Positions 1 through 64,000 of a stretch of 64,000 nt of DNA are shown one piece after another. Source of the DNA: an uncultured Opitutia bacterium (GTDB taxonomy: Bacteria > Verrucomicrobiota > Verrucomicrobiia > Opitutales > Opitutaceae). The DNA is taken from the NCBI GenBank assembly GCA_903877135.1, contig CAIRCN010000056.1:186001-250000 (forward strand), read 5' to 3'. The notes below the pieces were generated by a model, which did no database searches, was not told where the DNA came from, and saw only the letters and a program-made list of their open reading frames with translations. Position 1 is the stretch's first letter; the number at the start of each line of letters is the position of its first letter. Made by a program: the position numbers and the translations under genes.

Positions 1-219
1 CGTGACGGGCGAGGTAGCTGCGCACCAGAATGCCGCCGAGCGCGACGGATAGCGGACGTTCGTCACCGCGAATCCTGCGGCCATCAAGGCTTCCTCCATC
101 GGCACCATCGACCGGTCCGTGCGCGCGAGCCCGTGCAGCAGAATCACGTCTTCGCGGCCCGCCGCCGTTGTGGCCAGCGCCGCGAGAACAAGTGCCGTAG
201 TGAGCCGGGTTGCGTGCAT
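1..219 (-). pseudogene. alpha/beta hydrolase (lipase-like), 5' part, apparently broken
   Basis: Reading from an ATG at 219, the frame gives a signal-peptide-like start (MHATRLTTALVLAALATTAA) and then the first strand of an alpha/beta hydrolase, VILLHGLARTDRSM, followed by AGFAVTNVRYPS. After RYPS the original frame loses family character. One frame over, the text becomes ALGGILVRSYLARH, which matches the segment just after the nucleophile elbow (normally GHSLGGILVR) in PGAP1/lipase-like hydrolases. The segment between these two parts, about 40 residues in relatives, is absent, and the nucleophile serine position reads Ala. I infer an out-of-frame internal deletion, or an assembly error. The rest of the gene lies outside the window. 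Confidence 0.55.
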
Positions 220-283
220 GGAAACCGCCCGGGGCTCTGTGTTGGTTTCGACCGCTGTTGCCGTGAACCCGCGCTGCGCGCAC

Positions 284-1207
284 TCACGGATTGACCCACA
301 CGCCGCCAGATTTCACGGCGGGGATTGGCTCATGATGCTCAGCTGGCCGTGTGATCGGCGCGTAAGTGTCGGGCCGGCGGTCGTTGCGCATGTCGATGCC
401 GTAAACCCAGTCACCGTCGCGCGTGAAACAGGCTGCGATCCGCGGTGCGTCGAGGTCGATCTGCGCCAGTGCGATCCCCGGATGCCGGCCGGCGTCGGCC
501 ACGATCGTCGCGTCGGGACCGATGATGCTGCTGCGACCGAGGAGCATGCCGGGCCGCCACGCCCGCTCCGGCGGACAGCCGAAGCACACCGGCACGTGAT
601 GCACGCCGTTGTGGATCGCCGGCGCGCGGAGGAGAACGTCCATAAACTCGCCGCCCCAACCACCCATCACGTGCGGCCAAAAAATCACTTCGGCACCGTT
701 GAGCGTGAGGCAGCGTGCACTTTCGGGAAACGAGTTGTCGTGGCAGATCTGGATGCCGATGCGGGCGCCCGCCACATCGAAGACGGGCCAGGTGTCGCCG
801 GGCACGACACCGTAGGCTTTCTCGTTCTCGATGCAGTGGACCTTGCAGTAATGACCCACGCGCCGGCCCTCCCCGTCGATGACGAGGGCAACGTTGCGCA
901 CTATACCGTCCATCACCGCGAGCACCGGCGCGATGATGGCCATCCGGTGGCGGCGCGCGATGGGGGCGAATCGCGCCAACGCCTCGTCGAGCGCGCCGCG
1001 AACCAGCGCCGGGGCTTTCTCTCGCGTGACGGCGACGCCGATCGTGTTGAAGGTCTCACCGAGGCAGGCGATTGTCGCACCGCGCTCGCCAGCCCGCGCG
1101 AGCCAGATTTCGGCGGCGGCGAAATTATTGGACTGGATTTCGGCGTCGGTGCAGCCGGTGGTGCCCGAGGACAGTTGGACGGCGGCGATGGTGAGGATGC
1201 GGCTCAT
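284..1207 (-). CDS. carbon-nitrogen hydrolase (nitrilase superfamily)
   Basis: 307 residues, the usual length for a single-domain nitrilase-fold amidohydrolase. The Glu-Lys-Cys triad is visible: E51 in LGETFNT, K122 in YCKVHC and C155 in IQICHDN. Enzymes of this family hydrolyse non-peptide C-N bonds of amides, nitriles or carbamoyl compounds; the substrate here cannot be told from sequence. There is no signal peptide, so it should be cytoplasmic. The start is set by an ATGA overlap with the stop of the long gene upstream (ATG 1207, stop ending at 1204), implying translational coupling and one transcript. A longer reading of the frame only covers the end of that upstream gene. Confidence 0.9.
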   Translation of the reverse strand: MSRILTIAAVQLSSGTTGCTDAEIQSNNFAAAEIWLARAGERGATIACLGETFNTIGVAVTREKAPALVRGALDEALARFAPIARRHRMAIIAPVLAVMDGIVRNVALVIDGEGRRVGHYCKVHCIENEKAYGVVPGDTWPVFDVAGARIGIQICHDNSFPESARCLTLNGAEVIFWPHVMGGWGGEFMDVLLRAPAIHNGVHHVPVCFGCPPERAWRPGMLLGRSSIIGPDATIVADAGRHPGIALAQIDLDAPRIAACFTRDGDWVYGIDMRNDRRPDTYAPITRPAEHHEPIPAVKSGGVWVNP

Positions 1208-4200
1208 GAATCGGAGGGGCTGAGGAGTTCGAGGGTGTGGTCGTTGCGACAGACGAGAAGGCGGCCGTCGCCGAGCGGCAGGGCGCGCACCAAAGCGCGG
1301 GCGAGCGAGCCCTGCGGTTGCCACGCGGCGTCGAGCGTTCGCACGCCGGTGCGTGTCGCCACGACGAGGCCGTCGTTGGCCGTGGCCGCAACGCCGATCA
1401 CCGGCGCGCCCGCGTGCCAGTGGCGGATGACGCGACCGGTGTCGAGATCGACGGCGGTCACGAAGCCGTCCATGCCGCCGGTGAGCCCGACGGGGCGACC
1501 TTCCACGCGGCCGAGGCCGGCGGCGTTGAGGCTCATGCCGCCTTCGATTTTCCAGCGCCAGTCCTTCTGCGCGCAGGAGAGCAAGCCGCAGCCGAGCTCG
1601 GTGGCGGCGAAGATCGCGCCGTCGGGGCACGAGGGGAGGTCGGCCCATTCAAAGGCAAGCGAGCGGCCGTTGAGAAACGGCGTCACGCGGCGCAACGCGC
1701 GAAACATCGGCTGCATAAACCCGCCGAAGCTGTGCACGGCGCCGCTCGGTCCCGGCCCGGGATGCCCTTGGTAACACAGGATGCCATGATTCCAGCCGCA
1801 GCGCACATAGATGTCGCCTGGGTCGGGCCGGTCTTCCGGCGTGACGAGGATATTGAAGGCCCACGGGCCGTCGACGAAGCTGTGGCCGACGATGCGACCG
1901 TCGGCATCGAGAAACACAATGATGCCGTAGCCGCCCAGGACAAGCGAACCGCGACCGTCGGCGCCGCGGTGCCAGACGTCGAGGTTGTGGATGGCATTAT
2001 ACCAGCCGTAGAGACTGTCTCCCCGGTTGCGAAACTCCTCGGCGAGCTGCAGTTGCTTCCGGGTTGTGCCGTCCGAATTGCAGATGAGCAGGTCACCGCC
2101 AATCAGGCCGACGCAGAGCACTGGCGGGCCCGAGGCGTCGAGCGACTGGCTGGAGATGTGCGTGACGGGATTCGGGAGGGCCCGGCGCCAGAGTTCGCGG
2201 CCATCGGCGTCGAGCACGATGAGTTCGTTGAGGGCGTTGACCGTGATGATTTCGACGTGGCCATCGGCGTTGATGTCGCTGGCATGCCAGTGCTGGACCG
2301 CTGGCGCGATCAGGCGATCGCTGAGCACTTCGAGACGGTGAACAACGAAGGGACGGCCATCGGAAGCCGCGGGAAAACGCACGTCGAACGCGCGGGCGTT
2401 TTCACCCACGGGCACATGGCGCGTCTCGAGGCGGTTCTCGGCGTCACGGTAGCGTTTGTAGGGACGGTCGGGACCGGGATTGACGGGGCACGCCCGGCGC
2501 GCGCCGCCGGCCGCTTCGACCTCGACGGTGATGCCGTCGGGGAGAGGGTTGAAGGTGCGCAGGCTCGGGTCGTCAATGCAGTCGCCGAGGATATTAAGCG
2601 CTCTGACCGGGCGGGCCGCGGGAAACTTGAGCGACACCGAATAGTGGTCGGCCTTGGGCCACTGCGTCCACATCTCCCGCGAGTAGCCGTCGGGCAGCAC
2701 GGGATCGAGCATCTGGTCGGGTGCGCCGTCGATGGGCAGCGGATCGGACGTGATGCAGACGTTGCGCACGCGCTCCGGCACGCGCGAACCGCTGTCGTTC
2801 GTCCACAGGCTGCGCCAGCCGCGGTCGGGCACGGTCGCCCGCGCCGCCGGCGCGGTCAGCACGGGATGCAACGTACCCAGCCACCCACTGACGGAAGCCG
2901 CGAGAGTGGCCCCCGCCGGAAGCGGTATCGTGACGGGGCCGGTCAGCGTGATCTCACGCGCCGCACCGCCAGAAGCGACCGTCACGCACGCGCTCGTCGC
3001 GCCGGGAGCGTCGACTTGAAGCGTGGCCGTGCCGGCGGCGAAAACGAGGCGCACGTTGATGGCGATCGCGCTGTGAATCTCGAACGATGGGAGCGCGAGC
3101 AATGTCGCGCCCGCCAGTGCGAGCGAGCTGGCGTCGGCCCACGCGCTCTGAGCGATGGCGCGCGCGCCGGGGAGCCACGCGGTGTCGGTGGTAAGCGCAG
3201 CGGCGCACCAGGCGGCAGCGGTGCCGTTACGGAGCACGAGCGCACTGCGCTCGTCGAGGCGCTGCAGGTCGAGCGTCTCCGCGTCACCTTGGGCGCGGGC
3301 GTAGAAGAGATTTTGAAACGAGCCTTCGTCGCCGGCGCGATGACTGCCGGCACGACGCTGGCGGAGCACAAACGGCGCGCACGCGCCCTGGTCGGTCTCC
3401 TCTTCGCAGGTGGAGGCGACATTCGTGCCGGCTACGAGCGTGAAACGGTGCCGGCCCTGATCGCTCTGCCAGCGGCGGCCGTGCAGCTCGGCGTAGCCGG
3501 GAGTGCGCCACGTGCAGGTGAGCGAATAGTCGCCGTCGGCCTCGAAAGCCACGCGGTCAATCACGACGAAGACGTGACCGCCGGTTTTCGACCAAAAGAT
3601 ATGCCGGGTCCAATTCGTGTGATGATAGTCGGGCAGCCGCGTGACAGTGAGCGCCAGCGCGGGAAAGTCCGCGGTGGAGACCCGCTCAGCGATCGGCGGC
3701 AGCGTGGTGTTGTTGGCGCCGTCGCTAATAAATAGACCGTTCTTGTCGTGGTAGGAGTGGCGCGAGGTGTTTTGGACGAGGAAGACGTGGCCGTGCTGGA
3801 AGAAACGCACGATGCAGTTCGCCGCCTGCATGTGGCCCTGCCAGCGGAAGCCGCCCTGGTAGCCCTGCACAACGAGATATGGGTCGCACCGTTCGTAGCC
3901 GCCGCGCAGGACGATCTTGTCGAAGCCGCGCTCCTGCGGTAGGCGGTTGAGGCCGATGGCCTCGGGGAGTTGCCACGTTTCGATCGCATTGACGAGGTGG
4001 CCGCGCGGTTCGATGTGCTCGGGGGGGTTGTTGCTGATGGCGATTTGGTGATCCAGTGCCGGCAGGATGTGCACCCCACGCTCGGCCGCTGGGGGCACCG
4101 GCGCGAGTTCGGGGCCCGTGTCGAATTTCTGGAGGAAGACCTGAGTGAAATGCAGGAAGGAATAGCGCTGCGCCACCGCGAGGTTGGGTAGCTTGTGCAG

Positions 4201-5508
4201 AATCCATTTCAACTCGCCATCGCCATAGTAAAACGCGCTGCACGCGGTCTGCACGGTCGCCTCCTGCTGTAGATACAAACCCTGGCTTTCGCCGTATCCG
4301 CCCTGACCGGAACCTGCGCCGTTGTTATCGTGCAAGGCCAACGCGCGCTCCGCCACGAGACGGGCGCTGCCGTTGGTGAAGAATTCGTGACGTTCCTGCC
4401 CGAGCGCATAGCGGTAAAGCGTGGCAAGGTTATTGAAACAGCTCTCGTCATCCTGGTCGTCGAGACGCGCGAGGGCGAGCGTGTCGAGGAACGAGCAGCA
4501 CTCGGCCATCCATTGGTCACAGAGAGCGCGCAGGGCGGGCGTCGGGTGCGCCTGATCGCGGAGATAGCGGGCGAGAAGGAGAAACTCGTAGGTGCCCTTG
4601 CCTTGGTGGCGGTGGCCAAGCGGCGGCCGGCCCTCGCGACAGCGCCACCACTCGTCCTGATTCGCGAGCGCGGTGAGCAGCAACCGGCGGTCGGTGCGGC
4701 TAATGTCCTCGTCGCTTAGAAAGCCGCCCGCGGCGAGCAGTGGCACCGCGCGTAAGAAGCGCTCGGCGAGGTAATGCCAGTCGCCGTAACCGTCGGTCAT
4801 CCGCTCGTTGAGCGCGCGCAGGCTGTCACAGGCGACGAGGGCGTAGCGGGCATCGGCCGTCCATGACCACATAAGCGTGTAGGCGCCGATGACGCGGATC
4901 GGCTCGGTGTAGAACTGTAGGGCGCGGTTACGCGACGCCTGCATCTCCGAGGTGTCGAACAGCGGCGTGAAGGGCCACGCGGCAAGGTTGGCCGCGAGCG
5001 CGGGTTCGATCTCCACCTCGAAGAGGAACGGGAGCGTCACGCTCGCGTCCGCCCGCGCAAGCGCGGCCAGCAGGCGCTCGACCGCGCGCTCAATGCCGCG
5101 GAGCGAACTGCCGCCGGCGAGAATGGCGTTGGACCCGGTGCCGTAGGGATTGACGAGCGTGCGCAGGTCGTAGCCGTCGCCGCCCGGGTAGGTTGCATCC
5201 GTCGAGCACCAGTAATCCGCGTAGAGCGGCATGAGGGCCCGGTTGGTGTTGAGGCTGCCAAGAAAAATGAGCGGTCGGGCGCGGTAGGACGTGGGCAGCG
5301 GCGTGCTGCGCGCGGGCATCAGGTCGGTGTCGGCGGCCAACTCCGGTGCTCCGGCACCGCGGGCTACGAGCGCGGCAGCAATTTTTTCCGCAAGCAAGCG
5401 CCACTCAGGGCCGGCCGGATGGATAATGGTAGCACCGCGCGCGAGCGACACGGTGCGGTTGAGGGTGCGGGGCAGCAGATCGACGGCGGGATCGCGGGGA
5501 GCATGCAT
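1204..5508 (-). CDS. giant multidomain carbohydrate-active-type protein with C-terminal beta-propeller
   Basis: 1434 residues. Residues ~15-140 resemble the N-terminal domain found on alpha-glucuronidase and related enzymes (LARGATIIHPAGPEW and LIFLGSLNTN). Residues ~190-480 look like the alpha/alpha-toroid of heparinase/chondroitin-lyase proteins (GAGSGQGGYGESQGLYLQQ). A beta-rich region with HxxHDKNG and TCTWRTPGYAELHG-type text follows. The last ~350 residues carry PQQ/FG-GAP-like propeller blades (SDINADGHVEIITV, VLDADGRELWRRAL). I infer polysaccharide cleavage, but the class is uncertain. No signal peptide is visible at the chosen ATG, which is odd for such an enzyme. An upstream extension only shadows the divergent gene. 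It is coupled to the nitrilase gene. Confidence 0.8.
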   Translation of the reverse strand: MHAPRDPAVDLLPRTLNRTVSLARGATIIHPAGPEWRLLAEKIAAALVARGAGAPELAADTDLMPARSTPLPTSYRARPLIFLGSLNTNRALMPLYADYWCSTDATYPGGDGYDLRTLVNPYGTGSNAILAGGSSLRGIERAVERLLAALARADASVTLPFLFEVEIEPALAANLAAWPFTPLFDTSEMQASRNRALQFYTEPIRVIGAYTLMWSWTADARYALVACDSLRALNERMTDGYGDWHYLAERFLRAVPLLAAGGFLSDEDISRTDRRLLLTALANQDEWWRCREGRPPLGHRHQGKGTYEFLLLARYLRDQAHPTPALRALCDQWMAECCSFLDTLALARLDDQDDESCFNNLATLYRYALGQERHEFFTNGSARLVAERALALHDNNGAGSGQGGYGESQGLYLQQEATVQTACSAFYYGDGELKWILHKLPNLAVAQRYSFLHFTQVFLQKFDTGPELAPVPPAAERGVHILPALDHQIAISNNPPEHIEPRGHLVNAIETWQLPEAIGLNRLPQERGFDKIVLRGGYERCDPYLVVQGYQGGFRWQGHMQAANCIVRFFQHGHVFLVQNTSRHSYHDKNGLFISDGANNTTLPPIAERVSTADFPALALTVTRLPDYHHTNWTRHIFWSKTGGHVFVVIDRVAFEADGDYSLTCTWRTPGYAELHGRRWQSDQGRHRFTLVAGTNVASTCEEETDQGACAPFVLRQRRAGSHRAGDEGSFQNLFYARAQGDAETLDLQRLDERSALVLRNGTAAAWCAAALTTDTAWLPGARAIAQSAWADASSLALAGATLLALPSFEIHSAIAINVRLVFAAGTATLQVDAPGATSACVTVASGGAAREITLTGPVTIPLPAGATLAASVSGWLGTLHPVLTAPAARATVPDRGWRSLWTNDSGSRVPERVRNVCITSDPLPIDGAPDQMLDPVLPDGYSREMWTQWPKADHYSVSLKFPAARPVRALNILGDCIDDPSLRTFNPLPDGITVEVEAAGGARRACPVNPGPDRPYKRYRDAENRLETRHVPVGENARAFDVRFPAASDGRPFVVHRLEVLSDRLIAPAVQHWHASDINADGHVEIITVNALNELIVLDADGRELWRRALPNPVTHISSQSLDASGPPVLCVGLIGGDLLICNSDGTTRKQLQLAEEFRNRGDSLYGWYNAIHNLDVWHRGADGRGSLVLGGYGIIVFLDADGRIVGHSFVDGPWAFNILVTPEDRPDPGDIYVRCGWNHGILCYQGHPGPGPSGAVHSFGGFMQPMFRALRRVTPFLNGRSLAFEWADLPSCPDGAIFAATELGCGLLSCAQKDWRWKIEGGMSLNAAGLGRVEGRPVGLTGGMDGFVTAVDLDTGRVIRHWHAGAPVIGVAATANDGLVVATRTGVRTLDAAWQPQGSLARALVRALPLGDGRLLVCRNDHTLELLSPSDS

Positions 5509-5637
5509 GTTGGCGGAGGGAAAAAGAATGAGCGGACAAGGGTTGGCTACGCCGCTCGGTGCGCCGCGACAAACCCTAAGTGGACAACCGGCGTAAATGT
5601 GTCCGAATATTCGACGACGACGCCCATCCAAACCACC
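5509..5637. promoter_or_regulatory. divergent promoter region between the giant enzyme and the URO-D-like gene
   Basis: A 129-base intergenic region from which both neighbours are transcribed outward. It contains a perfect 10-bp palindrome CGAATATTCG at 5604-5613 and the separated inverted arms GGACA/TGTCC around 5582-5604. These could be operator sites for a shared regulator, but no regulator gene is next to it and no promoter hexamers stand out. Confidence 0.3.
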
Positions 5638-6786
5638 ATGCACACTTCGCGCTCGCGCATCGCCGCCGCCATGCGACTGGAAAAACCGGACCGCGTGCCG
5701 GTGATGTGCCAGCCTTCGCTGGGTTTTGTGCTGCGGCAGATGCCAGAGCTGGACCCGATCGATGTCTGGCACAACCACGACGGCACGCTGGCGCGCGGCT
5801 TTTGCGAGATCGGAAGGCGCTTTGGCTTTGACGGCGTGCTTATTCCAGCCGTCGGCGCCGCGCCGCTCGACGAAACCACCGTGCAGCGCATCGACCGCGC
5901 AAACCCCGAGGGACCGATCGTCTATTCTAAGAATGGAGACTTCTGCGTCTACTGCCGCAACGACCTGCCGCGCTACACGCACGCCGTGGCGCCCGAGCGG
6001 GAACTTGACACGATCGATCCGCTCGCGATTGACGAGCGCCTGAGATATCATCCTCCCTCTACACGCCTCCGCATGTGGCTGGCCAACGGAGCCACTGGGC
6101 GCGTCGCAGAGTTGCAGCAGGCGCGTGCAATTATCGGCCCTGACGTTTCCCTGCACGGCGCGGCCTACTCGCCCGAGGACTATTTGATCGACCTGCTCGG
6201 CGCGGACGGAGCAATGATCGCGCTGCTCACCGAACCGGAGAAGAGCCGCGAGCTGCTGGCAAAGTTCGCCCGCGCCGTTGCCAGCCACGTCCGGGAGCAA
6301 ATCGCCGCTGGCGCCGACGCGATCAACGTCTCGGCGCCGTGGGCTGGGCAGAGTTTCATCTCGCCCGCCCTCTATCGCGATCTGGTGGCGCCGGCGCAGG
6401 CCGTGTTGACGCGCACGTGTCGCGAAGGCGGTGTGCCGAGCTATTGCCACACCTGCGGGTCCATCGGCGACCGGCTGGAACTGATCATCGACACCGGCTT
6501 CAACGGCATCGAGTGCCTCGATCCGCCGCCGCTGGGCAATGTGGAGTTGGCCGACGCCGTGCGGCGCATCGGCCACCGCGCCTTCATCAAGGGTAACATT
6601 GATCCTGTGCATGTCCTTCTCAACGGCACGCCCGAGCAAATCCGCACCGACGTGCGCCGACGGCTCGAAATCGGCATGACCGCGCCGGGGTTCATCCTGA
6701 GCACGGCCTGCGCCATCGCCCCCGGCACACCCGCGGCGCACGTGACGCTCCTGCGCGAAATGGTAGAGCTACACGGGTGCTACTGA
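5638..6786 (+). CDS. uroporphyrinogen decarboxylase family protein, MtaA-like methyltransferase type
   Basis: 382 residues with the URO-D fold signature throughout (AMRLEKPDRVPVMCQPSLGF near the start, IKGNIDPVHVLLNGTP late). At residues ~275-282 it reads SYCHTCGS. The H-x-C-G motif there is the zinc site of MtaA/MtbA-type corrinoid:thiol methyltransferases rather than a heme-pathway feature, so I do not call it HemE. The substrate is unknown. It is divergent from the giant carbohydrate enzyme and nitrilase pair and may share regulation with them. The ATG at 5638 fits the family start (MHTSRSRIAAAMRLEKPDR). Confidence 0.85.
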   Translation: MHTSRSRIAAAMRLEKPDRVPVMCQPSLGFVLRQMPELDPIDVWHNHDGTLARGFCEIGRRFGFDGVLIPAVGAAPLDETTVQRIDRANPEGPIVYSKNGDFCVYCRNDLPRYTHAVAPERELDTIDPLAIDERLRYHPPSTRLRMWLANGATGRVAELQQARAIIGPDVSLHGAAYSPEDYLIDLLGADGAMIALLTEPEKSRELLAKFARAVASHVREQIAAGADAINVSAPWAGQSFISPALYRDLVAPAQAVLTRTCREGGVPSYCHTCGSIGDRLELIIDTGFNGIECLDPPPLGNVELADAVRRIGHRAFIKGNIDPVHVLLNGTPEQIRTDVRRRLEIGMTAPGFILSTACAIAPGTPAAHVTLLREMVELHGCY

Positions 6787-6855
6787 CGGTCCGCTGGAAG
6801 GCGCGGCGCTTTTCGGCGTGCGTGCCGTTGAACGCTTCGCCATGCCAGACCGCAC

Positions 6856-7704
6856 GTGAAAACTTCCGAGCACACCCGCGCCATCGGCCAACTGCTGTTC
6901 GCCGCCTTGTTGTGGAGTCTCGGCGGCGTGCTCATCAAGGAAGTCCCTTGGCCACCGCTCGCGATCGCAGGCGGGCGCGGACTGCTCGCCGCGATCTTCC
7001 TCTTCGCAACGACACGCAACCACCGGTTTCATTTGTCGCCTGTGCAACTCGGCGCCGCTGTCGCCTACGCGGCGACGACAATCACTTTCGTCGCCGCCAA
7101 TAAGCTCACCACCGCGGCCAACGCCATTTTGCTCCAATATACCGCACCCGTGTGGGTCGCGCTGCTGGGCGCATGGTTTCTCGGCGAGCGGGCCTCCCGC
7201 GCCGACTGGCTGGCCATCGCGGCGACGTTTGTCGGCATGGTGCTTTTCTTCTGGTCCGCCGGACTGCAACTCACGGGTTTCCTGGGCAACCTCATCGGCG
7301 TCGCCAGCGGCGTGAGTTTCGCCGCAATGGCCCTCCTCATGCGTCGGCAGAAGGACACGTCGGCGGTCGAGTCCATCATACTGGGCAACCTGCTCGCGTT
7401 CGTGATCGGGCTGCCTGCGATCGTGGCGGCGCCGATGCTGCCCGCCACGGGTTGGATCGCGCTCGGGCTGCTCGGCACGGTGCAACTCGGCATGTCTTAT
7501 CACCTCTACGCTCGAGCGATCCGGCACGTCACCGCGCTTGAGGCCGTGCTGATCCCGGTGATCGAGCCGATTCTCAACCCCGTGTGGGTGCTCCTGCTCG
7601 TCGGTGAAAAACCAGCCGGACTCGCCCTCGTGGGCGGCGTGGTGGTGCTCGGCGCGGTCACGTTGCGCGCGGTGGCGTCGATCCGGCGGAGCCACGTTAG
7701 CTGA
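6856..7704 (+). CDS. EamA/DMT-superfamily transporter
   Basis: 282 residues with about ten hydrophobic segments arranged as two EamA repeats, the standard drug/metabolite transporter layout. The first repeat contains LLWSLGGVLIKEV and the typical LQYTAPVWVALLGAWFLGER; the second contains SYHLYARAIRHVTALEAVLIPVIEPILNPVW. The start is GTG at 6856, since the nearby ATG at 6842 runs into a stop. The family exports small metabolites; the substrate cannot be assigned. The gene converges on the next transporter with an 8-base overlap of 3' ends. Confidence 0.9.
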   Translation: MKTSEHTRAIGQLLFAALLWSLGGVLIKEVPWPPLAIAGGRGLLAAIFLFATTRNHRFHLSPVQLGAAVAYAATTITFVAANKLTTAANAILLQYTAPVWVALLGAWFLGERASRADWLAIAATFVGMVLFFWSAGLQLTGFLGNLIGVASGVSFAAMALLMRRQKDTSAVESIILGNLLAFVIGLPAIVAAPMLPATGWIALGLLGTVQLGMSYHLYARAIRHVTALEAVLIPVIEPILNPVWVLLLVGEKPAGLALVGGVVVLGAVTLRAVASIRRSHVS

Positions 7705-8677
7705 ACGCCGGCCGGAACTGCACGAGCGCGTTGGCCGCGAGAATCAAAAGCCCGCCGGTCACGAGCGAAAGCGATGCGGTTTCATTTGCGTAGGCGATGC
7801 CACAGAAGCCGGCGAGCAGATCCGGCAGGCACAGCCCGCTCAAGGCGGAAAACACTGGCGCGAGGCTGTAGATCAGGCCCGCCTCCGACGCGCCGACAAA
7901 GCGTTGCCAGCGGCTCATCACGATGAACGGTCCCGTGGTGCTGAACACCGCCACCCCCGCCAAGAGCACAAACCAGACCGGCGAGAGCAGCGGCGCGACG
8001 AGACTCTCCGGGCCGCGATGGAGCGCGAATGCCAGCGCGGCGAACAGCAAGATTTCCACTGCAAACATCCCCGCCACGGCGCGCTCGGGCCGATTGTTCG
8101 CCCAGCCGTCCCACGTCAGCCCAAAGACCAGCAGCGAAAAGAAAACCGCCGCCGCCAGTATTTCAGCTTCCCCGCGGCCGAGGCGAAAAGTCCGCCAGTC
8201 CAGATGTGCCAGCACCGCCACTCCCACCAGCACGAGCAGGCCCGCCGTGAACACCGGCCAGCCGGGCAGCCGGCGGTGCGCCAGTGCCGCCCACAGCGGA
8301 ATGAGGACGACATAGAACTGCGTGACGAACGCGGTGACCGATGCCGTTGTGCATTGCAGGCCGTCGGTCTGCAGCATCGTTCCGACAAACGAGCAGACCG
8401 CCATAAACATCCCCTGTGTCCACTCGCGTGCCGTCAGCCGCAGCACACCCGCACCATGCAGAGCCACCAGCAGGAGCACGCCGATCGCGAAACGCGGTGT
8501 CATGTTTTGCGCCGAGAGGAACCACGTCGATTCGCCCGGCGCCAGCGCTCCCTGCATCAGGAGCGAAGCCTTGCCGAAAACAAAACCCATCGCCCCTGCG
8601 GCCGTGGCCAGCAGGAGCATTCCGACGGCCCACCAATGCCGCCGCGCCGCCGGCGCGGCCGGTCTGGCCGCATTCAC
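7697..8677 (-). CDS. EamA/DMT-superfamily transporter (tandem copy 1)
   Basis: 326 residues, ten predicted membrane segments. It shares its architecture with the gene immediately upstream: TDGLQCTTASVTAFVTQFYVVLIPLW here matches NDGLQFTSASTSAFLTQLYAIMIPVF there, and both contain VLLVG/AGVAVLA.LDWR and an EAGLIY...PVFSA segment. The ATGA overlap at 8674-8677 couples the two. The pair is probably a tandem duplication that has since diverged. Whether they act as a heteromer or handle different substrates cannot be seen from sequence. Confidence 0.9.
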   Translation of the reverse strand: MNAARPAAPAARRHWWAVGMLLLATAAGAMGFVFGKASLLMQGALAPGESTWFLSAQNMTPRFAIGVLLLVALHGAGVLRLTAREWTQGMFMAVCSFVGTMLQTDGLQCTTASVTAFVTQFYVVLIPLWAALAHRRLPGWPVFTAGLLVLVGVAVLAHLDWRTFRLGRGEAEILAAAVFFSLLVFGLTWDGWANNRPERAVAGMFAVEILLFAALAFALHRGPESLVAPLLSPVWFVLLAGVAVFSTTGPFIVMSRWQRFVGASEAGLIYSLAPVFSALSGLCLPDLLAGFCGIAYANETASLSLVTGGLLILAANALVQFRPAFS

Positions 8678-9651
8678 GCGGTTGCTCGCGGGAGCGGGCG
8701 CAATTGGATCAAAATGTTGGCCGCGGTGATGAGGCCGCCGCCGAGCAGCAGGTTCGCCGTTGCCACCTCGTTCGGGTAGTTAAACCCGCCCCACGACGAA
8801 AACCGCGCTGGCAAAAACAGCGCCATCACCGATACAAACACCGGCTCGACACAGTAAATCAGCCCTGCCTCCGTCGAGGTGATTTTCGGCTGCCACTTAT
8901 TCATCAGTGTGAACGAGCCGATGGTGCAGAACAGCGTCAGCGCCGCCGTGAAACCCAGCCACGGCACCGACGTCCACGGCACTAACACGTCCGCCACGTG
9001 CGGGGCGGTGAACAGCGCCATCCCCAGCCCGGCGACGGCCTCGACACCGAACATCACAACCGTCACCGGCAGCGCACGGTTGCTGATAAACTCCGTCCGC
9101 CCGAGCCACAGGATGTGGCCCATGAAAAACACCGAGCACACCAACGTCTCCAATTCGCCACGCCCGAGCCGCAGGTCACGCCAGTCGAGCCGCGCGAGGA
9201 CGGCCACACCCGCCAGCACGAGCGCGCTGCTAACCCAAACCGTCCACGGCGGCAGACGACGCGCCCGCACCGCCAGAAACACCGGGATCATGATCGCGTA
9301 AAGCTGGGTGAGAAACGCGGAGGTGGACGCCGAGGTGAACTGCAGGCCGTCGTTCTGAAAAACCATGCCTGTCAGCGCGAACAACCCGAGGCCCACGCCC
9401 TGCCGGACCTCGCTGCGGGTGAGCGTGCGCAGCGCGCCGAAGCACAGCGCTCCCACTGCGAAGGCACCGAGCACGAATCGCGGAAAGATCGCGCTGGCGG
9501 TGATGAACCAAGAGCTGCTGCCGGGCAACACGCGTTCATGCACCCCGGTGAGCGCTTTTATCAGCGGAAAGCTGACGCCCCAAAACAGGTTCGCGAGCAC
9601 GAGCATTGCGAGGGCCTGGGTGCGTTGGGGGTTGGGCGATGGGGTGGACAT
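8674..9651 (-). CDS. EamA/DMT-superfamily transporter (tandem copy 2)
   Basis: 325 residues, first gene of the minus-strand transporter pair. The N-terminal membrane segment LANLFWGVSFPLIKAL is characteristic of the family, and STEAGLIYCVEPVFVSVMALFLPARF marks the second EamA repeat. It is a paralogue of the next gene. Downstream coupling is through ATGA. The 90-base gap on its 5' side, up to the histidine kinase stop, shows no obvious promoter, so read-through from the kinase operon is possible. Confidence 0.9.
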   Translation of the reverse strand: MSTPSPNPQRTQALAMLVLANLFWGVSFPLIKALTGVHERVLPGSSSWFITASAIFPRFVLGAFAVGALCFGALRTLTRSEVRQGVGLGLFALTGMVFQNDGLQFTSASTSAFLTQLYAIMIPVFLAVRARRLPPWTVWVSSALVLAGVAVLARLDWRDLRLGRGELETLVCSVFFMGHILWLGRTEFISNRALPVTVVMFGVEAVAGLGMALFTAPHVADVLVPWTSVPWLGFTAALTLFCTIGSFTLMNKWQPKITSTEAGLIYCVEPVFVSVMALFLPARFSSWGGFNYPNEVATANLLLGGGLITAANILIQLRPLPRATA

Positions 9652-9741
9652 CGGGAAAAGCCGCTGAGCGTGTCGCGTCCGTCGCGCGCCGCCAAGCGAA
9701 TTGCCGCACGAGCTGGGTTACTGAAATATCCCTGCGACCGT

Positions 9742-12318
9742 TCAGCCGCGGCGGGTGCTGATGAAACGCCGTAGCGCCGCGGTGAGGTCGGGCAGCAGCA
9801 CCGGCTTCGTCAGATAGTCGTTGGCCCCGGCCTCGAGAACGAGCGAGCGCTGCTCCGTGCGTGCATCGGCCGTGAGCGCTATGATCCAGCATTCGCGAGC
9901 TTCCGCGCCCGCGGCGCCGGAGCGAATCTGCGCGATGGAAGTCAGCCCGTCCATCTCCGGCATGTGCAGGTCCATCAACACCACGTCGTGCCGGGCGCGG
10001 ACGAGTTCCTCCAAGCCGACGCGGCCGTTTTCGGCCAGTGCCGTCTGGCAGCCCAGGTTGCCCAACACTTTCTGAATCAGGCGCTGATTGACGCGATTGT
10101 CCTCCACGAGCAACACCCGCAGGTTGAGCGCGGCTTGACCCGGTGCGGCGGCTGCCTCACTCGGAGCGCCCGTCAGCAGGTCGCGCAGTGTTTCGTGGTG
10201 CACGGGTTTACTGAGCAGCAGACGAAAATGCGGTCGCAAGGCCGCGCGTTGCGCCGTGGGCAGCGATAGCGGCACCACTCCGATGATTCTCTCGGCGGGC
10301 AATCCCGGCCGGGCCTCGGGCAGCACTGCCAGTTCGGCCACGAGCGCCTCGTCGACCACCATCACCGCCACGTCCCAATCCGGGGCAGCCGAAAGTGTAG
10401 CGGGCGTGGTTTCCACCACCTGCGCGCCAAAGCGCACCCCAAGTTTTGCAAGTTCGGCGCGCAACGGTCCCGCCGGGGCCGCCACGGCGAGGCGAAACGG
10501 CGGCAACGGGACAAAGGGCGGACCCGAATCGGCCAGCGGTCCGGAGGCTTCGGTGCGGATCGTGAAGGTGAACGTCGTGCCGCGTCCGGGCTCGCTCGCG
10601 AAGGTAATACTGCCGCCCATCAGTTCGACAATGTTCTTGGAGATGGCAAGGCCGAGTCCGGTGCCGCCGTAGCGCCGCGTCGAAGTGCCATCCAGCTGGC
10701 TGAAGGGTTTGAACAGCCGCGTGTGATCTTCCGGGGCGATGCCGATACCCGTGTCGCGCACGGTGAAGGTCAGTAGCCAGCCCTCGGGGGCTTCGGCCAT
10801 CGCGGGAACCTTCTCGGCCCGCGCGTGCACCTCGATTTCGCCACCATTGGTGAACTTGACGGCGTTGTTGATGAGGTTGACCAGCACCTGCCGGAGGCGA
10901 GCGGCATCAACCAGCACGACCGGCGGCACCGAGTCGTCCACCCAATGTAGCAACTCGAGGTTGCGCGCCGCCGCCTTGCCCGCAATCAGGTCAAGCGCGT
11001 CCTCGATGCACTCGCGGACATGGCAAGACTGCGGCTCGAGCTTGAGCTTGCCGGACTCGATGCGCGCGTAGTCCAGAATGTCGCCGGTGAGCTGGATCAG
11101 CGTCTCGCTGCTGGTGCGGATTGTCTCGACGTATTCGAGCTGGTCGGGGGTGAGCGTCGTCTCGAGCAGCAGACTGGTAAAACCGACGATGCCGTTGAGC
11201 GGCGTGCGCACCTCGTGGCTCATCGTCGCGAGGAAATGGCCCTTGGCCCGGTCGCCAGCCTCGGCCCGCTCCTTCGCTTCGCGCAGCATCGCCTCGGTGT
11301 GCTTGATCTCGGTCATGTCCTCGAAGACCGCGACAAAGCACGTCAGCTCGCCGGCGCGCCCGGTCACCGGCGAGACCGCACCCCGCACAGGATACATCGT
11401 GCCGTCCTTGCGTCGGTTCATCCATTCGCCGTGCCAAGGCCGGCCGGCACGCACAGTCGTCACCAAACTCGCGATGAGTTCAGGCGGAGTCTCCGGGGCA
11501 AGAAACTCGCGCCAGCCGTGGCCCAGCAGCTCGCGGCGCGCGTAGCCGGTCTGGCGGCACAGCCCCGCGTTCGCGTATTCGATGCAGCTATGGAGGTCGG
11601 TGATCATGACGGCAGAGTGGCTCTGCTCCATCGCCTCCGAGAGGTTGCGGATGGCTTCGCGCTGTTCCAACAGGCGGCGCAAGGTGATCAGCCACGCCAG
11701 CGGCAAGCCGAGCAGCATCCACACCAAAACGGAAGCGATCGCGGCCGCCGTCCATATCTGGCGTTTCCAGTCGGCCGCCGCGATATCGACACCGAGAATG
11801 TCGCGCGGCGCACCCGGCGGCGGCACGGGGCCGATCAGCGTGTAACCGGTCACCCATACCCCATAGCTGTCGCGCAGCGGCCCTTCGGTCACGGCTTGGC
11901 CATCGAGGATGATGGACTGCAAACCGGGCGACTGCGGTGCCTCGGGATAGTCATCGCCCGGCAACGATTCATCGCTGGCCCCGGGATCGGCGGAATCCGC
12001 CAAAAAGATCACTTTGTTCTTGGCCGGAAGATGGCGGAAAATGTAGATGAACTTGATCCTTGGATCAACTCTATGAAAACGCCTCAGGCGGTTCTTCACC
12101 CGCGTATAAACCTCGCTTTTCAAGTCGGCCCTTGCACCAGCGAGCAATCGCAGTTCGGTCGGATCGAAGCCCACCGAGCAGTGAGTGGCATCGAGGATCA
12201 GATCAGCCCGGATCAATGATTCCTCCCGCCGCAAGCCCCACCAACCGGCGGCCAGCCCGGCCGCCACGATCAATGCGATCGCCAGGGTGATGTGAATATT
12301 TCTCAGTGGCAAAGTCAT
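9742..12318 (-). CDS. membrane-bound hybrid sensor histidine kinase/response regulator
   Basis: About 858 residues. Order of parts: membrane segment (~8-30), periplasmic sensor region (~31-200), second membrane segment (~205-230), PAS domain (~240-355), HisKA with the phospho-acceptor His in MSHEVRTPLNG (~368), HATPase_c with DTGIGI and GTGLGLAISKNIVELMGG, a degenerate receiver-like stretch (~620-730), and a true receiver at the C-terminus with Asp ~782 in VLMDLHMPEMDG and Lys in YLTKP. No DNA-binding output is present, so a separate partner is needed. I chose ATG 12318; a GTG at 12360 in the same frame would add 14 residues. It follows the serine hydrolase gene by 80 bases and may belong to the same operon. 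Confidence 0.92.
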   Translation of the reverse strand: MTLPLRNIHITLAIALIVAAGLAAGWWGLRREESLIRADLILDATHCSVGFDPTELRLLAGARADLKSEVYTRVKNRLRRFHRVDPRIKFIYIFRHLPAKNKVIFLADSADPGASDESLPGDDYPEAPQSPGLQSIILDGQAVTEGPLRDSYGVWVTGYTLIGPVPPPGAPRDILGVDIAAADWKRQIWTAAAIASVLVWMLLGLPLAWLITLRRLLEQREAIRNLSEAMEQSHSAVMITDLHSCIEYANAGLCRQTGYARRELLGHGWREFLAPETPPELIASLVTTVRAGRPWHGEWMNRRKDGTMYPVRGAVSPVTGRAGELTCFVAVFEDMTEIKHTEAMLREAKERAEAGDRAKGHFLATMSHEVRTPLNGIVGFTSLLLETTLTPDQLEYVETIRTSSETLIQLTGDILDYARIESGKLKLEPQSCHVRECIEDALDLIAGKAAARNLELLHWVDDSVPPVVLVDAARLRQVLVNLINNAVKFTNGGEIEVHARAEKVPAMAEAPEGWLLTFTVRDTGIGIAPEDHTRLFKPFSQLDGTSTRRYGGTGLGLAISKNIVELMGGSITFASEPGRGTTFTFTIRTEASGPLADSGPPFVPLPPFRLAVAAPAGPLRAELAKLGVRFGAQVVETTPATLSAAPDWDVAVMVVDEALVAELAVLPEARPGLPAERIIGVVPLSLPTAQRAALRPHFRLLLSKPVHHETLRDLLTGAPSEAAAAPGQAALNLRVLLVEDNRVNQRLIQKVLGNLGCQTALAENGRVGLEELVRARHDVVLMDLHMPEMDGLTSIAQIRSGAAGAEARECWIIALTADARTEQRSLVLEAGANDYLTKPVLLPDLTAALRRFISTRRG

Positions 12319-12398
12319 CGGGCCGCCGGACAGGCGAAAGAACACAAACGCGCCCGGCACCCGCGCGCAACTCCGAAGGCAGCGCCGGCCCCGGCGCT

Positions 12399-14024
12399 CT
12401 ATCGGGTCCGCGCCGCCGGCAGGTCGCGGCCGTTCTGGTGCAGGGTGAGGCCGGAGATTTTCCCGTCTGCACCGCGCTGAAACGTGATTCGCGCCTCGAC
12501 GACCTTATAGAAAAACTCGTCTTTCGCCGACGCAAACACCGGGAACTTTGCCTGACCCGTCGCCTGCACGAAGAGCCCGACGCCTTCCTGCGTCACGGTC
12601 AGGACGAAAGTGGGCGCGATCGGATAAGTTCCGGGGTATTCCGTCAACTGCTCCGGCCGCAACGCGACTTCTTTGGGTGGCGGTGGCAACGCTCCACGCG
12701 GCGCCCGCTGGTCGCGGCCGTTCTGGTGCAGAACCAGCGCCGCGACGCGGCCGTCGGCGCCACGCTCGAAAGAGATTTCCGCCGGCACGCCCACAAGCGC
12801 AAACCGGTCGGGCGCGATCTCGCGCATCGCAAATGGCGGCTGGCCCGTGCACTGCCCGACGAGCGCACCGCGACGCTCGCGAATGTCGATAGCGAAGCCC
12901 GGCGTCAGATGGTAGCTCCCAAGATAGTCGGCGGCATTTTTCACTGCTGTCGGAGCCGGCCGCGGCGGGCGCGCGCCAAGCAGGGAGAAACCCAGCGCTT
13001 CACTCGCGACATCGTTGTTGGACAGAATCGCAACGCCGTGGCCCGATTTCCGATCAATCGCCATGAACGCGTGGCTTCCCGCCGTCGCGCCATTATGCCA
13101 CGCGATCTGTCTGCCAGCTTCGTCGTCGAGAAACCAACCGAGCCCGATCCGGCCCCCCAATTCCTCCGCTGTGCGCTGCGGCTGCAGGGTGGCATCGATC
13201 GCGGCGCGCAACGGAGTGCCGCTGCGCCCGAGAACTGCGCCGAGGAAAACCGCCATGTCGCGCGCCGTGCTGCGGAGCGCCCCGGCGGGGGCGCAGGCTT
13301 GAAACGTCCAGTTCGGCACCCGCCGACCGGCGGAGTGCGCCGGAGCCAGATCCGCGGAGGCCGGCGCGCCGGTCATGCCAAGCGAAGTCGCCTTCAGGCC
13401 GAGCGGGCCGAGCACATGCGCCGCCAGCGCATCGGCGTATTCCACGCCCCATGCGGCGGCCAGCGCTTCGCCCAGAACCGATGCGCCAAAATTCGAGTAG
13501 GCGAACGCGCGGCCCACCGGCGCCACCGGGCCGTGCGTGCGGAGCGCAGCGACCAAGGCCACGCGGTCGTAGGCCGCGTAGGGATTGGGATTCGCGTCGG
13601 GCGCAGCGCCGATATTGCCAGGCAAACGCGGCAGCCCCGACGTGTGCGTCGTGAGCGAAAGCAGCGTGATCTTAGCCAACGCGTCTTGCGCGGGATCGCC
13701 GGCCGGGAGCAAGTATCTCGCCGCCGAATCACCGCGGCTGACTTTGCCGAGTCGCTCGCTCTCCGCGAGTAGGAGCGCAGTGAAGACTTTGGTCACCGAG
13801 CCGAGCTCGAACTGTGTATCGGGTGTGATCGGGCGGGCATCATCTGCGGCAAACTTGCCCGTGGTGAAAAACGCGGCACCATCGGCGTCTACCCAGACAA
13901 GAGCGACACCACCCGACTGGACCCGGTTAAATGCGTCGAGCCTGGCCTGCACATCGGCGGGAGGCTTGGCGGCGCATAGCACCGTGAAAAACAGCGGGAG
14001 TAGGCAACGGAAGAAACGGTTCAT
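12399..14024 (-). CDS. serine hydrolase, class C beta-lactamase family, with duplicated C-terminal domain
   Basis: 541 residues with a signal peptide (MNRFFRCLLPLFFTVLCAA). The penicillin-recognising fold is clear: S-x-x-K in GSVTKVFTALL, Y-x-N in AYSNFGA, and HNGATAG as the third motif. After the catalytic domain (~25-345) come two copies of a ~90-residue beta domain. Each ends in the same type of line: GADGRVAALVLHQNGRD in the first and GADGKISGLTLHQNGRD in the second. The role may be D-aminopeptidase, esterase or peptidoglycan hydrolase; beta-lactam hydrolysis is not implied. The gene starts 7 bases after the ribbon-helix-helix gene, in one operon. Confidence 0.9.
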   Translation of the reverse strand: MNRFFRCLLPLFFTVLCAAKPPADVQARLDAFNRVQSGGVALVWVDADGAAFFTTGKFAADDARPITPDTQFELGSVTKVFTALLLAESERLGKVSRGDSAARYLLPAGDPAQDALAKITLLSLTTHTSGLPRLPGNIGAAPDANPNPYAAYDRVALVAALRTHGPVAPVGRAFAYSNFGASVLGEALAAAWGVEYADALAAHVLGPLGLKATSLGMTGAPASADLAPAHSAGRRVPNWTFQACAPAGALRSTARDMAVFLGAVLGRSGTPLRAAIDATLQPQRTAEELGGRIGLGWFLDDEAGRQIAWHNGATAGSHAFMAIDRKSGHGVAILSNNDVASEALGFSLLGARPPRPAPTAVKNAADYLGSYHLTPGFAIDIRERRGALVGQCTGQPPFAMREIAPDRFALVGVPAEISFERGADGRVAALVLHQNGRDQRAPRGALPPPPKEVALRPEQLTEYPGTYPIAPTFVLTVTQEGVGLFVQATGQAKFPVFASAKDEFFYKVVEARITFQRGADGKISGLTLHQNGRDLPAARTR

Positions 14025-14031
14025 GGCAAAT

Positions 14032-14223
14032 TCAGGGTTTGGCGGCGGGACCGGAATTATCGCCTGCACTGGTGGCGGCTTTCTTGCGCTTTTTCACCGC
14101 CTGACGAAGGAGGTATTCCACTTGGCCATTCACACTTCTCAGCTCGTCGCCAGCCCAGGCCTCGAGTTCGGCCCATAGTTCGGGATCGACGCGAAGGAGA
14201 AATGACTTGCGCTCGTCGGCCAT
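14032..14223 (-). CDS. Arc/ribbon-helix-helix family DNA-binding protein
   Basis: 63 residues. [20 protein letters not shown] gives the beta strand and first helix of an Arc-like ribbon-helix-helix fold, and [16 protein letters not shown] gives the second helix. A Lys/Ala-rich tail follows. Such proteins bind DNA as dimers, usually to repeated short sites. It lies 3 bases after the PH-like membrane protein and 7 bases before the serine hydrolase. I infer autoregulation of the operon through the GATA-type repeats at 15735-15762, since no other regulator sits nearby. No toxin gene is adjacent, so I do not call a toxin-antitoxin pair. Confidence 0.8.
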
Positions 14224-14226
14224 GAT

Positions 14227-14814
14227 TCAGCTTTGAAGGCCGACGCGAACGCGGACCGCCTCGGCAAACTCCGCGGGATGCTCGGGCGAAACCACGAGGC
14301 ACCGATCGCTCCACCGCAGCACGACCGCGCGCCCACGGTCCGTGACCAGTGCCCGGTAGCCGCCTAGGCGCAGATTGCGGTATCTGCCTACGATTGCCCC
14401 CAGCCCGTCGTTACCGAGAATTTTTAACGAGAACTTCATTGCCTCAGGATCCACCGCGACGCTCCGAAGTCCGTCGAGCGGGAAACGATTCACCCGGCCC
14501 CGGCGCATCACCAGCAGTTCTTGTTCGACCAACCGGTAACCGCGCACCTGCGAAAACAGGAAAACGGCTGTAACCACGCCGAGTCCTGCCACCGGAGCGA
14601 GCGGCATCATCCATGTCTGGTGCCACGGCATGTGATGGCTGATCACGAGGACAACATCCACTACGATTACTGCACCCATGATCGCGAAGGCCAGCCAAGT
14701 GCCAAACCGCACGCGCCCACCGAGCGGGGCCGCAAACTCCACCGGCTCTAGATTGCGGCGGGCGGGCAGTGGGATGAGGATCAGGCCGCCCCGCGGTTTA
14801 AAGGGATTAGCCAC
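14227..14814 (-). CDS. PH-domain-like membrane protein of the SPFH cassette
   Basis: 195 residues with two adjacent membrane segments (~38-60 and ~70-92), then a soluble C-terminal beta-rich domain. The text [31 protein letters not shown] resembles bacterial PH (bPH) domains. I assign the class on this and on position: it starts 2 bases after the SPFH gene and ends 3 bases before the regulator gene. The function is unknown. It is probably a membrane partner of the SPFH protein. Confidence 0.65.
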
Positions 14815-14816
14815 GG

Positions 14817-15716
14817 TCAGTTGTATAGCGTGCCCGTGTTGATGACCGGGTGCGCCTCGCTCTCGCCACAGAGCACGACGAGCAGGTTGGAGACCATCGC
14901 GGCCTTGCGCTCCTCGTCGAGCACGACGACCTTTTTAGCCGAGAGTTCGTTCAGCGCCATTTCCACCATGCTGACAGCGCCGTGGACGATCTTCTGGCGC
15001 GCCGCGATCACGGCCTCCGCCTGTTGGCGGCGGAGCATCGCCTGGGCGATCTCCGGCGCATAGGCGAGATGCGTCAGCCGCGCTTCGTCGACCTGCACGC
15101 CGGCCTTGATCAGGCGCGCCTGCAACTCGCGGGTCAGCGCGGCCGACACGTCGTCGCTGCCGCCGCGCAGGGTGATTTCGTCCGGCTCGCCGTCGTCGTA
15201 GGCATAGCTGCTGGCCACGTGACGGATGGCCGACTCGCTCTGGACGCGCACATAATTTTCGTAGCTGTCTACGTCAAAGCACGCCTGCGCGGTGTCCTGC
15301 ACCCGCCAGACAACCACCGCGGCGATCTCAATCGGGTTGCCGCGCTTCTCGTTCACCTTGATTTTATCGCTGTTGAAATTGCGGATGCGGAGCGAAATTC
15401 GGATCCGTTTATTGAAGGGATTGGTGACGAATAAGCCGCTGTCGCGGACCGTGCCCTTGTAGGCGCCGAAGAGCACCAGCACGACCGCCTCGTTGGGCTG
15501 CAGCGTAAAGAAACCGCACGACAGGGCCACCGCGGCAATGAGCACGCCGACCGCAAATACCCCGAGCAAGCCCTGATGACCGTTGGCAGCGGCACCGATT
15601 AGTAACAGGCCACCAACGTAGAGAATAATGTCGATGAGGAGGCCGGCCCAGCCGTTGGCGGCGCGGGCTGGCCGTTCCTGATTGGATGACTGGAAATTTG
15701 TAATAGTTGTATTCAT
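14817..15716 (-). CDS. SPFH/Band 7 domain protein
   Basis: 299 residues. Two hydrophobic segments (~23-45 and ~50-70) are followed by the SPFH domain: [21 protein letters not shown], then [28 protein letters not shown] and [18 protein letters not shown] helical tail [26 protein letters not shown] follows. This is the slipin/stomatin-like pattern: a membrane-anchored oligomer thought to organise membrane microdomains. First gene of the operon running to the serine hydrolase and possibly the histidine kinase. The control region directly upstream is unusual (see separate entry). Confidence 0.92.
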
Positions 15717-15734
15717 GGTTTTACAGGGAGTTTG

Positions 15735-15769
15735 GATATCTTTGTGATATCATTTAGATACTACGTCAA
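15735..15769 (-). promoter_or_regulatory. operator/promoter of the SPFH operon with three phased GATA repeats
   Basis: The plus strand carries GATATC at 15735-15740, GATATC at 15746-15751 and GATACT at 15757-15762, all with an exact 11-base period. A -35-like TTGACG lies at 15769-15764 on the minus strand, so the repeats sit where the -10 element and start of transcription would be, about 19-46 bases before the SPFH start codon. One-helical-turn spacing is what cooperative binding of ribbon-helix-helix dimers would need. Confidence 0.5.
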
Positions 15770-15807
15770 GCCTTTTCCTCGCCGTGCCGGTTCCGATGTT
15801 GGGGCGC

Positions 15808-15838
15808 AAAAAAACCGCCGGGAGCGAACTCCCGGCGG
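15808..15838 (-). terminator. rho-independent terminator of the SWIB gene
   Basis: Read on the minus strand, a perfect 10-bp GC-rich stem CCGCCGGGAG / CTCCCGGCGG encloses the loop TTCG and is followed by seven T. It lies 24 bases beyond the stop of the SWIB gene and separates it from the SPFH operon promoter. Confidence 0.93.
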
Positions 15839-15862
15839 TGGTGTGAAAAACTAGCTGGAGGC

Positions 15863-16132
15863 TTAGGCAACGTGGCCCGAGACGAGCTTGGTCATCTCGA
15901 ACATCGACACGGTCTTTTTGCCACCGAAGACGGCCTTGAGCTTGTCGTCGGCATTGATGTTGGTCTTCACCTTCTTGTCTTGGAGACCATTTTTCTTGAT
16001 GTAAGCCCAGAGCTTTTTGGTCAGCTCCGTGCGGGGCAACGGGGTCGAGCCCACCACCGCGGCGAGCGTGGCGTCAGGCGTGACCGGTTTCATGAACGCG
16101 GCGTTTGGTTTACGAGCAGGTTTTTTAGCCAT
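15863..16132 (-). CDS. SWIB/MDM2-domain protein
   Basis: 89 residues. After a basic N-terminus (MAKKPARKPNAAF) comes a complete SWIB fold: KPVTPDATLAAVVG, PRTELTKKLWAYIKKNGLQD, INADDKLKAVFGGKKTVSMFEMTKLVSGHV. SWIB domains are eukaryote-typical chromatin-remodelling modules; a standalone version is widespread in Chlamydiae and Verrucomicrobiota, where a nucleoid or DNA-topology role is suspected. I take ATG 16132 because the domain and basic tail start there; the longer frame adds no recognisable sequence. Monocistronic, with its own terminator. Confidence 0.92.
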   Translation of the reverse strand: MAKKPARKPNAAFMKPVTPDATLAAVVGSTPLPRTELTKKLWAYIKKNGLQDKKVKTNINADDKLKAVFGGKKTVSMFEMTKLVSGHVA

Positions 16133-16240
16133 AGTATGATTTTTGGTTTGGGCGCTTTCCCTCGAAAGCATCGCCTTTATAGAGGGAAAAACATGTGTTT
16201 GCCTAGGAGAATCTTTTCGGTGCCTCTCCGGCCGGACAAT

Positions 16241-18070
16241 TCACGCCCGCTCGTCCACTTGCACGAACTGCTCATAAAGCGCCGCATAATGCCCCTGCTG
16301 CGCGAGCAATCCGGCATGTGTGCCGCGTTCGATGATACACCCTTGGTCGAGCACGAGCACGAGATCCGCGTGCCGGATGGTGCTGAGCCGGTGCGCCACG
16401 ATGAAGCTCGTGCGACCGCGCAGCAGCTCGACCAGCGCCTTTTGCAGCCGCGCCTCCGTGAGCGCGTCGATCGAGCTCGTCGCCTCGTCGAGAATGACGA
16501 GCCGCGGATCGGCCAGCAGCGCGCGCGTGAAGCAGATGAGCTGGCGCTGGCCGACCGAGAGGCCCGCGCCGCGTTCGCCTACCTCGGTGAGCAACCCCTT
16601 CGGCAGCGCCTCGAGCAGATCGAGGCAGTCGAGCCGCCGCGCAGCGTCGCGGATTTCCGCGTCGCTCGCCTCGGGTTTGCTCAGGCGGATGTTTTCGAGC
16701 ACCGTGCCGCTGAAGAGAAAATTTTGCTGCTGCACCATGCCCATCTGGCGGTGGAGCGAGTGACTGGTGATCGTGCGGATCTCGCGGCCGTCGATCAGCA
16801 GCTCGCCACGCGTCGGCAGGTAAAATTTGGCGACAAGGTTGATGATCGAGCTCTTACCGCTGCCAGTGTGGCCGACGAGCGCAACAGTCTGTCCAGGTTC
16901 GGCCGCGAAGTTTACGTCGTGCAGCACCAATCGCGCGGGATCGTAGCCAAAGTGCACACTGCGAAATTCCACCCTCACGCCCGTGCCCGGCACGACCGGC
17001 AGCGGGGCCGCCGCCGGATCGTCCTCCCAGTCCGGCTCCACATCTATCAGGCGGAACACCCGCTCGGCACCGGCCATCGCGATGAGCGCCTGGTTGTATT
17101 GCGTGCCGATCGTGGCGATCGGGGAGAAGAACTGGTTCGCGAGCAGGAAGAAGGTGATGAGCCCGCCGACCGACATGTCGCCGTGAAACACCCGCCAACC
17201 GCCTAGCATGAGCAGCATTGCGATGAAGAACTGGCTGTTTAGCTCCAGCAGCGGCGTAAGGATGGCCGAGGTGCGCGCCAGCGCGATATTGTAGCGCGAA
17301 TGGTCCGCGAGGAGGCTGCGGAAGAGGCCGAGGTTCGTCTCCTGCCGCACAAAGCCCTGCGTCACGCGCATACCGCTGACCGACTCTGCCAACGTGGCCG
17401 TCACGCGGCTAAAACTCTCGCTGGCTGAGCGCGAAAGCCGGCTGAGCTGCATGCGAAAGCGGTTGTTGATCAGCCACAGCACCGGCGCCATCACGACCAC
17501 GACGAGGAACATCACCCAGTCGCATTGCGCCATCACAGCCGCCGCGAAAACCATCTGCCCGAACTGGATTACGGTCACGAACAGCACATCCTGGATACCC
17601 ACGCGCAGTGACTCCACGTCGCTCGTCACGCGGCTGATGATCCGGCCGAGTTTCACGCGGTGGAAGAAACTCATCGGCATCCGCTGCACCCGCGCGAAGA
17701 TTTCGGAGCGAATCTGGTTCACCACCGCCTCGCCGATCTCGAGCGCGTAACGTTGGCGGAAATGGAACAGCCCGTCCGTCGTGAGCGCGAGGAGTGCATA
17801 ACCCGCCACGCCCAGCGCGATGCCCGCCAGGTCGCGATGGGTGATCGGACCGGTGATGATCACCGCTGACAGCCAGATTAGCGCCGGCAACTGCGCAGAG
17901 CGGACGATCGTCAGAGCTATAAGCCGATTGCGCTTGGCAGCGACGGCCCGCGTGTAGCCGAAGAGCCGGCGGATAAGCCCCCACTCGAGCGGCTTGAACT
18001 GCTCCTCGTCCTCGTCGTCGCGCGGGCGCTGCACGAGGGTCAGGCTGCGGCTGGCATTCGCAGATTTCAT
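16241..18070 (-). CDS. ABC exporter half-transporter with non-canonical signature motif
   Basis: 609 residues: type IV exporter membrane domain (~30-340, six segments) and nucleotide-binding domain (~370-605). Walker A is GHTGSGKSS. The signature reads LSVGQ rather than LSGGQ (~505). Walker B is LVILDEATSS with the catalytic Glu (~526), and the switch His is in FIVAHRLST. It overlaps the upstream half-transporter by ATGA (18067-18070), so the two are made together. The LSVGQ change pairs with the Asp-for-Glu change in the partner, the pattern of heterodimeric exporters of the BmrCD/TM287-288 type. Probable drug or lipid export; substrate unknown. Confidence 0.93.
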   Translation of the reverse strand: MKSANASRSLTLVQRPRDDEDEEQFKPLEWGLIRRLFGYTRAVAAKRNRLIALTIVRSAQLPALIWLSAVIITGPITHRDLAGIALGVAGYALLALTTDGLFHFRQRYALEIGEAVVNQIRSEIFARVQRMPMSFFHRVKLGRIISRVTSDVESLRVGIQDVLFVTVIQFGQMVFAAAVMAQCDWVMFLVVVVMAPVLWLINNRFRMQLSRLSRSASESFSRVTATLAESVSGMRVTQGFVRQETNLGLFRSLLADHSRYNIALARTSAILTPLLELNSQFFIAMLLMLGGWRVFHGDMSVGGLITFFLLANQFFSPIATIGTQYNQALIAMAGAERVFRLIDVEPDWEDDPAAAPLPVVPGTGVRVEFRSVHFGYDPARLVLHDVNFAAEPGQTVALVGHTGSGKSSIINLVAKFYLPTRGELLIDGREIRTITSHSLHRQMGMVQQQNFLFSGTVLENIRLSKPEASDAEIRDAARRLDCLDLLEALPKGLLTEVGERGAGLSVGQRQLICFTRALLADPRLVILDEATSSIDALTEARLQKALVELLRGRTSFIVAHRLSTIRHADLVLVLDQGCIIERGTHAGLLAQQGHYAALYEQFVQVDERA

Positions 18071-19944
18071 GACGCGCCCTCCGCGGCGGGTCTTTCCAAT
18101 TGCAGTTCGCGCCCGTCAACCAGTTGAAGATTCGCCACCCGCCGGTAGGGCCCCGGGAGCTGCATGAGCTGCTCGTGCCGGCCCTGCTGCACGATACGGC
18201 CGTTCTCCATCACGATGATGAAATCGGCGCGGCGCAGCGTGCTGAGGCGGTGTGCGACAATGAACGTCGTGCGGCCCGCGATCGCACGGTCGAGCGCCTC
18301 GAAAATCTCGTGCTCGGTCTCGCTGTCGATTGCCGCCGTCGGGTCATCGAGCAGGAGAATGGCGGGCTCGAGCAGCACGGCGCGCGCGATGGCGAGCCGC
18401 TGGCGCTGCCCGCCGGAGAGACTGCTGCCGCTTTCACCCAGCACGGTGTCGTAGCCTTTCGGCAACTGCATGATGAAGTCGTGTGCCGCGGCGACACGCG
18501 CGGCTTTCTCGATCTGCTGGGGCGTGGCGTCGGGGTGACCAAAGGCGATGTTGGCGGCGACGGTGTTGGAGAACAGGAAGCTCTCCTGAAACACGAGGCC
18601 AATGTTGCGGCGCAGATCGTCGAGATGCAGCCGGCGGGCGTCGATCCCGTCAATCAGCACGCAGCCGCCGGTGGGGTCGTAGAAGCGCGGAATCAAGCTC
18701 ATCAGCACGCTCTTCCCAGCACCGGTCGCACCCAAAATGGCAACGCACTGACCGGGTTTCACCTCGAGATTGAGGTCGCGCAGGACCGGGTCGATGCCGC
18801 TGTAGGAAAAAGCCACGTGGTCGAACCGCACCGCGCCCTCGAGCCGCGCACGGCGCACGGCCTGCGGGGCGCTCTGCACCTCGATCGGCGCGTCGAGGAT
18901 CTCGAAGACGCGGCGCGCCCCGATGAGCGACTGCTGCACGCTGTTCACGATCCCGGCGATGTTGTTCACCTGGCCGGAGAATTGCTCGAGCAGGCCGGCG
19001 AAGACCACGAGGCCGGTGCCGAGCGGCAGCTGGTCGTGCGCGACCAGCCAGCCGCCGTAGCCGAGCAGCACCATCATGTTGATGCGCGTCAAAAAACCGA
19101 CCGCCGGCGAGAAGAGGCTCACGCGCCAGAAAATTCCGAGCTGCTGGTCGTAGCAGGCCTGGTTGGCCGTCTCGAAACGCGCGCGATCCTCGGCCTCGCG
19201 GCCAAAGCCCTTCGTCACCGCGATGCCCTGCACGCTCTCAGCGAGCGTCTGCACCATCTTTTCCACGAGCGTGCGGTTCTGCGCGTAGGCGGGCTGGATG
19301 GCGCGCGAAAACCACGCCGCCATGCCCCACAGGAGCGGCGTCGTCGCGAGGCATGCGACCGTCAGGCCGGGGCTGAGGCTGGCCATGTAGGTCACATAGA
19401 CCGTGAGCGAGATCACCATGATCACGCTCTGGATCAGCACCTGATCGACAAACATGCGCACCGCTTGCACGTCGCTCGTCACCCGCGTGATGATCGAGCC
19501 GGTCGTGTTGGCGTCGAAAAAACGGAAGCTCAGCCGCTGGAGTATTTCGTAAACCTCGCCGCGCAGATCGACCACGAGCTGCTGCTGCACGAGTTTGTTG
19601 ACCGAGACGAAATAGACGTAGTTCAGCAGCGCGCGGCTCAGGGCCAGCACCAAGATGAGTCCGGCAAGGAGCGCCAGCACATGCAGCCACGGCCAGTCTT
19701 CGGGGAGCGCCAAATGCAGCCGGTTGGGCGCCAGCGGCACGCCCTCGACTTTGTGGCGGATGTAGTCGATTCCAAGGCCCGTGAAGCTCAGGCCGAAAAT
19801 ACCCATCGTCAGCAGCACGAGCTGGATCGCAAGAACCTTAACGCAGCCGAGCCGGTAGCGCCACGTCAGCCGGAACAACCGCCGGATCAGCTCCCCGTTC
19901 GAGGGAGCCGGAGCGGCAGCGACGGCGGGTGGCGGAGCGGACAT
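18067..19944 (-). CDS. ABC exporter half-transporter with degenerate catalytic site
   Basis: 625 residues: membrane domain (~30-345) and nucleotide-binding domain (~375-620). Walker A is GATGAGKS (~403) and the signature is canonical LSGGQRQR. Walker B reads ILLLDDPTAAID (~533), where the catalytic Glu is replaced by Asp. The switch His is in FIVAHRLSTLRR. Its partner has an altered signature, so together they would form one normal and one impaired ATP site. The start is ATG 19944 (MSAPPPAVAAAP); upstream frame text is Arg-rich shadow. First gene of the exporter pair. Confidence 0.93.
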   Translation of the reverse strand: MSAPPPAVAAAPAPSNGELIRRLFRLTWRYRLGCVKVLAIQLVLLTMGIFGLSFTGLGIDYIRHKVEGVPLAPNRLHLALPEDWPWLHVLALLAGLILVLALSRALLNYVYFVSVNKLVQQQLVVDLRGEVYEILQRLSFRFFDANTTGSIITRVTSDVQAVRMFVDQVLIQSVIMVISLTVYVTYMASLSPGLTVACLATTPLLWGMAAWFSRAIQPAYAQNRTLVEKMVQTLAESVQGIAVTKGFGREAEDRARFETANQACYDQQLGIFWRVSLFSPAVGFLTRINMMVLLGYGGWLVAHDQLPLGTGLVVFAGLLEQFSGQVNNIAGIVNSVQQSLIGARRVFEILDAPIEVQSAPQAVRRARLEGAVRFDHVAFSYSGIDPVLRDLNLEVKPGQCVAILGATGAGKSVLMSLIPRFYDPTGGCVLIDGIDARRLHLDDLRRNIGLVFQESFLFSNTVAANIAFGHPDATPQQIEKAARVAAAHDFIMQLPKGYDTVLGESGSSLSGGQRQRLAIARAVLLEPAILLLDDPTAAIDSETEHEIFEALDRAIAGRTTFIVAHRLSTLRRADFIIVMENGRIVQQGRHEQLMQLPGPYRRVANLQLVDGRELQLERPAAEGAS

Positions 19945-20035
19945 GCGAGCGCCCACGCTACGTTCCCGCCTCGCGAACACACGAAATTTTTTCGCGCCCG
20001 CCTGCGGACCCGCTCTTTCTCGGCGCCGGCCCGAG

Positions 20036-20572
20036 CTATTTCTGCGCCTGATTGGCGCCTTGCGCCGCCTGTTCACGCAACGCCCGGCGGCGCCGCACCT
20101 CGGTCGCAACCGCCTCGAGCCGGCGCTGTTCGTCGGCCGGTGTGGGGTTGAGCACGATTGGCCCGCCCACCGGCGTGGCCACGTTTGGCCGCGGGCCGAG
20201 CGCAGGGGCCGCCGTGATCTTGGCCGCCTTCAGCGTCAGGGTGAGCATGCGACCATGGTGGTCGACCGTGATCATGTCGCGCGCAGGATCATGCGTCTTG
20301 ATGACGAACTCTCGCCCGGGCTCATTGAGCCGGGCCCACACACTCGATTTTTTGCCCGAGTCGAAAACGCTAAACATGTAGTCGCCGCCATCCGCCATGA
20401 TGCCGCGCAGTTCCAGCGGCGAGTCAGGCGTCGCTGCGGCCCCATTGTTGGTGGACGCCGGGGGCAGAAAAGGCGACACCGCTGCCGGTCCATCCGCCGC
20501 GCACACCGCCAGTCCCAGCGCGAGGCTGAGACAGGTAAACAGGCAGGCGTGGCGAACAGACGGGAGCATCAT
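20036..20572 (-). CDS. small secreted protein of unknown function
   Basis: 178 residues. A signal peptide (residues ~8-26, CLFTCLSLALGLAVCAA) is followed by a Pro/Ala linker, a beta-rich core (SPLELRGIMADGGDYMFSVFDSG, FVIKTHDPARDMITV, GRMLTLTLKAAKI) and a charged helical C-terminus. I do not recognise a named family; the core resembles small beta-sandwich domains seen in type II secretion or pilus accessory proteins, but that is weak. It lies 91 bases upstream of the ABC exporter pair, same strand, and has its own promoter. Confidence 0.75.
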   Translation of the reverse strand: MMLPSVRHACLFTCLSLALGLAVCAADGPAAVSPFLPPASTNNGAAATPDSPLELRGIMADGGDYMFSVFDSGKKSSVWARLNEPGREFVIKTHDPARDMITVDHHGRMLTLTLKAAKITAAPALGPRPNVATPVGGPIVLNPTPADEQRRLEAVATEVRRRRALREQAAQGANQAQK

Positions 20573-20577
20573 TGTAT

Positions 20578-20605
20578 TAGATAGGACGAGGACCGACCGC
20601 GTCAA
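20578..20605 (-). promoter_or_regulatory. sigma70-like promoter, possibly leaderless
   Basis: On the minus strand, TTGACG at 20605-20600, a 16-base spacer and TATCTA at 20583-20578. Transcription would be expected to begin about seven bases on, at 20572-20570, which coincides with the double ATG of the secreted-protein gene. The mRNA may therefore have no 5' untranslated leader. Confidence 0.5.
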
Positions 20606-20689
20606 GTGACGCCTGCCGGCGCGCACGCCGCGGATCGAGCCTATTACTCTTGAATCAGGTCGTGGCACTTGTGAGCCTCGCGCCCACCC

Positions 20690-23278
20690 GTGCAGCTCGA
20701 TTCCATCTTTTTTACCGCTGGCGAGGCCGAGCTGTTCAGCCGGCTCGGCGGCATGCCCAGCGGCCATACCACCGAGGCTGCCGCGCAGACTCTGCGCAAA
20801 GTCGGCCCCAATAACGTCGCCACCGGCGGGCGTCGCTCCTGGATCGTCGACCTGCTCGCCCGCTGCCGCAATCCGCTGGTCATCCAGTTGCTCATCATCG
20901 CCGCGGTTTCCTATTTCATGGACGACCTCCGTTCGACGGTCGTCGTGGGCGGCATGGTTTTCCTGAGTGTGGTGCTTTCCTATATTCAGGAGACACGCTC
21001 GTCGCGCGCGGTCGAAAAACTCCAGAAACTGGTCAAGACCACCGTCACCGTCCTGCGTGACGGCAAGGAAGCCGAGGTGCCGCTTGAGGAGATCGTTCCG
21101 GGCGACATCGTAATCCTCGCTGCCGGCAGCCTGATCCCAGCGGATCTGCGCATCTTGTCAGCCAAGGATTTTTTCGTCACGCAATCCGCGCTCACCGGCG
21201 AATCGATGCCGGTGGAGAAAGGGGCTGACGCCAACCAGCCCGCGGGCCGCGCACCGTTCGACTTCACGAATGCCTGCTTCATGGGCAGCAATGTCCTCAG
21301 CGGCTCCGCCCGCGGCATCGTGATCGCGACAGGCAGCCGCACCTATTTCGGCGCGCTCGCCGAGAAGCTCATGGGCAAGCGTGAAGCCACGAGCTTCGAC
21401 AAGGGCATCAAGGATTTCACCTGGCTCATGATCCGGTTCATGATCGTGATGGTTTCAATCACGTTCCTGATCGTCGGGCTCACGAAGCACGACTGGGCCG
21501 AGGCGCTGCTTTTCGCGCTATCCGTCGCCGTCGGCCTTACCCCCGAGATGCTGCCGATGATCATCACGGTCTGCCTCTCGAAGGGCGCGCTGATGATGTC
21601 GCGCAAAAAGGTCATCGTGAAACACCTCCACGCGATCCAGAATTTCGGCGCGATGGACGTGCTCTGCACCGACAAGACCGGCACGCTCACGCAGGATCAC
21701 GTGGTGCTCGAGCGCTACGTCGACGTGACCAACCGGCAAAGCGAGGACGTCCTGCGCTACGCCTACATGAACAGTTTTTACCAGACGGGCCTGCGCAACC
21801 TCCTCGACCGCGCCATCCTGGCCCACACCGACCTCGACGTCGAACGCGAGTGCAAGAAGGTCGATGAAATCCCGTTCGACTTCAAACGCCGTCGCATGTC
21901 CGTCGTCATCGATTACGAGGACCGCCACGTGCTCATCTGCAAGGGCGCCGTCGAAGAAGTCTCCGCCGTCTGCGAAAACTATCAGGTCGACGAGGACATC
22001 AACCCGCTCATCCGCCTCATCCGCGACGACCTGCTGGACGAATATCGCAACCTCAGCGCCGACGGCTACCGCGTGCTCGCGATCGCCTACCGCGAGTTCG
22101 ACAAGACAAAACAGACCTTCGCCGTCACCGACGAATCCGAGATGACGCTCCTCGGCTACATCGCATTCTTCGATCCCGCCAAGGAAACCTCGGCGAAAGC
22201 AATCGCGGCGCTCACCCGCTCCGGTGTCACCGTGAAGATCCTCACTGGCGACAATGAACTCGTGACCCGCAAGGTTTGCAGCGATGTCGCGATGACGATC
22301 ACGAGGATCGTCACCGGCCCGCAACTTGCCGCCCTCGACGAAGCCGCCTTCGCCCGCGAGGTCGAAGAAGGCAACGTCTTCGCCCGGCTCACGCCCGACC
22401 AGAAGGAAAAAGTAATCAAGACGCTGCGCGCAAACGGCCATGTCGTCGGCTTCATGGGCGACGGCATCAACGACGTGCTCGCGATGAAGGCCGCCGACGT
22501 CGGCATTTCCGTAGACACCGCTGTCGACGTCGCGAAGGAATCCGCCGACATCATCCTCCTCGAAAAAAGCCTGCTCGTGCTCGAGGACGGTATCATCGAG
22601 GGACGGCGCGTCTTCGCCAACATCACCAAGTATATCAAGATGGGCGCCAGTTCCAATTTCGGGAACATGTTCAGCGTGGTCGGCGGCGCCTACTTTCTGC
22701 CGTTCCTGCCGATGGCGCCGATCCAAGTGCTCGTGAACAACCTCCTCTATGACTTCTCGCAAATCGGCATCCCGCTCGACCACGTCGATGAGGAATACCT
22801 TGCGAAGCCTCGCCGGTGGAACATCAAGAGCATCCAAAAATTCATGCTTTTCATCGGGCCAATCAGCTCGATCTTCGATTACGCAACATTTTTCCTCATG
22901 CTCTATTTCTTCGGCTGCGCGGCCTACGTGCTGCCGGCGGAGGGCGCGGCTGCCACGCCGGCGAGCGCGATATTCGAGCGACTTTTTCACACAGGCTGGT
23001 TCGTCGAGTCGCTGCTCACACAGACGCTCATCGTCCACATCATCCGCACGAACCGAATCCCGTTCATCCAGAGCCGCGCGAGCAAGTCCATGTTCTTCAC
23101 CACCCTCACCGTCATGGCGGTCGGCTGCTGGCTGCCCTACTCTCCCCTCGCAAACTTCCTTGGCTTCGAGCCTCTTCCGCTGGTTTTCTTTGTCTGGATG
23201 TTCGCCTTCCTGCTCGCCTACAGCGTGCTCACCCACACCGTGAAGACATGGTTCATCCGTAAATTCGGCACTGACTGA
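20690..23278 (+). CDS. mgtA: magnesium-translocating P-type ATPase
   Basis: 862 residues, the normal size of MgtA/MgtB (type IIIB P-type ATPases). The phosphorylation site is CTDKTGTLTQ, Asp ~327. TGES (actuator) and GDGINDVLAMKAADVGIS (hinge) are present, and VGLTPEMLPMIITVCLSKGA is the MgtA-type membrane motif. The start is GTG at 20690, giving QLDSIFFTAGEAELF. It should import Mg2+ across the inner membrane under low Mg2+. The 117-base gap to the divergent gene shows no recognisable Mg-sensing leader structure. The EIIA-like gene begins 2 bases after its stop. Confidence 0.95.
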   Translation: MQLDSIFFTAGEAELFSRLGGMPSGHTTEAAAQTLRKVGPNNVATGGRRSWIVDLLARCRNPLVIQLLIIAAVSYFMDDLRSTVVVGGMVFLSVVLSYIQETRSSRAVEKLQKLVKTTVTVLRDGKEAEVPLEEIVPGDIVILAAGSLIPADLRILSAKDFFVTQSALTGESMPVEKGADANQPAGRAPFDFTNACFMGSNVLSGSARGIVIATGSRTYFGALAEKLMGKREATSFDKGIKDFTWLMIRFMIVMVSITFLIVGLTKHDWAEALLFALSVAVGLTPEMLPMIITVCLSKGALMMSRKKVIVKHLHAIQNFGAMDVLCTDKTGTLTQDHVVLERYVDVTNRQSEDVLRYAYMNSFYQTGLRNLLDRAILAHTDLDVERECKKVDEIPFDFKRRRMSVVIDYEDRHVLICKGAVEEVSAVCENYQVDEDINPLIRLIRDDLLDEYRNLSADGYRVLAIAYREFDKTKQTFAVTDESEMTLLGYIAFFDPAKETSAKAIAALTRSGVTVKILTGDNELVTRKVCSDVAMTITRIVTGPQLAALDEAAFAREVEEGNVFARLTPDQKEKVIKTLRANGHVVGFMGDGINDVLAMKAADVGISVDTAVDVAKESADIILLEKSLLVLEDGIIEGRRVFANITKYIKMGASSNFGNMFSVVGGAYFLPFLPMAPIQVLVNNLLYDFSQIGIPLDHVDEEYLAKPRRWNIKSIQKFMLFIGPISSIFDYATFFLMLYFFGCAAYVLPAEGAAATPASAIFERLFHTGWFVESLLTQTLIVHIIRTNRIPFIQSRASKSMFFTTLTVMAVGCWLPYSPLANFLGFEPLPLVFFVWMFAFLLAYSVLTHTVKTWFIRKFGTD

Positions 23279-23280
23279 TC

Positions 23281-24081
23281 ATGCGCAGCATCCTTACCGC
23301 CCTGCAGGAAAGCCGGCTCTTCGAACTCCCGGAGACCGGCAAGGCCCGCGCGCTCGAGTTCCTCGCGCGCATCCTCGATGCCAACCCCGACATCGAGGTC
23401 GGCACCGACACAATCGAGGAAGTCCAAAAACGCGAACTCGAGTGCAACACCGGCATCGGCATGGGTGTCGGTGTGCCGCATATCCGGGCGCGCCGCGAAG
23501 AGGGCGATCTGTTTTGCGCCGTCGGCTGGTCGGCGCAGGGCATCGACTACGGAGCACCCGACGGCAAACCCGTTCACCTCGTGGTGATGTATTACATACC
23601 CGGCGCGCAAAAAAACGTCTACCTCAAGGAAATCTCAACGTTGGTCAAAGCCATGCGGAAGAGCGGCGGCATCGAGCCTATCGCCCATGCAACCGACCTC
23701 AACGACGTCCGCAATCTCCTTCTCGACTGGGTCAGCACCGTGCTCAGCGACTCTGGCCCTGAGGCCGTCGCGCGCATGATCAAGCTTGACGTCCGGCAAA
23801 CGCAGGCGGTGCCCGCCGCACCACCATCGGCGGAAACCGCCCCGATCGCCACCGGAGCACTGTCCTTTCAGGTTCTGACCTCGGCTTCGGGCCCGCTGAT
23901 TGTGCTGGCCCACGATCCCGCTTGGGTCGAGGCCTGCGAGAAGGACGCCACATTCGTGCAGCGCCTGACCACCGGTGCGCCCTTCGCGGTGGCCGGCCGG
24001 CAGATTTTCGTCACGGGCTCTTCTTCCTTCAGTGGCGGCCGCATGCTGCACCAGTGTGTCGCCGTAGCGCCAGGAGCCTGA
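23281..24081 (+). CDS. PTS EIIA (fructose/nitrogen type)-like protein with extra C-terminal domain
   Basis: 266 residues. Residues ~1-150 form an EIIA type-2 domain with the phospho-accepting His in GVGVPHIRA (~62). After a Pro/Ala linker (~180-195) an additional ~75-residue domain follows (SFQVLTSASGPLIVLAHDPAWVEA...) that I do not recognise. No EIIB or EIIC lies nearby, so a regulatory rather than sugar-transport role is likely. The spacing of 2 bases from the Mg2+ ATPase stop implies one operon; EIIA phosphorylation may modulate the pump, which is inference. Confidence 0.88.
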   Translation: MRSILTALQESRLFELPETGKARALEFLARILDANPDIEVGTDTIEEVQKRELECNTGIGMGVGVPHIRARREEGDLFCAVGWSAQGIDYGAPDGKPVHLVVMYYIPGAQKNVYLKEISTLVKAMRKSGGIEPIAHATDLNDVRNLLLDWVSTVLSDSGPEAVARMIKLDVRQTQAVPAAPPSAETAPIATGALSFQVLTSASGPLIVLAHDPAWVEACEKDATFVQRLTTGAPFAVAGRQIFVTGSSSFSGGRMLHQCVAVAPGA

Positions 24082-24138
24082 AGCGAGCCTCGGCGCTTTC
24101 GCTCTTGGCCGCCCGCCCACTCACTGCCAAAGAACGGC

Positions 24139-25089
24139 ATGCGCCAAATTGTTTCCCTTTTTCTCGCCGCGCTCATGCTGTCCGGTTGCACCCTGAAAGA
24201 GGGACCGTGGCGCTACCAGGGCTATCTTGAGGGCGAGTTCGTTTACGTCGCCTCGCCCCTCGCCGGCCGGCTGGAGAAACTTACCGTCACGAAAGGCACG
24301 CGCATCGAAATCGGCGCCACACTTTTCATGCTCGAACGCAGCGCCGAACTCGCCGCCCAGCACCAGGCCGGCGAGCAGCTCCGCGCCGTCCGCGCGCGTC
24401 TCGACGACCTGCGCAAAGGTTCCCGCCCCACCGAACTCGCCACCCTCGAGGCGCGGCTTGAGCAGGCGCGCGCCGCCGCCCAGTTATCCAAACTTGACCT
24501 CGACCGGCAGGAGGCGCTCTTCAAGACTCACGTCATTTCCGACAGCGACTACGACCGCTCCAGGCTATCTCACGAAAAAGATAGCCGCGCCCTTGACGAG
24601 CTTTCCACTCAGATCGCCACCGCGCAGCTTGGCGGCCGTAGCGACGCCATCGCCGCCGCCGATGCGGACGTCAGCGCCGCCGCCGCCGCGCTCGCCCGCG
24701 CCAACTGGAACGTCGAGCAAAAAACGCAGGCCGCGCCGCGCGCCGCGCTCGTTTACGACACACTTTATCGCGAGGGCGAATTCGTCGCCGCAGGCAATCC
24801 GGTCGTCGCGCTGCTGCCGCCAGAAAACCTCAAGGTCCGGTTCTTCGTGCCCGAATCCGATTTCGCCGCGCTGAAAACCGGCGATCGCATGCAGGTCAAC
24901 GTCACCGGCCGCCCCGCTCTCTTCGCCCGGGTGAGCTATCTTTCGCCGCAGCCCGAATACACGCCGCCCATCCTCTACAACCGCGAGAACCGCGCCAAAC
25001 TGGTCTTCATGGTCGAAGCGGTGTTCGACGCTGGCACCGCCCGCGATCTTCACCCCGGTCAGCCCGTGGACGTCACTCCTGCGAAGTAG
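24139..25089 (+). CDS. HlyD-family membrane fusion lipoprotein
   Basis: 316 residues. The lipobox is LMLSGC, so it is a lipoprotein with Cys ~17. The biotinyl-lipoyl-like half (YLEGEFVYVASPLAGRLEKLTVTKG) is followed by a long Ala/Leu-rich coiled coil (~70-200) and the returning half (FVAAGNPVVALLPPENLKVRFFVPE). This is the YbhG-type periplasmic adaptor. It comes before the ABC ATPase and permease genes with gaps of 23 bases and a 4-base overlap, forming a three-gene export system. No outer-membrane TolC gene is in the window. Confidence 0.92.
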   Translation: MRQIVSLFLAALMLSGCTLKEGPWRYQGYLEGEFVYVASPLAGRLEKLTVTKGTRIEIGATLFMLERSAELAAQHQAGEQLRAVRARLDDLRKGSRPTELATLEARLEQARAAAQLSKLDLDRQEALFKTHVISDSDYDRSRLSHEKDSRALDELSTQIATAQLGGRSDAIAAADADVSAAAAALARANWNVEQKTQAAPRAALVYDTLYREGEFVAAGNPVVALLPPENLKVRFFVPESDFAALKTGDRMQVNVTGRPALFARVSYLSPQPEYTPPILYNRENRAKLVFMVEAVFDAGTARDLHPGQPVDVTPAK

Positions 25090-25112
25090 GGTCGCCCAGG
25101 ATCGTTCGCGCC

Positions 25113-26042
25113 ATGTCTGCCTCATCCGCTTTCGTCATCGACGTCACCGGCATCACGAAGCGTTTCGGCGACAAAACCGTCGTCAACGCCATCGACCTCC
25201 AGGTGCCGCGCGGCGAAATCTTCGGCTTCCTTGGGCCCAACGGCTCCGGCAAGACCACCTTCATCCGCATGCTTTGCGGCCTGCTCACGCCCGACGGCGG
25301 CAGCGGCACCTGTCTCGGCTACGACGTCCTCACGCAGCAGGCCGCGATCAAGCGCCACGTCGGTTACATGACGCAGCGTTTCAGCTACTACGAAGACCTC
25401 TCGATTCGCGAAAATCTCGATTTCATCGCCCGCATCTACGATATTTCCGACCGCCGAGCCGCCGTGCAGCGCAGCCTCGAACGCCTCGGCCTCGCCCAGC
25501 GCAGCCACCAACTCGCCGGCGAACTTTCCGGCGGCTGGAAACAGCGCCTCGCCCTCGCCGCCTCGCTTATCCACGAGCCGCAGTTGCTTCTCCTCGACGA
25601 ACCCACTGCTGGCGTCGACCCGAAGGCGCGGCGCGATTTCTGGGACGAGATTCATCAACTCGCCGCCGACGGCCTCACCGTGTTGATCACCACTCATTAC
25701 ATGGACGAGGCCGAGCGCTGCCACCGCCTCGCCTACCTCGCCTATGGCAACCTCCTCACGCGTGGCACGCTCGAGGAAGTCCTCATCACTGCGCGATTGA
25801 CGACGTGGACCGTCACCGGCCCGGGCCTGCGCGAACTCGCCGCGGCGCTGCGCCGGCAACCGGGCGTCGAGCAGGTCGTCGCCTTCGGCAACACCCTTCA
25901 CGTCAGCGGCCGCGATGCCGCCCTCCTCGATACCGCAATCGCCGCCGTGCGAGACCCGCAGCACGAATGGACGCGTGTGCGCTCCGGGCTAGAAGACGTG
26001 TTCATCAGCCTCATGGACACCGCAAAGGACAATTTCGCGTGA
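25113..26042 (+). CDS. ABC transporter ATP-binding protein (YbhF-like, single domain)
   Basis: 309 residues. Walker A GPNGSGKTT, signature LSGGWKQR, Walker B LLLLDEPTAGVDP and switch His in TTHYMDEAERC are all intact. The C-terminal extension with VVAFGNTLHVSGRD is typical of the ABC-2 exporter ATPases. E. coli YbhF has two ATPase modules in one chain; here there is one, so the working pump is probably a homodimer of ATPase subunits. The permease gene starts by a GTGA overlap at 26039-26042. Confidence 0.94.
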   Translation: MSASSAFVIDVTGITKRFGDKTVVNAIDLQVPRGEIFGFLGPNGSGKTTFIRMLCGLLTPDGGSGTCLGYDVLTQQAAIKRHVGYMTQRFSYYEDLSIRENLDFIARIYDISDRRAAVQRSLERLGLAQRSHQLAGELSGGWKQRLALAASLIHEPQLLLLDEPTAGVDPKARRDFWDEIHQLAADGLTVLITTHYMDEAERCHRLAYLAYGNLLTRGTLEEVLITARLTTWTVTGPGLRELAAALRRQPGVEQVVAFGNTLHVSGRDAALLDTAIAAVRDPQHEWTRVRSGLEDVFISLMDTAKDNFA

Positions 26043-27184
26043 GCACCGCAATGCACCGCTTCACCTTCCATCGCTTCTGGGCAATTGTGTTGAAGGAGTT
26101 TATCCAGATGAAGCGCGACCGAGTGACGTTCGCGATGATGGTCGGCATCCCGCTGATGCAGCTCATGCTCTTCGGCTTCGCGATCAATTCCGATCCGAAA
26201 CACCTGCCGACCGCCATCCGCGCCGCCGACCAGGGGCCGTTCGCCCGCACGCTCGTCGCCGCCATGCGCCACAGCGACTACTTCACGCTGATCCGCGAAA
26301 CCGATTCCGAAGTCGAGACGCAGCGCCTCCTTCAACTCGGTGAGGTGCAGTTCGTCGTCAACATCCCCGAGGATTTCTCGCGCCGGTTGCTCCGCGGCGA
26401 GCGACCCGCCGTGCTGCTCGAGGCCGACGCCACTGATCCCTCCGCTGCCGGCCCCGCGCTCAACGCTCTGCGCGCCATCTCCACGACCGTCTTCGACCGC
26501 GACCTCATCGGCCCGCTCGCCCAGCTGCGCGTGCCGGCCGGCCCGGTGGATTTTCGCATCCACGCGCATTACAATCCGGAAAACATCACCCAATACAACA
26601 TCGTGCCTGGACTCATGGGCGTCGTCCTGACGATGACAATGGTCATCATCACCGCCCTCGCCATCACCCGCGAACGCGAGCGCGGCACGATGGAAAACCT
26701 CCTCGCCACGCCCGTGCGCCCCTTCGAGGTGATGAGCGGAAAGATTTTGCCCTACATCATGGTCGGCTACGTCCAAGTGACGCTCATTTTGCTGGCCGCG
26801 CATTTCATTTTCAACGTGCCGATGATCGGCAGCCTGCCGCTGCTTTACGGCGTCGCGCTCTTCTTCATCGCGGCCAACCTCGCGATGGGCATCACGTTTT
26901 CCACCTTGGCAAAAAACCAACTGCAGGCCGTGCAAATGGCGTTCTTCTTCTTCCTGCCATCGATCCTGCTCTCGGGCTTCATGTTTCCGTTCCGCGGCAT
27001 GCCGGAGTGGGCGCAGTGGATCGGCACCTGCCTGCCGCTGACGCATTTCCTCCGCATCGTGCGCGGTATTTTACTAAAAGGAAACGGCCCCTTCGAAATC
27101 GCCCCTGAACTCTGGCCGCTCCTGCTCTTCCTCACCGTCGCGATGTCTATCGGTGTGAAGCGCTACCGGCAGACGCTGGACTGA
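26039..27184 (+). CDS. ABC-2 type permease (YbhS/YbhR-like)
   Basis: 381 residues. One N-terminal membrane segment (~22-45), a large external domain (~46-180) and five C-terminal membrane segments, which is the ABC-2 layout. Conserved text is NIVPGLMGVVLTMTMVIITALAITRERERGTMENLLATPV. GTG at 26039 overlapping the ATPase stop is preferred; ATG 26051 would remove four residues. Only one permease gene is present where E. coli has two, suggesting a homodimer. Export substrate unknown. Confidence 0.93.
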   Translation: MSTAMHRFTFHRFWAIVLKEFIQMKRDRVTFAMMVGIPLMQLMLFGFAINSDPKHLPTAIRAADQGPFARTLVAAMRHSDYFTLIRETDSEVETQRLLQLGEVQFVVNIPEDFSRRLLRGERPAVLLEADATDPSAAGPALNALRAISTTVFDRDLIGPLAQLRVPAGPVDFRIHAHYNPENITQYNIVPGLMGVVLTMTMVIITALAITRERERGTMENLLATPVRPFEVMSGKILPYIMVGYVQVTLILLAAHFIFNVPMIGSLPLLYGVALFFIAANLAMGITFSTLAKNQLQAVQMAFFFFLPSILLSGFMFPFRGMPEWAQWIGTCLPLTHFLRIVRGILLKGNGPFEIAPELWPLLLFLTVAMSIGVKRYRQTLD

Positions 27185-27196
27185 AGCGCCACGCAC

Positions 27197-27667
27197 TTAC
27201 CCGAGAAACCGCTCCGCCCAAGATGTGTCCGGCAGCGGCTTCGACCTGTATTTTCCGAACAGCGCGTAGCGGGTGCGCGCGACGAGTTTGTAGAACGGAT
27301 CGCGCAAACAGCGCGGCAGACCCCTGAGTTTTGCTACCGTGCGCCAGTCGCCGCCCAGTTCCGCCAGCGCGGCGAGCGCGCCGTCAGTGCGCAGGAGGGC
27401 GGCGCCAGGCATGGGCTGGTTCCAGTCAGGCACAAACACGAGGCTGTCGTAATCCGCCGTCGGCAGGCCCTGCGCGGCGAGGTAGTCCTGCGCCGGCCGG
27501 CTTTGCAGCCGCGCGAACCGCAGCCGCCCCACCTTGTCGCGGCGCAGCAGAAAACGCACGACAGCATTGCACAACCCGCACTCGCCGTCGTAGAGCAGCA
27601 CGGGCAGCGCGTCATTCGCAGGCTTCGGCGCGGTTTGGGACATGGCGGCAGTGTATTCCGTTGCCAT
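27197..27667 (-). CDS. DCC-family thiol-disulfide oxidoreductase-like protein (DUF393)
   Basis: About 156 residues. The family motif VLLYDGECGLCNAVVRFLLRRD near the N-terminus contains the D-G-x-C-x-x-C core. FARLQS and the C-terminal RDPFYKLVARTRYALFGKY are also typical. A role in redox or stress handling is assumed for the family without direct proof. ATG 27667 is preferred because GAGG lies six bases upstream; ATG 27643 in frame would give a protein eight residues shorter and is also possible. Confidence 0.88.
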   Translation of the reverse strand: MATEYTAAMSQTAPKPANDALPVLLYDGECGLCNAVVRFLLRRDKVGRLRFARLQSRPAQDYLAAQGLPTADYDSLVFVPDWNQPMPGAALLRTDGALAALAELGGDWRTVAKLRGLPRCLRDPFYKLVARTRYALFGKYRSKPLPDTSWAERFLG

Positions 27668-27706
27668 CGGCCGCCTCAATGACTACTTTCCACCTTGCTG
27701 CGCCTG

Positions 27707-28930
27707 CTACTTTCGGTCTGCGAGCTTGTCGAGGACTGGCCCCGGCAGGTGCAAGCTCTGCGCCGGGAGCGCGAACGACAGGCCCCGCGCCGTCACCGCG
27801 CGCATGAAAGCGAGGTTGAGCCGTTCCTTGAGCCTGAGCTGCGCCATAAAATCAGGACCCACCGTCATGTAGGCGACGAGGATTTCGAGCGACGACACCC
27901 CGATGTTGTGGAAAGCGACGACGACCGAGTCCTGGTTGATCTCAGCTTCCTTCCGGATGAGCTCGCGAATCTCGGCGAGGATGGCCTCCATCTGCGCCGG
28001 CGAAGTGTCGTAGGGAAGCGCGATGTTCTGCTCCACCCGGCGCTCCGTGACCCGCGAGAGGTTCACGACCGCCTCGGAGGCAACCATTTTGTTGGGCATG
28101 ATGGCCACCGACCGGTCCACGAGGCGGATCTTGGTCGAGCGCAGGCCGATGTCCTCCACAGTGCCGACCTGCGCGCCGATCTTCACCACGTCGCCGACCC
28201 TGAAGGGCTGGTCCAGCACCACGACCAGCGAGCCGAAGAGGTTCGCGATGGTGTCCTGCGCGGCGAGGGCAAACGCCAGGCCGCCGATGCCGAGGCTGGT
28301 GAGGAAGACGCCCACTTTCAGCCCGAGGCTGTCCGCAATCATCAGCACGCCGCAGATGATCGCGAAGACCATGAGCGTTTTCTTGATGAGCGGCATGAAC
28401 GTCGCCACCGTCATTTGCCGCTGATGCGAGATTTCCTCCAAGTGGTCGAGGACCGCGCCGCCACCTCTGATGGCACCCCACAACACCACGGCGAGCACGC
28501 AGACTTTCGCCGCTTCGGTCACCAGCAGGTCCGTGCGCGGCGGCAACTGCAGCACGGAGATGGCGGCGAAGATGCCCGCCACCATGATGAGCGCGGCCAC
28601 CGGCGCCTCCATCGCAGGAAAGAGCTTGTCGTCGAGGGTGGATTCGGCCTTCGACGCCAGTTTTTTCAGCCGGTTGAAGATGATATCGGTGATGATGTGC
28701 CGCAGTAAAATCGCCGCGATGATGATGATGCCGCAGGCGAGCCAGTGAAATAGCCCATCGTCGATGTCCGGACAAAAGTGATGGAGCCAGTTCACGAACC
28801 GCTCCAGCAGGTCGGTAATCTCGGTCGAGACCGCCTTGGAAGTGCGCGGGGTGGAGGCGGTTTCGTCCGCCGCGAGAGCGGAACCGGCGATGGAAAGAAA
28901 AGTCAGGGCGAAGCGGGAGAGGCGTGACAT
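27707..28930 (-). CDS. MscS-family mechanosensitive ion channel
   Basis: 407 residues. Signal-like N-terminus (FALTFLSIAGSALA), several membrane segments and the MscS core: SLGIGGLAFALAAQDTIANLFGSLVVVLDQPFRVGDVVKI (pore helix and start of the beta domain, ~215-255), then GTVEDIGLRSTKIRL. The C-terminal alpha/beta domain is complete. It acts as an osmotic safety valve in the inner membrane. It is preceded by a 150-base region shared with the divergent TerC gene. Confidence 0.94.
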   Translation of the reverse strand: MSRLSRFALTFLSIAGSALAADETASTPRTSKAVSTEITDLLERFVNWLHHFCPDIDDGLFHWLACGIIIIAAILLRHIITDIIFNRLKKLASKAESTLDDKLFPAMEAPVAALIMVAGIFAAISVLQLPPRTDLLVTEAAKVCVLAVVLWGAIRGGGAVLDHLEEISHQRQMTVATFMPLIKKTLMVFAIICGVLMIADSLGLKVGVFLTSLGIGGLAFALAAQDTIANLFGSLVVVLDQPFRVGDVVKIGAQVGTVEDIGLRSTKIRLVDRSVAIMPNKMVASEAVVNLSRVTERRVEQNIALPYDTSPAQMEAILAEIRELIRKEAEINQDSVVVAFHNIGVSSLEILVAYMTVGPDFMAQLRLKERLNLAFMRAVTARGLSFALPAQSLHLPGPVLDKLADRK

Positions 28931-29080
28931 GGAAGGCGCGTTTCAACGCCCGCGCCGGATAAAGTCAAGGTGGCACCGGGCACACATGATCACCCATGTG
29001 ATTCCACAGGACGCATTTGATTCCAATCGCCCACTGTCCGCTTGCCCGGTTTCAGACGTCGGCTAAAAAATCCGTCTGCC

Positions 29081-30034
29081 ATGCCATCACTCCTCGCCGC
29101 CCTTGGGACCATGCCACTCTGGGCCTGGGGCGCGTTTTCCCTCTTCATCGTCGCGATGCTCGCGCTGGACCTAGGCGTCCTGCAGCGCAATCCGCACGAG
29201 GTGAAGATGCGCGAGGCGCTCACGTGGTGTGGCGTGTGGGGCGGACTGGCCCTCGCCTTCGCCGGATTGGTGTGGTGGTGGCGCGGCGCGGAACTTGGCG
29301 AGCAGTTTATCGCCGCCTACCTCGTCGAGCTCTGCCTGAGCGTGGACAACGTCTTTGTCTTCATCCTCGTCTTCGCGTTTTTCAACGTGGCCCCGCGCTT
29401 CCAGCACCGCGTGCTCTTCTGGGGCATCATTGGCGCCGTGATCATGCGCGCCGTTTTCATTTTGGCCGGCGTGAGCGTCATCGCGCGCTTCCACTGGATT
29501 CTCTACTTCTTCGGCGCGTTTCTCGTCTATACCGGCGTGAAAATGGCCCTGCCTGGCAAGGGCGAGGTCAATGTCGACCCCGAGCGCAACACCGCTGTCC
29601 GCCTCTTCCGCCGCTTCTTCCCGGTCGCGCCGCAAACCGAAACCGGGCATTTCTTCACGACGCACGAGGGCCGGCGTATGGCCACACCGTTCTTCATCGT
29701 GCTCATCGTCATCGAGACGACCGACCTCGTTTTTGCTTTCGATTCGCTGCCGGCCGTGCTCGCCATCACGCGCGACAGCTTCGTGGCGCTGACCTCCAAC
29801 ATCTTTGCGATCCTCGGCCTGCGCTCGCTCTATTTCGCACTCAACGGCGTGATGCGGCTCTTCCGTTTTCTCCGGGTCGGCCTCGCGATCATCCTCGTGT
29901 TTATCGGCGTGAAAATGCTGATCGAGCCCTGGGTCGGGATCTCCATTGGCGTGTCGCTCGGCGTGATTGGCGGCGTGTTGGCGACCGCCGTGTTCATGTC
30001 GGTCCTCCTCAAGGAACCCCCAAAGGCGGAGTGA
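29081..30034 (+). CDS. TerC-family integral membrane protein
   Basis: 317 residues with about eight membrane segments. The two acidic signature regions are present: ELCLSVDNVFVFILVFAFF (~85) and ETTDLVFAFDSLPAVLAI (~215). TerC/Alx proteins are linked to Mn2+ export, pH response or tellurite resistance. I looked for a Mn-sensing yybP-ykoY leader in the 150 bases upstream and saw none. The start ATG 29081 gives MPSLLAALGTMPLWAWGAF; a longer frame adds an unlikely basic peptide. Confidence 0.93.
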   Translation: MPSLLAALGTMPLWAWGAFSLFIVAMLALDLGVLQRNPHEVKMREALTWCGVWGGLALAFAGLVWWWRGAELGEQFIAAYLVELCLSVDNVFVFILVFAFFNVAPRFQHRVLFWGIIGAVIMRAVFILAGVSVIARFHWILYFFGAFLVYTGVKMALPGKGEVNVDPERNTAVRLFRRFFPVAPQTETGHFFTTHEGRRMATPFFIVLIVIETTDLVFAFDSLPAVLAITRDSFVALTSNIFAILGLRSLYFALNGVMRLFRFLRVGLAIILVFIGVKMLIEPWVGISIGVSLGVIGGVLATAVFMSVLLKEPPKAE

Positions 30035-30077
30035 TGGAGGATATGATTCGAGTCTTTGGCACGGTAGCGCCTCAGCA

Positions 30078-31013
30078 CTACTGTATCGCGTCAAGGTCGT
30101 AAACCTCCGCGAGTGCGATGCCGCCGGCATTGCTGCGGACGATCATCGTGTAGGCGCCGGGCGGCAGCATCAGGCGGAGTGAGGGCTCCTTCGCATTGAG
30201 CGGCGCGAGCCAGGCGTAAAAAGGCGCCGTCATCCCGGCGGGCGCAGGAATTTCCTGGCCAAGGTTGCCGGTCTGCCAGTCGTCGTTGGTCGCGATGAGC
30301 TGGCTCCCGTGGTAGATGTCGATTGACGGATCGGTCAGCGGTTCCGTCACGCCAAACGCCGCGAGCGACGGTCCGAGCGCCCGCACCAGCACGTTGCGTG
30401 GTGCGGCGCCGGCGACCACGAATCCGGCGATCAGCACGCGCTCCCCGCTCCCGACATAACCTCGGGTCGACACGTTGTGCACGCTGGCTGTTTTTCCGGG
30501 AGTCAGTTCCATCAAGACAGGATAATAAATGAGCCCCATTTCGTCCGGCGGACCGATCCGAGTAAGCTTCCCTGACACCGGGTCGATCAAAGCGGGAGTT
30601 CCCTCACCAGCGAGAATACTTGGGACATCTACGGGCGAGCCATCCCGCGTAAGAATCCAGTCAGTTGTCCGGGGCAGGCGCGGGTCGAAGGTGGACCAGC
30701 CGAGTAATTCCACCACATGCCAGTCCCAAGCGGTCTGGCCGGGCTGGGCGTAGTTCTGGTTAATGCCATCTGCACCAGCAGCGATGCGCACATGGGCGAA
30801 AAAATACAGAGGATTGGGCCCGGAGTTGAGATAAGCCCGGGCCTGCGCGATCACCGCCGCATCGGTGACCGGTACAACGTAGGCCTGTAGCCCGCCGTTG
30901 CCCCGGACGCTGTTGGACGGACTGCCCATCAGGAAATACGCCGTTTCTCCCCGGACCACCGAAGCGAACCCCAGCAGGGCCGCGACCAAAACCATCCATG
31001 CGCGGATTTTCAT
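30078..31013 (-). CDS. secreted protein with Verrucomicrobia-type VRALGPSL domain
   Basis: 311 residues with signal peptide (MKIRAWMVLVAALLGFASVVRG). The N-terminal half (AYFLMGSPSNSVRGNGGLQAYVVPVTD) is unassigned. From ~190 the protein contains a domain found at the C-terminus of many secreted Verrucomicrobiota proteins: VSTRGYVGSGERVLIAGFVV, NVLVRALGPSLAAFG, then LIATNDDWQT and YTMIVRSNAGGIALAEVYD. The domain's job is not known; cell-surface attachment or sorting is a guess. It is a useful lineage marker for this window. Confidence 0.88.
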   Translation of the reverse strand: MKIRAWMVLVAALLGFASVVRGETAYFLMGSPSNSVRGNGGLQAYVVPVTDAAVIAQARAYLNSGPNPLYFFAHVRIAAGADGINQNYAQPGQTAWDWHVVELLGWSTFDPRLPRTTDWILTRDGSPVDVPSILAGEGTPALIDPVSGKLTRIGPPDEMGLIYYPVLMELTPGKTASVHNVSTRGYVGSGERVLIAGFVVAGAAPRNVLVRALGPSLAAFGVTEPLTDPSIDIYHGSQLIATNDDWQTGNLGQEIPAPAGMTAPFYAWLAPLNAKEPSLRLMLPPGAYTMIVRSNAGGIALAEVYDLDAIQ

Positions 31014-31149
31014 GGTAGGCAGAATATGCCCCGCAATCCGCAAGATTCAAAGCGAAAAGCCAAACGCAGGGACTATCAGTCACGTTTTTGGCCTCAAACG
31101 TAGATACGGGTGATGTGACAGCGGGCGGTTTTCGTGCTATTTTTCAACT

Positions 31150-31323
31150 ATGACGAAGCCAAGACCAACGGCGGAAAAACTGCCAGACTTGGACAAAGGC
31201 AAGGCTGCCGAAGCAGCGGGTGACACGGTCGCGGCTACACCCTGCCAACTAACACCCGAGGAGCAGATGGCTTTGTTCGAAAAGGAACTCAAAGAAAACG
31301 ACTGGGGCCACCAGCCGTGCTGA
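31150..31323 (+). CDS. small hypothetical protein, 57 aa
   Basis: ATG 31150 to TGA 31323. The sequence is hydrophilic: a Lys/Asp/Ala-rich first half, then LTPEEQMALFEKELKENDWG and the C-terminal HQPC. There are two cysteines, one mid-chain (ATPCQ) and one at the very end. It converges on the ccsA stop with 9 bases between. The ordered Glu/Lys helix and terminal Cys argue for a real protein, but I cannot name a family; the small size keeps the call tentative. Confidence 0.55.
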   Translation: MTKPRPTAEKLPDLDKGKAAEAAGDTVAATPCQLTPEEQMALFEKELKENDWGHQPC

Positions 31324-31332
31324 GCCGGCTGG

Positions 31333-33249
31333 TCAGACCGCGGGGCGGAAGCTGCGCCACTTCTCCAGCGGCAGGCTGGCGAGGGCGATGAAGGCGAGCT
31401 GGCTGGCGACGAAGCCGATCAGGCCCATGAAGGCCGCGTCGGTGAACCCATAGCTGTGCAGGCCCACGCCAAGCATGTTGGTGCCAAACCAGCTCCAGCT
31501 CGTGACGATGTTGCCGAAAACGGCGAGCGACATCAGGCCGCGTTGCTTCACCATGCCGCCCCAGCGGGCGTGGAGTATGATGGCGTTCCAGACTACAATG
31601 ATCAGCGCGCCGTTTTCCTTCGGGTCCCAGCCCCAGAAGCGGCCCCACGACTGGTCGGCCCAGATGCCGCCGAGCACGGTGCCGACGAAGCTGAACAGCG
31701 TGGCGAAGCAGACGATGCCGTAAACCATGCGGGCGAGGGCGTCGGCGGTGGCCTTGTCGAGCGACTTGGTGAACACGCCGCGCACGATGTAGATTAAGGC
31801 GAGGAAGCCGGCGAGATAGGTGGCTGAGTAGCCGATCGTCACGGTGACGACGTGGGTCGCGAGCCAGAAGTTGGAGTCAAGGACGGCGCGCATCATTTCC
31901 AGCGTGTCGCCGGTGAGCGAGAGGTGGTGCGCGATGAGGAGCGTGGCGAAGCCGACGAGACCGGCGGCGACACTGCCGATGGCGTTTTTGTAAACAGCCT
32001 CGAGCACGAGGCAGAGGGCCACGGCGCCCCAGCCGACAAAAAGGGCTGAGGAGTAGAGATTGGTGACGGGCGGCCGCGCCTCCAGCCACATGCGGATGCC
32101 GATGCCGACGGTCGCGAGCACCCAGGCGAGCACGGTGAGCCAGAAGGCGGAGCGGCCAAGCGTGTCATGCCACTTGAGCCAGGAGAACACGCCGATAAGG
32201 AAGGCGACCACATAGATCGTCATGCTCGTGTAGAAGGGCTGGGAGGAATTGAAGCCGGCCTCGACGTCGCATTTGCGGAGGAGGGCAGGGATCTGTCTTT
32301 CCAACTGCTCGCGGTAAACGTGGACGATGGAGTTGAACGATTCCGCCTGCTGACCGCGCCAGGAGAGGCCGAGGCCGACGTAGGCCATGACGGCGGGGTT
32401 GACGCGGCCGCTGGTCAGGCTCTCGGAGAGCGAGGAGCCCGCGGAGCGCCAATGGGCGGTTTGCTCCATTCCGCTCTCGGGCGGGATCGGCAGGAGGTAG
32501 CCTTCGGCCTCCATCGTGGCAAACGAGTGGCTGAGATCGAGCAGGAGCTTGGAGGCGGCGGTATCGTGCGGCTTGCCCTCGCGCTGGGCGGTCACCGCGG
32601 CGAGGCCGTCGGGCAGGCTCTTGGGCAGGTTGAGGACCTGCTCGAGGTAGTTGTCGACGCCGGGCGCGACGAGGCTGCTTTGCAGGCGCTGATAAAGGAT
32701 GATGTTGTCGCGGAGCTGGATGACGGCGCGTTGGAAGGAGGTGCGCAGGGGAGCCTCGACGGAGTCGGCGAGCTTGGACTGGCGGTCGAGTTCGCCAAGC
32801 TTCGGCGCCAGTTGCTGAATCGAAAAACGGGCGCGATGCGATGGCAGAAAACCGACCGCTGCCATGATGCGCTTGGCGGTGCTGTCGTAGCCAATTTTCG
32901 TGTCGTCCTCGGTGAGCCCCATGAGGGTCATCAGGTCGGGCGAGTCGATTCGGAACACCGGGTAAGTGTCGGCCTTGGCCGGGACGAAGAGCATATCTAG
33001 GAGCCACTCTGCTGGCGAGTCGACGAACGGTTTGCTAATCGCCGGATCGCTGACGCGCTGACGGCCCTGAAGGACGAGGAGGGAGGTGCGAGCCACGGTG
33101 TCGAGGGGCTTGAGGCGGCCGTTGACGAGCGTGGGCAGGCGACCAAAGCCGACGATGTCGGTCGGGCCGGAGTTGTGCGGCGGCACGAGGGTGACGCCGA
33201 CCAGGATGACGCCGGCAAGCAGGACGAGGAGGGGGAGGCGCGATTTCAT
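31333..33249 (-). CDS. ccsA: cytochrome c biogenesis protein CcsA/ResC type, with long periplasmic N-terminal part
   Basis: 638 residues. After an N-terminal membrane anchor, a soluble region (~30-340) precedes the CcsA membrane core. The tryptophan-rich heme-handling motif is WADQSWGRFWGWDPKENGALI (~540), with flanking conserved His in IAHHLSLTGD and ATHVVTVTIGYSATYLAGF. CcsA with ResB forms the System II synthetase that attaches haem to CXXCH of exported apocytochromes. Coupled to resB by the ATGA overlap at 33246-33249. The multihaem cytochromes on the opposite strand at 36.1-40.3 kb are its likely clients. Confidence 0.94.
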   Translation of the reverse strand: MKSRLPLLVLLAGVILVGVTLVPPHNSGPTDIVGFGRLPTLVNGRLKPLDTVARTSLLVLQGRQRVSDPAISKPFVDSPAEWLLDMLFVPAKADTYPVFRIDSPDLMTLMGLTEDDTKIGYDSTAKRIMAAVGFLPSHRARFSIQQLAPKLGELDRQSKLADSVEAPLRTSFQRAVIQLRDNIILYQRLQSSLVAPGVDNYLEQVLNLPKSLPDGLAAVTAQREGKPHDTAASKLLLDLSHSFATMEAEGYLLPIPPESGMEQTAHWRSAGSSLSESLTSGRVNPAVMAYVGLGLSWRGQQAESFNSIVHVYREQLERQIPALLRKCDVEAGFNSSQPFYTSMTIYVVAFLIGVFSWLKWHDTLGRSAFWLTVLAWVLATVGIGIRMWLEARPPVTNLYSSALFVGWGAVALCLVLEAVYKNAIGSVAAGLVGFATLLIAHHLSLTGDTLEMMRAVLDSNFWLATHVVTVTIGYSATYLAGFLALIYIVRGVFTKSLDKATADALARMVYGIVCFATLFSFVGTVLGGIWADQSWGRFWGWDPKENGALIIVVWNAIILHARWGGMVKQRGLMSLAVFGNIVTSWSWFGTNMLGVGLHSYGFTDAAFMGLIGFVASQLAFIALASLPLEKWRSFRPAV

Positions 33250-34412
33250 GCGGTGGCGGAAGAGAGGTTGCGGCGCTTGCCGACGAAGCCGACGAGATGG
33301 ATGCCGAACTGGATGAGGAGCCCGAGCGTCATGACGGCGCAGGCGATGTAGGGAAGCTGCCAGCTGGGGTTGCGCACGACCTGAAGGATGGTGGTGCGGT
33401 CGTTGTTTTCAAAGCCGGCCTGGTAGAAGGTGAGCCCTTGGTAGCGCAGCGGGTTGTTCATGTAGATGAGCACGTCGCGGTCGTCGCGACCGTCGGGCGT
33501 GGTGATGTGAATCTTGCTGGAAAAATTCTTCGGAATCTCGGTGCCGGGATAGCGGTCGTGGCTGAATTTCACGAGGGTGAGCGAGAAGGGTTTGTAGGCG
33601 CGCTTGGAGCGGAGGGCGATTTTCCAGGTCTGCCCGGCGACGGCGATTTCCTGCGGCGCGACGAGGTGCATCGAGGCGAGCCAGGTGCCGAGCGAGCCGT
33701 CGGGGCCGAGGAGTTCGACGAGGACCGAGGGGAGGTTGCGCTCGTCTTCCTTGTAGGTCGGAGCCAGCGGGATGACGGCGAGTTGCGCGCCGAAGCCGGC
33801 GGTGGCCTCGGCGGGCGCTGCGGCCGGCGCGGCGGTGCGCATCTGGACCATCGAGTTGGTGTAATAGTGCTTGATGACGACGCGAAAAGGGAGCTTGGGG
33901 TTCTGCACAGAGCCTTCCTTGGCGAGGAGGCCCTCGGGAATGGCGACGACCTCGTCGAATTTGGGGTCGGTGGTGTTGACGAAGGCGAGTTCGATGGCGC
34001 GGGAGCTCTCGGAGTAGTTCTTGGTCTCGCCGGGGCTAAGGCGCAGCTGAAAGTCCTCCTGCCAAAGGCCGGAGAGGAGTTCGCCGACGAGCAGCAGTAT
34101 GAAGCCGGCGTGTGTGAGCAAAATGCCAGACTTCCGCCAGCCGAGTTTGAAGCGGTAGATATGACCGGCGATGAGGTTGAGAAAATAGACGCCGCCGATC
34201 AGGTAGCCACCGGGGAACATCGGCACGGAGAAACCGCCGATCTGGGCGTAAACGATGAAGGAGCGGAAGTATTTCTGCTGCACGGCCCAGACGCCGAGGT
34301 GGACCTGGTCGATCGTGGCGACGAAGACCAAGATCATCCCCAACACGAGGAGGACGACGGTGAGTTTGAGCGAGACGAGCAGATCGCGGAGGGAGCGGAA
34401 AAAGGCGGCCAT
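33246..34412 (-). CDS. resB: ResB-like cytochrome c biogenesis protein
   Basis: 388 residues. Membrane segments at ~10-32, ~62-82 and ~90-110, a large periplasmic domain with PGETKNYSESSRAIELAFV and NNPLRYQGLTFYQAGFE, and a last segment at ~350-375. This is the ResB/Ccs1 pattern. It works with CcsA in System II haem delivery and apocytochrome handling. It starts 6 bases after the duplicated-domain lipoprotein stop. Confidence 0.92.
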   Translation of the reverse strand: MAAFFRSLRDLLVSLKLTVVLLVLGMILVFVATIDQVHLGVWAVQQKYFRSFIVYAQIGGFSVPMFPGGYLIGGVYFLNLIAGHIYRFKLGWRKSGILLTHAGFILLLVGELLSGLWQEDFQLRLSPGETKNYSESSRAIELAFVNTTDPKFDEVVAIPEGLLAKEGSVQNPKLPFRVVIKHYYTNSMVQMRTAAPAAAPAEATAGFGAQLAVIPLAPTYKEDERNLPSVLVELLGPDGSLGTWLASMHLVAPQEIAVAGQTWKIALRSKRAYKPFSLTLVKFSHDRYPGTEIPKNFSSKIHITTPDGRDDRDVLIYMNNPLRYQGLTFYQAGFENNDRTTILQVVRNPSWQLPYIACAVMTLGLLIQFGIHLVGFVGKRRNLSSATA

Positions 34413-34418
34413 GGCGGG

Positions 34419-35528
34419 TCAGAGAGCTTTGACGGTTTGGAGGAAGGCGAGGAAGGCAGGCTTTTGGGCAGCGACAGCGGCGTCGGGCCCGAGGAGCTTG
34501 AAAAACCAGGTGGCGCCGCCGAAGGGCACCATGGCGCCGACCATGCGCTTGGATTGGCCGGCCGGAGCGCTGGCAAAATCGACGAGGGTGAAGCTAAGGC
34601 CGTTCGCGCTCAGGTGCGTGACGGCACCGGCGAGATCGGCGTCGGCGAGGGGCTGGAGGCCGAGCTGGCCGCGCCAGCGGTTGACGTTGGCGAGTTCGCC
34701 ACCAACGTCGCCAGGGAAAGCGGTGATGGCGAGCTCGAAGGTGCCGCCGCCGGGGGCGGGGACGAGGAAGGTGGCTTTGCGCATCGCCGAGGCGGGCTTC
34801 GCCTGCCAATCGGCGGGGGCGGTCCAGGTCAGGCTGGGGCCGGCGGCGTTGGGGACGGGGGTGCTGGCCATGTCGGCCGCGGGGGCCGGGGCGGGCGTTG
34901 GCGTGGCGGCGGCTGGTGCGGAGGCGGAGGTTGGGCCGGGTTGGATCGATTGGACGAAAGTGAGGAAGTTGGCTTTTTCGGTGGCGACGAGAGCGTCGGC
35001 GCCGGTGAGTTTGAAGAACCACGTCGCGCCCTCGAAGGGCACGATGGCGCCGAGCATGCGCTGGGTGTTTTCCTGTTTTACACCGGCCAGATCAACGACG
35101 GTGATGGCGAGGCCGTGCGTTTCGCTGCGGTGCAGGAGGGCGGGGAGTTCCGCGGCCTCGACCGGGGGAAGGCCGAGTTGGCCACGCCAGCGGTTGACAT
35201 TGGCGACATCGCCGCCGACGTCGCCGGGGAAGGCGGTGATGGCGAGTTCGGCGGTAACGCCGCTCGCACCAGTAAGGACGTAGGTGGCCTTGCGCATGCT
35301 GGAGGCGGCCTTGCTGGTCCAGTGCGCCGGGGCCGTCCAGGTGAGCGCGCGGCCCTCGGCGCGGTCCACGGGCATGCCGGACATGCCGCCGCCGGTCGCG
35401 GGCGCGGTATTGGCGTCGGGGGGAGGAGCGTCGGTTTCCTTAGCGATGCGGTAGGTTTCGACCTTGGCGTCGCGGCAGGCGGTCAGCAGCGGGAGCGTGA
35501 GCAGAACGGTGGAGAGGAATCGGCGCAT
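34419..35528 (-). CDS. lipoprotein with an internally duplicated domain
   Basis: 369 residues. Lipobox LLTAC (Cys ~18). Two copies of a ~150-residue domain, about 60-205 and 235-369, are separated by an Ala/Pro linker. Each has LTWTAPA.W, AITAFPGDVGG, LANVNRWRGQLGL and a later MVGAMVPF/MLGAIVPF plus GATWFFKL. The duplication is old, since many positions differ. No function is recognised. Its place ahead of resB and ccsA suggests a role in cytochrome maturation or respiration. Confidence 0.85.
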   Translation of the reverse strand: MRRFLSTVLLTLPLLTACRDAKVETYRIAKETDAPPPDANTAPATGGGMSGMPVDRAEGRALTWTAPAHWTSKAASSMRKATYVLTGASGVTAELAITAFPGDVGGDVANVNRWRGQLGLPPVEAAELPALLHRSETHGLAITVVDLAGVKQENTQRMLGAIVPFEGATWFFKLTGADALVATEKANFLTFVQSIQPGPTSASAPAAATPTPAPAPAADMASTPVPNAAGPSLTWTAPADWQAKPASAMRKATFLVPAPGGGTFELAITAFPGDVGGELANVNRWRGQLGLQPLADADLAGAVTHLSANGLSFTLVDFASAPAGQSKRMVGAMVPFGGATWFFKLLGPDAAVAAQKPAFLAFLQTVKAL

Positions 35529-36111
35529 GGGAAAATCGCGGGAGAAAATTAGTGAGGATAGATCGATCCGGCGGAAGGTTTCCTGGCCGGGAGGAGGCGA
35601 AAATAGAGTGCAACCTCCGGGCATCCGCAAGCGCAACACGCCAACCGGGCGGGCAGGCCGGGGGCGGTCGCCCGAGGCAAAACAAGAAACGCGGACACAT
35701 CGGCAACAAACGCGTATCGACAAATCCGTGATTCAACTAGGCTCATGGCGCTACGTTATGATGCCAGTTCCCCCATGTTCCCGTCCGACAGAGGACGCGT
35801 CTTCCGGTGTTTCCGCACTGGCAGCCGGTCGCGGGGGAGTTGGCAGATTTACTTTTTTTTTGAAGCGAGGTCTCCCGGTCCGACTCACCTCGGGGAAGGA
35901 AAATCTGGCTTCATTAAAACCTCGATGAAGCCAATGCGACACATGCAGAGCGTCTGGCCGTGGTGGGCAAGCTGCTCAAGGATGCGCTTGGCTTCGTCGA
36001 GTCATTTTCTCACCCCGGACCGGCCAGCCGCCGCGACAGAATTCCATGGGTAATTCTCGCTAGGGCTGCCGGCGTCACAATATCTTGCCTCCAACGAAAA
36101 ATAACCGAGAT
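35529..36111. other. 583-base intergenic region without a recognisable gene
   Basis: Divergent region between the cytochrome maturation operon and the cytochrome genes. Open frames here have no protein-like composition and no usable start. One stretch (~35920-36112, plus strand) reads as a helical, protein-like frame (DEANATHAERLAVVGKLL) but has a stop immediately before it and no start codon, so it could be a gene remnant. I find no tRNA and no riboswitch pattern that fits. Promoters for both flanking operons must lie here. Confidence 0.5.
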
Positions 36112-36456
36112 ATGTTCACCATGAAAAACTCCACCAAATTCACGCTCCCGAGCGCACTCTTCTGCCTGGCCGCCGCCTTCAGCTACGCGGCGCCGGCCTC
36201 AGAAAATTGGGACACCCTCTGCGCCAAGTGCCACGGCGCCGAGGGCAAAGGCCAGACCAAGATCGGCAAGAAGCTTAAGGTCAAAGATTACACCGACGCC
36301 AAGGTGCAGGCCGCGCTGAAGGACGAGGAGATGGTCAAAGCCACCAGCGATGGCGTCACCGATAACGGCAAGGAGAAGATGAAGGCCTACAAAGGCGAGT
36401 TGTCCGCCGCCGAGATCACAGATCTCGTTGCGCACATCCGCAAGTTCAAGAGCTGA
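36112..36456 (+). CDS. monohaem c-type cytochrome, secreted
   Basis: 114 residues with signal peptide. One CAKCH haem site (~40) and a later Met (in EKMKAYKGELSAAEI) as probable axial ligand, the class I cytochrome c pattern. C-terminal ITDLVAHIRKFKS is typical. It probably shuttles electrons in the periplasm between the larger cytochromes on either side of a membrane complex. ATG 36112 gives MFTMKNS; ATG 36121 would remove three residues. Confidence 0.92.
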   Translation: MFTMKNSTKFTLPSALFCLAAAFSYAAPASENWDTLCAKCHGAEGKGQTKIGKKLKVKDYTDAKVQAALKDEEMVKATSDGVTDNGKEKMKAYKGELSAAEITDLVAHIRKFKS

Positions 36457-36552
36457 GACCGCCCGGTCTTCCGGCAGGTATCGCGGTGCGAGCGGAGAAA
36501 TCCGCTCGCACCTGTGTTGCCGTCTGTCTATCACGACTAATCCCTTTCGACC

Positions 36553-38043
36553 ATGGCTGACCTCCCGCAACCGACCGCTCGCCGGCAACGCTCACATTTC
36601 AATAACTGGATCTCCGCGAGCGGCGGCGTGCTTGCCGCAGGCGCGCTCTTCTCCTTCGCGTTTCTAGTCTGGATGGATTTCTCGCAGCACGAGAAAAACC
36701 CCTACCTCGGCATTCTCACCTATCTGGTCGCTCCGGCGTTCCTGATCGCCGGCATTGCGATGGTGCTGACGGGGGCGTGGATGCAGAGGCGCTACGCTCT
36801 GAAGCACGCGGGTGATCGGCCGGACCGCTGGCAGATCGATCTGGGCGACCTCCGCCACCGCCGCTTTGCCATCGGTTTCGCCGTGGGCGGCGTGCTGTTC
36901 CTCATTCTAAGCGCGTTTGGCAGCTACCAGACCTACCATTACTCTGAGTCGACAGCGTTCTGCGGGCAGGTTTGCCACCAAGCCATGAACCCCGAGTTGG
37001 TTGCCTACCAGCACGGAGCGCATGCGCGGGTCGACTGCGTCGAATGCCACATCGGTTCCGGGGCGGAGTGGTTTGTGAAGGCCAAGATCAATGGCACGCA
37101 CCAGCTCATCGCCTATATCACCGACCGCTACAACCGCCCGATCGCGACGCCGATCAAAAATCTCCGCCCGGCGCAGGACATCTGCGAAAAATGCCACTGG
37201 CCTGAAAAATTCCACGGCAACGTCGAGATCAATTTTACCCACTTTCTCTCCGACAAGAAAAACACCGCATACACCGCTCGGATGCTCATGCACGTGAACA
37301 AGAGCCAGCCCGGTGCCCCGCTGGGCGGTATCCACTGGCACATCAGCGCGACCGACCGCGTCGAATACTACGCGGCGGACGAAAAGCGCCAGGACATACC
37401 GTGGATGCGCGTGACGAACACGAAAAATGGCACCGCACGGATCTTCCGCACCGAGGCGTTCAAGGGCGAGCCGCCAGCCGACCGCATCCGCGTGATGGAC
37501 TGCATGGATTGCCACAACCGCCCCGCGCACGTCTTCCCCACCGCCAACGAGACCGTCGAGAAGGCGATGGCCAACGGCAGCCTCAGCACCGCGCTGCCTA
37601 ACCTCAAGCGCGTTGCCGTGCAGGCCATGCTACAAAAGGAGATCACCACTGAGCAGAACGCGCCGGAAAAGATCGCTGAGTTTCTCACAGCCAAATACGC
37701 CGGCGCGCCCGAGTTGGCCGAGACTATCGCCGAGGTGCAGCGGCTCTACGCGACCACGATCTTCCCCGAACGCAAGGCCGACTGGCGCGTTTATCCCAAC
37801 AACATCGGCCACAAGGACTGGCTCGGCTGCTTCCGCTGCCACGATGACAAGCACAAGACATCTGCGGGCCAGACGGTGAGTGCCAGCGATTGCACCTCGT
37901 GCCACACGATCATTTCCCAAGGCAAGGGTGTGCAGCTTGAAAGCCTCTCCGCGAAGGGTCTCGCCTTCGAGCATCCAGGTGGCGAACTCGACCCCGACCT
38001 GTCCTGTTCCGACTGCCACAACGGCGGCATCCAGGGCAAGTGA
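36553..38043 (+). CDS. NapC/NrfH-like membrane-anchored multihaem cytochrome c
   Basis: 496 residues. Three membrane segments in the first ~130 residues are followed by a periplasmic haem domain. Haem motifs, in order: CGQVCH (a CXXXCH), CVECH, CEKCH, CMDCH, CFRCH, CTSCH and CSDCH, so six CXXCH plus one with an extra residue. The text FCGQVCHQAMNPEL and HARVDCVECHIGSGAEWFVKAKI is the NapC/NirT family core. It should oxidise menaquinol and pass electrons to periplasmic acceptors. The monohaem cytochrome lies 96 bases before it and the 11-haem protein 122 bases after it. Confidence 0.93.
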   Translation: MADLPQPTARRQRSHFNNWISASGGVLAAGALFSFAFLVWMDFSQHEKNPYLGILTYLVAPAFLIAGIAMVLTGAWMQRRYALKHAGDRPDRWQIDLGDLRHRRFAIGFAVGGVLFLILSAFGSYQTYHYSESTAFCGQVCHQAMNPELVAYQHGAHARVDCVECHIGSGAEWFVKAKINGTHQLIAYITDRYNRPIATPIKNLRPAQDICEKCHWPEKFHGNVEINFTHFLSDKKNTAYTARMLMHVNKSQPGAPLGGIHWHISATDRVEYYAADEKRQDIPWMRVTNTKNGTARIFRTEAFKGEPPADRIRVMDCMDCHNRPAHVFPTANETVEKAMANGSLSTALPNLKRVAVQAMLQKEITTEQNAPEKIAEFLTAKYAGAPELAETIAEVQRLYATTIFPERKADWRVYPNNIGHKDWLGCFRCHDDKHKTSAGQTVSASDCTSCHTIISQGKGVQLESLSAKGLAFEHPGGELDPDLSCSDCHNGGIQGK

Positions 38044-38165
38044 GGGTGGCGCGCCGGCGTGGGTGCAACTCCGCACCCGCCGCGGGCTTCGCAAGAATTG
38101 CGTATCATCGCACAAGGCCTGCGTAGCCGCGTCGCCGGCTTTCGGCGCATACTCGTGCCATTGCT

Positions 38166-40325
38166 ATGAATGCCCCGTGCCCCCGAGTTTGCCCGCCCGC
38201 GCCACGCGTGCTGGTGCTGTTTTCTTTTCTTGCCAGCTGGTGTGTCGCCGCCGAGCCCGCGGCGCCAACCCGCAGCATGCCCGCTGTGCCGAACAGCGAG
38301 TGCATGGATTGCCACGAGGCCGAGTTCAAGCCGCGCAAGAAGGGCGAGCAGCCTGTGTGGATCGGCGTCCGGCCCGAGCTGTTCGCCAAGTCTGTCCACG
38401 GCAAACTCAGCTGCACCGACTGCCATGCCGACATCACCGCGACCCCGCACGCCTCGAAGCTAGCGCCGGCGCAGTGTGTTTCCTGCCACCAGCAGCCCGT
38501 GGCCCAATACGCCTCCAGCATCCACGGCATGAGCAATCGGATGGGCGCCTCTGATGCGGCGTCCTGTGCCAGCTGCCACGGCACGCACGACATGGTGCCT
38601 GTCAAGCAGGTCGATTCGCCGGTCTTCAAGCTCAATCTGGCCAAGACCTGCGCCGCCTGCCACGACAACAAGAAGCTCACCGACGAATACCGCATCAAGA
38701 ACGCGGACGCCGCGGGCCACTACCTCGACAGCATTCACGGCCGGGCGCTGGTGAAGATGGGCCTCGTGGTTGCGCCCTCGTGCAACGACTGCCATGGCGT
38801 GCACGACATCAAGCGCAGCGTCGACAAGACCTCGCACTCCAACCACACGAACATCGCCATGACCTGTGGCAAATGCCACGTCGGGATCGAGGCGACTTAC
38901 CTCCAGAGTGTGCACGGCCAGCTCCTCCTCAAGGGCGACCGGAAAGGCCCGGTCTGCACCGATTGCCACAGCGCCCATGACATTGAGAAGCCGGCCACCG
39001 CGCATTTCAAGGGCCTCAGCGACCAGAGCTGCGGCAAATGCCACCAGGACCGACTCACCCACTACCGCGAAACCTACCACGGCAAGGCCATGGCGCTCGG
39101 CCAGCCCAACGTCGCCTCCGACGTCGCCGCCTGCTACGACTGCCACGGTCACCATGACGTCTTCCCGGTAAGCGACCCGCGCTCGCGCCTCTCGAAGCAG
39201 AACATCGTCGGCACCTGCCAGCAATGTCACCCGGGCGTTAACGCCAAGTTCACCGAATACCAGCCGCACGCCAACCCGCTCGACAAGGTCAACTACCCAG
39301 CACTCAACAAGGTCTTCCTGTTCATGACGGCGCTGCTCATCGGCGTCTTCGGCTTCTTCGGCCTGCACACGCTCTTCTGGCTGTTCCGCTCGATCTACCT
39401 GTATCTGCACGACTCGAAGTCGTTCCGCGAGGCCAAGGTCTCGGCGCATGTGGACGACGAGACATTCACGCGCTTCACGCCCTTCGAGCGCATGCTCCAC
39501 CTGATGATGGTGACAAGTTTCCTCGCGCTCGTGATCACGGGCATGCCGCTCAAATTCTACTACACCGACTGGGCGAAGACGATGTTCCACCTCCTCGGCA
39601 GCGCCGAGGTCGCGCGCACCCTGCACCACTACGCCGCGGTGGTGACGTTCGCTTACTTCGCACTCCACGTCGGTAGCCTGATCCCGGAATTCTGGAGCAA
39701 GCGGCGAGCGCTGCGCGATCCGGTCACCGGCAAATTCAAACTGTCCCTCGCCTGGGCGACGGTGTTTGGGCCCGACTCGATGGTGCCCTCTTTCCAAGAC
39801 TGGCGCGATTTCGTCGCCCACCAGAAATGGTTCTTCGGCAAGGGCCCGCGCCCGCAGTTCGACCGCTGGACCTACTGGGAGCGCTTCGACTATTTCGCCG
39901 TGTTCTGGGGCGTGGCGATCATCGGGTTCTCAGGTCTCATCATGTGGTTTCCGAAGTTCTTCACCCTCTTCATGCCGGGCTGGCTCATCAACATCGCCCT
40001 CGTGGTCCACTCCGACGAGGCACTGCTGGCGGCCGGCTTCATCTTCTCATTCCACTTCTTCAACACGCATTTCCGCATCGAGAAATTCCCGATGGACACC
40101 GTCATCTTCTCCGGCCGCATCTCCAAGACCGAGATGCTTCACGAGCGGCGCCGCTGGTATGACCGCCTGCTCGCGGCCGGCCGGCTCGACACCTACCGCG
40201 TGAAAGCCGACGACTGGGAGGGCCGCAAGAACATCGCGAAGGCGATGGGCTTTATTTTCTTCGGCACCGGCCTAGTGCTGTTGGGGCTGATCATCTACGC
40301 GATGGTCTCGCGCTTGGGGCACTGA
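38166..40325 (+). CDS. 11-haem cytochrome c fused to a cytochrome b-type membrane domain
   Basis: 719 residues. Signal sequence, then eleven CXXCH motifs in residues ~45-360 (CMDCH, CTDCH, CVSCH, CASCH, CAACH, CNDCH, CGKCH, CTDCH, CGKCH, CYDCH, CQQCH). From ~385 to the end there are membrane segments of a cytochrome b561/NiFe-hydrogenase b-type domain, with His in FERMLHLMMVTSF, LHHYAAVV and SFHFFNTHFRIEKFPMD as candidate b-haem ligands. It is likely a quinol-linked electron exchanger between the membrane and periplasm. The electron acceptor cannot be told. Confidence 0.92.
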   Translation: MNAPCPRVCPPAPRVLVLFSFLASWCVAAEPAAPTRSMPAVPNSECMDCHEAEFKPRKKGEQPVWIGVRPELFAKSVHGKLSCTDCHADITATPHASKLAPAQCVSCHQQPVAQYASSIHGMSNRMGASDAASCASCHGTHDMVPVKQVDSPVFKLNLAKTCAACHDNKKLTDEYRIKNADAAGHYLDSIHGRALVKMGLVVAPSCNDCHGVHDIKRSVDKTSHSNHTNIAMTCGKCHVGIEATYLQSVHGQLLLKGDRKGPVCTDCHSAHDIEKPATAHFKGLSDQSCGKCHQDRLTHYRETYHGKAMALGQPNVASDVAACYDCHGHHDVFPVSDPRSRLSKQNIVGTCQQCHPGVNAKFTEYQPHANPLDKVNYPALNKVFLFMTALLIGVFGFFGLHTLFWLFRSIYLYLHDSKSFREAKVSAHVDDETFTRFTPFERMLHLMMVTSFLALVITGMPLKFYYTDWAKTMFHLLGSAEVARTLHHYAAVVTFAYFALHVGSLIPEFWSKRRALRDPVTGKFKLSLAWATVFGPDSMVPSFQDWRDFVAHQKWFFGKGPRPQFDRWTYWERFDYFAVFWGVAIIGFSGLIMWFPKFFTLFMPGWLINIALVVHSDEALLAAGFIFSFHFFNTHFRIEKFPMDTVIFSGRISKTEMLHERRRWYDRLLAAGRLDTYRVKADDWEGRKNIAKAMGFIFFGTGLVLLGLIIYAMVSRLGH

Positions 40326-40334
40326 GCCAAATTC

Positions 40335-40373
40335 AACGGTGCCGCGCAAGCAGCCCGCGGCGCGAGCACCGTT
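40335..40373. terminator. hairpin after the multihaem cytochrome gene
   Basis: Inverted repeat AACGGTGC (40335-40342) / GCACCGTT (40366-40373), extended inward by CGCGC against GCGGCGCG-type pairing. No T-tract follows. It lies between two convergent stops, so it may end transcripts from both strands or act as an mRNA-stabilising stem. Confidence 0.4.
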
Positions 40374-40413
40374 CGACCCGCGCCCGCGCGCTGACCTGCT
40401 GCATGACCCCGCT

Positions 40414-42804
40414 TCAGGCGATGGGCGCCGGACTAGGTGCCACGACACTCTGCAGGGTTTGTAGGCTGAACGGTTTGGCCAGCGCGGCCTTGAAACCGTG
40501 GCGCGCGTAATGCTCCAGCACCTCGCTGTTGGAGTAGCCGCTCATCACGACCGCCTGCACGGCGGGATCGATGGCGCGCAGCCCCCGCAGGGCCTCATCG
40601 CCGCCCATCGCACCGCGCACCGTCAAATCGAGGATGACAGTCGAAAACGGCCGCCCCTCGGCCTGCGCCTCGGCGTAGAGATCAATTGCGGCTTGGCCGT
40701 CGGCCGCTACTTCCACGTCAAATCCCATCTGCTCCAGCGCCATGCCCACGCTTTCCCTCATCGCTTCCTCGTCATCCATCACCAAAACGCGCCCTGAAGA
40801 TGGCCGGGCCTTGGGTGGCACCGGCATCGCGGGTTCCGCTGGCGCTGCCTCCGGGCAGGCTGGCAAATAGAGGTGAAAAGCCGTCCCCACGCCCTGCGCC
40901 GTCTCCACGGTGATTGCGCCGTCGTGTTTCTGCGCGATGGAGTGGCAGATCGTCAGCCCGAGCCCCATGCCTTTCTGCGTGCCCCGTTGTTTGGTGGAAA
41001 AATACGGGTCAAAAATCTTCGGAAGCACGTCCGCCGGGATGCCGGGCTCTTGGTCAATGATACTTATCTTCACATAATCGCCCGGGGGCAGACCCGGCAC
41101 CTGGTCGGCACTCAGGACCGCATTTTCCGCGCGGAGCGAGACGGTGCCGCCATCGGGCATGGCCTCCCGCGCATTGAGCACGAGGTTGCGGATCACCTGT
41201 CCGAACTGTCCCTCATCAACCTCCGCCAACCGGAGGTCGCCGGCGATGGCGATCTCGCTCCGCACACTGGAACCGCTCAGCGCCAACGGCACGGATTCGC
41301 GCAGCAGCTGGGAGAGGTTGGACTGCCGCCGCACCGAGACTCCACCTTTGGCAAACGTGATGAGCTGCTGGGTGAGATCGCGGGCCACGATGGCAGCTTT
41401 TCGGATGTCGTGCAGGCGCGGGGTCATTTTCGTCTCGGTCAGCGGGCCCATTTGCGCCAAGTCCAGATTCAAGATGATCGTGGTGAGCAGATTATTGAAA
41501 TCGTGCGCGATACCGCCTGCGAGGATGCCAGTCGATTCCAGTTTGCCGAGGATCAGGCGGTCCTGCTCAGCCTGTTTGTGCGCGGTGAGGTCGGTGTGCG
41601 TGCCAATCATGCGCAGCGGTTTGCCTGTGGCATCGCGACTCACCACCATGCCGCGGCTAAGAATCCATTTCCAGCCGCCGTCCTTGCACTGCAGGCGGTG
41701 CTCGACGGCAAACGGCACCGATGGATTGTCCCAGTGGGCCTGCCGGTCCGCCAGCACATGCGCCCGGTCTTCAGGGTAAATGCGCCTTTCCCATTCGCCG
41801 ATACTGGGGCTAATCTCTTTTTCTGCAAAACCCAGCATCGATTTCCAGAGCGGAGAATATATCACCACGCCAGTGGACAAATCCCAGTCCCACACCGCCG
41901 CGCCTTCGCCCTCGAGCGCGAATTTCCAGCGCTCTTCGCTTCGGCGCAGAGCCTCGGCTTGGCGCTCCAGCCGGCGCATCATGTGGCGCTGCCACCCGAA
42001 GAGAGCCAGCAGCACAGCGGCCACTGCGCCGGCCGGAAAATAGTAGGGGCGCAGATCCGCGAGCCGGATGGGATGCGGTTCGATTGGGCCGATCCACTTG
42101 CCATAAATCCGGTCGAAAGTGCCGTTATGGAGCAAGATGACGAGTGCCTCGTTGAGCTTGGCGAGAGTGGCGCTGTCGCCTTTGTGCACCCCGAAATGAA
42201 AGTAGTGGATGATGTCGTCCACGAACTCGCGCTTTAGGCTATGGCCGTTGACCAAAGCCTCGACGGGGCGGCTGCTGAAGAGCGCGGCGTCGCATTCTCC
42301 GCGGTCAACTGCATCGAGAGTGGCCTGCCAGCTCAGGAAAGCTCGGATGGTCGCACCCCAGCCACCGTGCGCCACGGCATTGCCGTTTCCGATGCTGCCC
42401 TGCAGCGTCGCTATTGTCTTGCCGGCAAAATCCGCCGTGCGCCGGAACGGGGCATGGTCCGCGCGGAAAAAAGCGACACCGTGGAGGTAGGCGTGGGCAA
42501 CCGAGAAATCCATCTCTGAGCGTCGCGCCTCGGTGATAGTGACGTTGGCCAGTGCATCGAGCCGGCCGGCCTGAAAGGCGTCCGCCGAATTCTTCCACGA
42601 GCTGGGCACGATCTCGATCTCAAAACCACCGACACGCGCCATCTCCTGCAGCAACTCGGCCGAGAACCCCGTTGGCTGACCCTGGGCGTCGACGAAAGAC
42701 AGCGGCGGGGCGTTGTTCTCAACACCGATGCGTAGCCGGGGCTCAGCCAGCGCGAGCGTCGCGCAGCTTACCATCAGGCTTAGCCGGCAAAGATGGTGGA
42801 ACAT
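40414..42804 (-). CDS. hybrid histidine kinase with periplasmic solute-binding (SBP_bac_3) sensor
   Basis: 796 residues. Signal peptide, then a periplasmic binding protein-like domain (~22-255; LRIGVENNAPPLSFVDAQG, ANVTITEARRSEMDFS). A membrane segment (~265-285), PAS/PAC (~300-420), HisKA with His in IAHDFNNLL (~434), HATPase_c (MGLGLTICHSIAQKHDG) and a C-terminal receiver with Asp in VILDLTVRG (~724) follow. The sensor fold is that of amino-acid-binding proteins, so an amino acid or related ligand is likely. It is divergent from the tyrosine phenol-lyase-like gene. No DNA-binding output is attached. Confidence 0.93.
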   Translation of the reverse strand: MFHHLCRLSLMVSCATLALAEPRLRIGVENNAPPLSFVDAQGQPTGFSAELLQEMARVGGFEIEIVPSSWKNSADAFQAGRLDALANVTITEARRSEMDFSVAHAYLHGVAFFRADHAPFRRTADFAGKTIATLQGSIGNGNAVAHGGWGATIRAFLSWQATLDAVDRGECDAALFSSRPVEALVNGHSLKREFVDDIIHYFHFGVHKGDSATLAKLNEALVILLHNGTFDRIYGKWIGPIEPHPIRLADLRPYYFPAGAVAAVLLALFGWQRHMMRRLERQAEALRRSEERWKFALEGEGAAVWDWDLSTGVVIYSPLWKSMLGFAEKEISPSIGEWERRIYPEDRAHVLADRQAHWDNPSVPFAVEHRLQCKDGGWKWILSRGMVVSRDATGKPLRMIGTHTDLTAHKQAEQDRLILGKLESTGILAGGIAHDFNNLLTTIILNLDLAQMGPLTETKMTPRLHDIRKAAIVARDLTQQLITFAKGGVSVRRQSNLSQLLRESVPLALSGSSVRSEIAIAGDLRLAEVDEGQFGQVIRNLVLNAREAMPDGGTVSLRAENAVLSADQVPGLPPGDYVKISIIDQEPGIPADVLPKIFDPYFSTKQRGTQKGMGLGLTICHSIAQKHDGAITVETAQGVGTAFHLYLPACPEAAPAEPAMPVPPKARPSSGRVLVMDDEEAMRESVGMALEQMGFDVEVAADGQAAIDLYAEAQAEGRPFSTVILDLTVRGAMGGDEALRGLRAIDPAVQAVVMSGYSNSEVLEHYARHGFKAALAKPFSLQTLQSVVAPSPAPIA

Positions 42805-42863
42805 GGTGCAAGGTAATCGACGACGAAAACGGTCATAGGACAAACACAAACAGAGCCCTGCAT

Positions 42864-42880
42864 CCAACTGCATCAGTTGG
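42864..42880. repeat. short palindromic hairpin in the divergent region
   Basis: CCAACTG-CAT-CAGTTGG, a perfect 7-bp stem with a 3-base loop, 61 bases upstream of the kinase start. Could be an operator or a leader hairpin; nothing decides. Confidence 0.35.
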
Positions 42881-42976
42881 CTTGGAACGAAACCCGCTCT
42901 GCTGTTGGCGTTGTTAAAATACGCTGGCTTTTCCGCGGATACCTCGCGGTCCGCCGTGTTTAGTTCTTTCGGCAGA

Positions 42977-44445
<1,469 letters not shown>

Positions 44446-44446
<1 letters not shown>

Positions 44447-44561
44447 TACCAATGTCCCATTGGTTTGTGCTTGTCATTGCGAGGAGCAGAGCGACGAAGC
44501 AATCCATCTGGATCGCCAAGGTGCGCTGCGCGCGATGACAGAGTCTAAAACAAATTGGTAT
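44446..44561. repeat. palindromic interspersed repeat (REP/MITE-like)
   Basis: Terminal inverted repeats ATACCAAT (44446-44453) and ATTGGTAT (44554-44561). Inside lie a hairpin CCAATG-TCC-CATTGG (44449-44463) and the arms GTCATTGCG and CGCGATGAC surrounding text of the type GAGGAGCAGAGCGACGAAGC. Such GTCATTGCGAGG...GAAGCAATCC units are dispersed in many bacterial genomes. It fills the whole space between two convergent genes and contributes bases to both stop codons. It probably folds into a long cruciform and may serve as a bidirectional terminator. Confidence 0.8.
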
Positions 44562-45634
44562 TAAGCGGTGGCGGGATAGCGGCCGAATTCCTCGACGGCG
44601 TCGAACATGGCCACGATGTTTTCCACGGGAGTTTCCTCCAAGATATAGTCGTGACTTGCGCCGGCGATGTAGCCGCCGCCGGGCGCCATGATCGCCAGCA
44701 CTTCGCGCACGTTCTGCCGCACAGAGGCCGGCGTGCCCTCGATCAGGACGTGGTGGGAGTCGATGGCGCCGTTGAACAGAATCTTGTCGCCGTAGCGGGC
44801 TTTCAGCGTGTGTAGGTCCATTCCGCGACAGCACGGCTGGACCGCGTGCAGGCCGTCGAGTCCCGCCGCGATCATCGCTGGGAACAGCGGCTCGTAGCCG
44901 CCACAACAGTGCAACTGCACCTTGAGCCGGTAATCGTGCCCGAGTCGAATCAGGCGTTGTAGATGGGGCAGCAGGAAGCGCTCGAACTGGCGCGGGCCCA
45001 GTTGCGGGCCGTTCTGACTGCCGAAATCGTTGCCGACGAAGAAAACGTCCAGCGCGTCCGCCGCCGCTTCGAAGATGCGCCGGCTCACCTCGAAGTAATA
45101 GTTCACGATGTGTTCCAACACCGCGTCCACGACCTCCGGTTCCTCGGTCATCTTGATCATCAGGCCCTCCATGCCCAGCAGATCGATGGCGTCGTGCCAG
45201 AAGGGCGACCAATCGCCGCCAAGGATCGCATACTGCTGGCCCCACGCGAGCGCCTCGCCGCGGATGTGCGACACGTCCATCCACGCCGGATCGGGCCACT
45301 GATAGTCGTGCACCTGCTGGAGGCTGGCGTCGGCCAGCGGGTTCGTCATCGGCATGCCGTAGCCGTAGCCATGGCGCTCGATGCCGAACGGCGAGCGGTA
45401 GGTCGCGCCCCGCGAGAGTTGCCCGTCGGGCCCGCACGCCTCCGGTCCGACGTAACGGGCGTGGACGCGCCGGAAATCATCGCCAAAACGCACGAACAAT
45501 CCTTCGGTGTCCGCGATCCCCAAATGCCGTTTCGCCTTGGCAATGAATTCTGGCGCCGCACCGCACCAGCGCGGCACGCGGTCAGGTTCCTCATGGGCGA
45601 ATGCGGCCAGGACTTGGTCACGCGAGGTCATCAT
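44561..45634 (-). CDS. uroporphyrinogen decarboxylase family protein, MtaA-like methyltransferase type
   Basis: 357 residues. Family text includes FAHEEPDRVPRWCGAAPEF at the start and FNGAIDSHHVLIEGTPASVRQNV late. VQLHCCGGYEPLFP (~225) gives the H-x-C-G zinc motif of corrinoid-type methyltransferases. It is only distantly similar to the URO-D-like protein at 5.6 kb and is not HemE. Start at the double ATG 45634; longer readings are unlikely. Convergent with the phenol-lyase gene across the repeat. No corrinoid protein gene is next to it, so the methyl donor is unknown. Confidence 0.85.
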   Translation of the reverse strand: MMTSRDQVLAAFAHEEPDRVPRWCGAAPEFIAKAKRHLGIADTEGLFVRFGDDFRRVHARYVGPEACGPDGQLSRGATYRSPFGIERHGYGYGMPMTNPLADASLQQVHDYQWPDPAWMDVSHIRGEALAWGQQYAILGGDWSPFWHDAIDLLGMEGLMIKMTEEPEVVDAVLEHIVNYYFEVSRRIFEAAADALDVFFVGNDFGSQNGPQLGPRQFERFLLPHLQRLIRLGHDYRLKVQLHCCGGYEPLFPAMIAAGLDGLHAVQPCCRGMDLHTLKARYGDKILFNGAIDSHHVLIEGTPASVRQNVREVLAIMAPGGGYIAGASHDYILEETPVENIVAMFDAVEEFGRYPATA

Positions 45635-45767
45635 GGTCTTACTTGGTGGCATTGTCCTCCTGCACCACGCAAAGCTCAACCTCACAAAATGCCCGACCCC
45701 AATTTTCCCGTCCTAACTTCAAAAAAACATGGCTGCTCCGTCCTTTTTGGGTGCAAATCGACCACGT

Positions 45768-46679
45768 ATGAACTTTGCTGAGATCATCACCGCCCTGCCC
45801 GCCGCCGCCGTCAACTCGATCGACGGCCTGTCTTGTCCGCACCTTGCGTCGGGCAAGGTCCGCGAAATTTTCGACCTCGGCGACGCCCTCCTCCTCGTCG
45901 CCACGGACCGGTTGTCCGCGTTTGATGTCATTTTGCCCGACGGCATTCCCGGCAAGGGCGCCATCCTCACGCAAATGAGCAACTGGTGGTTCGCCCAAAC
46001 CAGCGGGCTTATCCCAAACCATATTCTACCCGATCAGGCCGGCGAATTCGCGCGCCGCGGCATCACGAGTCGCGACCTCCAACTCCGCAGTATGATCGTG
46101 CGGAAACTCCAACCGCTCACCATCGAGTGTGTCGTCCGCGGCTACCTCGTCGGCAGCGGATGGAGTTCCTACCAAAAAACCGGCGAGGTCTGCGGACTCA
46201 AACTTCCCGCCGGTCTGCATCAGGCGGATCGACTGCCCGAGCCCATTTTCACGCCGACGACCAAGGCACCCAAGGGCCAGCACGACATGCCCATCAACGA
46301 CGCGCAGGGTGCCGCCGCCATCGGCGCCGCACTCTACGAAAAAGTGAAAGCCACCAGCCTAGCGCTCTACCGTTTCGGCCACGACCGCGCCAAACAGGCC
46401 GGGATGATCCTCGCTGACACGAAGTTCGAGTTTGGCACCGACGCCGCGGGCAACCTCATTCTGATCGACGAGTTGCTCACGCCCGACTCGTCGCGCTACT
46501 GGCCGGCCGAAAGCTACACGCCCAACCAGTCGCCGCCGAGTTACGACAAGCAGTTCGTGCGCGACCACCTGCTCGCGCTCAAGTGGAACCAGTCTCCGCC
46601 CGCCCCGCGTCTCCCTGCCGAGGTTATCTCTCGCACGCAGGAAAAATACCTCGCCGCGCTAAGGAACCTGCTCAACTGA
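45768..46679 (+). CDS. purC: phosphoribosylaminoimidazolesuccinocarboxamide (SAICAR) synthase
   Basis: 303 residues, the longer yeast/plant-like PurC form. Conserved parts: SGKVREIFDLGDALLLVATDRLSAFDVILPDGIPGKG, IECVVRGYLVGSGWSSYQKTG, FTPTTKAPKGQHD, LADTKFEFG and ELLTPDSSRYW. It joins CAIR and aspartate with ATP in purine biosynthesis. ATG 45768 is chosen by family start; ATG 45729 in frame would add 13 residues. It is followed by the ilv-type leader region. Confidence 0.95.
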   Translation: MNFAEIITALPAAAVNSIDGLSCPHLASGKVREIFDLGDALLLVATDRLSAFDVILPDGIPGKGAILTQMSNWWFAQTSGLIPNHILPDQAGEFARRGITSRDLQLRSMIVRKLQPLTIECVVRGYLVGSGWSSYQKTGEVCGLKLPAGLHQADRLPEPIFTPTTKAPKGQHDMPINDAQGAAAIGAALYEKVKATSLALYRFGHDRAKQAGMILADTKFEFGTDAAGNLILIDELLTPDSSRYWPAESYTPNQSPPSYDKQFVRDHLLALKWNQSPPAPRLPAEVISRTQEKYLAALRNLLN

Positions 46680-46861
46680 GGTGGACCCCATTGGCATCGA
46701 TACTGTTGTTAGCACTGCGGATCTGGGTTGTCTGCATCCGGAGTGCATTGGCTTCCCCCGATGATTCTGTCCCGACTCGTCTTGGCAGCCGCTCGGTTGG
46801 CGCAAAAACCGGATCGACAAGAACGGACGATTTTGTTCTCTTCCGCCCCGTTTTAAGCCAT
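46680..46861. other. region upstream of the ilv-type leader
   Basis: 182 bases between purC and the leader peptide start, with no gene. It must hold the promoter for the leader transcript; I see no hexamer pair good enough to call. Confidence 0.4.
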
Positions 46862-46936
46862 ATGGGCCTTCGCGCCATTATTCTAGTCGCGGTTATTATT
46901 CGCCCCAACTCAGGGTGGGGGCGCGTGGCAGTGTAA
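46862..46936 (+). CDS. ilv-type leader peptide (24 aa)
   Basis: ATG 46862, TAA 46934-46936. The peptide contains LRAIILVAVII, with nine Leu/Ile/Val in the first 13 residues, four of them Ile, then RPNSGWGR. This is the composition and layout of enterobacterial ilv leader peptides, where charged branched-chain tRNA levels set the ribosome position. Its position 69 bases before an ilvA gene, with overlapping RNA arms and a terminator in between, makes chance unlikely. Confidence 0.85.
   Translation: MGLRAIILVAVIIRPNSGWGRVAV
46871..46925 (+). promoter_or_regulatory. attenuator arms 1 and 2 (pause and antiterminator elements)
   Basis: CGCGCC (46871-46876) can pair with GGCGCG (46920-46925), an arm 1:2 stem. 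CTCAGGG at 46909-46915 is identical to the 3' arm of the terminator. It can therefore pair with CCCTGAG at 46969-46975 (terminator 5' arm), making an antiterminator. A ribosome stalled on the Leu/Ile/Val codons (to 46900) would break 1:2 and free arm 2. Confidence 0.7.
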
Positions 46937-46967
46937 ATTTCCCAACACAATTTCCACTCTATCCCCG

Positions 46968-47000
46968 GCCCTGAGCTTCACCGCTCAGGGCTTTTTGTTT
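46968..47000 (+). terminator. attenuator terminator in front of ilvA
   Basis: Perfect 9-bp stem GCCCTGAGC (46968-46976) / GCTCAGGGC (46983-46991), loop TTCACC, then TTTTTGTTT. It ends a few bases before the ilvA start codon (47006), the usual place for an attenuator. Confidence 0.9.
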
Positions 47001-47005
47001 TCCCC

Positions 47006-47987
47006 ATGAAAACCCACCAGCCCATCCTGAATCTCGACGATGTCCAAGCTGCGCGGCGGCGCCTCGCCGGCGGCCTCGGCCTGACGCCTTGCCGCATTGC
47101 GCCGGTGCTCTCGGAAATAGCCGGCGTCCGGATCTGGCTCAAGCGCGACGACCTCCAGCGCACCGGTTCGTTCAAGGAGCGAGGAGCGCGCCCGCGGTGT
47201 GGTCGCGGCTTCGGCGGGAAACCACGCGCTGGGGCTCGCCTACCATGGTGCGTCGCTCGGGGCAAAAATCACGGTTGTAATGCCCACGGGCGCAGCAGCC
47301 GTGAAAGTTGCCCGCTGCCGCAGTCTCGGCGCCACGGTCGTGCTGCACGGCGAAAACTTCGAGCAGGCATACGCCCACGCTGCCGGGCTCGCGGCCGAGT
47401 CTGGCGTGGCGCTCGTGCATCCGTTCGACGACCTGCGCGTTATCGCCGGCCATGGCACAATGGTGCTAGAGATCCTTGATCAGGCGCCCGAGTTGGACAC
47501 GTTGGTCGTGCCGGTCGGCGGTGGCGGCTTGCTAGCCGGCGTGGCGACCGTCGTCAAGTCACTCCGCCCAGATGTGCGCATCGTGACCGTCGAGCCGGAA
47601 CACGCCGCGGGGTTCCTTGCCGCGCAACGCCACGGGGCGCCGCGGGCGGTCACGGTTGGGCCGACGCTCGCCGACGGTCTGGCCGTCGTCCGCGTGGGTG
47701 ATATGACCTTTGCCGTCGCGGCGCCGTTGGTGGATGGCTGCGTGACTGTGAGCGAGGACAATTTGGCGGGCGCAATGAGCCTGCTGGCGCGGCGCGCCGG
47801 GATTGTGGCCGAGGGTGCCGGGGCGGCAGCGCTGGCTGCCGTGCTAGCCGGGAAAATCGCCGGCCGCGCCATCGTGCTACCAATCTGCGGACGCAATATC
47901 GACCTGCGGGTGCACGAACAGATCATCGCGCACAGGCGGGGTTGGGCCCTGGCCCCGCTCCGTGCCGCTGAACCGGCCGCAGCCTGA
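47006..47987 (+). pseudogene. ilvA: threonine ammonia-lyase IlvA, interrupted by a small out-of-frame deletion
   Basis: The first frame (47006 to ~47188) gives the N-terminus up to the PLP Lys motif GSFKERGA. The rest lies in another frame: EERARGVVAASAGNHALGLAYHG, VVPVGGGGLLAGVA, and so on to 47987. Compared with E. coli IlvA, about ten residues between RGA and the GVV..SAGNH segment are missing, so roughly 30 bases not divisible by three are lost. As written, translation stops at 47479. A GTG at 47199 opens the downstream frame but would lack the catalytic Lys. The downstream frame has no regulatory ACT domain, so it is a short-form enzyme. The cause may be real decay or a sequencing/assembly error. 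Confidence 0.85.
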
Positions 47988-47995
47988 TTCGCATC

Positions 47996-48964
47996 TCAGG
48001 CGCGCGGGGCCGTGAGCCGCTCGGGCGACACTCCGCTCCGCACCGCGACGGTCGCGCAGACTTTGGGGACATACATGCGTGTCTCTGATGGCAGCGCCGC
48101 GGAAATTTCGCCGAAGGTTGTAGCGTTGTTCGCCGCGAGCAGCCGCCGAACGCGGCCCTCGCCGGCGTTGTAAGCGGCAAAGACGAGAGGCCACTCGCCG
48201 AACGTCGCGTGGAGCGTGCGCAGGTAATGCGCGGCCGCCCGGGCCGACTTCGTGGTGTCGCCACGATCGTCGGGGAGAAAGGTACTGAGGCCGAGCGCTC
48301 TGGCGGTGTTGGGCATGAGTTGAAACAGCCCTTTTGCCCCCGATGGACTGCGCACACTGGGGTTCAGCGTCGACTCGGCTTCGGCCAGCCAGGCGAGTTC
48401 AGCCGGCACGCCCTCGGCTGCGAACGCCGCCCGCAATTCAGGCATCAACTTAGCGGCGCGCAGCGGCACCGGACGCGCCCGGACGCGCTGCACCCAGAGA
48501 TCATAGTAGGGGATGAAAAACACCGGCGAAGGCGCGGGCTGGCCGGGCTGGGGAGTGGGCCGGATCGCCGGCGGTCGCGGTGACGGGAGTGCTGAGGCCT
48601 GCTTGGCCGCCTCGATGTAGTCCAGCCGTTCGGCGAGCCAGTCCGCGTAGTCCTTATAGCCGGGCAGCGCCCGCAAGGCGACGAGCGCGGCGCGAGCCTC
48701 GGGTTCGTATGCGGCCAGCTCCTTGAGGTCATTGTTATCGAGCGCGCGCTGCAGTCGGGTGGCAAACTGATCCCACAGCTCTTTGTTTGGAAATTCGAAC
48801 TGCTCCTTGATCTCGGGTGGCGCATACTGGTCGAACAGCGATTTGCCCAGGTTGTAGAGTTCGTCCGAGGACGGCTCCGCGGGTTTCGATGGAGCAGGCG
48901 GCGTTTCCGCCGCCCAGCCGGCGACAGCTGACCCTAGGAAAAAAATGACGAAACCGGAACGCAT
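47996..48964 (-). CDS. lytic transglycosylase (SLT domain, MltD-like)
   Basis: 322 residues. Signal peptide (MRSGFVIFFLGSAVAGWAA), a helical N-terminal region (~40-130), a Pro-rich linker, then the SLT domain (~180-310) with catalytic Glu in AWLAEAESTLNPSV, SGAKGLFQLMPNTA and FAAYNAGEGRV. It cleaves the glycan strand of peptidoglycan between MurNAc and GlcNAc. No LysM repeats are present. ATG 48964 is preferred; an upstream ATG at 48994 would put ten residues ahead of the signal peptide. Confidence 0.92.
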   Translation of the reverse strand: MRSGFVIFFLGSAVAGWAAETPPAPSKPAEPSSDELYNLGKSLFDQYAPPEIKEQFEFPNKELWDQFATRLQRALDNNDLKELAAYEPEARAALVALRALPGYKDYADWLAERLDYIEAAKQASALPSPRPPAIRPTPQPGQPAPSPVFFIPYYDLWVQRVRARPVPLRAAKLMPELRAAFAAEGVPAELAWLAEAESTLNPSVRSPSGAKGLFQLMPNTARALGLSTFLPDDRGDTTKSARAAAHYLRTLHATFGEWPLVFAAYNAGEGRVRRLLAANNATTFGEISAALPSETRMYVPKVCATVAVRSGVSPERLTAPRA

Positions 48965-49074
48965 GCGTAACAATGACACTGTCCAGCCATACAAGTTGCC
49001 TGGTCTGGCGCGAGTTCAGGTTGCACTCGGACGATTTTTCGCCCACCGCGCCTTCAGGCTGGGTGGTTTCCCGT

Positions 49075-49102
49075 TTGACCCGTCGGTGAGAGCGTTTACT
49101 TA
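49075..49102 (+). promoter_or_regulatory. putative sigma70-like promoter of miaB
   Basis: TTGACC at 49075-49080, 16-base spacer and TACTTA at 49097-49102. A start near 49108 gives a leader of about ten bases before the GTG at 49117. Confidence 0.45.
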
Positions 49103-49116
49103 GGGCCGCTCTCCAC

Positions 49117-50478
49117 GTGAACCGGGTCCACATCAAAACCTACGGGTGTCAGATGAACGAACGCGACAGCGAGGCTGTTGCAGCGATGCTGCGCGCCCGC
49201 GGCTACCGGATAGTCGCCGACGAGGCGGACTGCGACGTCCTGCTTCTCAACACCTGCTCGGTGCGCGATGCCGCCGAGCAAAAGGCCATCGGCAAGGCCG
49301 GCTACCTCCAGCAACGCAAGGCGAAGCAGCCCGACTTCGTCCTCGGTATACTCGGCTGCATGGCGCAAAACCGCGGTGCGTCGCTGCTCGACCAGTTGCC
49401 CGACGTCGACCTCATCGTTGGCACGCAGAAGTTTCACCAGGTGCCCGGCTATCTCGATAACCTTCGCGCCGCCCGCGCGGCGGGCACGCCCATTGGCGAG
49501 ACCATCGTAGATATCGGCGAGGAGGCAGGTTCGCAGAACACCATTAAGGACCATGCGCTCGTGGAGAAACAGGTCAGTGCGTTCGTCTCGATCCAGCAGG
49601 GCTGCAACATGGACTGCTCGTTCTGCATCGTCCCAAAAACGCGTGGCGACGAGAGGTCGCGGCCGATGGACGAGATCGTCGCCGAATGCCGCGCCCTGGT
49701 GGAGCGCGGCGTGCGCGAAATCACACTGCTCGGGCAGATCGTCACAAGCTACGGCCGCCGCGACTACGCACACACGGACGGCGTGACGCCGTTCGTGCAG
49801 TTGCTCGAGCGCGTGCACGCCATCGACGGCCTCGAACGCATCCGCTTCACTTCGCCGCACCCGCGCGGTTTCCGGGACGACCTCGTCGCCGCCTACGGCC
49901 AGCTACCCAAGCTGTGCGGCTACGTCCATCTACCGCTCCAGTCTGGCAGCAACCGCATCCTCCGCGCGATGAACCGCCCCTACACCCGCGAACGCTACCG
50001 CGAGATCGTCGATGCACTCCGCGCGGTGCGCGCCGACATGTATTTTTCAACCGACGTGATCGTCGGTTTTCCCGGCGAGACCGACGAGGATTTTGCGCAG
50101 ACGCGCGAACTCTTCGAGGCCTGCAACTACGACATGGCTTATGTTTTCAAATATTCGATCCGCACGGGCACTCCCGCCGCGACGATGGCCGACCAGATGC
50201 CCGACGAGGTGAAGGAGGCCCGCAATCAGACCCTGCTCGATATCCTCCAAAAAAACTCCCTCCGCCGCAACGCCCAGCTGCTCGGCACGGTCGAGGAAGT
50301 GCTGGTGGAAGGACCCGACAAGACAGGCGACCGCTTCACCGGACGCACGCGCGGCAACCGCGTGTGTGTGTTCGAGGCCGATCCGCGGTTGATCGGATCG
50401 CTCGTTCCGCTGCGGATCGAGCGCGCCAGCGTGAGCACGCTTTACGGCGAGTTGGTGCTGGCCGGGGTGGAAGGCTGA
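49117..50478 (+). CDS. miaB: tRNA-2-methylthio-N6-isopentenyladenosine-37 synthase
   Basis: 453 residues. N-terminal methylthiotransferase domain with its three Cys (YGCQMN, LNTCSVR, ILGCMAQ), radical SAM domain with CNMDCSFC (~165), and C-terminal TRAM domain (~380-450). This is MiaB rather than RimO by KTYGCQMN and FCIVPKTRG. It inserts a methylthio group at C2 of i6A37 in tRNAs. GTG start. Followed at 58 bases by the membrane protein gene. Confidence 0.95.
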   Translation: MNRVHIKTYGCQMNERDSEAVAAMLRARGYRIVADEADCDVLLLNTCSVRDAAEQKAIGKAGYLQQRKAKQPDFVLGILGCMAQNRGASLLDQLPDVDLIVGTQKFHQVPGYLDNLRAARAAGTPIGETIVDIGEEAGSQNTIKDHALVEKQVSAFVSIQQGCNMDCSFCIVPKTRGDERSRPMDEIVAECRALVERGVREITLLGQIVTSYGRRDYAHTDGVTPFVQLLERVHAIDGLERIRFTSPHPRGFRDDLVAAYGQLPKLCGYVHLPLQSGSNRILRAMNRPYTRERYREIVDALRAVRADMYFSTDVIVGFPGETDEDFAQTRELFEACNYDMAYVFKYSIRTGTPAATMADQMPDEVKEARNQTLLDILQKNSLRRNAQLLGTVEEVLVEGPDKTGDRFTGRTRGNRVCVFEADPRLIGSLVPLRIERASVSTLYGELVLAGVEG

Positions 50479-50536
50479 AAGAGCGGACTCGCCTGCGCCG
50501 CTTTCACCCTTCAACTTCCACTTTTCAATTTTCCTG

Positions 50537-51076
50537 ATGTCACTCCTCCTCGCCACGCTCCTTCCCGGCCTCCTGTTGGTGATTTTGGGCCTGCCGCTGC
50601 TCCTGAACCATTCCGTCGCCGTCGCCGCGCTGAAGTCACTGCCGCGCTCCACCTCGGCCGCCGTCGTGTGCTTTGGCGCCGGCTCACTGTGGTTCCTATG
50701 GAATGTCTGGAACCTCTCCCGCGCGGATTTTGGCGAATACCGGACGTTGCTCACGATCGGTTTCGCGGCGGTCGCCGTGTTGTCGTTCAAATGCGTGCCG
50801 GATTTCCTCGCCGTGCGCGGGTTGTGTGTGCTCGTGCTGTTGTCGGCGTCGCCGCTGTTGGGTGCCGCTTACATGGAATATCAGCATCCGCAGCGGCTGT
50901 TCCTGGTGACTTTCGTTTACGTTTTGATCGCCCTGGCCATCTGGCTCGGCGCGTCGCCCTTCCGGCTGCGGGACTTTTTTGAATGGCTCTTTGCCCGGCC
51001 GGGGCGCACACGGGCGGCGGGCGCGGCCTTGCTGGGTTACGGGCTGCTGCTGACCGTGGTGGCGTTCACCTATTGA
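50537..51076 (+). CDS. integral membrane protein of unknown function
   Basis: 179 residues with five or six hydrophobic segments (~3-22, 42-57, 70-88, 92-112, 118-140, 155-178). PLLLNHSVAVAALKSLPRSTSAAVVCFGAGSLWFLWNV is the best-defined region. I do not recognise the family. It lies between miaB and gmk on the same strand, 9 bases before gmk, likely one transcript. Confidence 0.75.
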   Translation: MSLLLATLLPGLLLVILGLPLLLNHSVAVAALKSLPRSTSAAVVCFGAGSLWFLWNVWNLSRADFGEYRTLLTIGFAAVAVLSFKCVPDFLAVRGLCVLVLLSASPLLGAAYMEYQHPQRLFLVTFVYVLIALAIWLGASPFRLRDFFEWLFARPGRTRAAGAALLGYGLLLTVVAFTY

Positions 51077-51085
51077 CACGCCGCC

Positions 51086-51688
51086 GTGAGCACCGAGCCG
51101 CCCGTTCTTCTGGTCATCGCCGGTCCGGCCGGCTCGGGCAAGAGCACGCTGTGCGACCGGCTCGTCCGCGAGGTGCCCGGATTTTTCCGCGTGATCACCA
51201 CCACCACTCGCGCCCCGCGCGAGGGGGAAATCAACGGCATCCACTACCACTTTCTCTCGCCCGGGCAATTCGACGAAAAGATCGCCGCCGGGGAGTTTCT
51301 CGAATGGGCCTGGGTCCACGGCAAACGCCGCTATGGCACGCTGGAGTCGAGTGTGATGGACCCGATGGCGGGCGGTCAGAGTCTCGTCATCAGTATCGAC
51401 GTGCAAGGGGTGGAAAGCTTCAGGCGCGCCGCGCGGACCAACCCGCTGCTCGCGCGCCGGATGACCACGGTCTTCATCGTGGTCGATCACGACCGGCTGG
51501 TCGCACGGATGCGGGCCCGGGCGCAGGATGACGAAGCGGAGATCGCCGGCCGCATGAAGACCGCGGAGCGCGAGCTGCGCGAGGCGCACAAGTTCGACTA
51601 CATCATCGAGAGCCGAACGCGCGACGAGGACTTCGCAGCCCTGCTGAAAATTCTGGCACTCGCCCGCGCCAAAAGCGCGGCGGCCTGA
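51086..51688 (+). CDS. gmk: guanylate kinase
   Basis: 200 residues. P-loop GPAGSGKST (~11-19), GMP-binding region TTTTRAPREGEINGIHYHFLS, EFLEWAWVHGKRRYGT and SIDVQGVESFR. It phosphorylates GMP to GDP. GTG start at 51086. C-terminal lid and helix AEREL.EAHKFDYIIESRTRDEDF are complete. Confidence 0.95.
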   Translation: MSTEPPVLLVIAGPAGSGKSTLCDRLVREVPGFFRVITTTTRAPREGEINGIHYHFLSPGQFDEKIAAGEFLEWAWVHGKRRYGTLESSVMDPMAGGQSLVISIDVQGVESFRRAARTNPLLARRMTTVFIVVDHDRLVARMRARAQDDEAEIAGRMKTAERELREAHKFDYIIESRTRDEDFAALLKILALARAKSAAA

Positions 51689-51689
51689 G

Positions 51690-51926
51690 TCAGAGCTTCT
51701 TGTGGCTGCCGTCGCAGAACGCGCCGTTGGCCGAGTGCTTGCAGCCGCACCACGCCACTTTGCCTTCGGTGGCGATTTCGACTTTCTTCGGGGCGAAGCC
51801 GGTGCCCTTGTGCGAACCGTCGCAAAACGGCTGGTTTTTCGAACCGCCACAGGTGCAGAACCAGTAGGTGCCGGGTGCGGTGGCCTGAACATAGGGCGAT
51901 TTCTGGGCGATGATAGGATCGGGCAT
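51690..51926 (-). CDS. double-CDGSH iron-sulfur protein
   Basis: 78 residues. Two CDGSH-type [2Fe-2S] sites in one short chain: CTCGGSKNQPFCDGSH and CGCKHSANGAFCDGSH, each with three Cys and one His. Tandem CDGSH proteins occur in bacteria; redox or iron handling is assumed. The stop lies 1 base past the gmk stop, convergent. ATG 51926 is chosen over the upstream ATG at 51956, because it gives the typical MPDPIIAQKSPY start. Confidence 0.92.
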   Translation of the reverse strand: MPDPIIAQKSPYVQATAPGTYWFCTCGGSKNQPFCDGSHKGTGFAPKKVEIATEGKVAWCGCKHSANGAFCDGSHKKL

Positions 51927-52044
51927 GGAAGACAGGGATTGAATTACGGACACCACACCGTGAACCGAAAGCTCGGAAAGTTCAAGGTGCGAGCCGCAAT
52001 TCGTTCTGGTTGGCCAAGCGCCGTCGTGTTGCTAGCGTCGTTCC

Positions 52045-52953
52045 ATGCATTCCTGGCAGAGTCCGCACGGCCGTCCGCTCCCACCCCTCGGGCCGCGCAC
52101 CCTCATCATGGGCGTGCTGAACGTGACGCCCGACTCTTTTTCCGACGGCGGTGAGCTCGTTTCACCGCAGTCCATCATCGAACGTGCCGGACAGATGATC
52201 GAGGCCGGAGCTGACGTGTTGGACCTCGGTGGCGAATCTACGCGGCCGGGCGCGGCAGCGGTTTCCGCTGCCGCGGAACTCGGCCGCGTGCTCCCTGCCA
52301 TCGCGGCATTGCGCCGGTCGTGGCCATCGGTGCCGCTCTCAATCGACACCTACAAGGCCGAGGTAGCCGCCGCGGCCATCGCAGCTGGCGCAGATCTGAT
52401 CAACGACATCTGGGGTTGCACCCACGGTCTCACCTCCGCGGAGCGCAACGCCTGGCAGGCCGCGGCGCGTGCCACCGGCCAGCCACCGCTGCCGTGCGCC
52501 TCCGCGATGGCCGAGACGGCCGCGCGATTGCGTTGCCCGATCATTCTCATGCACAACCGGCCCGACCGCGACTACCGCAATTTCTGGGCCGACCTCACGC
52601 TCGATTTCCGGCTGGGCCTCGCGCTCGCGCACGACGCCGGCGTGGAGGACCGGCAGATCTGGCTCGATCCGGGTTTTGGTTTCGCAAAGGAGCCGCGCCA
52701 CAATCTCGAGGTACTCAAGCATCTCCAGCGCGTCGTCGCGCTCGGTCATCCCGTGCTCGTCGGCACGTCGCGCAAATCCACCATCGGGAAAGTCCTCGGC
52801 ACCGCCGTCGACCGCCGGCTCGAAGGCACTGGTGCCACAGTGGTGTGGGCGATTCAGCAGGGCGCGCGCATGATTCGCGTGCACGATGTCGCGGAAATGG
52901 TTCGCTTCGCCCGCATGGCCGACGCCATCAATGCCGGCCTCGCCTTCGCCTGA
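52045..52953 (+). CDS. folP: dihydropteroate synthase
   Basis: 302 residues. GVLNVTPDSFSDGG and LDLGGESTRPGA near the start, SIDTYKAEVAAAAIAAGADLINDIWG, then LDPGFGFAKEPRHNLEVL and GTSRKSTIGKVLG. It joins pABA to dihydropterin pyrophosphate and is the sulfonamide target. First gene of the folate cluster, 6 bases before folB. An insert around residues 130-155 (CTHGLTSAERNAWQ) is somewhat longer than in E. coli. Confidence 0.95.
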   Translation: MHSWQSPHGRPLPPLGPRTLIMGVLNVTPDSFSDGGELVSPQSIIERAGQMIEAGADVLDLGGESTRPGAAAVSAAAELGRVLPAIAALRRSWPSVPLSIDTYKAEVAAAAIAAGADLINDIWGCTHGLTSAERNAWQAAARATGQPPLPCASAMAETAARLRCPIILMHNRPDRDYRNFWADLTLDFRLGLALAHDAGVEDRQIWLDPGFGFAKEPRHNLEVLKHLQRVVALGHPVLVGTSRKSTIGKVLGTAVDRRLEGTGATVVWAIQQGARMIRVHDVAEMVRFARMADAINAGLAFA

Positions 52954-52959
52954 CCACCC

Positions 52960-53334
52960 ATGGACCGACTCATTCTCCGCGACCTGCGTTTTTTTGGCTA
53001 CCACGGGGTCTACCCCGAGGAGACCAAACGCGGTCAGCATTTCACCGCCACCGTTGAACTCGAACTTTCCCTCGCCGCCGCGGGCCAAAGCGACCGGCTC
53101 GACCACGCCATCGACTACTGCGCCGTGCAAGCCGTCGTGCGCGGAGTGATGGAAGGTCCGCCGCGCCACCTGATCGAAACGCTCGCCGAGCAGGTCGCAG
53201 CAAACCTGCTCGCGCACTTCCCAACGGTGTCCGCGGTCAATGTCGCGGTTGTCAAACCCGCGCCGGCGGTGACCTTCGACTTTGCCGGTGTCGCCGTGCG
53301 CATCCGCCGCGAGCGCGTCCCGCTGCCCGCATGA
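52960..53334 (+). CDS. folB: dihydroneopterin aldolase
   Basis: 124 residues. RDLRFFGYHGVYPEETKRGQHF, LDHAIDYCAVQAVVRGVMEGPPRHLIETLAEQVA and VNVAVVKPAPAV are the FolB core, including the active-site Glu/His region. It cleaves dihydroneopterin to glycolaldehyde and 6-hydroxymethyl-dihydropterin. ATGA overlap with folK at 53331-53334. Confidence 0.93.
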   Translation: MDRLILRDLRFFGYHGVYPEETKRGQHFTATVELELSLAAAGQSDRLDHAIDYCAVQAVVRGVMEGPPRHLIETLAEQVAANLLAHFPTVSAVNVAVVKPAPAVTFDFAGVAVRIRRERVPLPA

Positions 53335-53843
53335 CCGCGTCCGGCAAGCTGCGCCAAGCCCTTATTGGCGCTGGCGCCAATCTTGGCGACCGTCGCGCCA
53401 CTTTGGAGACCGCCCTCGCGCGGCTCCGCGCGCAGCCCGGCGTCAGCGCCGTCGAGCGGTCGTCGTATTACGAAACCGATCCGGTCGGCTATCTCGAGCA
53501 ACCGGCGTTTCTCAATCTCGCCGTTGGCATCGAAACCACGCTGACGCCCGAGGCGCTCATGACCGCGCTGCTTACGATCGAACAGGAATTCGGCCGTGTG
53601 CGGACCGTCCGCTGGGGCCCTCGCACCATCGACCTCGACTTGCTGGCGTTCGAGGGCGAGGTCCGCACCGGGCCAGCCCTGACACTGCCGCACCCACGCA
53701 TGCTCGAACGCCCCTTTGTCACCGTGCCGCTGCGCGAACTGCTGGCCGGCCCGCGTTTTCATTTCCCGCGTTGGGAGCATTTGCGTGCGCAATTGGGCCC
53801 GGACACCGCCGATCCCGCCTTCCTCCGTTTGTCCGATGAGTGA
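53331..53843 (+). CDS. folK: 6-hydroxymethyl-7,8-dihydropterin pyrophosphokinase
   Basis: 170 residues. ALIGAGANLGDRRATLETALARL, SSYYETDPVGYLEQPAFLNLAVGIET, EQEFGRVRTVRWGPRTIDLDLLAFEG and LPHPRMLERPFVTVPL give the full HPPK signature. It makes the pyrophosphate substrate for FolP. The 3' end overlaps folC by 8 bases. Confidence 0.95.
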   Translation: MTASGKLRQALIGAGANLGDRRATLETALARLRAQPGVSAVERSSYYETDPVGYLEQPAFLNLAVGIETTLTPEALMTALLTIEQEFGRVRTVRWGPRTIDLDLLAFEGEVRTGPALTLPHPRMLERPFVTVPLRELLAGPRFHFPRWEHLRAQLGPDTADPAFLRLSDE

Positions 53844-55128
53844 CTACGCAAACGCCGAACAGTATCTTGGCGCGTTGAAAAAACACGGCGTCCGCCTTGG
53901 GCTGGAGCGCATGGAGCACTGGGTGGCGGCGCTGGGTCATCCCGAAGCCGCCGTGCCGTGCGTGCACGTGGCCGGAACCAACGGCAAGGGCTCGGTTGCC
54001 GCGATGCTTGCCTCGATTTTCCGCACGGCCGGCTGGCGGACCGGACTCTACACGTCACCCCACCTCGTGCGCTTAGGCGAGCGCGTGCAAGTCAACGGCG
54101 TCCCGCTCACGGCCGCGGAAATTGCAGCCACCACCCGCGCGTTAGAACCGGTGGCGGCGGGGCTCGTGACCCCAGCCACGCCCGACGGGCATCCGAGTTA
54201 TTTCGAGTTCATGACGGCGCTGGCTTTCCGGCATTTCGCCGCGCAACGCTGCGACTTTGCCGTGATCGAGACGGGGGTGGGCGGCCGGCTCGACGCCACC
54301 AATGTCGTCATGCCCGAGGTGAGCGTCATCACCTCGATTGGGCTCGACCACTGCGAGATGCTCGGCGACACGCTGGAGCAGATTGCCACCGAAAAGGCCG
54401 GCATCATCAAACCCGACCGCCCCGTCGTGCTCGGCCTTGTGCCAGCCGTCGCCGAGGCGGTGATTCGCTCCGCCGCCGCCCGGCACGGTGTGCGGGTGTG
54501 GTCGGTCGCGGAGGAATTTGGCGAAGCCCTCGCACGTTATCCGCAAACGAATCTGGCCGGCGATTACCAGCGGTGGAACGCCGCCACGGCCGTGCTCGCT
54601 GCGCGGTTGCTGCCGCCGCGCTGGCGGCTAGACGAGGCGACCGTGGGGCGCGGCCTGCAGCAGGTCGTCTGGCCCGGCCGCTGGCAACGCACGAGGGTTG
54701 GCGGGCGGCTCATGCTCCTCGATGCGTCACACAACGCCGAGGGCGCGCAGGTGCTCGGCGCCAACCTCGCGCGGCTCACGACGGAAACCGGTCGCGCGCC
54801 GGTCGTCATCGCCGGCGTGCTCGGCGCGGCGCGCGCCCGCCCGCTTTTCGAAGTGCTGGGCCGCCACGCCAGTGCGCTGCACCTCGTCGTGCCGCAACAG
54901 TCGCGCGCCTGCTCGCACGCCCAGCTCGAAGCGTTCGTGCCGGCCGGTTTTCGCGGCCGCGTGCGGCTCTCCACATTAATGGAGCTTTTCCCGTCACCGG
55001 GCATTCTCGCGGCGGACGGGACCGATGAGCCTGTCGTGGTTACCGGATCCATTTACCTCGTCGGTGAAGTGCTGGCCCGTCTCGATCCCACGCTTGGCCC
55101 CGTGGAAAGCGAGCTGCAGGATTTTTGA
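53836..55128 (+). CDS. folC: folylpolyglutamate/dihydrofolate synthase
   Basis: 430 residues. P-loop VAGTNGKGSVAAMLASIF, TSPHLVRLGERVQVNG, ETGVGGRLDATNVV and LLDASHNAEGAQVLG are the Mur-ligase-like FolC motifs. It adds glutamate to dihydropteroate and folates. Last gene of the fol cluster, overlapping folK. ATG 53836 is the family start (MSDYANAEQYLGALKKHG). Confidence 0.95.
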   Translation: MSDYANAEQYLGALKKHGVRLGLERMEHWVAALGHPEAAVPCVHVAGTNGKGSVAAMLASIFRTAGWRTGLYTSPHLVRLGERVQVNGVPLTAAEIAATTRALEPVAAGLVTPATPDGHPSYFEFMTALAFRHFAAQRCDFAVIETGVGGRLDATNVVMPEVSVITSIGLDHCEMLGDTLEQIATEKAGIIKPDRPVVLGLVPAVAEAVIRSAAARHGVRVWSVAEEFGEALARYPQTNLAGDYQRWNAATAVLAARLLPPRWRLDEATVGRGLQQVVWPGRWQRTRVGGRLMLLDASHNAEGAQVLGANLARLTTETGRAPVVIAGVLGAARARPLFEVLGRHASALHLVVPQQSRACSHAQLEAFVPAGFRGRVRLSTLMELFPSPGILAADGTDEPVVVTGSIYLVGEVLARLDPTLGPVESELQDF

Positions 55129-55228
55129 GTCAACCCCACAAGGCTGCCTTGCGGTGTGAGAGGCTTGCGCTGTTCCCGCGCCCACGACAGAAGTGTGGTC
55201 TGCGCGGTGTTCCCGTGCGGCCTTCCAC

Positions 55229-55690
55229 ATGCCCTCCAAGCCTATTCCCGGCTCCAGCGGCGACGTGATCACGACGCTGCCTTCGGCCTATACACCGCAC
55301 GCCGCCACCGGCCTGCTGCACTTGCCGCGTTTTTTGGCGAAGTGCCGTTACGTAAAGGAGCACGGCGCGCTGCCACCGAGCTACGCGAAAAACTACAAGC
55401 GCGGCTGTGACCGCTTTCTCAGCCAGCACCTCGGCGTCCAGCCGGCCGAAGTGGAAAAAATTGTCCTCGAATCGGCGACCGAGGCGGAGATCGACGCGAG
55501 GTTGAAGCAGCTTTTGCCCGCCGACGTGCGCGCTGCGGCGTGGAACCGCCGCTACGTGCAGATGGGCATGACGACGGCTGGCCGCGAGTTTATCAGGGAG
55601 GCGCTGACCGCCATGGGCTGCGCGGACCGCGCAGACGAAATCAGGAGCGTGCCCGACCTGATTGAATTCGATGAAGGCCGTATCGAGTGA
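55229..55690 (+). CDS. DUF5069 domain protein
   Basis: 153 residues. LHLPRFLAKCRYVKEHGALPPSYAKNYKRGCDRFLSQHL and WNRRYVQMGMTTAGREFIREAL fit the DUF5069 family, common in Verrucomicrobiota and Planctomycetota and without known function. It lies 100 bases after folC. A strong hairpin terminator follows. Confidence 0.82.
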   Translation: MPSKPIPGSSGDVITTLPSAYTPHAATGLLHLPRFLAKCRYVKEHGALPPSYAKNYKRGCDRFLSQHLGVQPAEVEKIVLESATEAEIDARLKQLLPADVRAAAWNRRYVQMGMTTAGREFIREALTAMGCADRADEIRSVPDLIEFDEGRIE

Positions 55691-55700
55691 AACAGTCTCA

Positions 55701-55742
55701 AAACAAACCAGCCACTCCTTGAGGGGAGTGGCTGGTTTGTTT
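55701..55742. terminator. strong bidirectional terminator
   Basis: Perfect 18-bp stem AAACAAACCAGCCACTCC (55701-55718) / its complement (55725-55742) with loop TTGAGG. T-rich on both outer sides (GTTTGTTTT forward, GTTTGTTTTGAG reverse). It ends the DUF5069 gene on the plus strand and the tiny basic-protein gene on the minus strand. Confidence 0.93.
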
Positions 55743-55750
55743 TGGGCCGT

Positions 55751-55816
55751 TTACTTCTTTTTGGCCGTCTTTTTTGCAGGCGCCTTGACGGGTTTCTTAG
55801 CAGCTTTCTTAGCCAT
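55751..55816 (-). CDS. 21-residue Lys/Ala/Pro-rich basic protein
   Basis: ATG 55816 to TAA 55751: MAKKAAKKPVKAPAKKTAKK plus one Lys. A GGAG element sits nine bases upstream of the start, and a strong terminator begins 8 bases past the stop. The composition is that of bacterial histone H1-like tails. The SWIB protein at 16 kb starts with the similar MAKKPARKP. It is possibly a nucleoid-binding microprotein; no homologue can be asserted from sequence alone. Confidence 0.65.
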   Translation of the reverse strand: MAKKAAKKPVKAPAKKTAKKK

Positions 55817-55858
55817 TCGTTTATTCTCCAGTTATGTGTTTGTGCCCGGTATCCGGCA

Positions 55859-55871
55859 CCGAATGATTCGG
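55859..55871. repeat. 13-bp palindrome upstream of the basic-protein gene
   Basis: CCGAATGATTCGG, perfect around one central base, ~45 bases upstream of the 21-residue protein start. It could be an operator. Next to it, CCGGTATCCGG (55847-55857) is nearly palindromic too. Confidence 0.35.
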
Positions 55872-56021
55872 CATTGCGGACGCACGAGACAGTATGAAGT
55901 TCTCTCAACCGGCTTAGATGCGCAACACAAATGAGCACTTCGGCGATTATGGCGTCTCGTGCGGCAGTGCTTCCGCGCACTCTCGTCGTGACGTGGCGCT
56001 GTTGCACGTTACGATGCTCGC

Positions 56022-56354
56022 ATGGTCAAAGGTCAGAAAGTCGTTTGTGTTAACGACACGTTTCCTCCCGTCATCGTCGCGCTCTACAAACAGCTCCCGG
56101 TGAAGGGCGATGTTTACACGATCCGCGAGGTCTTCCTTGGCCGGGAAAAAATTGTGAAGGGCGGCGACTCCGCGACTGTCGGCCTTCTGCTCGAGGAACT
56201 GAAGAACCCGCCGGATCCGTTTCATCAAGGCAAAGAGGAACTCGGATTCTCGTCCGAACGGTTCGCGCCACTGGAGGAGTTGCCGCCGAAGGAAGCCGAG
56301 GAGGAGGCCGGCATCGGTCTCGGCGCTGCTGTCCCGAGCTACGGGTGGAACTGA
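56022..56354 (+). CDS. hypothetical protein, conserved-looking, 110 aa
   Basis: KVVCVNDTFPPVIVALYKQLPVKGDVYTIREVFLG and a C-terminal ELGFSSERFAPLEELP resemble a small family of uncharacterised proteins often seen near prophages. No function is known to me. It stands alone between the basic-protein gene and a convergent oxidoreductase. No other phage gene is nearby. Confidence 0.7.
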   Translation: MVKGQKVVCVNDTFPPVIVALYKQLPVKGDVYTIREVFLGREKIVKGGDSATVGLLLEELKNPPDPFHQGKEELGFSSERFAPLEELPPKEAEEEAGIGLGAAVPSYGWN

Positions 56355-56402
56355 CCTCCGCGCCGGAGACGCGGGAAATTGCAGATCACAGCTTGGCGGG
56401 TC

Positions 56403-57584
56403 TCAGGCAGCGAAGTAGGCCGCGAGTCGGGCGGGAACGGGTGGCACGCGCAGTGGGATACCGCCGGCGCGGAGAGACTCCGTGGCGCGGCAACCAGTAG
56501 CGACGCTTTCCCGCGCGGCGATCGGCGAGGTGTCGGTCTTGCCGCCCTCGCGCGCGAAGCGCAGGAACTCCGTCATGATGCTGGGATCGGCGCCGCCGTG
56601 CGAACCTCGTGCCTGGGGGATTTTTATCGTGGCATCGCCGCGATCTTTCCAGCTGGTGCGACGATTCCAGAGGCGGAGATAGGTGCCGGGTTCGCCGTTG
56701 CCAAAATTCTCCAGCCGGCCCTCGGTGCCGATGACGGTGTAGTTGCGCCAGTAGTCGGGCGTGTAGTGGCACTGCGCATAGGTGGCGAACACGCCGTTAT
56801 CGAGCCGCATCTGCACTGTGCTCAGATCCTCGACGTCGATGCAGTGGTTGAGCCCGCGGGCCGCTGTCGGTGGAAAGCCAGCGAGGTCATCCTCAGTGAG
56901 GAATATCTTGCGCGGTCCAGGGATCGCCGGCTGGCGGCCGGGGAGCCGGCCGTAGAGCGTTATGCCGCCGAGCGCGTTGATGAGCCGGCTGTAGCCGCCG
57001 CAAAGCCAGTGAATGACATCGATGTCGTGCGCGGCCTTTTGCAGGAGCAGGCCGTTGACGAAGCGCCGCTCCGCGTGCCAGTCACGGAAATAAAAATCGC
57101 CGCCGTGGCCGACAAAGTGCCGGCACCAACACGCCTTAACCTCGCCGATGGTGCCGGCGTCGATCAGCTCCTTCATTTTCCGCACGAAGGGCATGTGGCG
57201 CATGTTGTGGCCGAGATAGAGCCGGGCCTTGCCTTTCTGGGCGGCGCGCAGGATGTGGTCGCAGCCGGCGATGCTGAGCGCCATGGGCTTTTCGAGATAG
57301 ACGGCGAGCCCGCGGCTAAGTGCGGCGACGGCGTGCTCCTCGTGCAAAAAATCCGGCGTCGAGATGATCACGGCGTCGAGGTCACGCGCCAGGAGCGCGT
57401 GGTAGTCTTGCATTGTGATAAGGTCCGGCCCATAGGCGGCGCGATTGCGTTCCAAGGTCGCGGGGCTCACGTCGCAGCACGCGACGACACGCGCGCCCTT
57501 GCCGGGACGATGCGCCATGCGGCCGAGGTTAGCTCCGCGCCCGCCGGAACCGATGATGCCCACAAGCAGGTCAGTTTTTTTCAT
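56403..57584 (-). CDS. Gfo/Idh/MocA-family oxidoreductase
   Basis: 393 residues. N-terminal Rossmann domain with GIIGSGGRGANLGRMA and the E-K-P motif LEKPMALSIAGC (~95). The second domain contains HDIDVIHWLCGG (the conserved His of the family). It dehydrogenates or rearranges a sugar, inositol or related compound with NAD(P)H. The first 14 bases overlap the esterase 3' end. Third gene of the AraC-led operon. Confidence 0.92.
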   Translation of the reverse strand: MKKTDLLVGIIGSGGRGANLGRMAHRPGKGARVVACCDVSPATLERNRAAYGPDLITMQDYHALLARDLDAVIISTPDFLHEEHAVAALSRGLAVYLEKPMALSIAGCDHILRAAQKGKARLYLGHNMRHMPFVRKMKELIDAGTIGEVKACWCRHFVGHGGDFYFRDWHAERRFVNGLLLQKAAHDIDVIHWLCGGYSRLINALGGITLYGRLPGRQPAIPGPRKIFLTEDDLAGFPPTAARGLNHCIDVEDLSTVQMRLDNGVFATYAQCHYTPDYWRNYTVIGTEGRLENFGNGEPGTYLRLWNRRTSWKDRGDATIKIPQARGSHGGADPSIMTEFLRFAREGGKTDTSPIAARESVATGCRATESLRAGGIPLRVPPVPARLAAYFAA

Positions 57585-58455
57585 GGGGAGAGGGACGAGG
57601 TTGGGCGGGAAAAGCCCAGTGGAGAAATTCGGGCAACGCGCGCGCCCACGTATCCGGATTGTGCTCACCGCCGGGAATCTCGACGTAGACCACTTCGGTG
57701 CCACGACAGAAACCCCGCGCGACCAACTCGTCGATGAGCTCGGTGGTGTCCTGGATGGCGTCGATCACACCGTTGCCATCACGGTCAGCGGTCTCGTCGG
57801 CGGTCCCGGCTTCAAACCACAGACGCAGATTAGGCCGGTGGGCGGTCTTGCGCACGCGCCCGTGGGCGATACGCGTGGCTTGTTGCGCGGCCACGGTAGC
57901 ATCGCTCGTCCGCCACCAGAACGAGCCGGAGAAGACGCCCACGCAGCTGAAAACATCCGGGCGCCGCCAGGCGAGATCGAAGGCGGCGAGACCGCCGAGC
58001 GATGCGCCCATCATGGCCGTGTGGGCCGGCCCGCGGCGCACGCGATAGCGCCGTTGCAGCCACGGCAGCACGGTGTCGGTCACGAAGGCCTGAAGCTCCG
58101 CGGCACGCGCGCCTTGGCCTTGGGTGTTGGGCACATCGGCTGTGCCGTAGTCGACGAGCCGGTGGGGGCCGGCAGAGATTGCCGCGACGATGGGGGTGTC
58201 GCCACCCGCGGTGTGATGGCGGTCAAGCGCCTCGGCCAGGCGCCATGCGGCCATGTCCTGACCATCCATTGCGATGAGCAGCGGCCACGAGCGGGAGGGG
58301 ATGTCTTCGTAATCCGGCGGAAGAAACACGGTCACCGTCCGAGTGCCGTCGAGTGTGGGTGCAAACAAGTCCCGTGGTTTATCGATGGTGGCTCCGGCTG
58401 GCCGGCACAACAGGAGCGACAGCAGGGCGAATAGGGTGGGCGGTTTACCAGGCAT
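57571..58455 (-). CDS. secreted esterase (esterase D/PF00756-like) with Ca-binding-like loop
   Basis: 294 residues with a signal peptide. Nucleophile Ser in GASLGG (~150), Asp/His partners likely in EAGTADETADR and GGEHNPDTW. The loop DRDGNGVIDAIQD (~225) matches an EF-hand/dockerin calcium-binding loop. A polysaccharide-linked ester (acetyl or feruloyl) is a plausible substrate. It starts 3 bases after the AraC stop and overlaps the oxidoreductase start. Confidence 0.88.
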   Translation of the reverse strand: MPGKPPTLFALLSLLLCRPAGATIDKPRDLFAPTLDGTRTVTVFLPPDYEDIPSRSWPLLIAMDGQDMAAWRLAEALDRHHTAGGDTPIVAAISAGPHRLVDYGTADVPNTQGQGARAAELQAFVTDTVLPWLQRRYRVRRGPAHTAMMGASLGGLAAFDLAWRRPDVFSCVGVFSGSFWWRTSDATVAAQQATRIAHGRVRKTAHRPNLRLWFEAGTADETADRDGNGVIDAIQDTTELIDELVARGFCRGTEVVYVEIPGGEHNPDTWARALPEFLHWAFPAQPRPSPHEKN

Positions 58456-58458
58456 TTT

Positions 58459-59307
58459 TCAGATGGAAACAGGACGGTGATGGCGCCGGTAGGCAAGTGG
58501 ACGGAGATCGCGCGTGTGGGCGGCGAACGCCGCATAAAACGGCGCCACGGACGAAAAACCACTCTCCATCGCGACGTCGAGCACCTTCAGGTCACTCATG
58601 ATGAGCAGGCGTTGGGCGTGCGAGACGCGCAGTCGTGTGAGGTATTCCCACACGGTCATGCCACACTGCTTCTTGAAGACGCGCATGAGGTATTTCGGGT
58701 GCAAGCCCGCGTCGGTGGCAATGGCCTGCACGGTCAGCGGCTCGCGGTAATGCTGAGCGATAAAGTGCGTGATGCGCGCGATAAGCGCTGTGCCGCCTTC
58801 GCCCGCGGAGCTGTGCCCTAGCCGTCGTGGCATGCCGAGGGCCAGCCGGTGAAAACGCGCCTCGATCTCCAACTGCATCACACGCCGCCGGTCGGCATCG
58901 CCGCTGGCGGCATCGGCCAGCCAGTGTTTGAGCAGTGCGCTGTCGGCAGGGTCGGGCGGCGCGGCGACGATCGCTCCGGCGAGCAGTCGGTCGGGCAGTC
59001 CGTTAGGCAGCCGCCACTGCAGGAACCAGGCAAGCGGCAGCGTGACCCAGATGCCGTTGCCGACGATGCCCGGCGCCAACGTCTGGTGCGGCACGCCGCC
59101 CCACAGCACCGAGAAACGCCCGGCCTCGATCGGCGAAACCGCCCCGCCGTGCAGGTAGGCAAAGCCGCCATCGAACAGGAAGTTCACTTCGATGTCTGGG
59201 TGCGTGTGCGGCACCTCCATCGACTGGCCCCCCGTCATCCTCCAGATGCGAAACCCATGCGCCGGTTCGTGCCGGTCGGCGGGTTTGGGGTGGAGAGGGC
59301 GGCGCAT
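58459..59307 (-). CDS. AraC-family transcriptional regulator
   Basis: 282 residues. N-terminal cupin-like sensing domain with PHTHPDIEVNFLFDGG and AGRFSVLWGGVPHQ. C-terminal AraC DNA-binding domain (~185-275) with IATDAGLHPKYLMRVFKKQCGMTVWEYLTRLRVSHAQRLL and VAMESGFSSVAPFYAAF. First gene of the operon with the esterase and oxidoreductase, divergent from the phytanoyl-CoA dioxygenase-family gene. Confidence 0.93.
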   Translation of the reverse strand: MRRPLHPKPADRHEPAHGFRIWRMTGGQSMEVPHTHPDIEVNFLFDGGFAYLHGGAVSPIEAGRFSVLWGGVPHQTLAPGIVGNGIWVTLPLAWFLQWRLPNGLPDRLLAGAIVAAPPDPADSALLKHWLADAASGDADRRRVMQLEIEARFHRLALGMPRRLGHSSAGEGGTALIARITHFIAQHYREPLTVQAIATDAGLHPKYLMRVFKKQCGMTVWEYLTRLRVSHAQRLLIMSDLKVLDVAMESGFSSVAPFYAAFAAHTRDLRPLAYRRHHRPVSI

Positions 59308-59383
59308 AAAGGTTACCTAATGAGAATATCTTCGGATTAAACGAAAAGATTTTTCCGAATAGTTCGTTTACTGTGCCGGTAAT
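59308..59383. promoter_or_regulatory. divergent control region of the AraC and PhyH-family genes
   Basis: 76 bases, unusually AT-rich for the window. Inverted pairs TTCGGA (59331-59336) / TCCGAA (59354-59359) and AAACGAA (59339-59345) / TTCGTTT (59363-59369) interleave. These are candidate binding sites for the AraC protein controlling both directions. Confidence 0.45.
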
Positions 59384-60295
59384 ATGGAGCAACGCTTTCT
59401 TCCCCACCACACGGTTCCACCGCTCGTCAACGTGCCCGAGGCCCGCGTGCCGACGGACCTCGAAGAATATCTCTTCGACCTAAACGGCTTCGTCATCCTG
59501 CGCGGCGTTCTCTCCAAGGAGGAGGTTGCCGATGCCAACGCCCGCATCGACACCATCCCGCGCTCGCTGCCGCGCAGCGGCTGGCACGGCTGGGTGCAGC
59601 GTGAGGACCATCCCGAGCACCGCGGCATCAGCTACCAGCAGGTTTACGAACTCGGCGGCGCGTTCGAGCGGATGATCGACCATCCAAACTACATCAACCA
59701 CGTGCTGCGCTTCATCGGCGGCCACGACACCTTCGACTACCACCACGGCCCGGCGTTCATCGACGAGAATTTCTACACCATCCGCGGCCCCGGCGAGGCG
59801 ATCCCGCTGCACGCGGGCGGCCATGACCACGCCAAACGCATGTCGTTTGGCTATCACAACGGCCGTTTTCACTGCAACCAGATCAACGTGCTCATCGCTT
59901 TCACCGACATCGGGCCCGGCGACGGCGCCACCATGGTCATCCCCGGTTCGCACAAGTCCAACATCGTCCACCCTGAGTTTCTGCGACCGAAGCGGCAGAG
60001 CGAGTGGGCCGACGGCGGTGGCGGTTCGGTCGATGGTGTGGCGGGGGCTGTCGAAGTGCACATGCAGGCGGGCGACGCGATCGTGTTCGTTGACGCCACC
60101 TGTCACGGTTCGGCCAAGCGCGTCAACGTCGGTGAGCGCAAGATTGCGGTCTACCGCTACGGCTCGTCGTGGAACCGCACGCGCTGGGGCTACCACGCCT
60201 CGCCGGAGTTGCTGGCGCGGGCGAATCCTTTCGCGCGAAAGCTGATTCACCCGCAGGAATACATCCGCCCGCCCGGCACCGCGCCGCGGTGGTGA
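59384..60295 (+). CDS. phytanoyl-CoA dioxygenase (PhyH)-family Fe(II)/2-oxoglutarate oxygenase
   Basis: 303 residues. Double-stranded beta-helix fold with candidate Fe ligands in LHAGGHDHAKR and VDATCHGSAKR and the conserved GDGATMVIPGSHK. FDLNGFVILRGVLSKEEVADANARID is the family N-terminus. It would hydroxylate a small organic substrate using 2-oxoglutarate and O2. It shares its control region with the AraC operon. Confidence 0.92.
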   Translation: MEQRFLPHHTVPPLVNVPEARVPTDLEEYLFDLNGFVILRGVLSKEEVADANARIDTIPRSLPRSGWHGWVQREDHPEHRGISYQQVYELGGAFERMIDHPNYINHVLRFIGGHDTFDYHHGPAFIDENFYTIRGPGEAIPLHAGGHDHAKRMSFGYHNGRFHCNQINVLIAFTDIGPGDGATMVIPGSHKSNIVHPEFLRPKRQSEWADGGGGSVDGVAGAVEVHMQAGDAIVFVDATCHGSAKRVNVGERKIAVYRYGSSWNRTRWGYHASPELLARANPFARKLIHPQEYIRPPGTAPRW

Positions 60296-60314
60296 CACCC
60301 AAGATTTTTTAGAG

Positions 60315-60348
60315 CGACTGGCGCCGTGCCGCCCTCGGCACGAAGTCG
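60315..60348 (+). terminator. hairpin after the PhyH-family gene
   Basis: GTGCCG-CCCT-CGGCAC (60326-60341) flanked by CGACT (60315-60319) and AGTCG (60344-60348). No T-run follows, so its activity as an intrinsic terminator is uncertain. Confidence 0.45.
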
Positions 60349-60536
60349 AAACGCGGCGAGAGCGCCGTGTTCCCAAAAACCGTCGTGGATATATGCTTTC
60401 TTTCGATTGCTCCATATGAGCTCAACCAAGAAATTTTCTACCTTTCTCGAATCCGAGATGTAGGTTGATGGCTACCGTATTTACAAGACGGCCTTGCGGA
60501 GGTTAAGAGTGGCGCGCAGCTTCCTCACCGCCACAC

Positions 60537-61805
60537 TTGAAACGGATTATTCCACTCCTCTTCGCTCTTATGGCTGTTCTTACGACGCGTCACAGCATGG
60601 CTGCGCCCCTGCCGGACACTGTGCCCGCCGCCGTCGGAATTTCCGCGGAGCGACTGGAGCGGCTACATGCCCTCGTGCAGGGCTACGTTGACCGCGGGCA
60701 GTTGGCCGGCGTTATTACCCTGATCGCGCGGGATGGAAAAATCGCCGATGTGCGCACCTACGGGTCGCGCGAACTCGAACCAAAACTTCCGATGCAGCGC
60801 GATACGCTATTCCGATTGGCCTCGATGACGAAATTGGTGACGGCTGTGGCGGTATTACAACTGTTTGAGGAGGGCCGGTTCGGGCTCGAAGACCCGGTCG
60901 GAGATTACATTCCTGAATTGAAGCACATGCGTGTCCTGACCGGCGGAGACCGTGAACATCCACAGTTTGTCGAGGCCCGGGCGATTATGATCCGCCATCT
61001 CCTCACGCATACGTCCGGCCTTGCGCCCGCAGGCTCGGGCGCCTCGGTGCTGCAACCGCTTTATGACCGGGTCCAATCCGCCGAGCATACCAGCCTCCAG
61101 GCGTTGATCACGGATTTCTCCGGTCTTCCACTTTGCAATCAACCGGGGGATGCCATGCACTACGGTGAGAGTTACGAGGTGCTGGGTTATCTGGTGCAGG
61201 TGGTGTCCGGCCAGCCATTCGACGCTTATGTCCATGACCGCATCTTTGCGCCCCTCGGCATGCCCGACACTTTTTTCCAAGTGCCGAAAGAAAAACAGGC
61301 GCGGCTGGCCCAAACCTATATTCACGAACCCGGCAAGGGCCTTGCACTGCGAGTGAGGTCGACCAACCCCTACTATCTCGGCGGGCCGGGCTATCCGCGC
61401 GGGAGCGGCGGTCTGGTTTCGACGGCGGATGACTTTGCACGTTTCGGCCAAATGTTACTCAACGGTGGCGAACTGGGCGGCGCGCATATTCTCAGTCCGA
61501 AGATTGTCCAGCTCATGCTCACCGACCATCTGACGGACTTGAAAGAGCCCAACACTTTCCTTCAGCCGTTCGAGTCCTACGGATTTGGCGTCAGCGTGCG
61601 GCTGACCCTGTCGACCGGCCCGACGCCCGGCTCGGTGGGACAATTCGGATGGACGGGCGCGGCGACCACTTATTGCAGCATGGACCCGAAGGAGGGAACA
61701 GTGGCACTGTTTCTTGCGCAACACTACCCGTGGAACGAATATGACGTCTTCTCGAAATTCAGCACGGTTTTCTACCAGGCGCTCGTAGAGCGCCGGGACC
61801 GGTGA
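60537..61805 (+). CDS. serine hydrolase, class C beta-lactamase family (esterase-like)
   Basis: 422 residues with signal peptide (MKRIIPLLFALMAVLTTRHSM). S-x-x-K in LASMTKLVTAVAVLQL (~95). The second motif region reads HYGESYEVLGYL, keeping the Tyr but not the Asn of true beta-lactamases. QFGWTGAATTYCSMDP is the late family segment. It is probably an esterase or transesterase of the EstB type, acting outside the cytoplasm. The start is TTG at 60537; no better start is in frame before the signal peptide. Confidence 0.88.
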   Translation: MKRIIPLLFALMAVLTTRHSMAAPLPDTVPAAVGISAERLERLHALVQGYVDRGQLAGVITLIARDGKIADVRTYGSRELEPKLPMQRDTLFRLASMTKLVTAVAVLQLFEEGRFGLEDPVGDYIPELKHMRVLTGGDREHPQFVEARAIMIRHLLTHTSGLAPAGSGASVLQPLYDRVQSAEHTSLQALITDFSGLPLCNQPGDAMHYGESYEVLGYLVQVVSGQPFDAYVHDRIFAPLGMPDTFFQVPKEKQARLAQTYIHEPGKGLALRVRSTNPYYLGGPGYPRGSGGLVSTADDFARFGQMLLNGGELGGAHILSPKIVQLMLTDHLTDLKEPNTFLQPFESYGFGVSVRLTLSTGPTPGSVGQFGWTGAATTYCSMDPKEGTVALFLAQHYPWNEYDVFSKFSTVFYQALVERRDR

Positions 61806-61888
61806 GTTCCCCGGCTTTGCTTCTAAATTTCACAACGTTTTTCAGTTCAGCTGCGGTGGTAAGGCTGCAGGGTGACCCCGCCAGACGC

Positions 61889-62290
61889 TTACGATGTCTT
61901 CGGTGGGGCCGGCGCAGGCTGCACGGCGAGGGATAATTTGCCGTATTGCAGGGCCGCGCCGGGAATGGCGACGAAGTAGGTGCCGCGTAAATCCCGCCTG
62001 TTCAGCAAGCCACGGATTTTGATCGTAAACCCTTCCGCGAGTTTTCCCTCGAGTTCGCACCAGCCGCCGATGAAGCGGCCCTTCAGTTGACCCGAGCCCG
62101 AGAGCGGCGCGTCGGTTTTCAACTCCGCCTTTGCCTGAGTGCCGTTGAGCACGAGGGTAAGGTGCATCACGCCTTTGCCCTCGGTTGTCGTATTCGTGGC
62201 GGAACCGACAAGAGTCAGGGTGCGCGAGGGTGCGGGCGCGGCGAGTAGCGGCGCGCAGGCGATGATGAAAAACAGAAGCAGGCGTTTCAT
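61889..62290 (-). CDS. small secreted protein of unknown function
   Basis: 133 residues with signal peptide (MKRLLLFFIIACAPLLA). The remainder is beta-rich and low in cysteine (LTLVGSATNTTTEGKGVMHLTLVLNGTQAKAEL). It ends with a Pro-rich tail. ATGA overlap with the stop of the AsmA-like gene (62287-62290) couples the two. No family recognised. Confidence 0.75.
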   Translation of the reverse strand: MKRLLLFFIIACAPLLAAPAPSRTLTLVGSATNTTTEGKGVMHLTLVLNGTQAKAELKTDAPLSGSGQLKGRFIGGWCELEGKLAEGFTIKIRGLLNRRDLRGTYFVAIPGAALQYGKLSLAVQPAPAPPKTS

Positions 62291-64000
62291 GGCGACGGCG
62301 GCGCGACCGTTTTCTTTGGTGGGGCGTTTTTCTTTTTGTTCACCTCGTCCTGGAGTTTGCGCATCAGCATGCCCCAGGTGCCCTTGGAGCCGCCGACGGC
62401 TTTTGCGAGCAGATCATAGAGCGGCCGCGTGTCGGGCTGGCCCACTTTTCCGCCGATGGCGAAGGGCTCCTTCATCGGCCGGTAACCGGTGTCGTCCGGT
62501 TTCCAGCGCAGAAGGCTCATGCCGCTGAGGATCACGGCGGTGTCGTCCTTGGCGGCGAGGTCGAAGGACATTTCCAGCGGGTGCTGCATGAGTGGTTCAT
62601 CGCTGGCGGCGATGCGACCATGGGCAAGCAGCCGGGCTTGGGGAGACTGGATGCGCAGTTCCTGCAGCGTCACCTCGCCGTTGGTGGTGCGCTGGCCGGC
62701 GACGTGCACGGTGTCGACCGGCATCTCGGCAAATTTTTTTAACAGTCGGCCCAGTGCGCGCAGTTCAGGTGAAAGCAGAATCGAGCCGCCAAACACCACG
62801 GCGGTCGCGATGGCATCCTGTTTTGGCACCTGCAGGCGCACGACGCCGGGTCCGCCTTCGGCCGTGAAAGTGACTTCGGCGCGGTTGATCAGGTCGAGGG
62901 GCAGGTTGCCGCGACTGTGTGCGGTGGCCTTGATGTTGAGGTGAGCCTCGACGGAGGCGAGTTCGTTGCGGAAAACCGTTTGCACGACGCGCGCCGAGTC
63001 GAACTGCTCGATGCCAAACTCGCCCGCGACCTCATAGGTGGACGCAGGGTTTTCGGGTCGGTAATCGAGTTGCAGACGACCGCCCCAGCGACCAGCAAAC
63101 ATCGCTCCGCTGAGGTCGCTGAGCACCAGCTCGCGGTCGCGCAGATCGAGCCGGCCGCGCACGCCGTCGATGCGATAAGGCGCGTATTGCAGCGTGGCGA
63201 TATCGAGCTCGAAGCGTCCGCGCAGTGGCCCCCAGAGCGGCTGGTCGGGCTTAGGAGTATATTTCAGGCGCGACGGCTTGGGCGGTGAACTTGCGGCGAC
63301 AGGCGGCGGAGTGGAGGCGCTTTTGGCCGGCGGCAGAAATGCCGTGACGAGCGCCAGCAGGCCGTTCACGTCAATAAACGAACTGTGAAAACCCGACGCG
63401 ATTACGAGGTTGCTCTGGTTCAAGTTGAACGCCGCCTCGAAGCGCGCGTCGGTGGGCTGCGGGCTCGTGGCGAGGCCAAGCGCCACATCGGCGGTGAGTG
63501 TCTGCTCGGGCGATAGCTGGCCGTGCGCGGAGAACTCGAAGGTCGGGATGGTCCCCTGACCGTTGGCGGCGGGCACGCCTTCGAGCCGACCCCAGACCTC
63601 GAGCGGGTCGTGGCCGAGCAAGCCGCCGTTGATGCGCGTCACGAGCGTGCCAGCGCGAGGAATGCCGCGCGCTGCGAGCGCTGCTTCGGCGCTCAGCGGC
63701 CCGAAATCCACGCGGCTGCTCAGCTCGAGCGAATTTGGCAGCAGGCGCCCGGTGTTGCCGAGCAGGTTGAGCGCTAGGTCGAGATCGACGGCGCGGCGCC
63801 CGCCGACATCGATGGCGCCATCGGTCAGGTAGGCCGTGGCGGAGTAGGCGAGGATGAATTTCGGCAGGGGCACGCAGTTGAAATCCAAATCCAGCCCTGG
63901 GTAGAAACTGAACTCGGTGTCGCGCGCCATCTCGCGTCCGTCGAACACCGCCGCAAAATCGCGCACGTGCACCGGTTTTTGCGCCCGCAGCTGGTATTTC
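62287..64000 (-). CDS. AsmA-like protein, C-terminal part (partial, runs off the right edge)
   Basis: The frame is open from the window end to the TGA at 62287, about 570 residues. Many alternating beta stretches are seen, including GPLRGRFELDIATLQYAPYRIDGVRGRLDLRDRELVLSDL, and the C-terminus is Lys/Pro-rich. The pattern of LDL/LxLxxL layers fits AsmA/TamB/DUF3971-type bridging proteins that carry lipid between membranes. The N-terminus and membrane anchor are outside the window. A short Pro/Ala linker occurs near residue 225 of the visible part. Confidence 0.75.
   Translation of the reverse strand, partial: KYQLRAQKPVHVRDFAAVFDGREMARDTEFSFYPGLDLDFNCVPLPKFILAYSATAYLTDGAIDVGGRRAVDLDLALNLLGNTGRLLPNSLELSSRVDFGPLSAEAALAARGIPRAGTLVTRINGGLLGHDPLEVWGRLEGVPAANGQGTIPTFEFSAHGQLSPEQTLTADVALGLATSPQPTDARFEAAFNLNQSNLVIASGFHSSFIDVNGLLALVTAFLPPAKSASTPPPVAASSPPKPSRLKYTPKPDQPLWGPLRGRFELDIATLQYAPYRIDGVRGRLDLRDRELVLSDLSGAMFAGRWGGRLQLDYRPENPASTYEVAGEFGIEQFDSARVVQTVFRNELASVEAHLNIKATAHSRGNLPLDLINRAEVTFTAEGGPGVVRLQVPKQDAIATAVVFGGSILLSPELRALGRLLKKFAEMPVDTVHVAGQRTTNGEVTLQELRIQSPQARLLAHGRIAASDEPLMQHPLEMSFDLAAKDDTAVILSGMSLLRWKPDDTGYRPMKEPFAIGGKVGQPDTRPLYDLLAKAVGGSKGTWGMLMRKLQDEVNKKKNAPPKKTVAPPSP

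Follow-up and report, generated by a model that had tools for sequence, protein, structure and literature searches.

What does a short isoleucine-containing reading frame, followed by an intrinsic terminator, do in front of a lone threonine dehydratase gene (ilvA)? The question is raised by a 64,000-nt stretch of DNA (the window, i.e. the whole stretch that was analysed) from an uncultured Opitutia bacterium of the family Opitutaceae, where a sequence-only reading had proposed a complete ilv-type transcription attenuator. Ribosome-mediated attenuation of ilv genes is best known from Gammaproteobacteria, and the ilvL leader of Escherichia coli controls an operon that includes ilvA.

Layout of the element and its putative promoter

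The four-arm element spans positions 46862-47001 and comprises a leader of 24 codons, several of them for Ile, then a protector hairpin, a CTCAGGG antiterminator segment and a terminator of 9 bp that runs into a T-tract (Table 1). The leader, the terminator with its T-tract, CTCAGGG, CCCTGAG and the CGCGCC/GGCGCG pair all lie exactly where the sequence-only reading had placed them, and the folding it had suggested as a check gave a structure more stable than dinucleotide shuffles (z = -3.28). Over both strands of the 64 kb, this was the only site with an Ile/Leu/Val/Met-rich short ORF before a strong terminator, and the same unique site additionally carries the repeated 3' arm. The element is not a chance arrangement, being carried by intact orthologues of the gene in other genera of the family (see below).

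Table 1. Positions of the element's parts, its putative promoter and the gene behind it, numbered from the first nucleotide of the window
Feature	Position	Strand	Basis or remark
-35-like promoter hexamer TCGACA	46814..46819	+	T(C/G)GACA conserved in relatives
Putative -10 region TTCTCT (weak)	46836..46841	+	16 nt 3' of the -35-like hexamer; TTCTCT/TTCTCC in several ilvA relatives
Leader peptide ORF	46862..46936	+	ATG 46862, stop TAA 46934-46936, MGLRAIILVAVIIRPNSGWGRVAV; frame and Ile-rich core kept in 75 elements
Arm 1 of protector hairpin (CGCGCC 46871-46876 and Ile codons)	46871..46887	+	MFE fold; own-versus-swapped arm pairing
Leader Ile codons	46877-46882 and 46895-46900	+	Sequence
Arm 2 (CTCAGGG 46909-46915 and GGCGCG 46920-46925)	46909..46925	+	Alternative partners: arm 1 or arm 3
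Inner antiterminator helix, 5' side (GTGG)	46925..46928	+	Fold with 5' part masked; co-evolution
Inner antiterminator helix, 3' side (CCAC)	46954..46957	+	Fold; paired changes in relatives
Intrinsic terminator stem-loop, arms 3 and 4	46968..46991	+	Sequence, terminator scan, alignment
Terminator arms GCCCTGAGC with GCTCAGGGC	46968-46976 with 46983-46991	+	CCCTGAG is 46969-46975
T-tract TTTTTGTTTT	46992..47001	+	Sequence; terminator also picked up by scan
ACT-less threonine dehydratase gene (ilvA), frameshifted	47006..47987	+	35-nt deletion at 47180/47181 versus sister genome; remainder in another frame, 47199-47987

The scan that picked up the terminator found no consensus sigma-70 promoter. 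T(C/G)GACA occurs 26-56 nt 5' of the leader start in 66 out of 75 elements, where 0.9 would be expected from shuffles, and we infer that the element has a promoter to itself, with this hexamer as its -35 box and a poorly defined -10 region. The -35-like box thus reads T(C/G)GACA rather than TTGACA, and is strikingly constant over the family. The leader start codon apparently lies close to the 5' end of the transcript so placed; as no Shine-Dalgarno-like sequence precedes the leader, its translation is an assumption.

Distribution in the family and beyond

Intact orthologues of the ACT-less ilvA were found by protein search in eleven other genomes, including other genera, among 100 genomes of the family. 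All eleven have a terminator and an Ile-rich leader directly upstream, the form at locus L016 being more divergent, while the ACT-type ilvA genes compared had no such leader and terminator upstream. Of 252 genomes of the family, 127 gave matches to a covariance model (R1) built from eleven elements, and these represent 37 of its 49 genera; the weakest matches include other kinds of element. The better matches were fetched and the gene behind each was read. ACT-less ilvA follows 24 elements (the window included and L016 not counted, i.e. 23 others) and citramalate synthase, cimA, follows 51, the cimA elements being spread over many genera. In relatives, cimA was identified by its KIYDTTLRDGTQGEG start and a family search, the profile score being that of the window genome's copy only. 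The elements were gathered with a model built on ilvA, so that their likeness in sequence is partly selected, but their adjacency to these genes is not.

No genome among those read carries the element on both ilvA and cimA (P = 0.003 if the two were independent, relatedness being ignored). In four of the loci examined (L067, L071, L072, L080), the gene before the attenuator is thrC and the one after it cimA, a position within the thr operon. Since the attenuator brings a promoter-like hexamer of its own, cimA would there be uncoupled from the genes for threonine synthesis. An in-situ swap of cimA for ilvA behind one attenuator was considered and rejected, as the flanking genes differ; one neighbor alone is shared by an ilvA locus and cimA loci, and it seems to be an SDR-type gene of a widespread sort rather than a sign of synteny. 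The attenuator proposed for the window is not an isolated case: judged by the genes that follow the elements, it would be a regulator used throughout the family, on ilvA and cimA and in a few instances on other genes.

A broader model (R2) was used to search the order and the phylum. Within the order its matches are almost confined to this family, with a few genomes elsewhere in the phylum, and a model match in G302 (another family of the order) looks like chance. Three of those elsewhere in the phylum, from another family of the class (G702, G705, G729), have clear Ile-rich leaders and terminators before an ilvA of ~430-440 codons, and in G697 a valine/isoleucine-rich leader is found upstream of an acetolactate synthase gene. 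In sampled genomes of the order's other families, no Ile-rich leader with a clear terminator was found upstream of cimA. At L182, one Ile-containing ORF precedes cimA, without a clear terminator.

Other leaders were also seen. Two loci of the same family have histidine leaders and terminators before an apparent hisG, namely MVLNHHHHHSS in L176 (1170-1299, minus strand) and MIRNHHHHHAS in L177 (782-913), and these appear to represent classical his attenuation. Leaders rich in Thr, Ile, Met and Lys, e.g. TATTTIMMTKA, occur in L149, L153, L157 and L158 (one genus of the family) and in L178, followed by a terminator and a protein of ~120-130 aa, of which a fragment had no Pfam match; they are possibly sensors of aspartate-family amino acids. 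In L081, L082, L152 and L161, Ile-containing leaders and terminators precede a lone protein of ~90-110 aa with a weak resemblance to the small subunit of acetolactate synthase, which is an ACT-domain protein. A conserved Thr/Ile-rich leader, MRRTTINFVTIAIGVNGRF, with a GC-rich terminator was found in L155, L159 and L164, and at L088 the leader ATTTIIISPIPG, with Thr and Ile codons as in thr attenuators, lies before a long-type ilvA. Another family of the phylum (L215) has a Val/Ile-rich leader, SVAVVIIIAVIIIIGSSGVA, and a terminator upstream of the gene for the large subunit of acetolactate synthase.

Folding and co-evolution of the arms

Folding the full RNA of twelve ilvA elements yielded the terminator, and with the first 33 nt masked and the 3' terminator arm left out, the leader in these twelve paired with the 5' arm of the terminator. 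In the MFE fold, the protector (1:2) hairpin contains the regulatory codons; the antiterminator overlaps the 5' arm of the terminator, and the two are mutually exclusive. The alternative antiterminator that had been proposed for the window, 46909-46915 with CCCTGAG, is among the structures seen in the masked folds.

Co-evolution was assessed over 75 elements by comparing duplex energies of an element's own arms with those of swapped arms. Own arms paired better than swapped arms in every helix (the z values ignore shared ancestry and are hence too high): -15.4 versus -12.8 kcal/mol for the outer helix of the antiterminator (z 8.0), -14.3 versus -11.5 for its inner helix (z 9.4), -20.8 versus -16.7 for the terminator (z 10.6) and -23.1 versus -20.0 for the protector (z 8.8, and 5.9 for the ilvA elements). 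Duplex energies took the place of column-by-column counts of antiterminator pairs, since from one subtype to the other the register of pairing is displaced by one base. The outer helix covaries between subtypes but hardly within them (z 0.2 in the CTCAGGG subtype and 1.8 in the cimA elements), while the inner helix covaries also inside subtypes (z 5.9 in the CTCAGGG subtype, and 6.1), with pairs in relatives such as GTGACTG/CAGTCAC, ATGG/CCAT and CGCGG/CCGCG. Between subtypes, the leader segment and both terminator arms switch together, from CTCAGGG / CCCTGAG / CTCAGGG to CCCGGGC / CCCCGGGC / GCCCGGGG. In an alignment of 34 sequences (A2), 95.0% of the terminator cells were paired, with 20 double changes versus 5.6 in shuffles. 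By these comparisons all four arms co-evolve, and the conservation of leader and arms upstream of ilvA in relatives, which the sequence-only reading had named as its check, was found together with compensatory changes.

Proposed mechanism and alternative readings

We consider it very likely that the element is a ribosome-mediated transcription attenuator responding to isoleucyl-tRNA. The mechanism had been suggested from the window, and the leader frame and four arms kept in relatives with compensatory changes argue for it. What the sequences show is which parts are present, that they are conserved and that the arms co-evolve; from this we infer the stalling, the termination and the amino acid sensed. 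Transcription would start just upstream of the leader, at the T(C/G)GACA-type promoter. With isoleucyl-tRNA scarce, the ribosome would stall at the Ile codons of arm 1, leaving arm 2 (CTCAGGG...) free to pair with arm 3 (CCCTGAG), so that no terminator forms and the downstream gene for a 2-oxobutyrate-forming enzyme would be transcribed. When isoleucine is plentiful, the ribosome would reach the stop codon within the antiterminator region, or the pairing of arm 1 to arm 2 would be restored, and the terminator would form from arms 3 and 4. The features of this general kind of system, i.e. codons of the end product in the leader, a terminator between leader and gene and a pathway gene downstream, are present, the last of them in relatives (in the window the ilvA is frameshifted); in these relatives the attenuator is with high probability functional.

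Terminator/antiterminator switching as such would also fit a riboswitch or T-box, i.e. an RNA that binds a metabolite or tRNA and in which the ORF is incidental. This we regard as the least probable reading: upstream of the switch there is only the leader ORF with its conserved in-frame Ile codons, and a search of the window against Rfam gave no match at gathering thresholds; relaxing the limit to E up to 5 brought up nothing but weak matches to sRNAs, whose scores fell far short of gathering. With no relevant Rfam match, a riboswitch or T-box identity was rejected. Scarcely more probable is that the short ORF encodes a functional micropeptide while the terminator merely closes an upstream transcript. 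In favor of this are the hydrophobic character of the peptide and a C-terminus, SGRRRVAV, that one subtype conserves, but between subtypes the C-terminus is wholly different and tracks the sequence of the RNA arms. The co-evolution of those arms, the enzyme for entry into isoleucine synthesis after the terminator in 75 loci, and the end of purC ~290 nt before the window terminator also speak against a micropeptide.

A further reading, compatible with attenuation, concerns the window copy itself. Control of the lone ilvA had been proposed there; the gene is indeed adjacent, but it has lost 35 nt and its reading frame, which the sequence-only reading overlooked. Compared with the same-genus genome G021, the deletion takes out a conserved stretch just 3' of the SFKERGA motif and shifts the frame, and we take the gene as probably a pseudogene, or else, the genome being a draft, as an assembly flaw. 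The deletion is flanked by short repeats containing GGAGCG. Given the frameshift, the element probably controls nothing useful in this genome, which also has a full ACT-type ilvA elsewhere (G000:C16) and a cimA (TIGR00977, 683 bits versus a curated cut-off of 450) that is the last gene of an operon reading serA-hom-lysC-thrC-cimA, the first four names being assigned by eye from translations. We somewhat favor the view that the window copy has decayed, i.e. that the attenuator works in relatives and is without function here since its ilvA is broken. The position of the frameshifting deletion and a leader with two Ile codons fewer than that of the sister (four versus six) point this way, whereas the leader frame and all arms are intact in the window and an assembly error is possible in a draft genome. 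Unless the deletion is such an error, the element is probably the remnant of a once useful switch.

Leader codons and the amino acid probably sensed

Most gaps in the leaders of the 75 elements are multiples of three. Isoleucine makes up 17.8% of leader residues in ilvA elements and 22.9% in cimA elements, its codons being nearly all ATT and ATC. Threonine dehydratase (ilvA) and citramalate synthase (cimA) are non-homologous enzymes on two routes to 2-oxobutyrate. The placement of the element on these two alternative enzymes, together with the Ile-dominated leader codons, makes isoleucine the most likely signal for the attenuator, in place of the branched-chain amino acids as a group.

Methionine is second to isoleucine in the 24 ilvA leaders, which have 41 internal Met codons, nearly all in the Ile core and in both subtypes, e.g. 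ARAMIIGMIII and AAMIMIR. In cimA leaders, Met codons are mostly found in the C-terminal GEMA/GDMA motif, and the cimA leaders of the RPGHG subtype, near-identical to the ilvA ones, have none in the Ile core. As this contrast persists within the same subtype, drift from ATT to ATG alone explains the Met codons poorly. Methionine and threonine share homoserine as a precursor, on which ilvA draws and cimA does not. The Met codons, their absence from the RPGHG cimA cores and the shared homoserine would fit ilvA leaders that respond to isoleucine and methionine together (the window form also to valine and leucine). We hold this to be rather doubtful, as there is no simple physiological reason to raise ilvA under methionine scarcity and the core lacks Met in the leaders of the window and L010 (same genus) and of L014. 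Just as doubtful is the wider reading in which the family uses one attenuator type interchangeably on ilvA or cimA, whichever is the regulated entry into isoleucine synthesis, with the threonine-consuming version also reading methionine by way of in-frame Met codons (a dual Ile/Met attenuator).

Relation to known systems

Each structural feature that can be read from sequence supports the view that the isoleucine attenuator acts by a known mechanism, that of the classical attenuators of ilv, thr and his genes. In Escherichia coli and its relatives, the attenuators of ilvGMEDA (ilvL) and thr (thrL) likewise combine protector, antiterminator and terminator arms with a leader ORF in which Ile codons occur next to codons for Val/Leu or Thr. 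Here, however, a single gene rather than an operon would be controlled, the leader is centered on Ile with Met, the element is also found on cimA, and the lineage is another one. As in thr operon attenuation, leader translation would control the threonine-isoleucine branch, although in several relatives the attenuator comes after thrC, just before cimA, and would separate the two. A search of three leader peptides of 24-28 aa against NCBIfam gave no match at E up to 0.1, such very short queries limiting sensitivity, and the leader was thus not recognized as the gammaproteobacterial IlvL family.

Leader peptides and attenuators of ilvB have been described in Actinobacteria, e.g. for ilvBNC of Corynebacterium (PMC1262725, PMC10272879, PMC11857589). 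These also combine candidate leader peptides and terminators before branched-chain amino acid genes, but sit before acetolactate synthase (ilvB), and the text of the Actinobacteria survey nowhere mentions ilvA or cimA. A 2010 study stated that, as far as its authors knew, leader peptide systems had until then been described in Proteobacteria and Actinobacteria alone, apart from the Firmicutes case which they added (PMC2965389). In the open-access literature we found no report of attenuators in this lineage, nor of any on cimA; a 2010 survey by Lopatovskaya and colleagues (doi 10.1134/S0026893310010164, cited in PMC4833913) could overlap.

Leader-peptide attenuation of isoleucine synthesis would hereby be extended to a large bacterial family and to citramalate synthase, a single type of control being shared by two enzymes that are unrelated yet serve the same step. 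The roughly 75 natural variants with co-evolving arms offer material for a comparative test of the mechanism, and the Met codons, as a possible second signal, pose a testable question. Most worth following are the control shared by ilvA and cimA, and the Met codons of the ilvA leaders.
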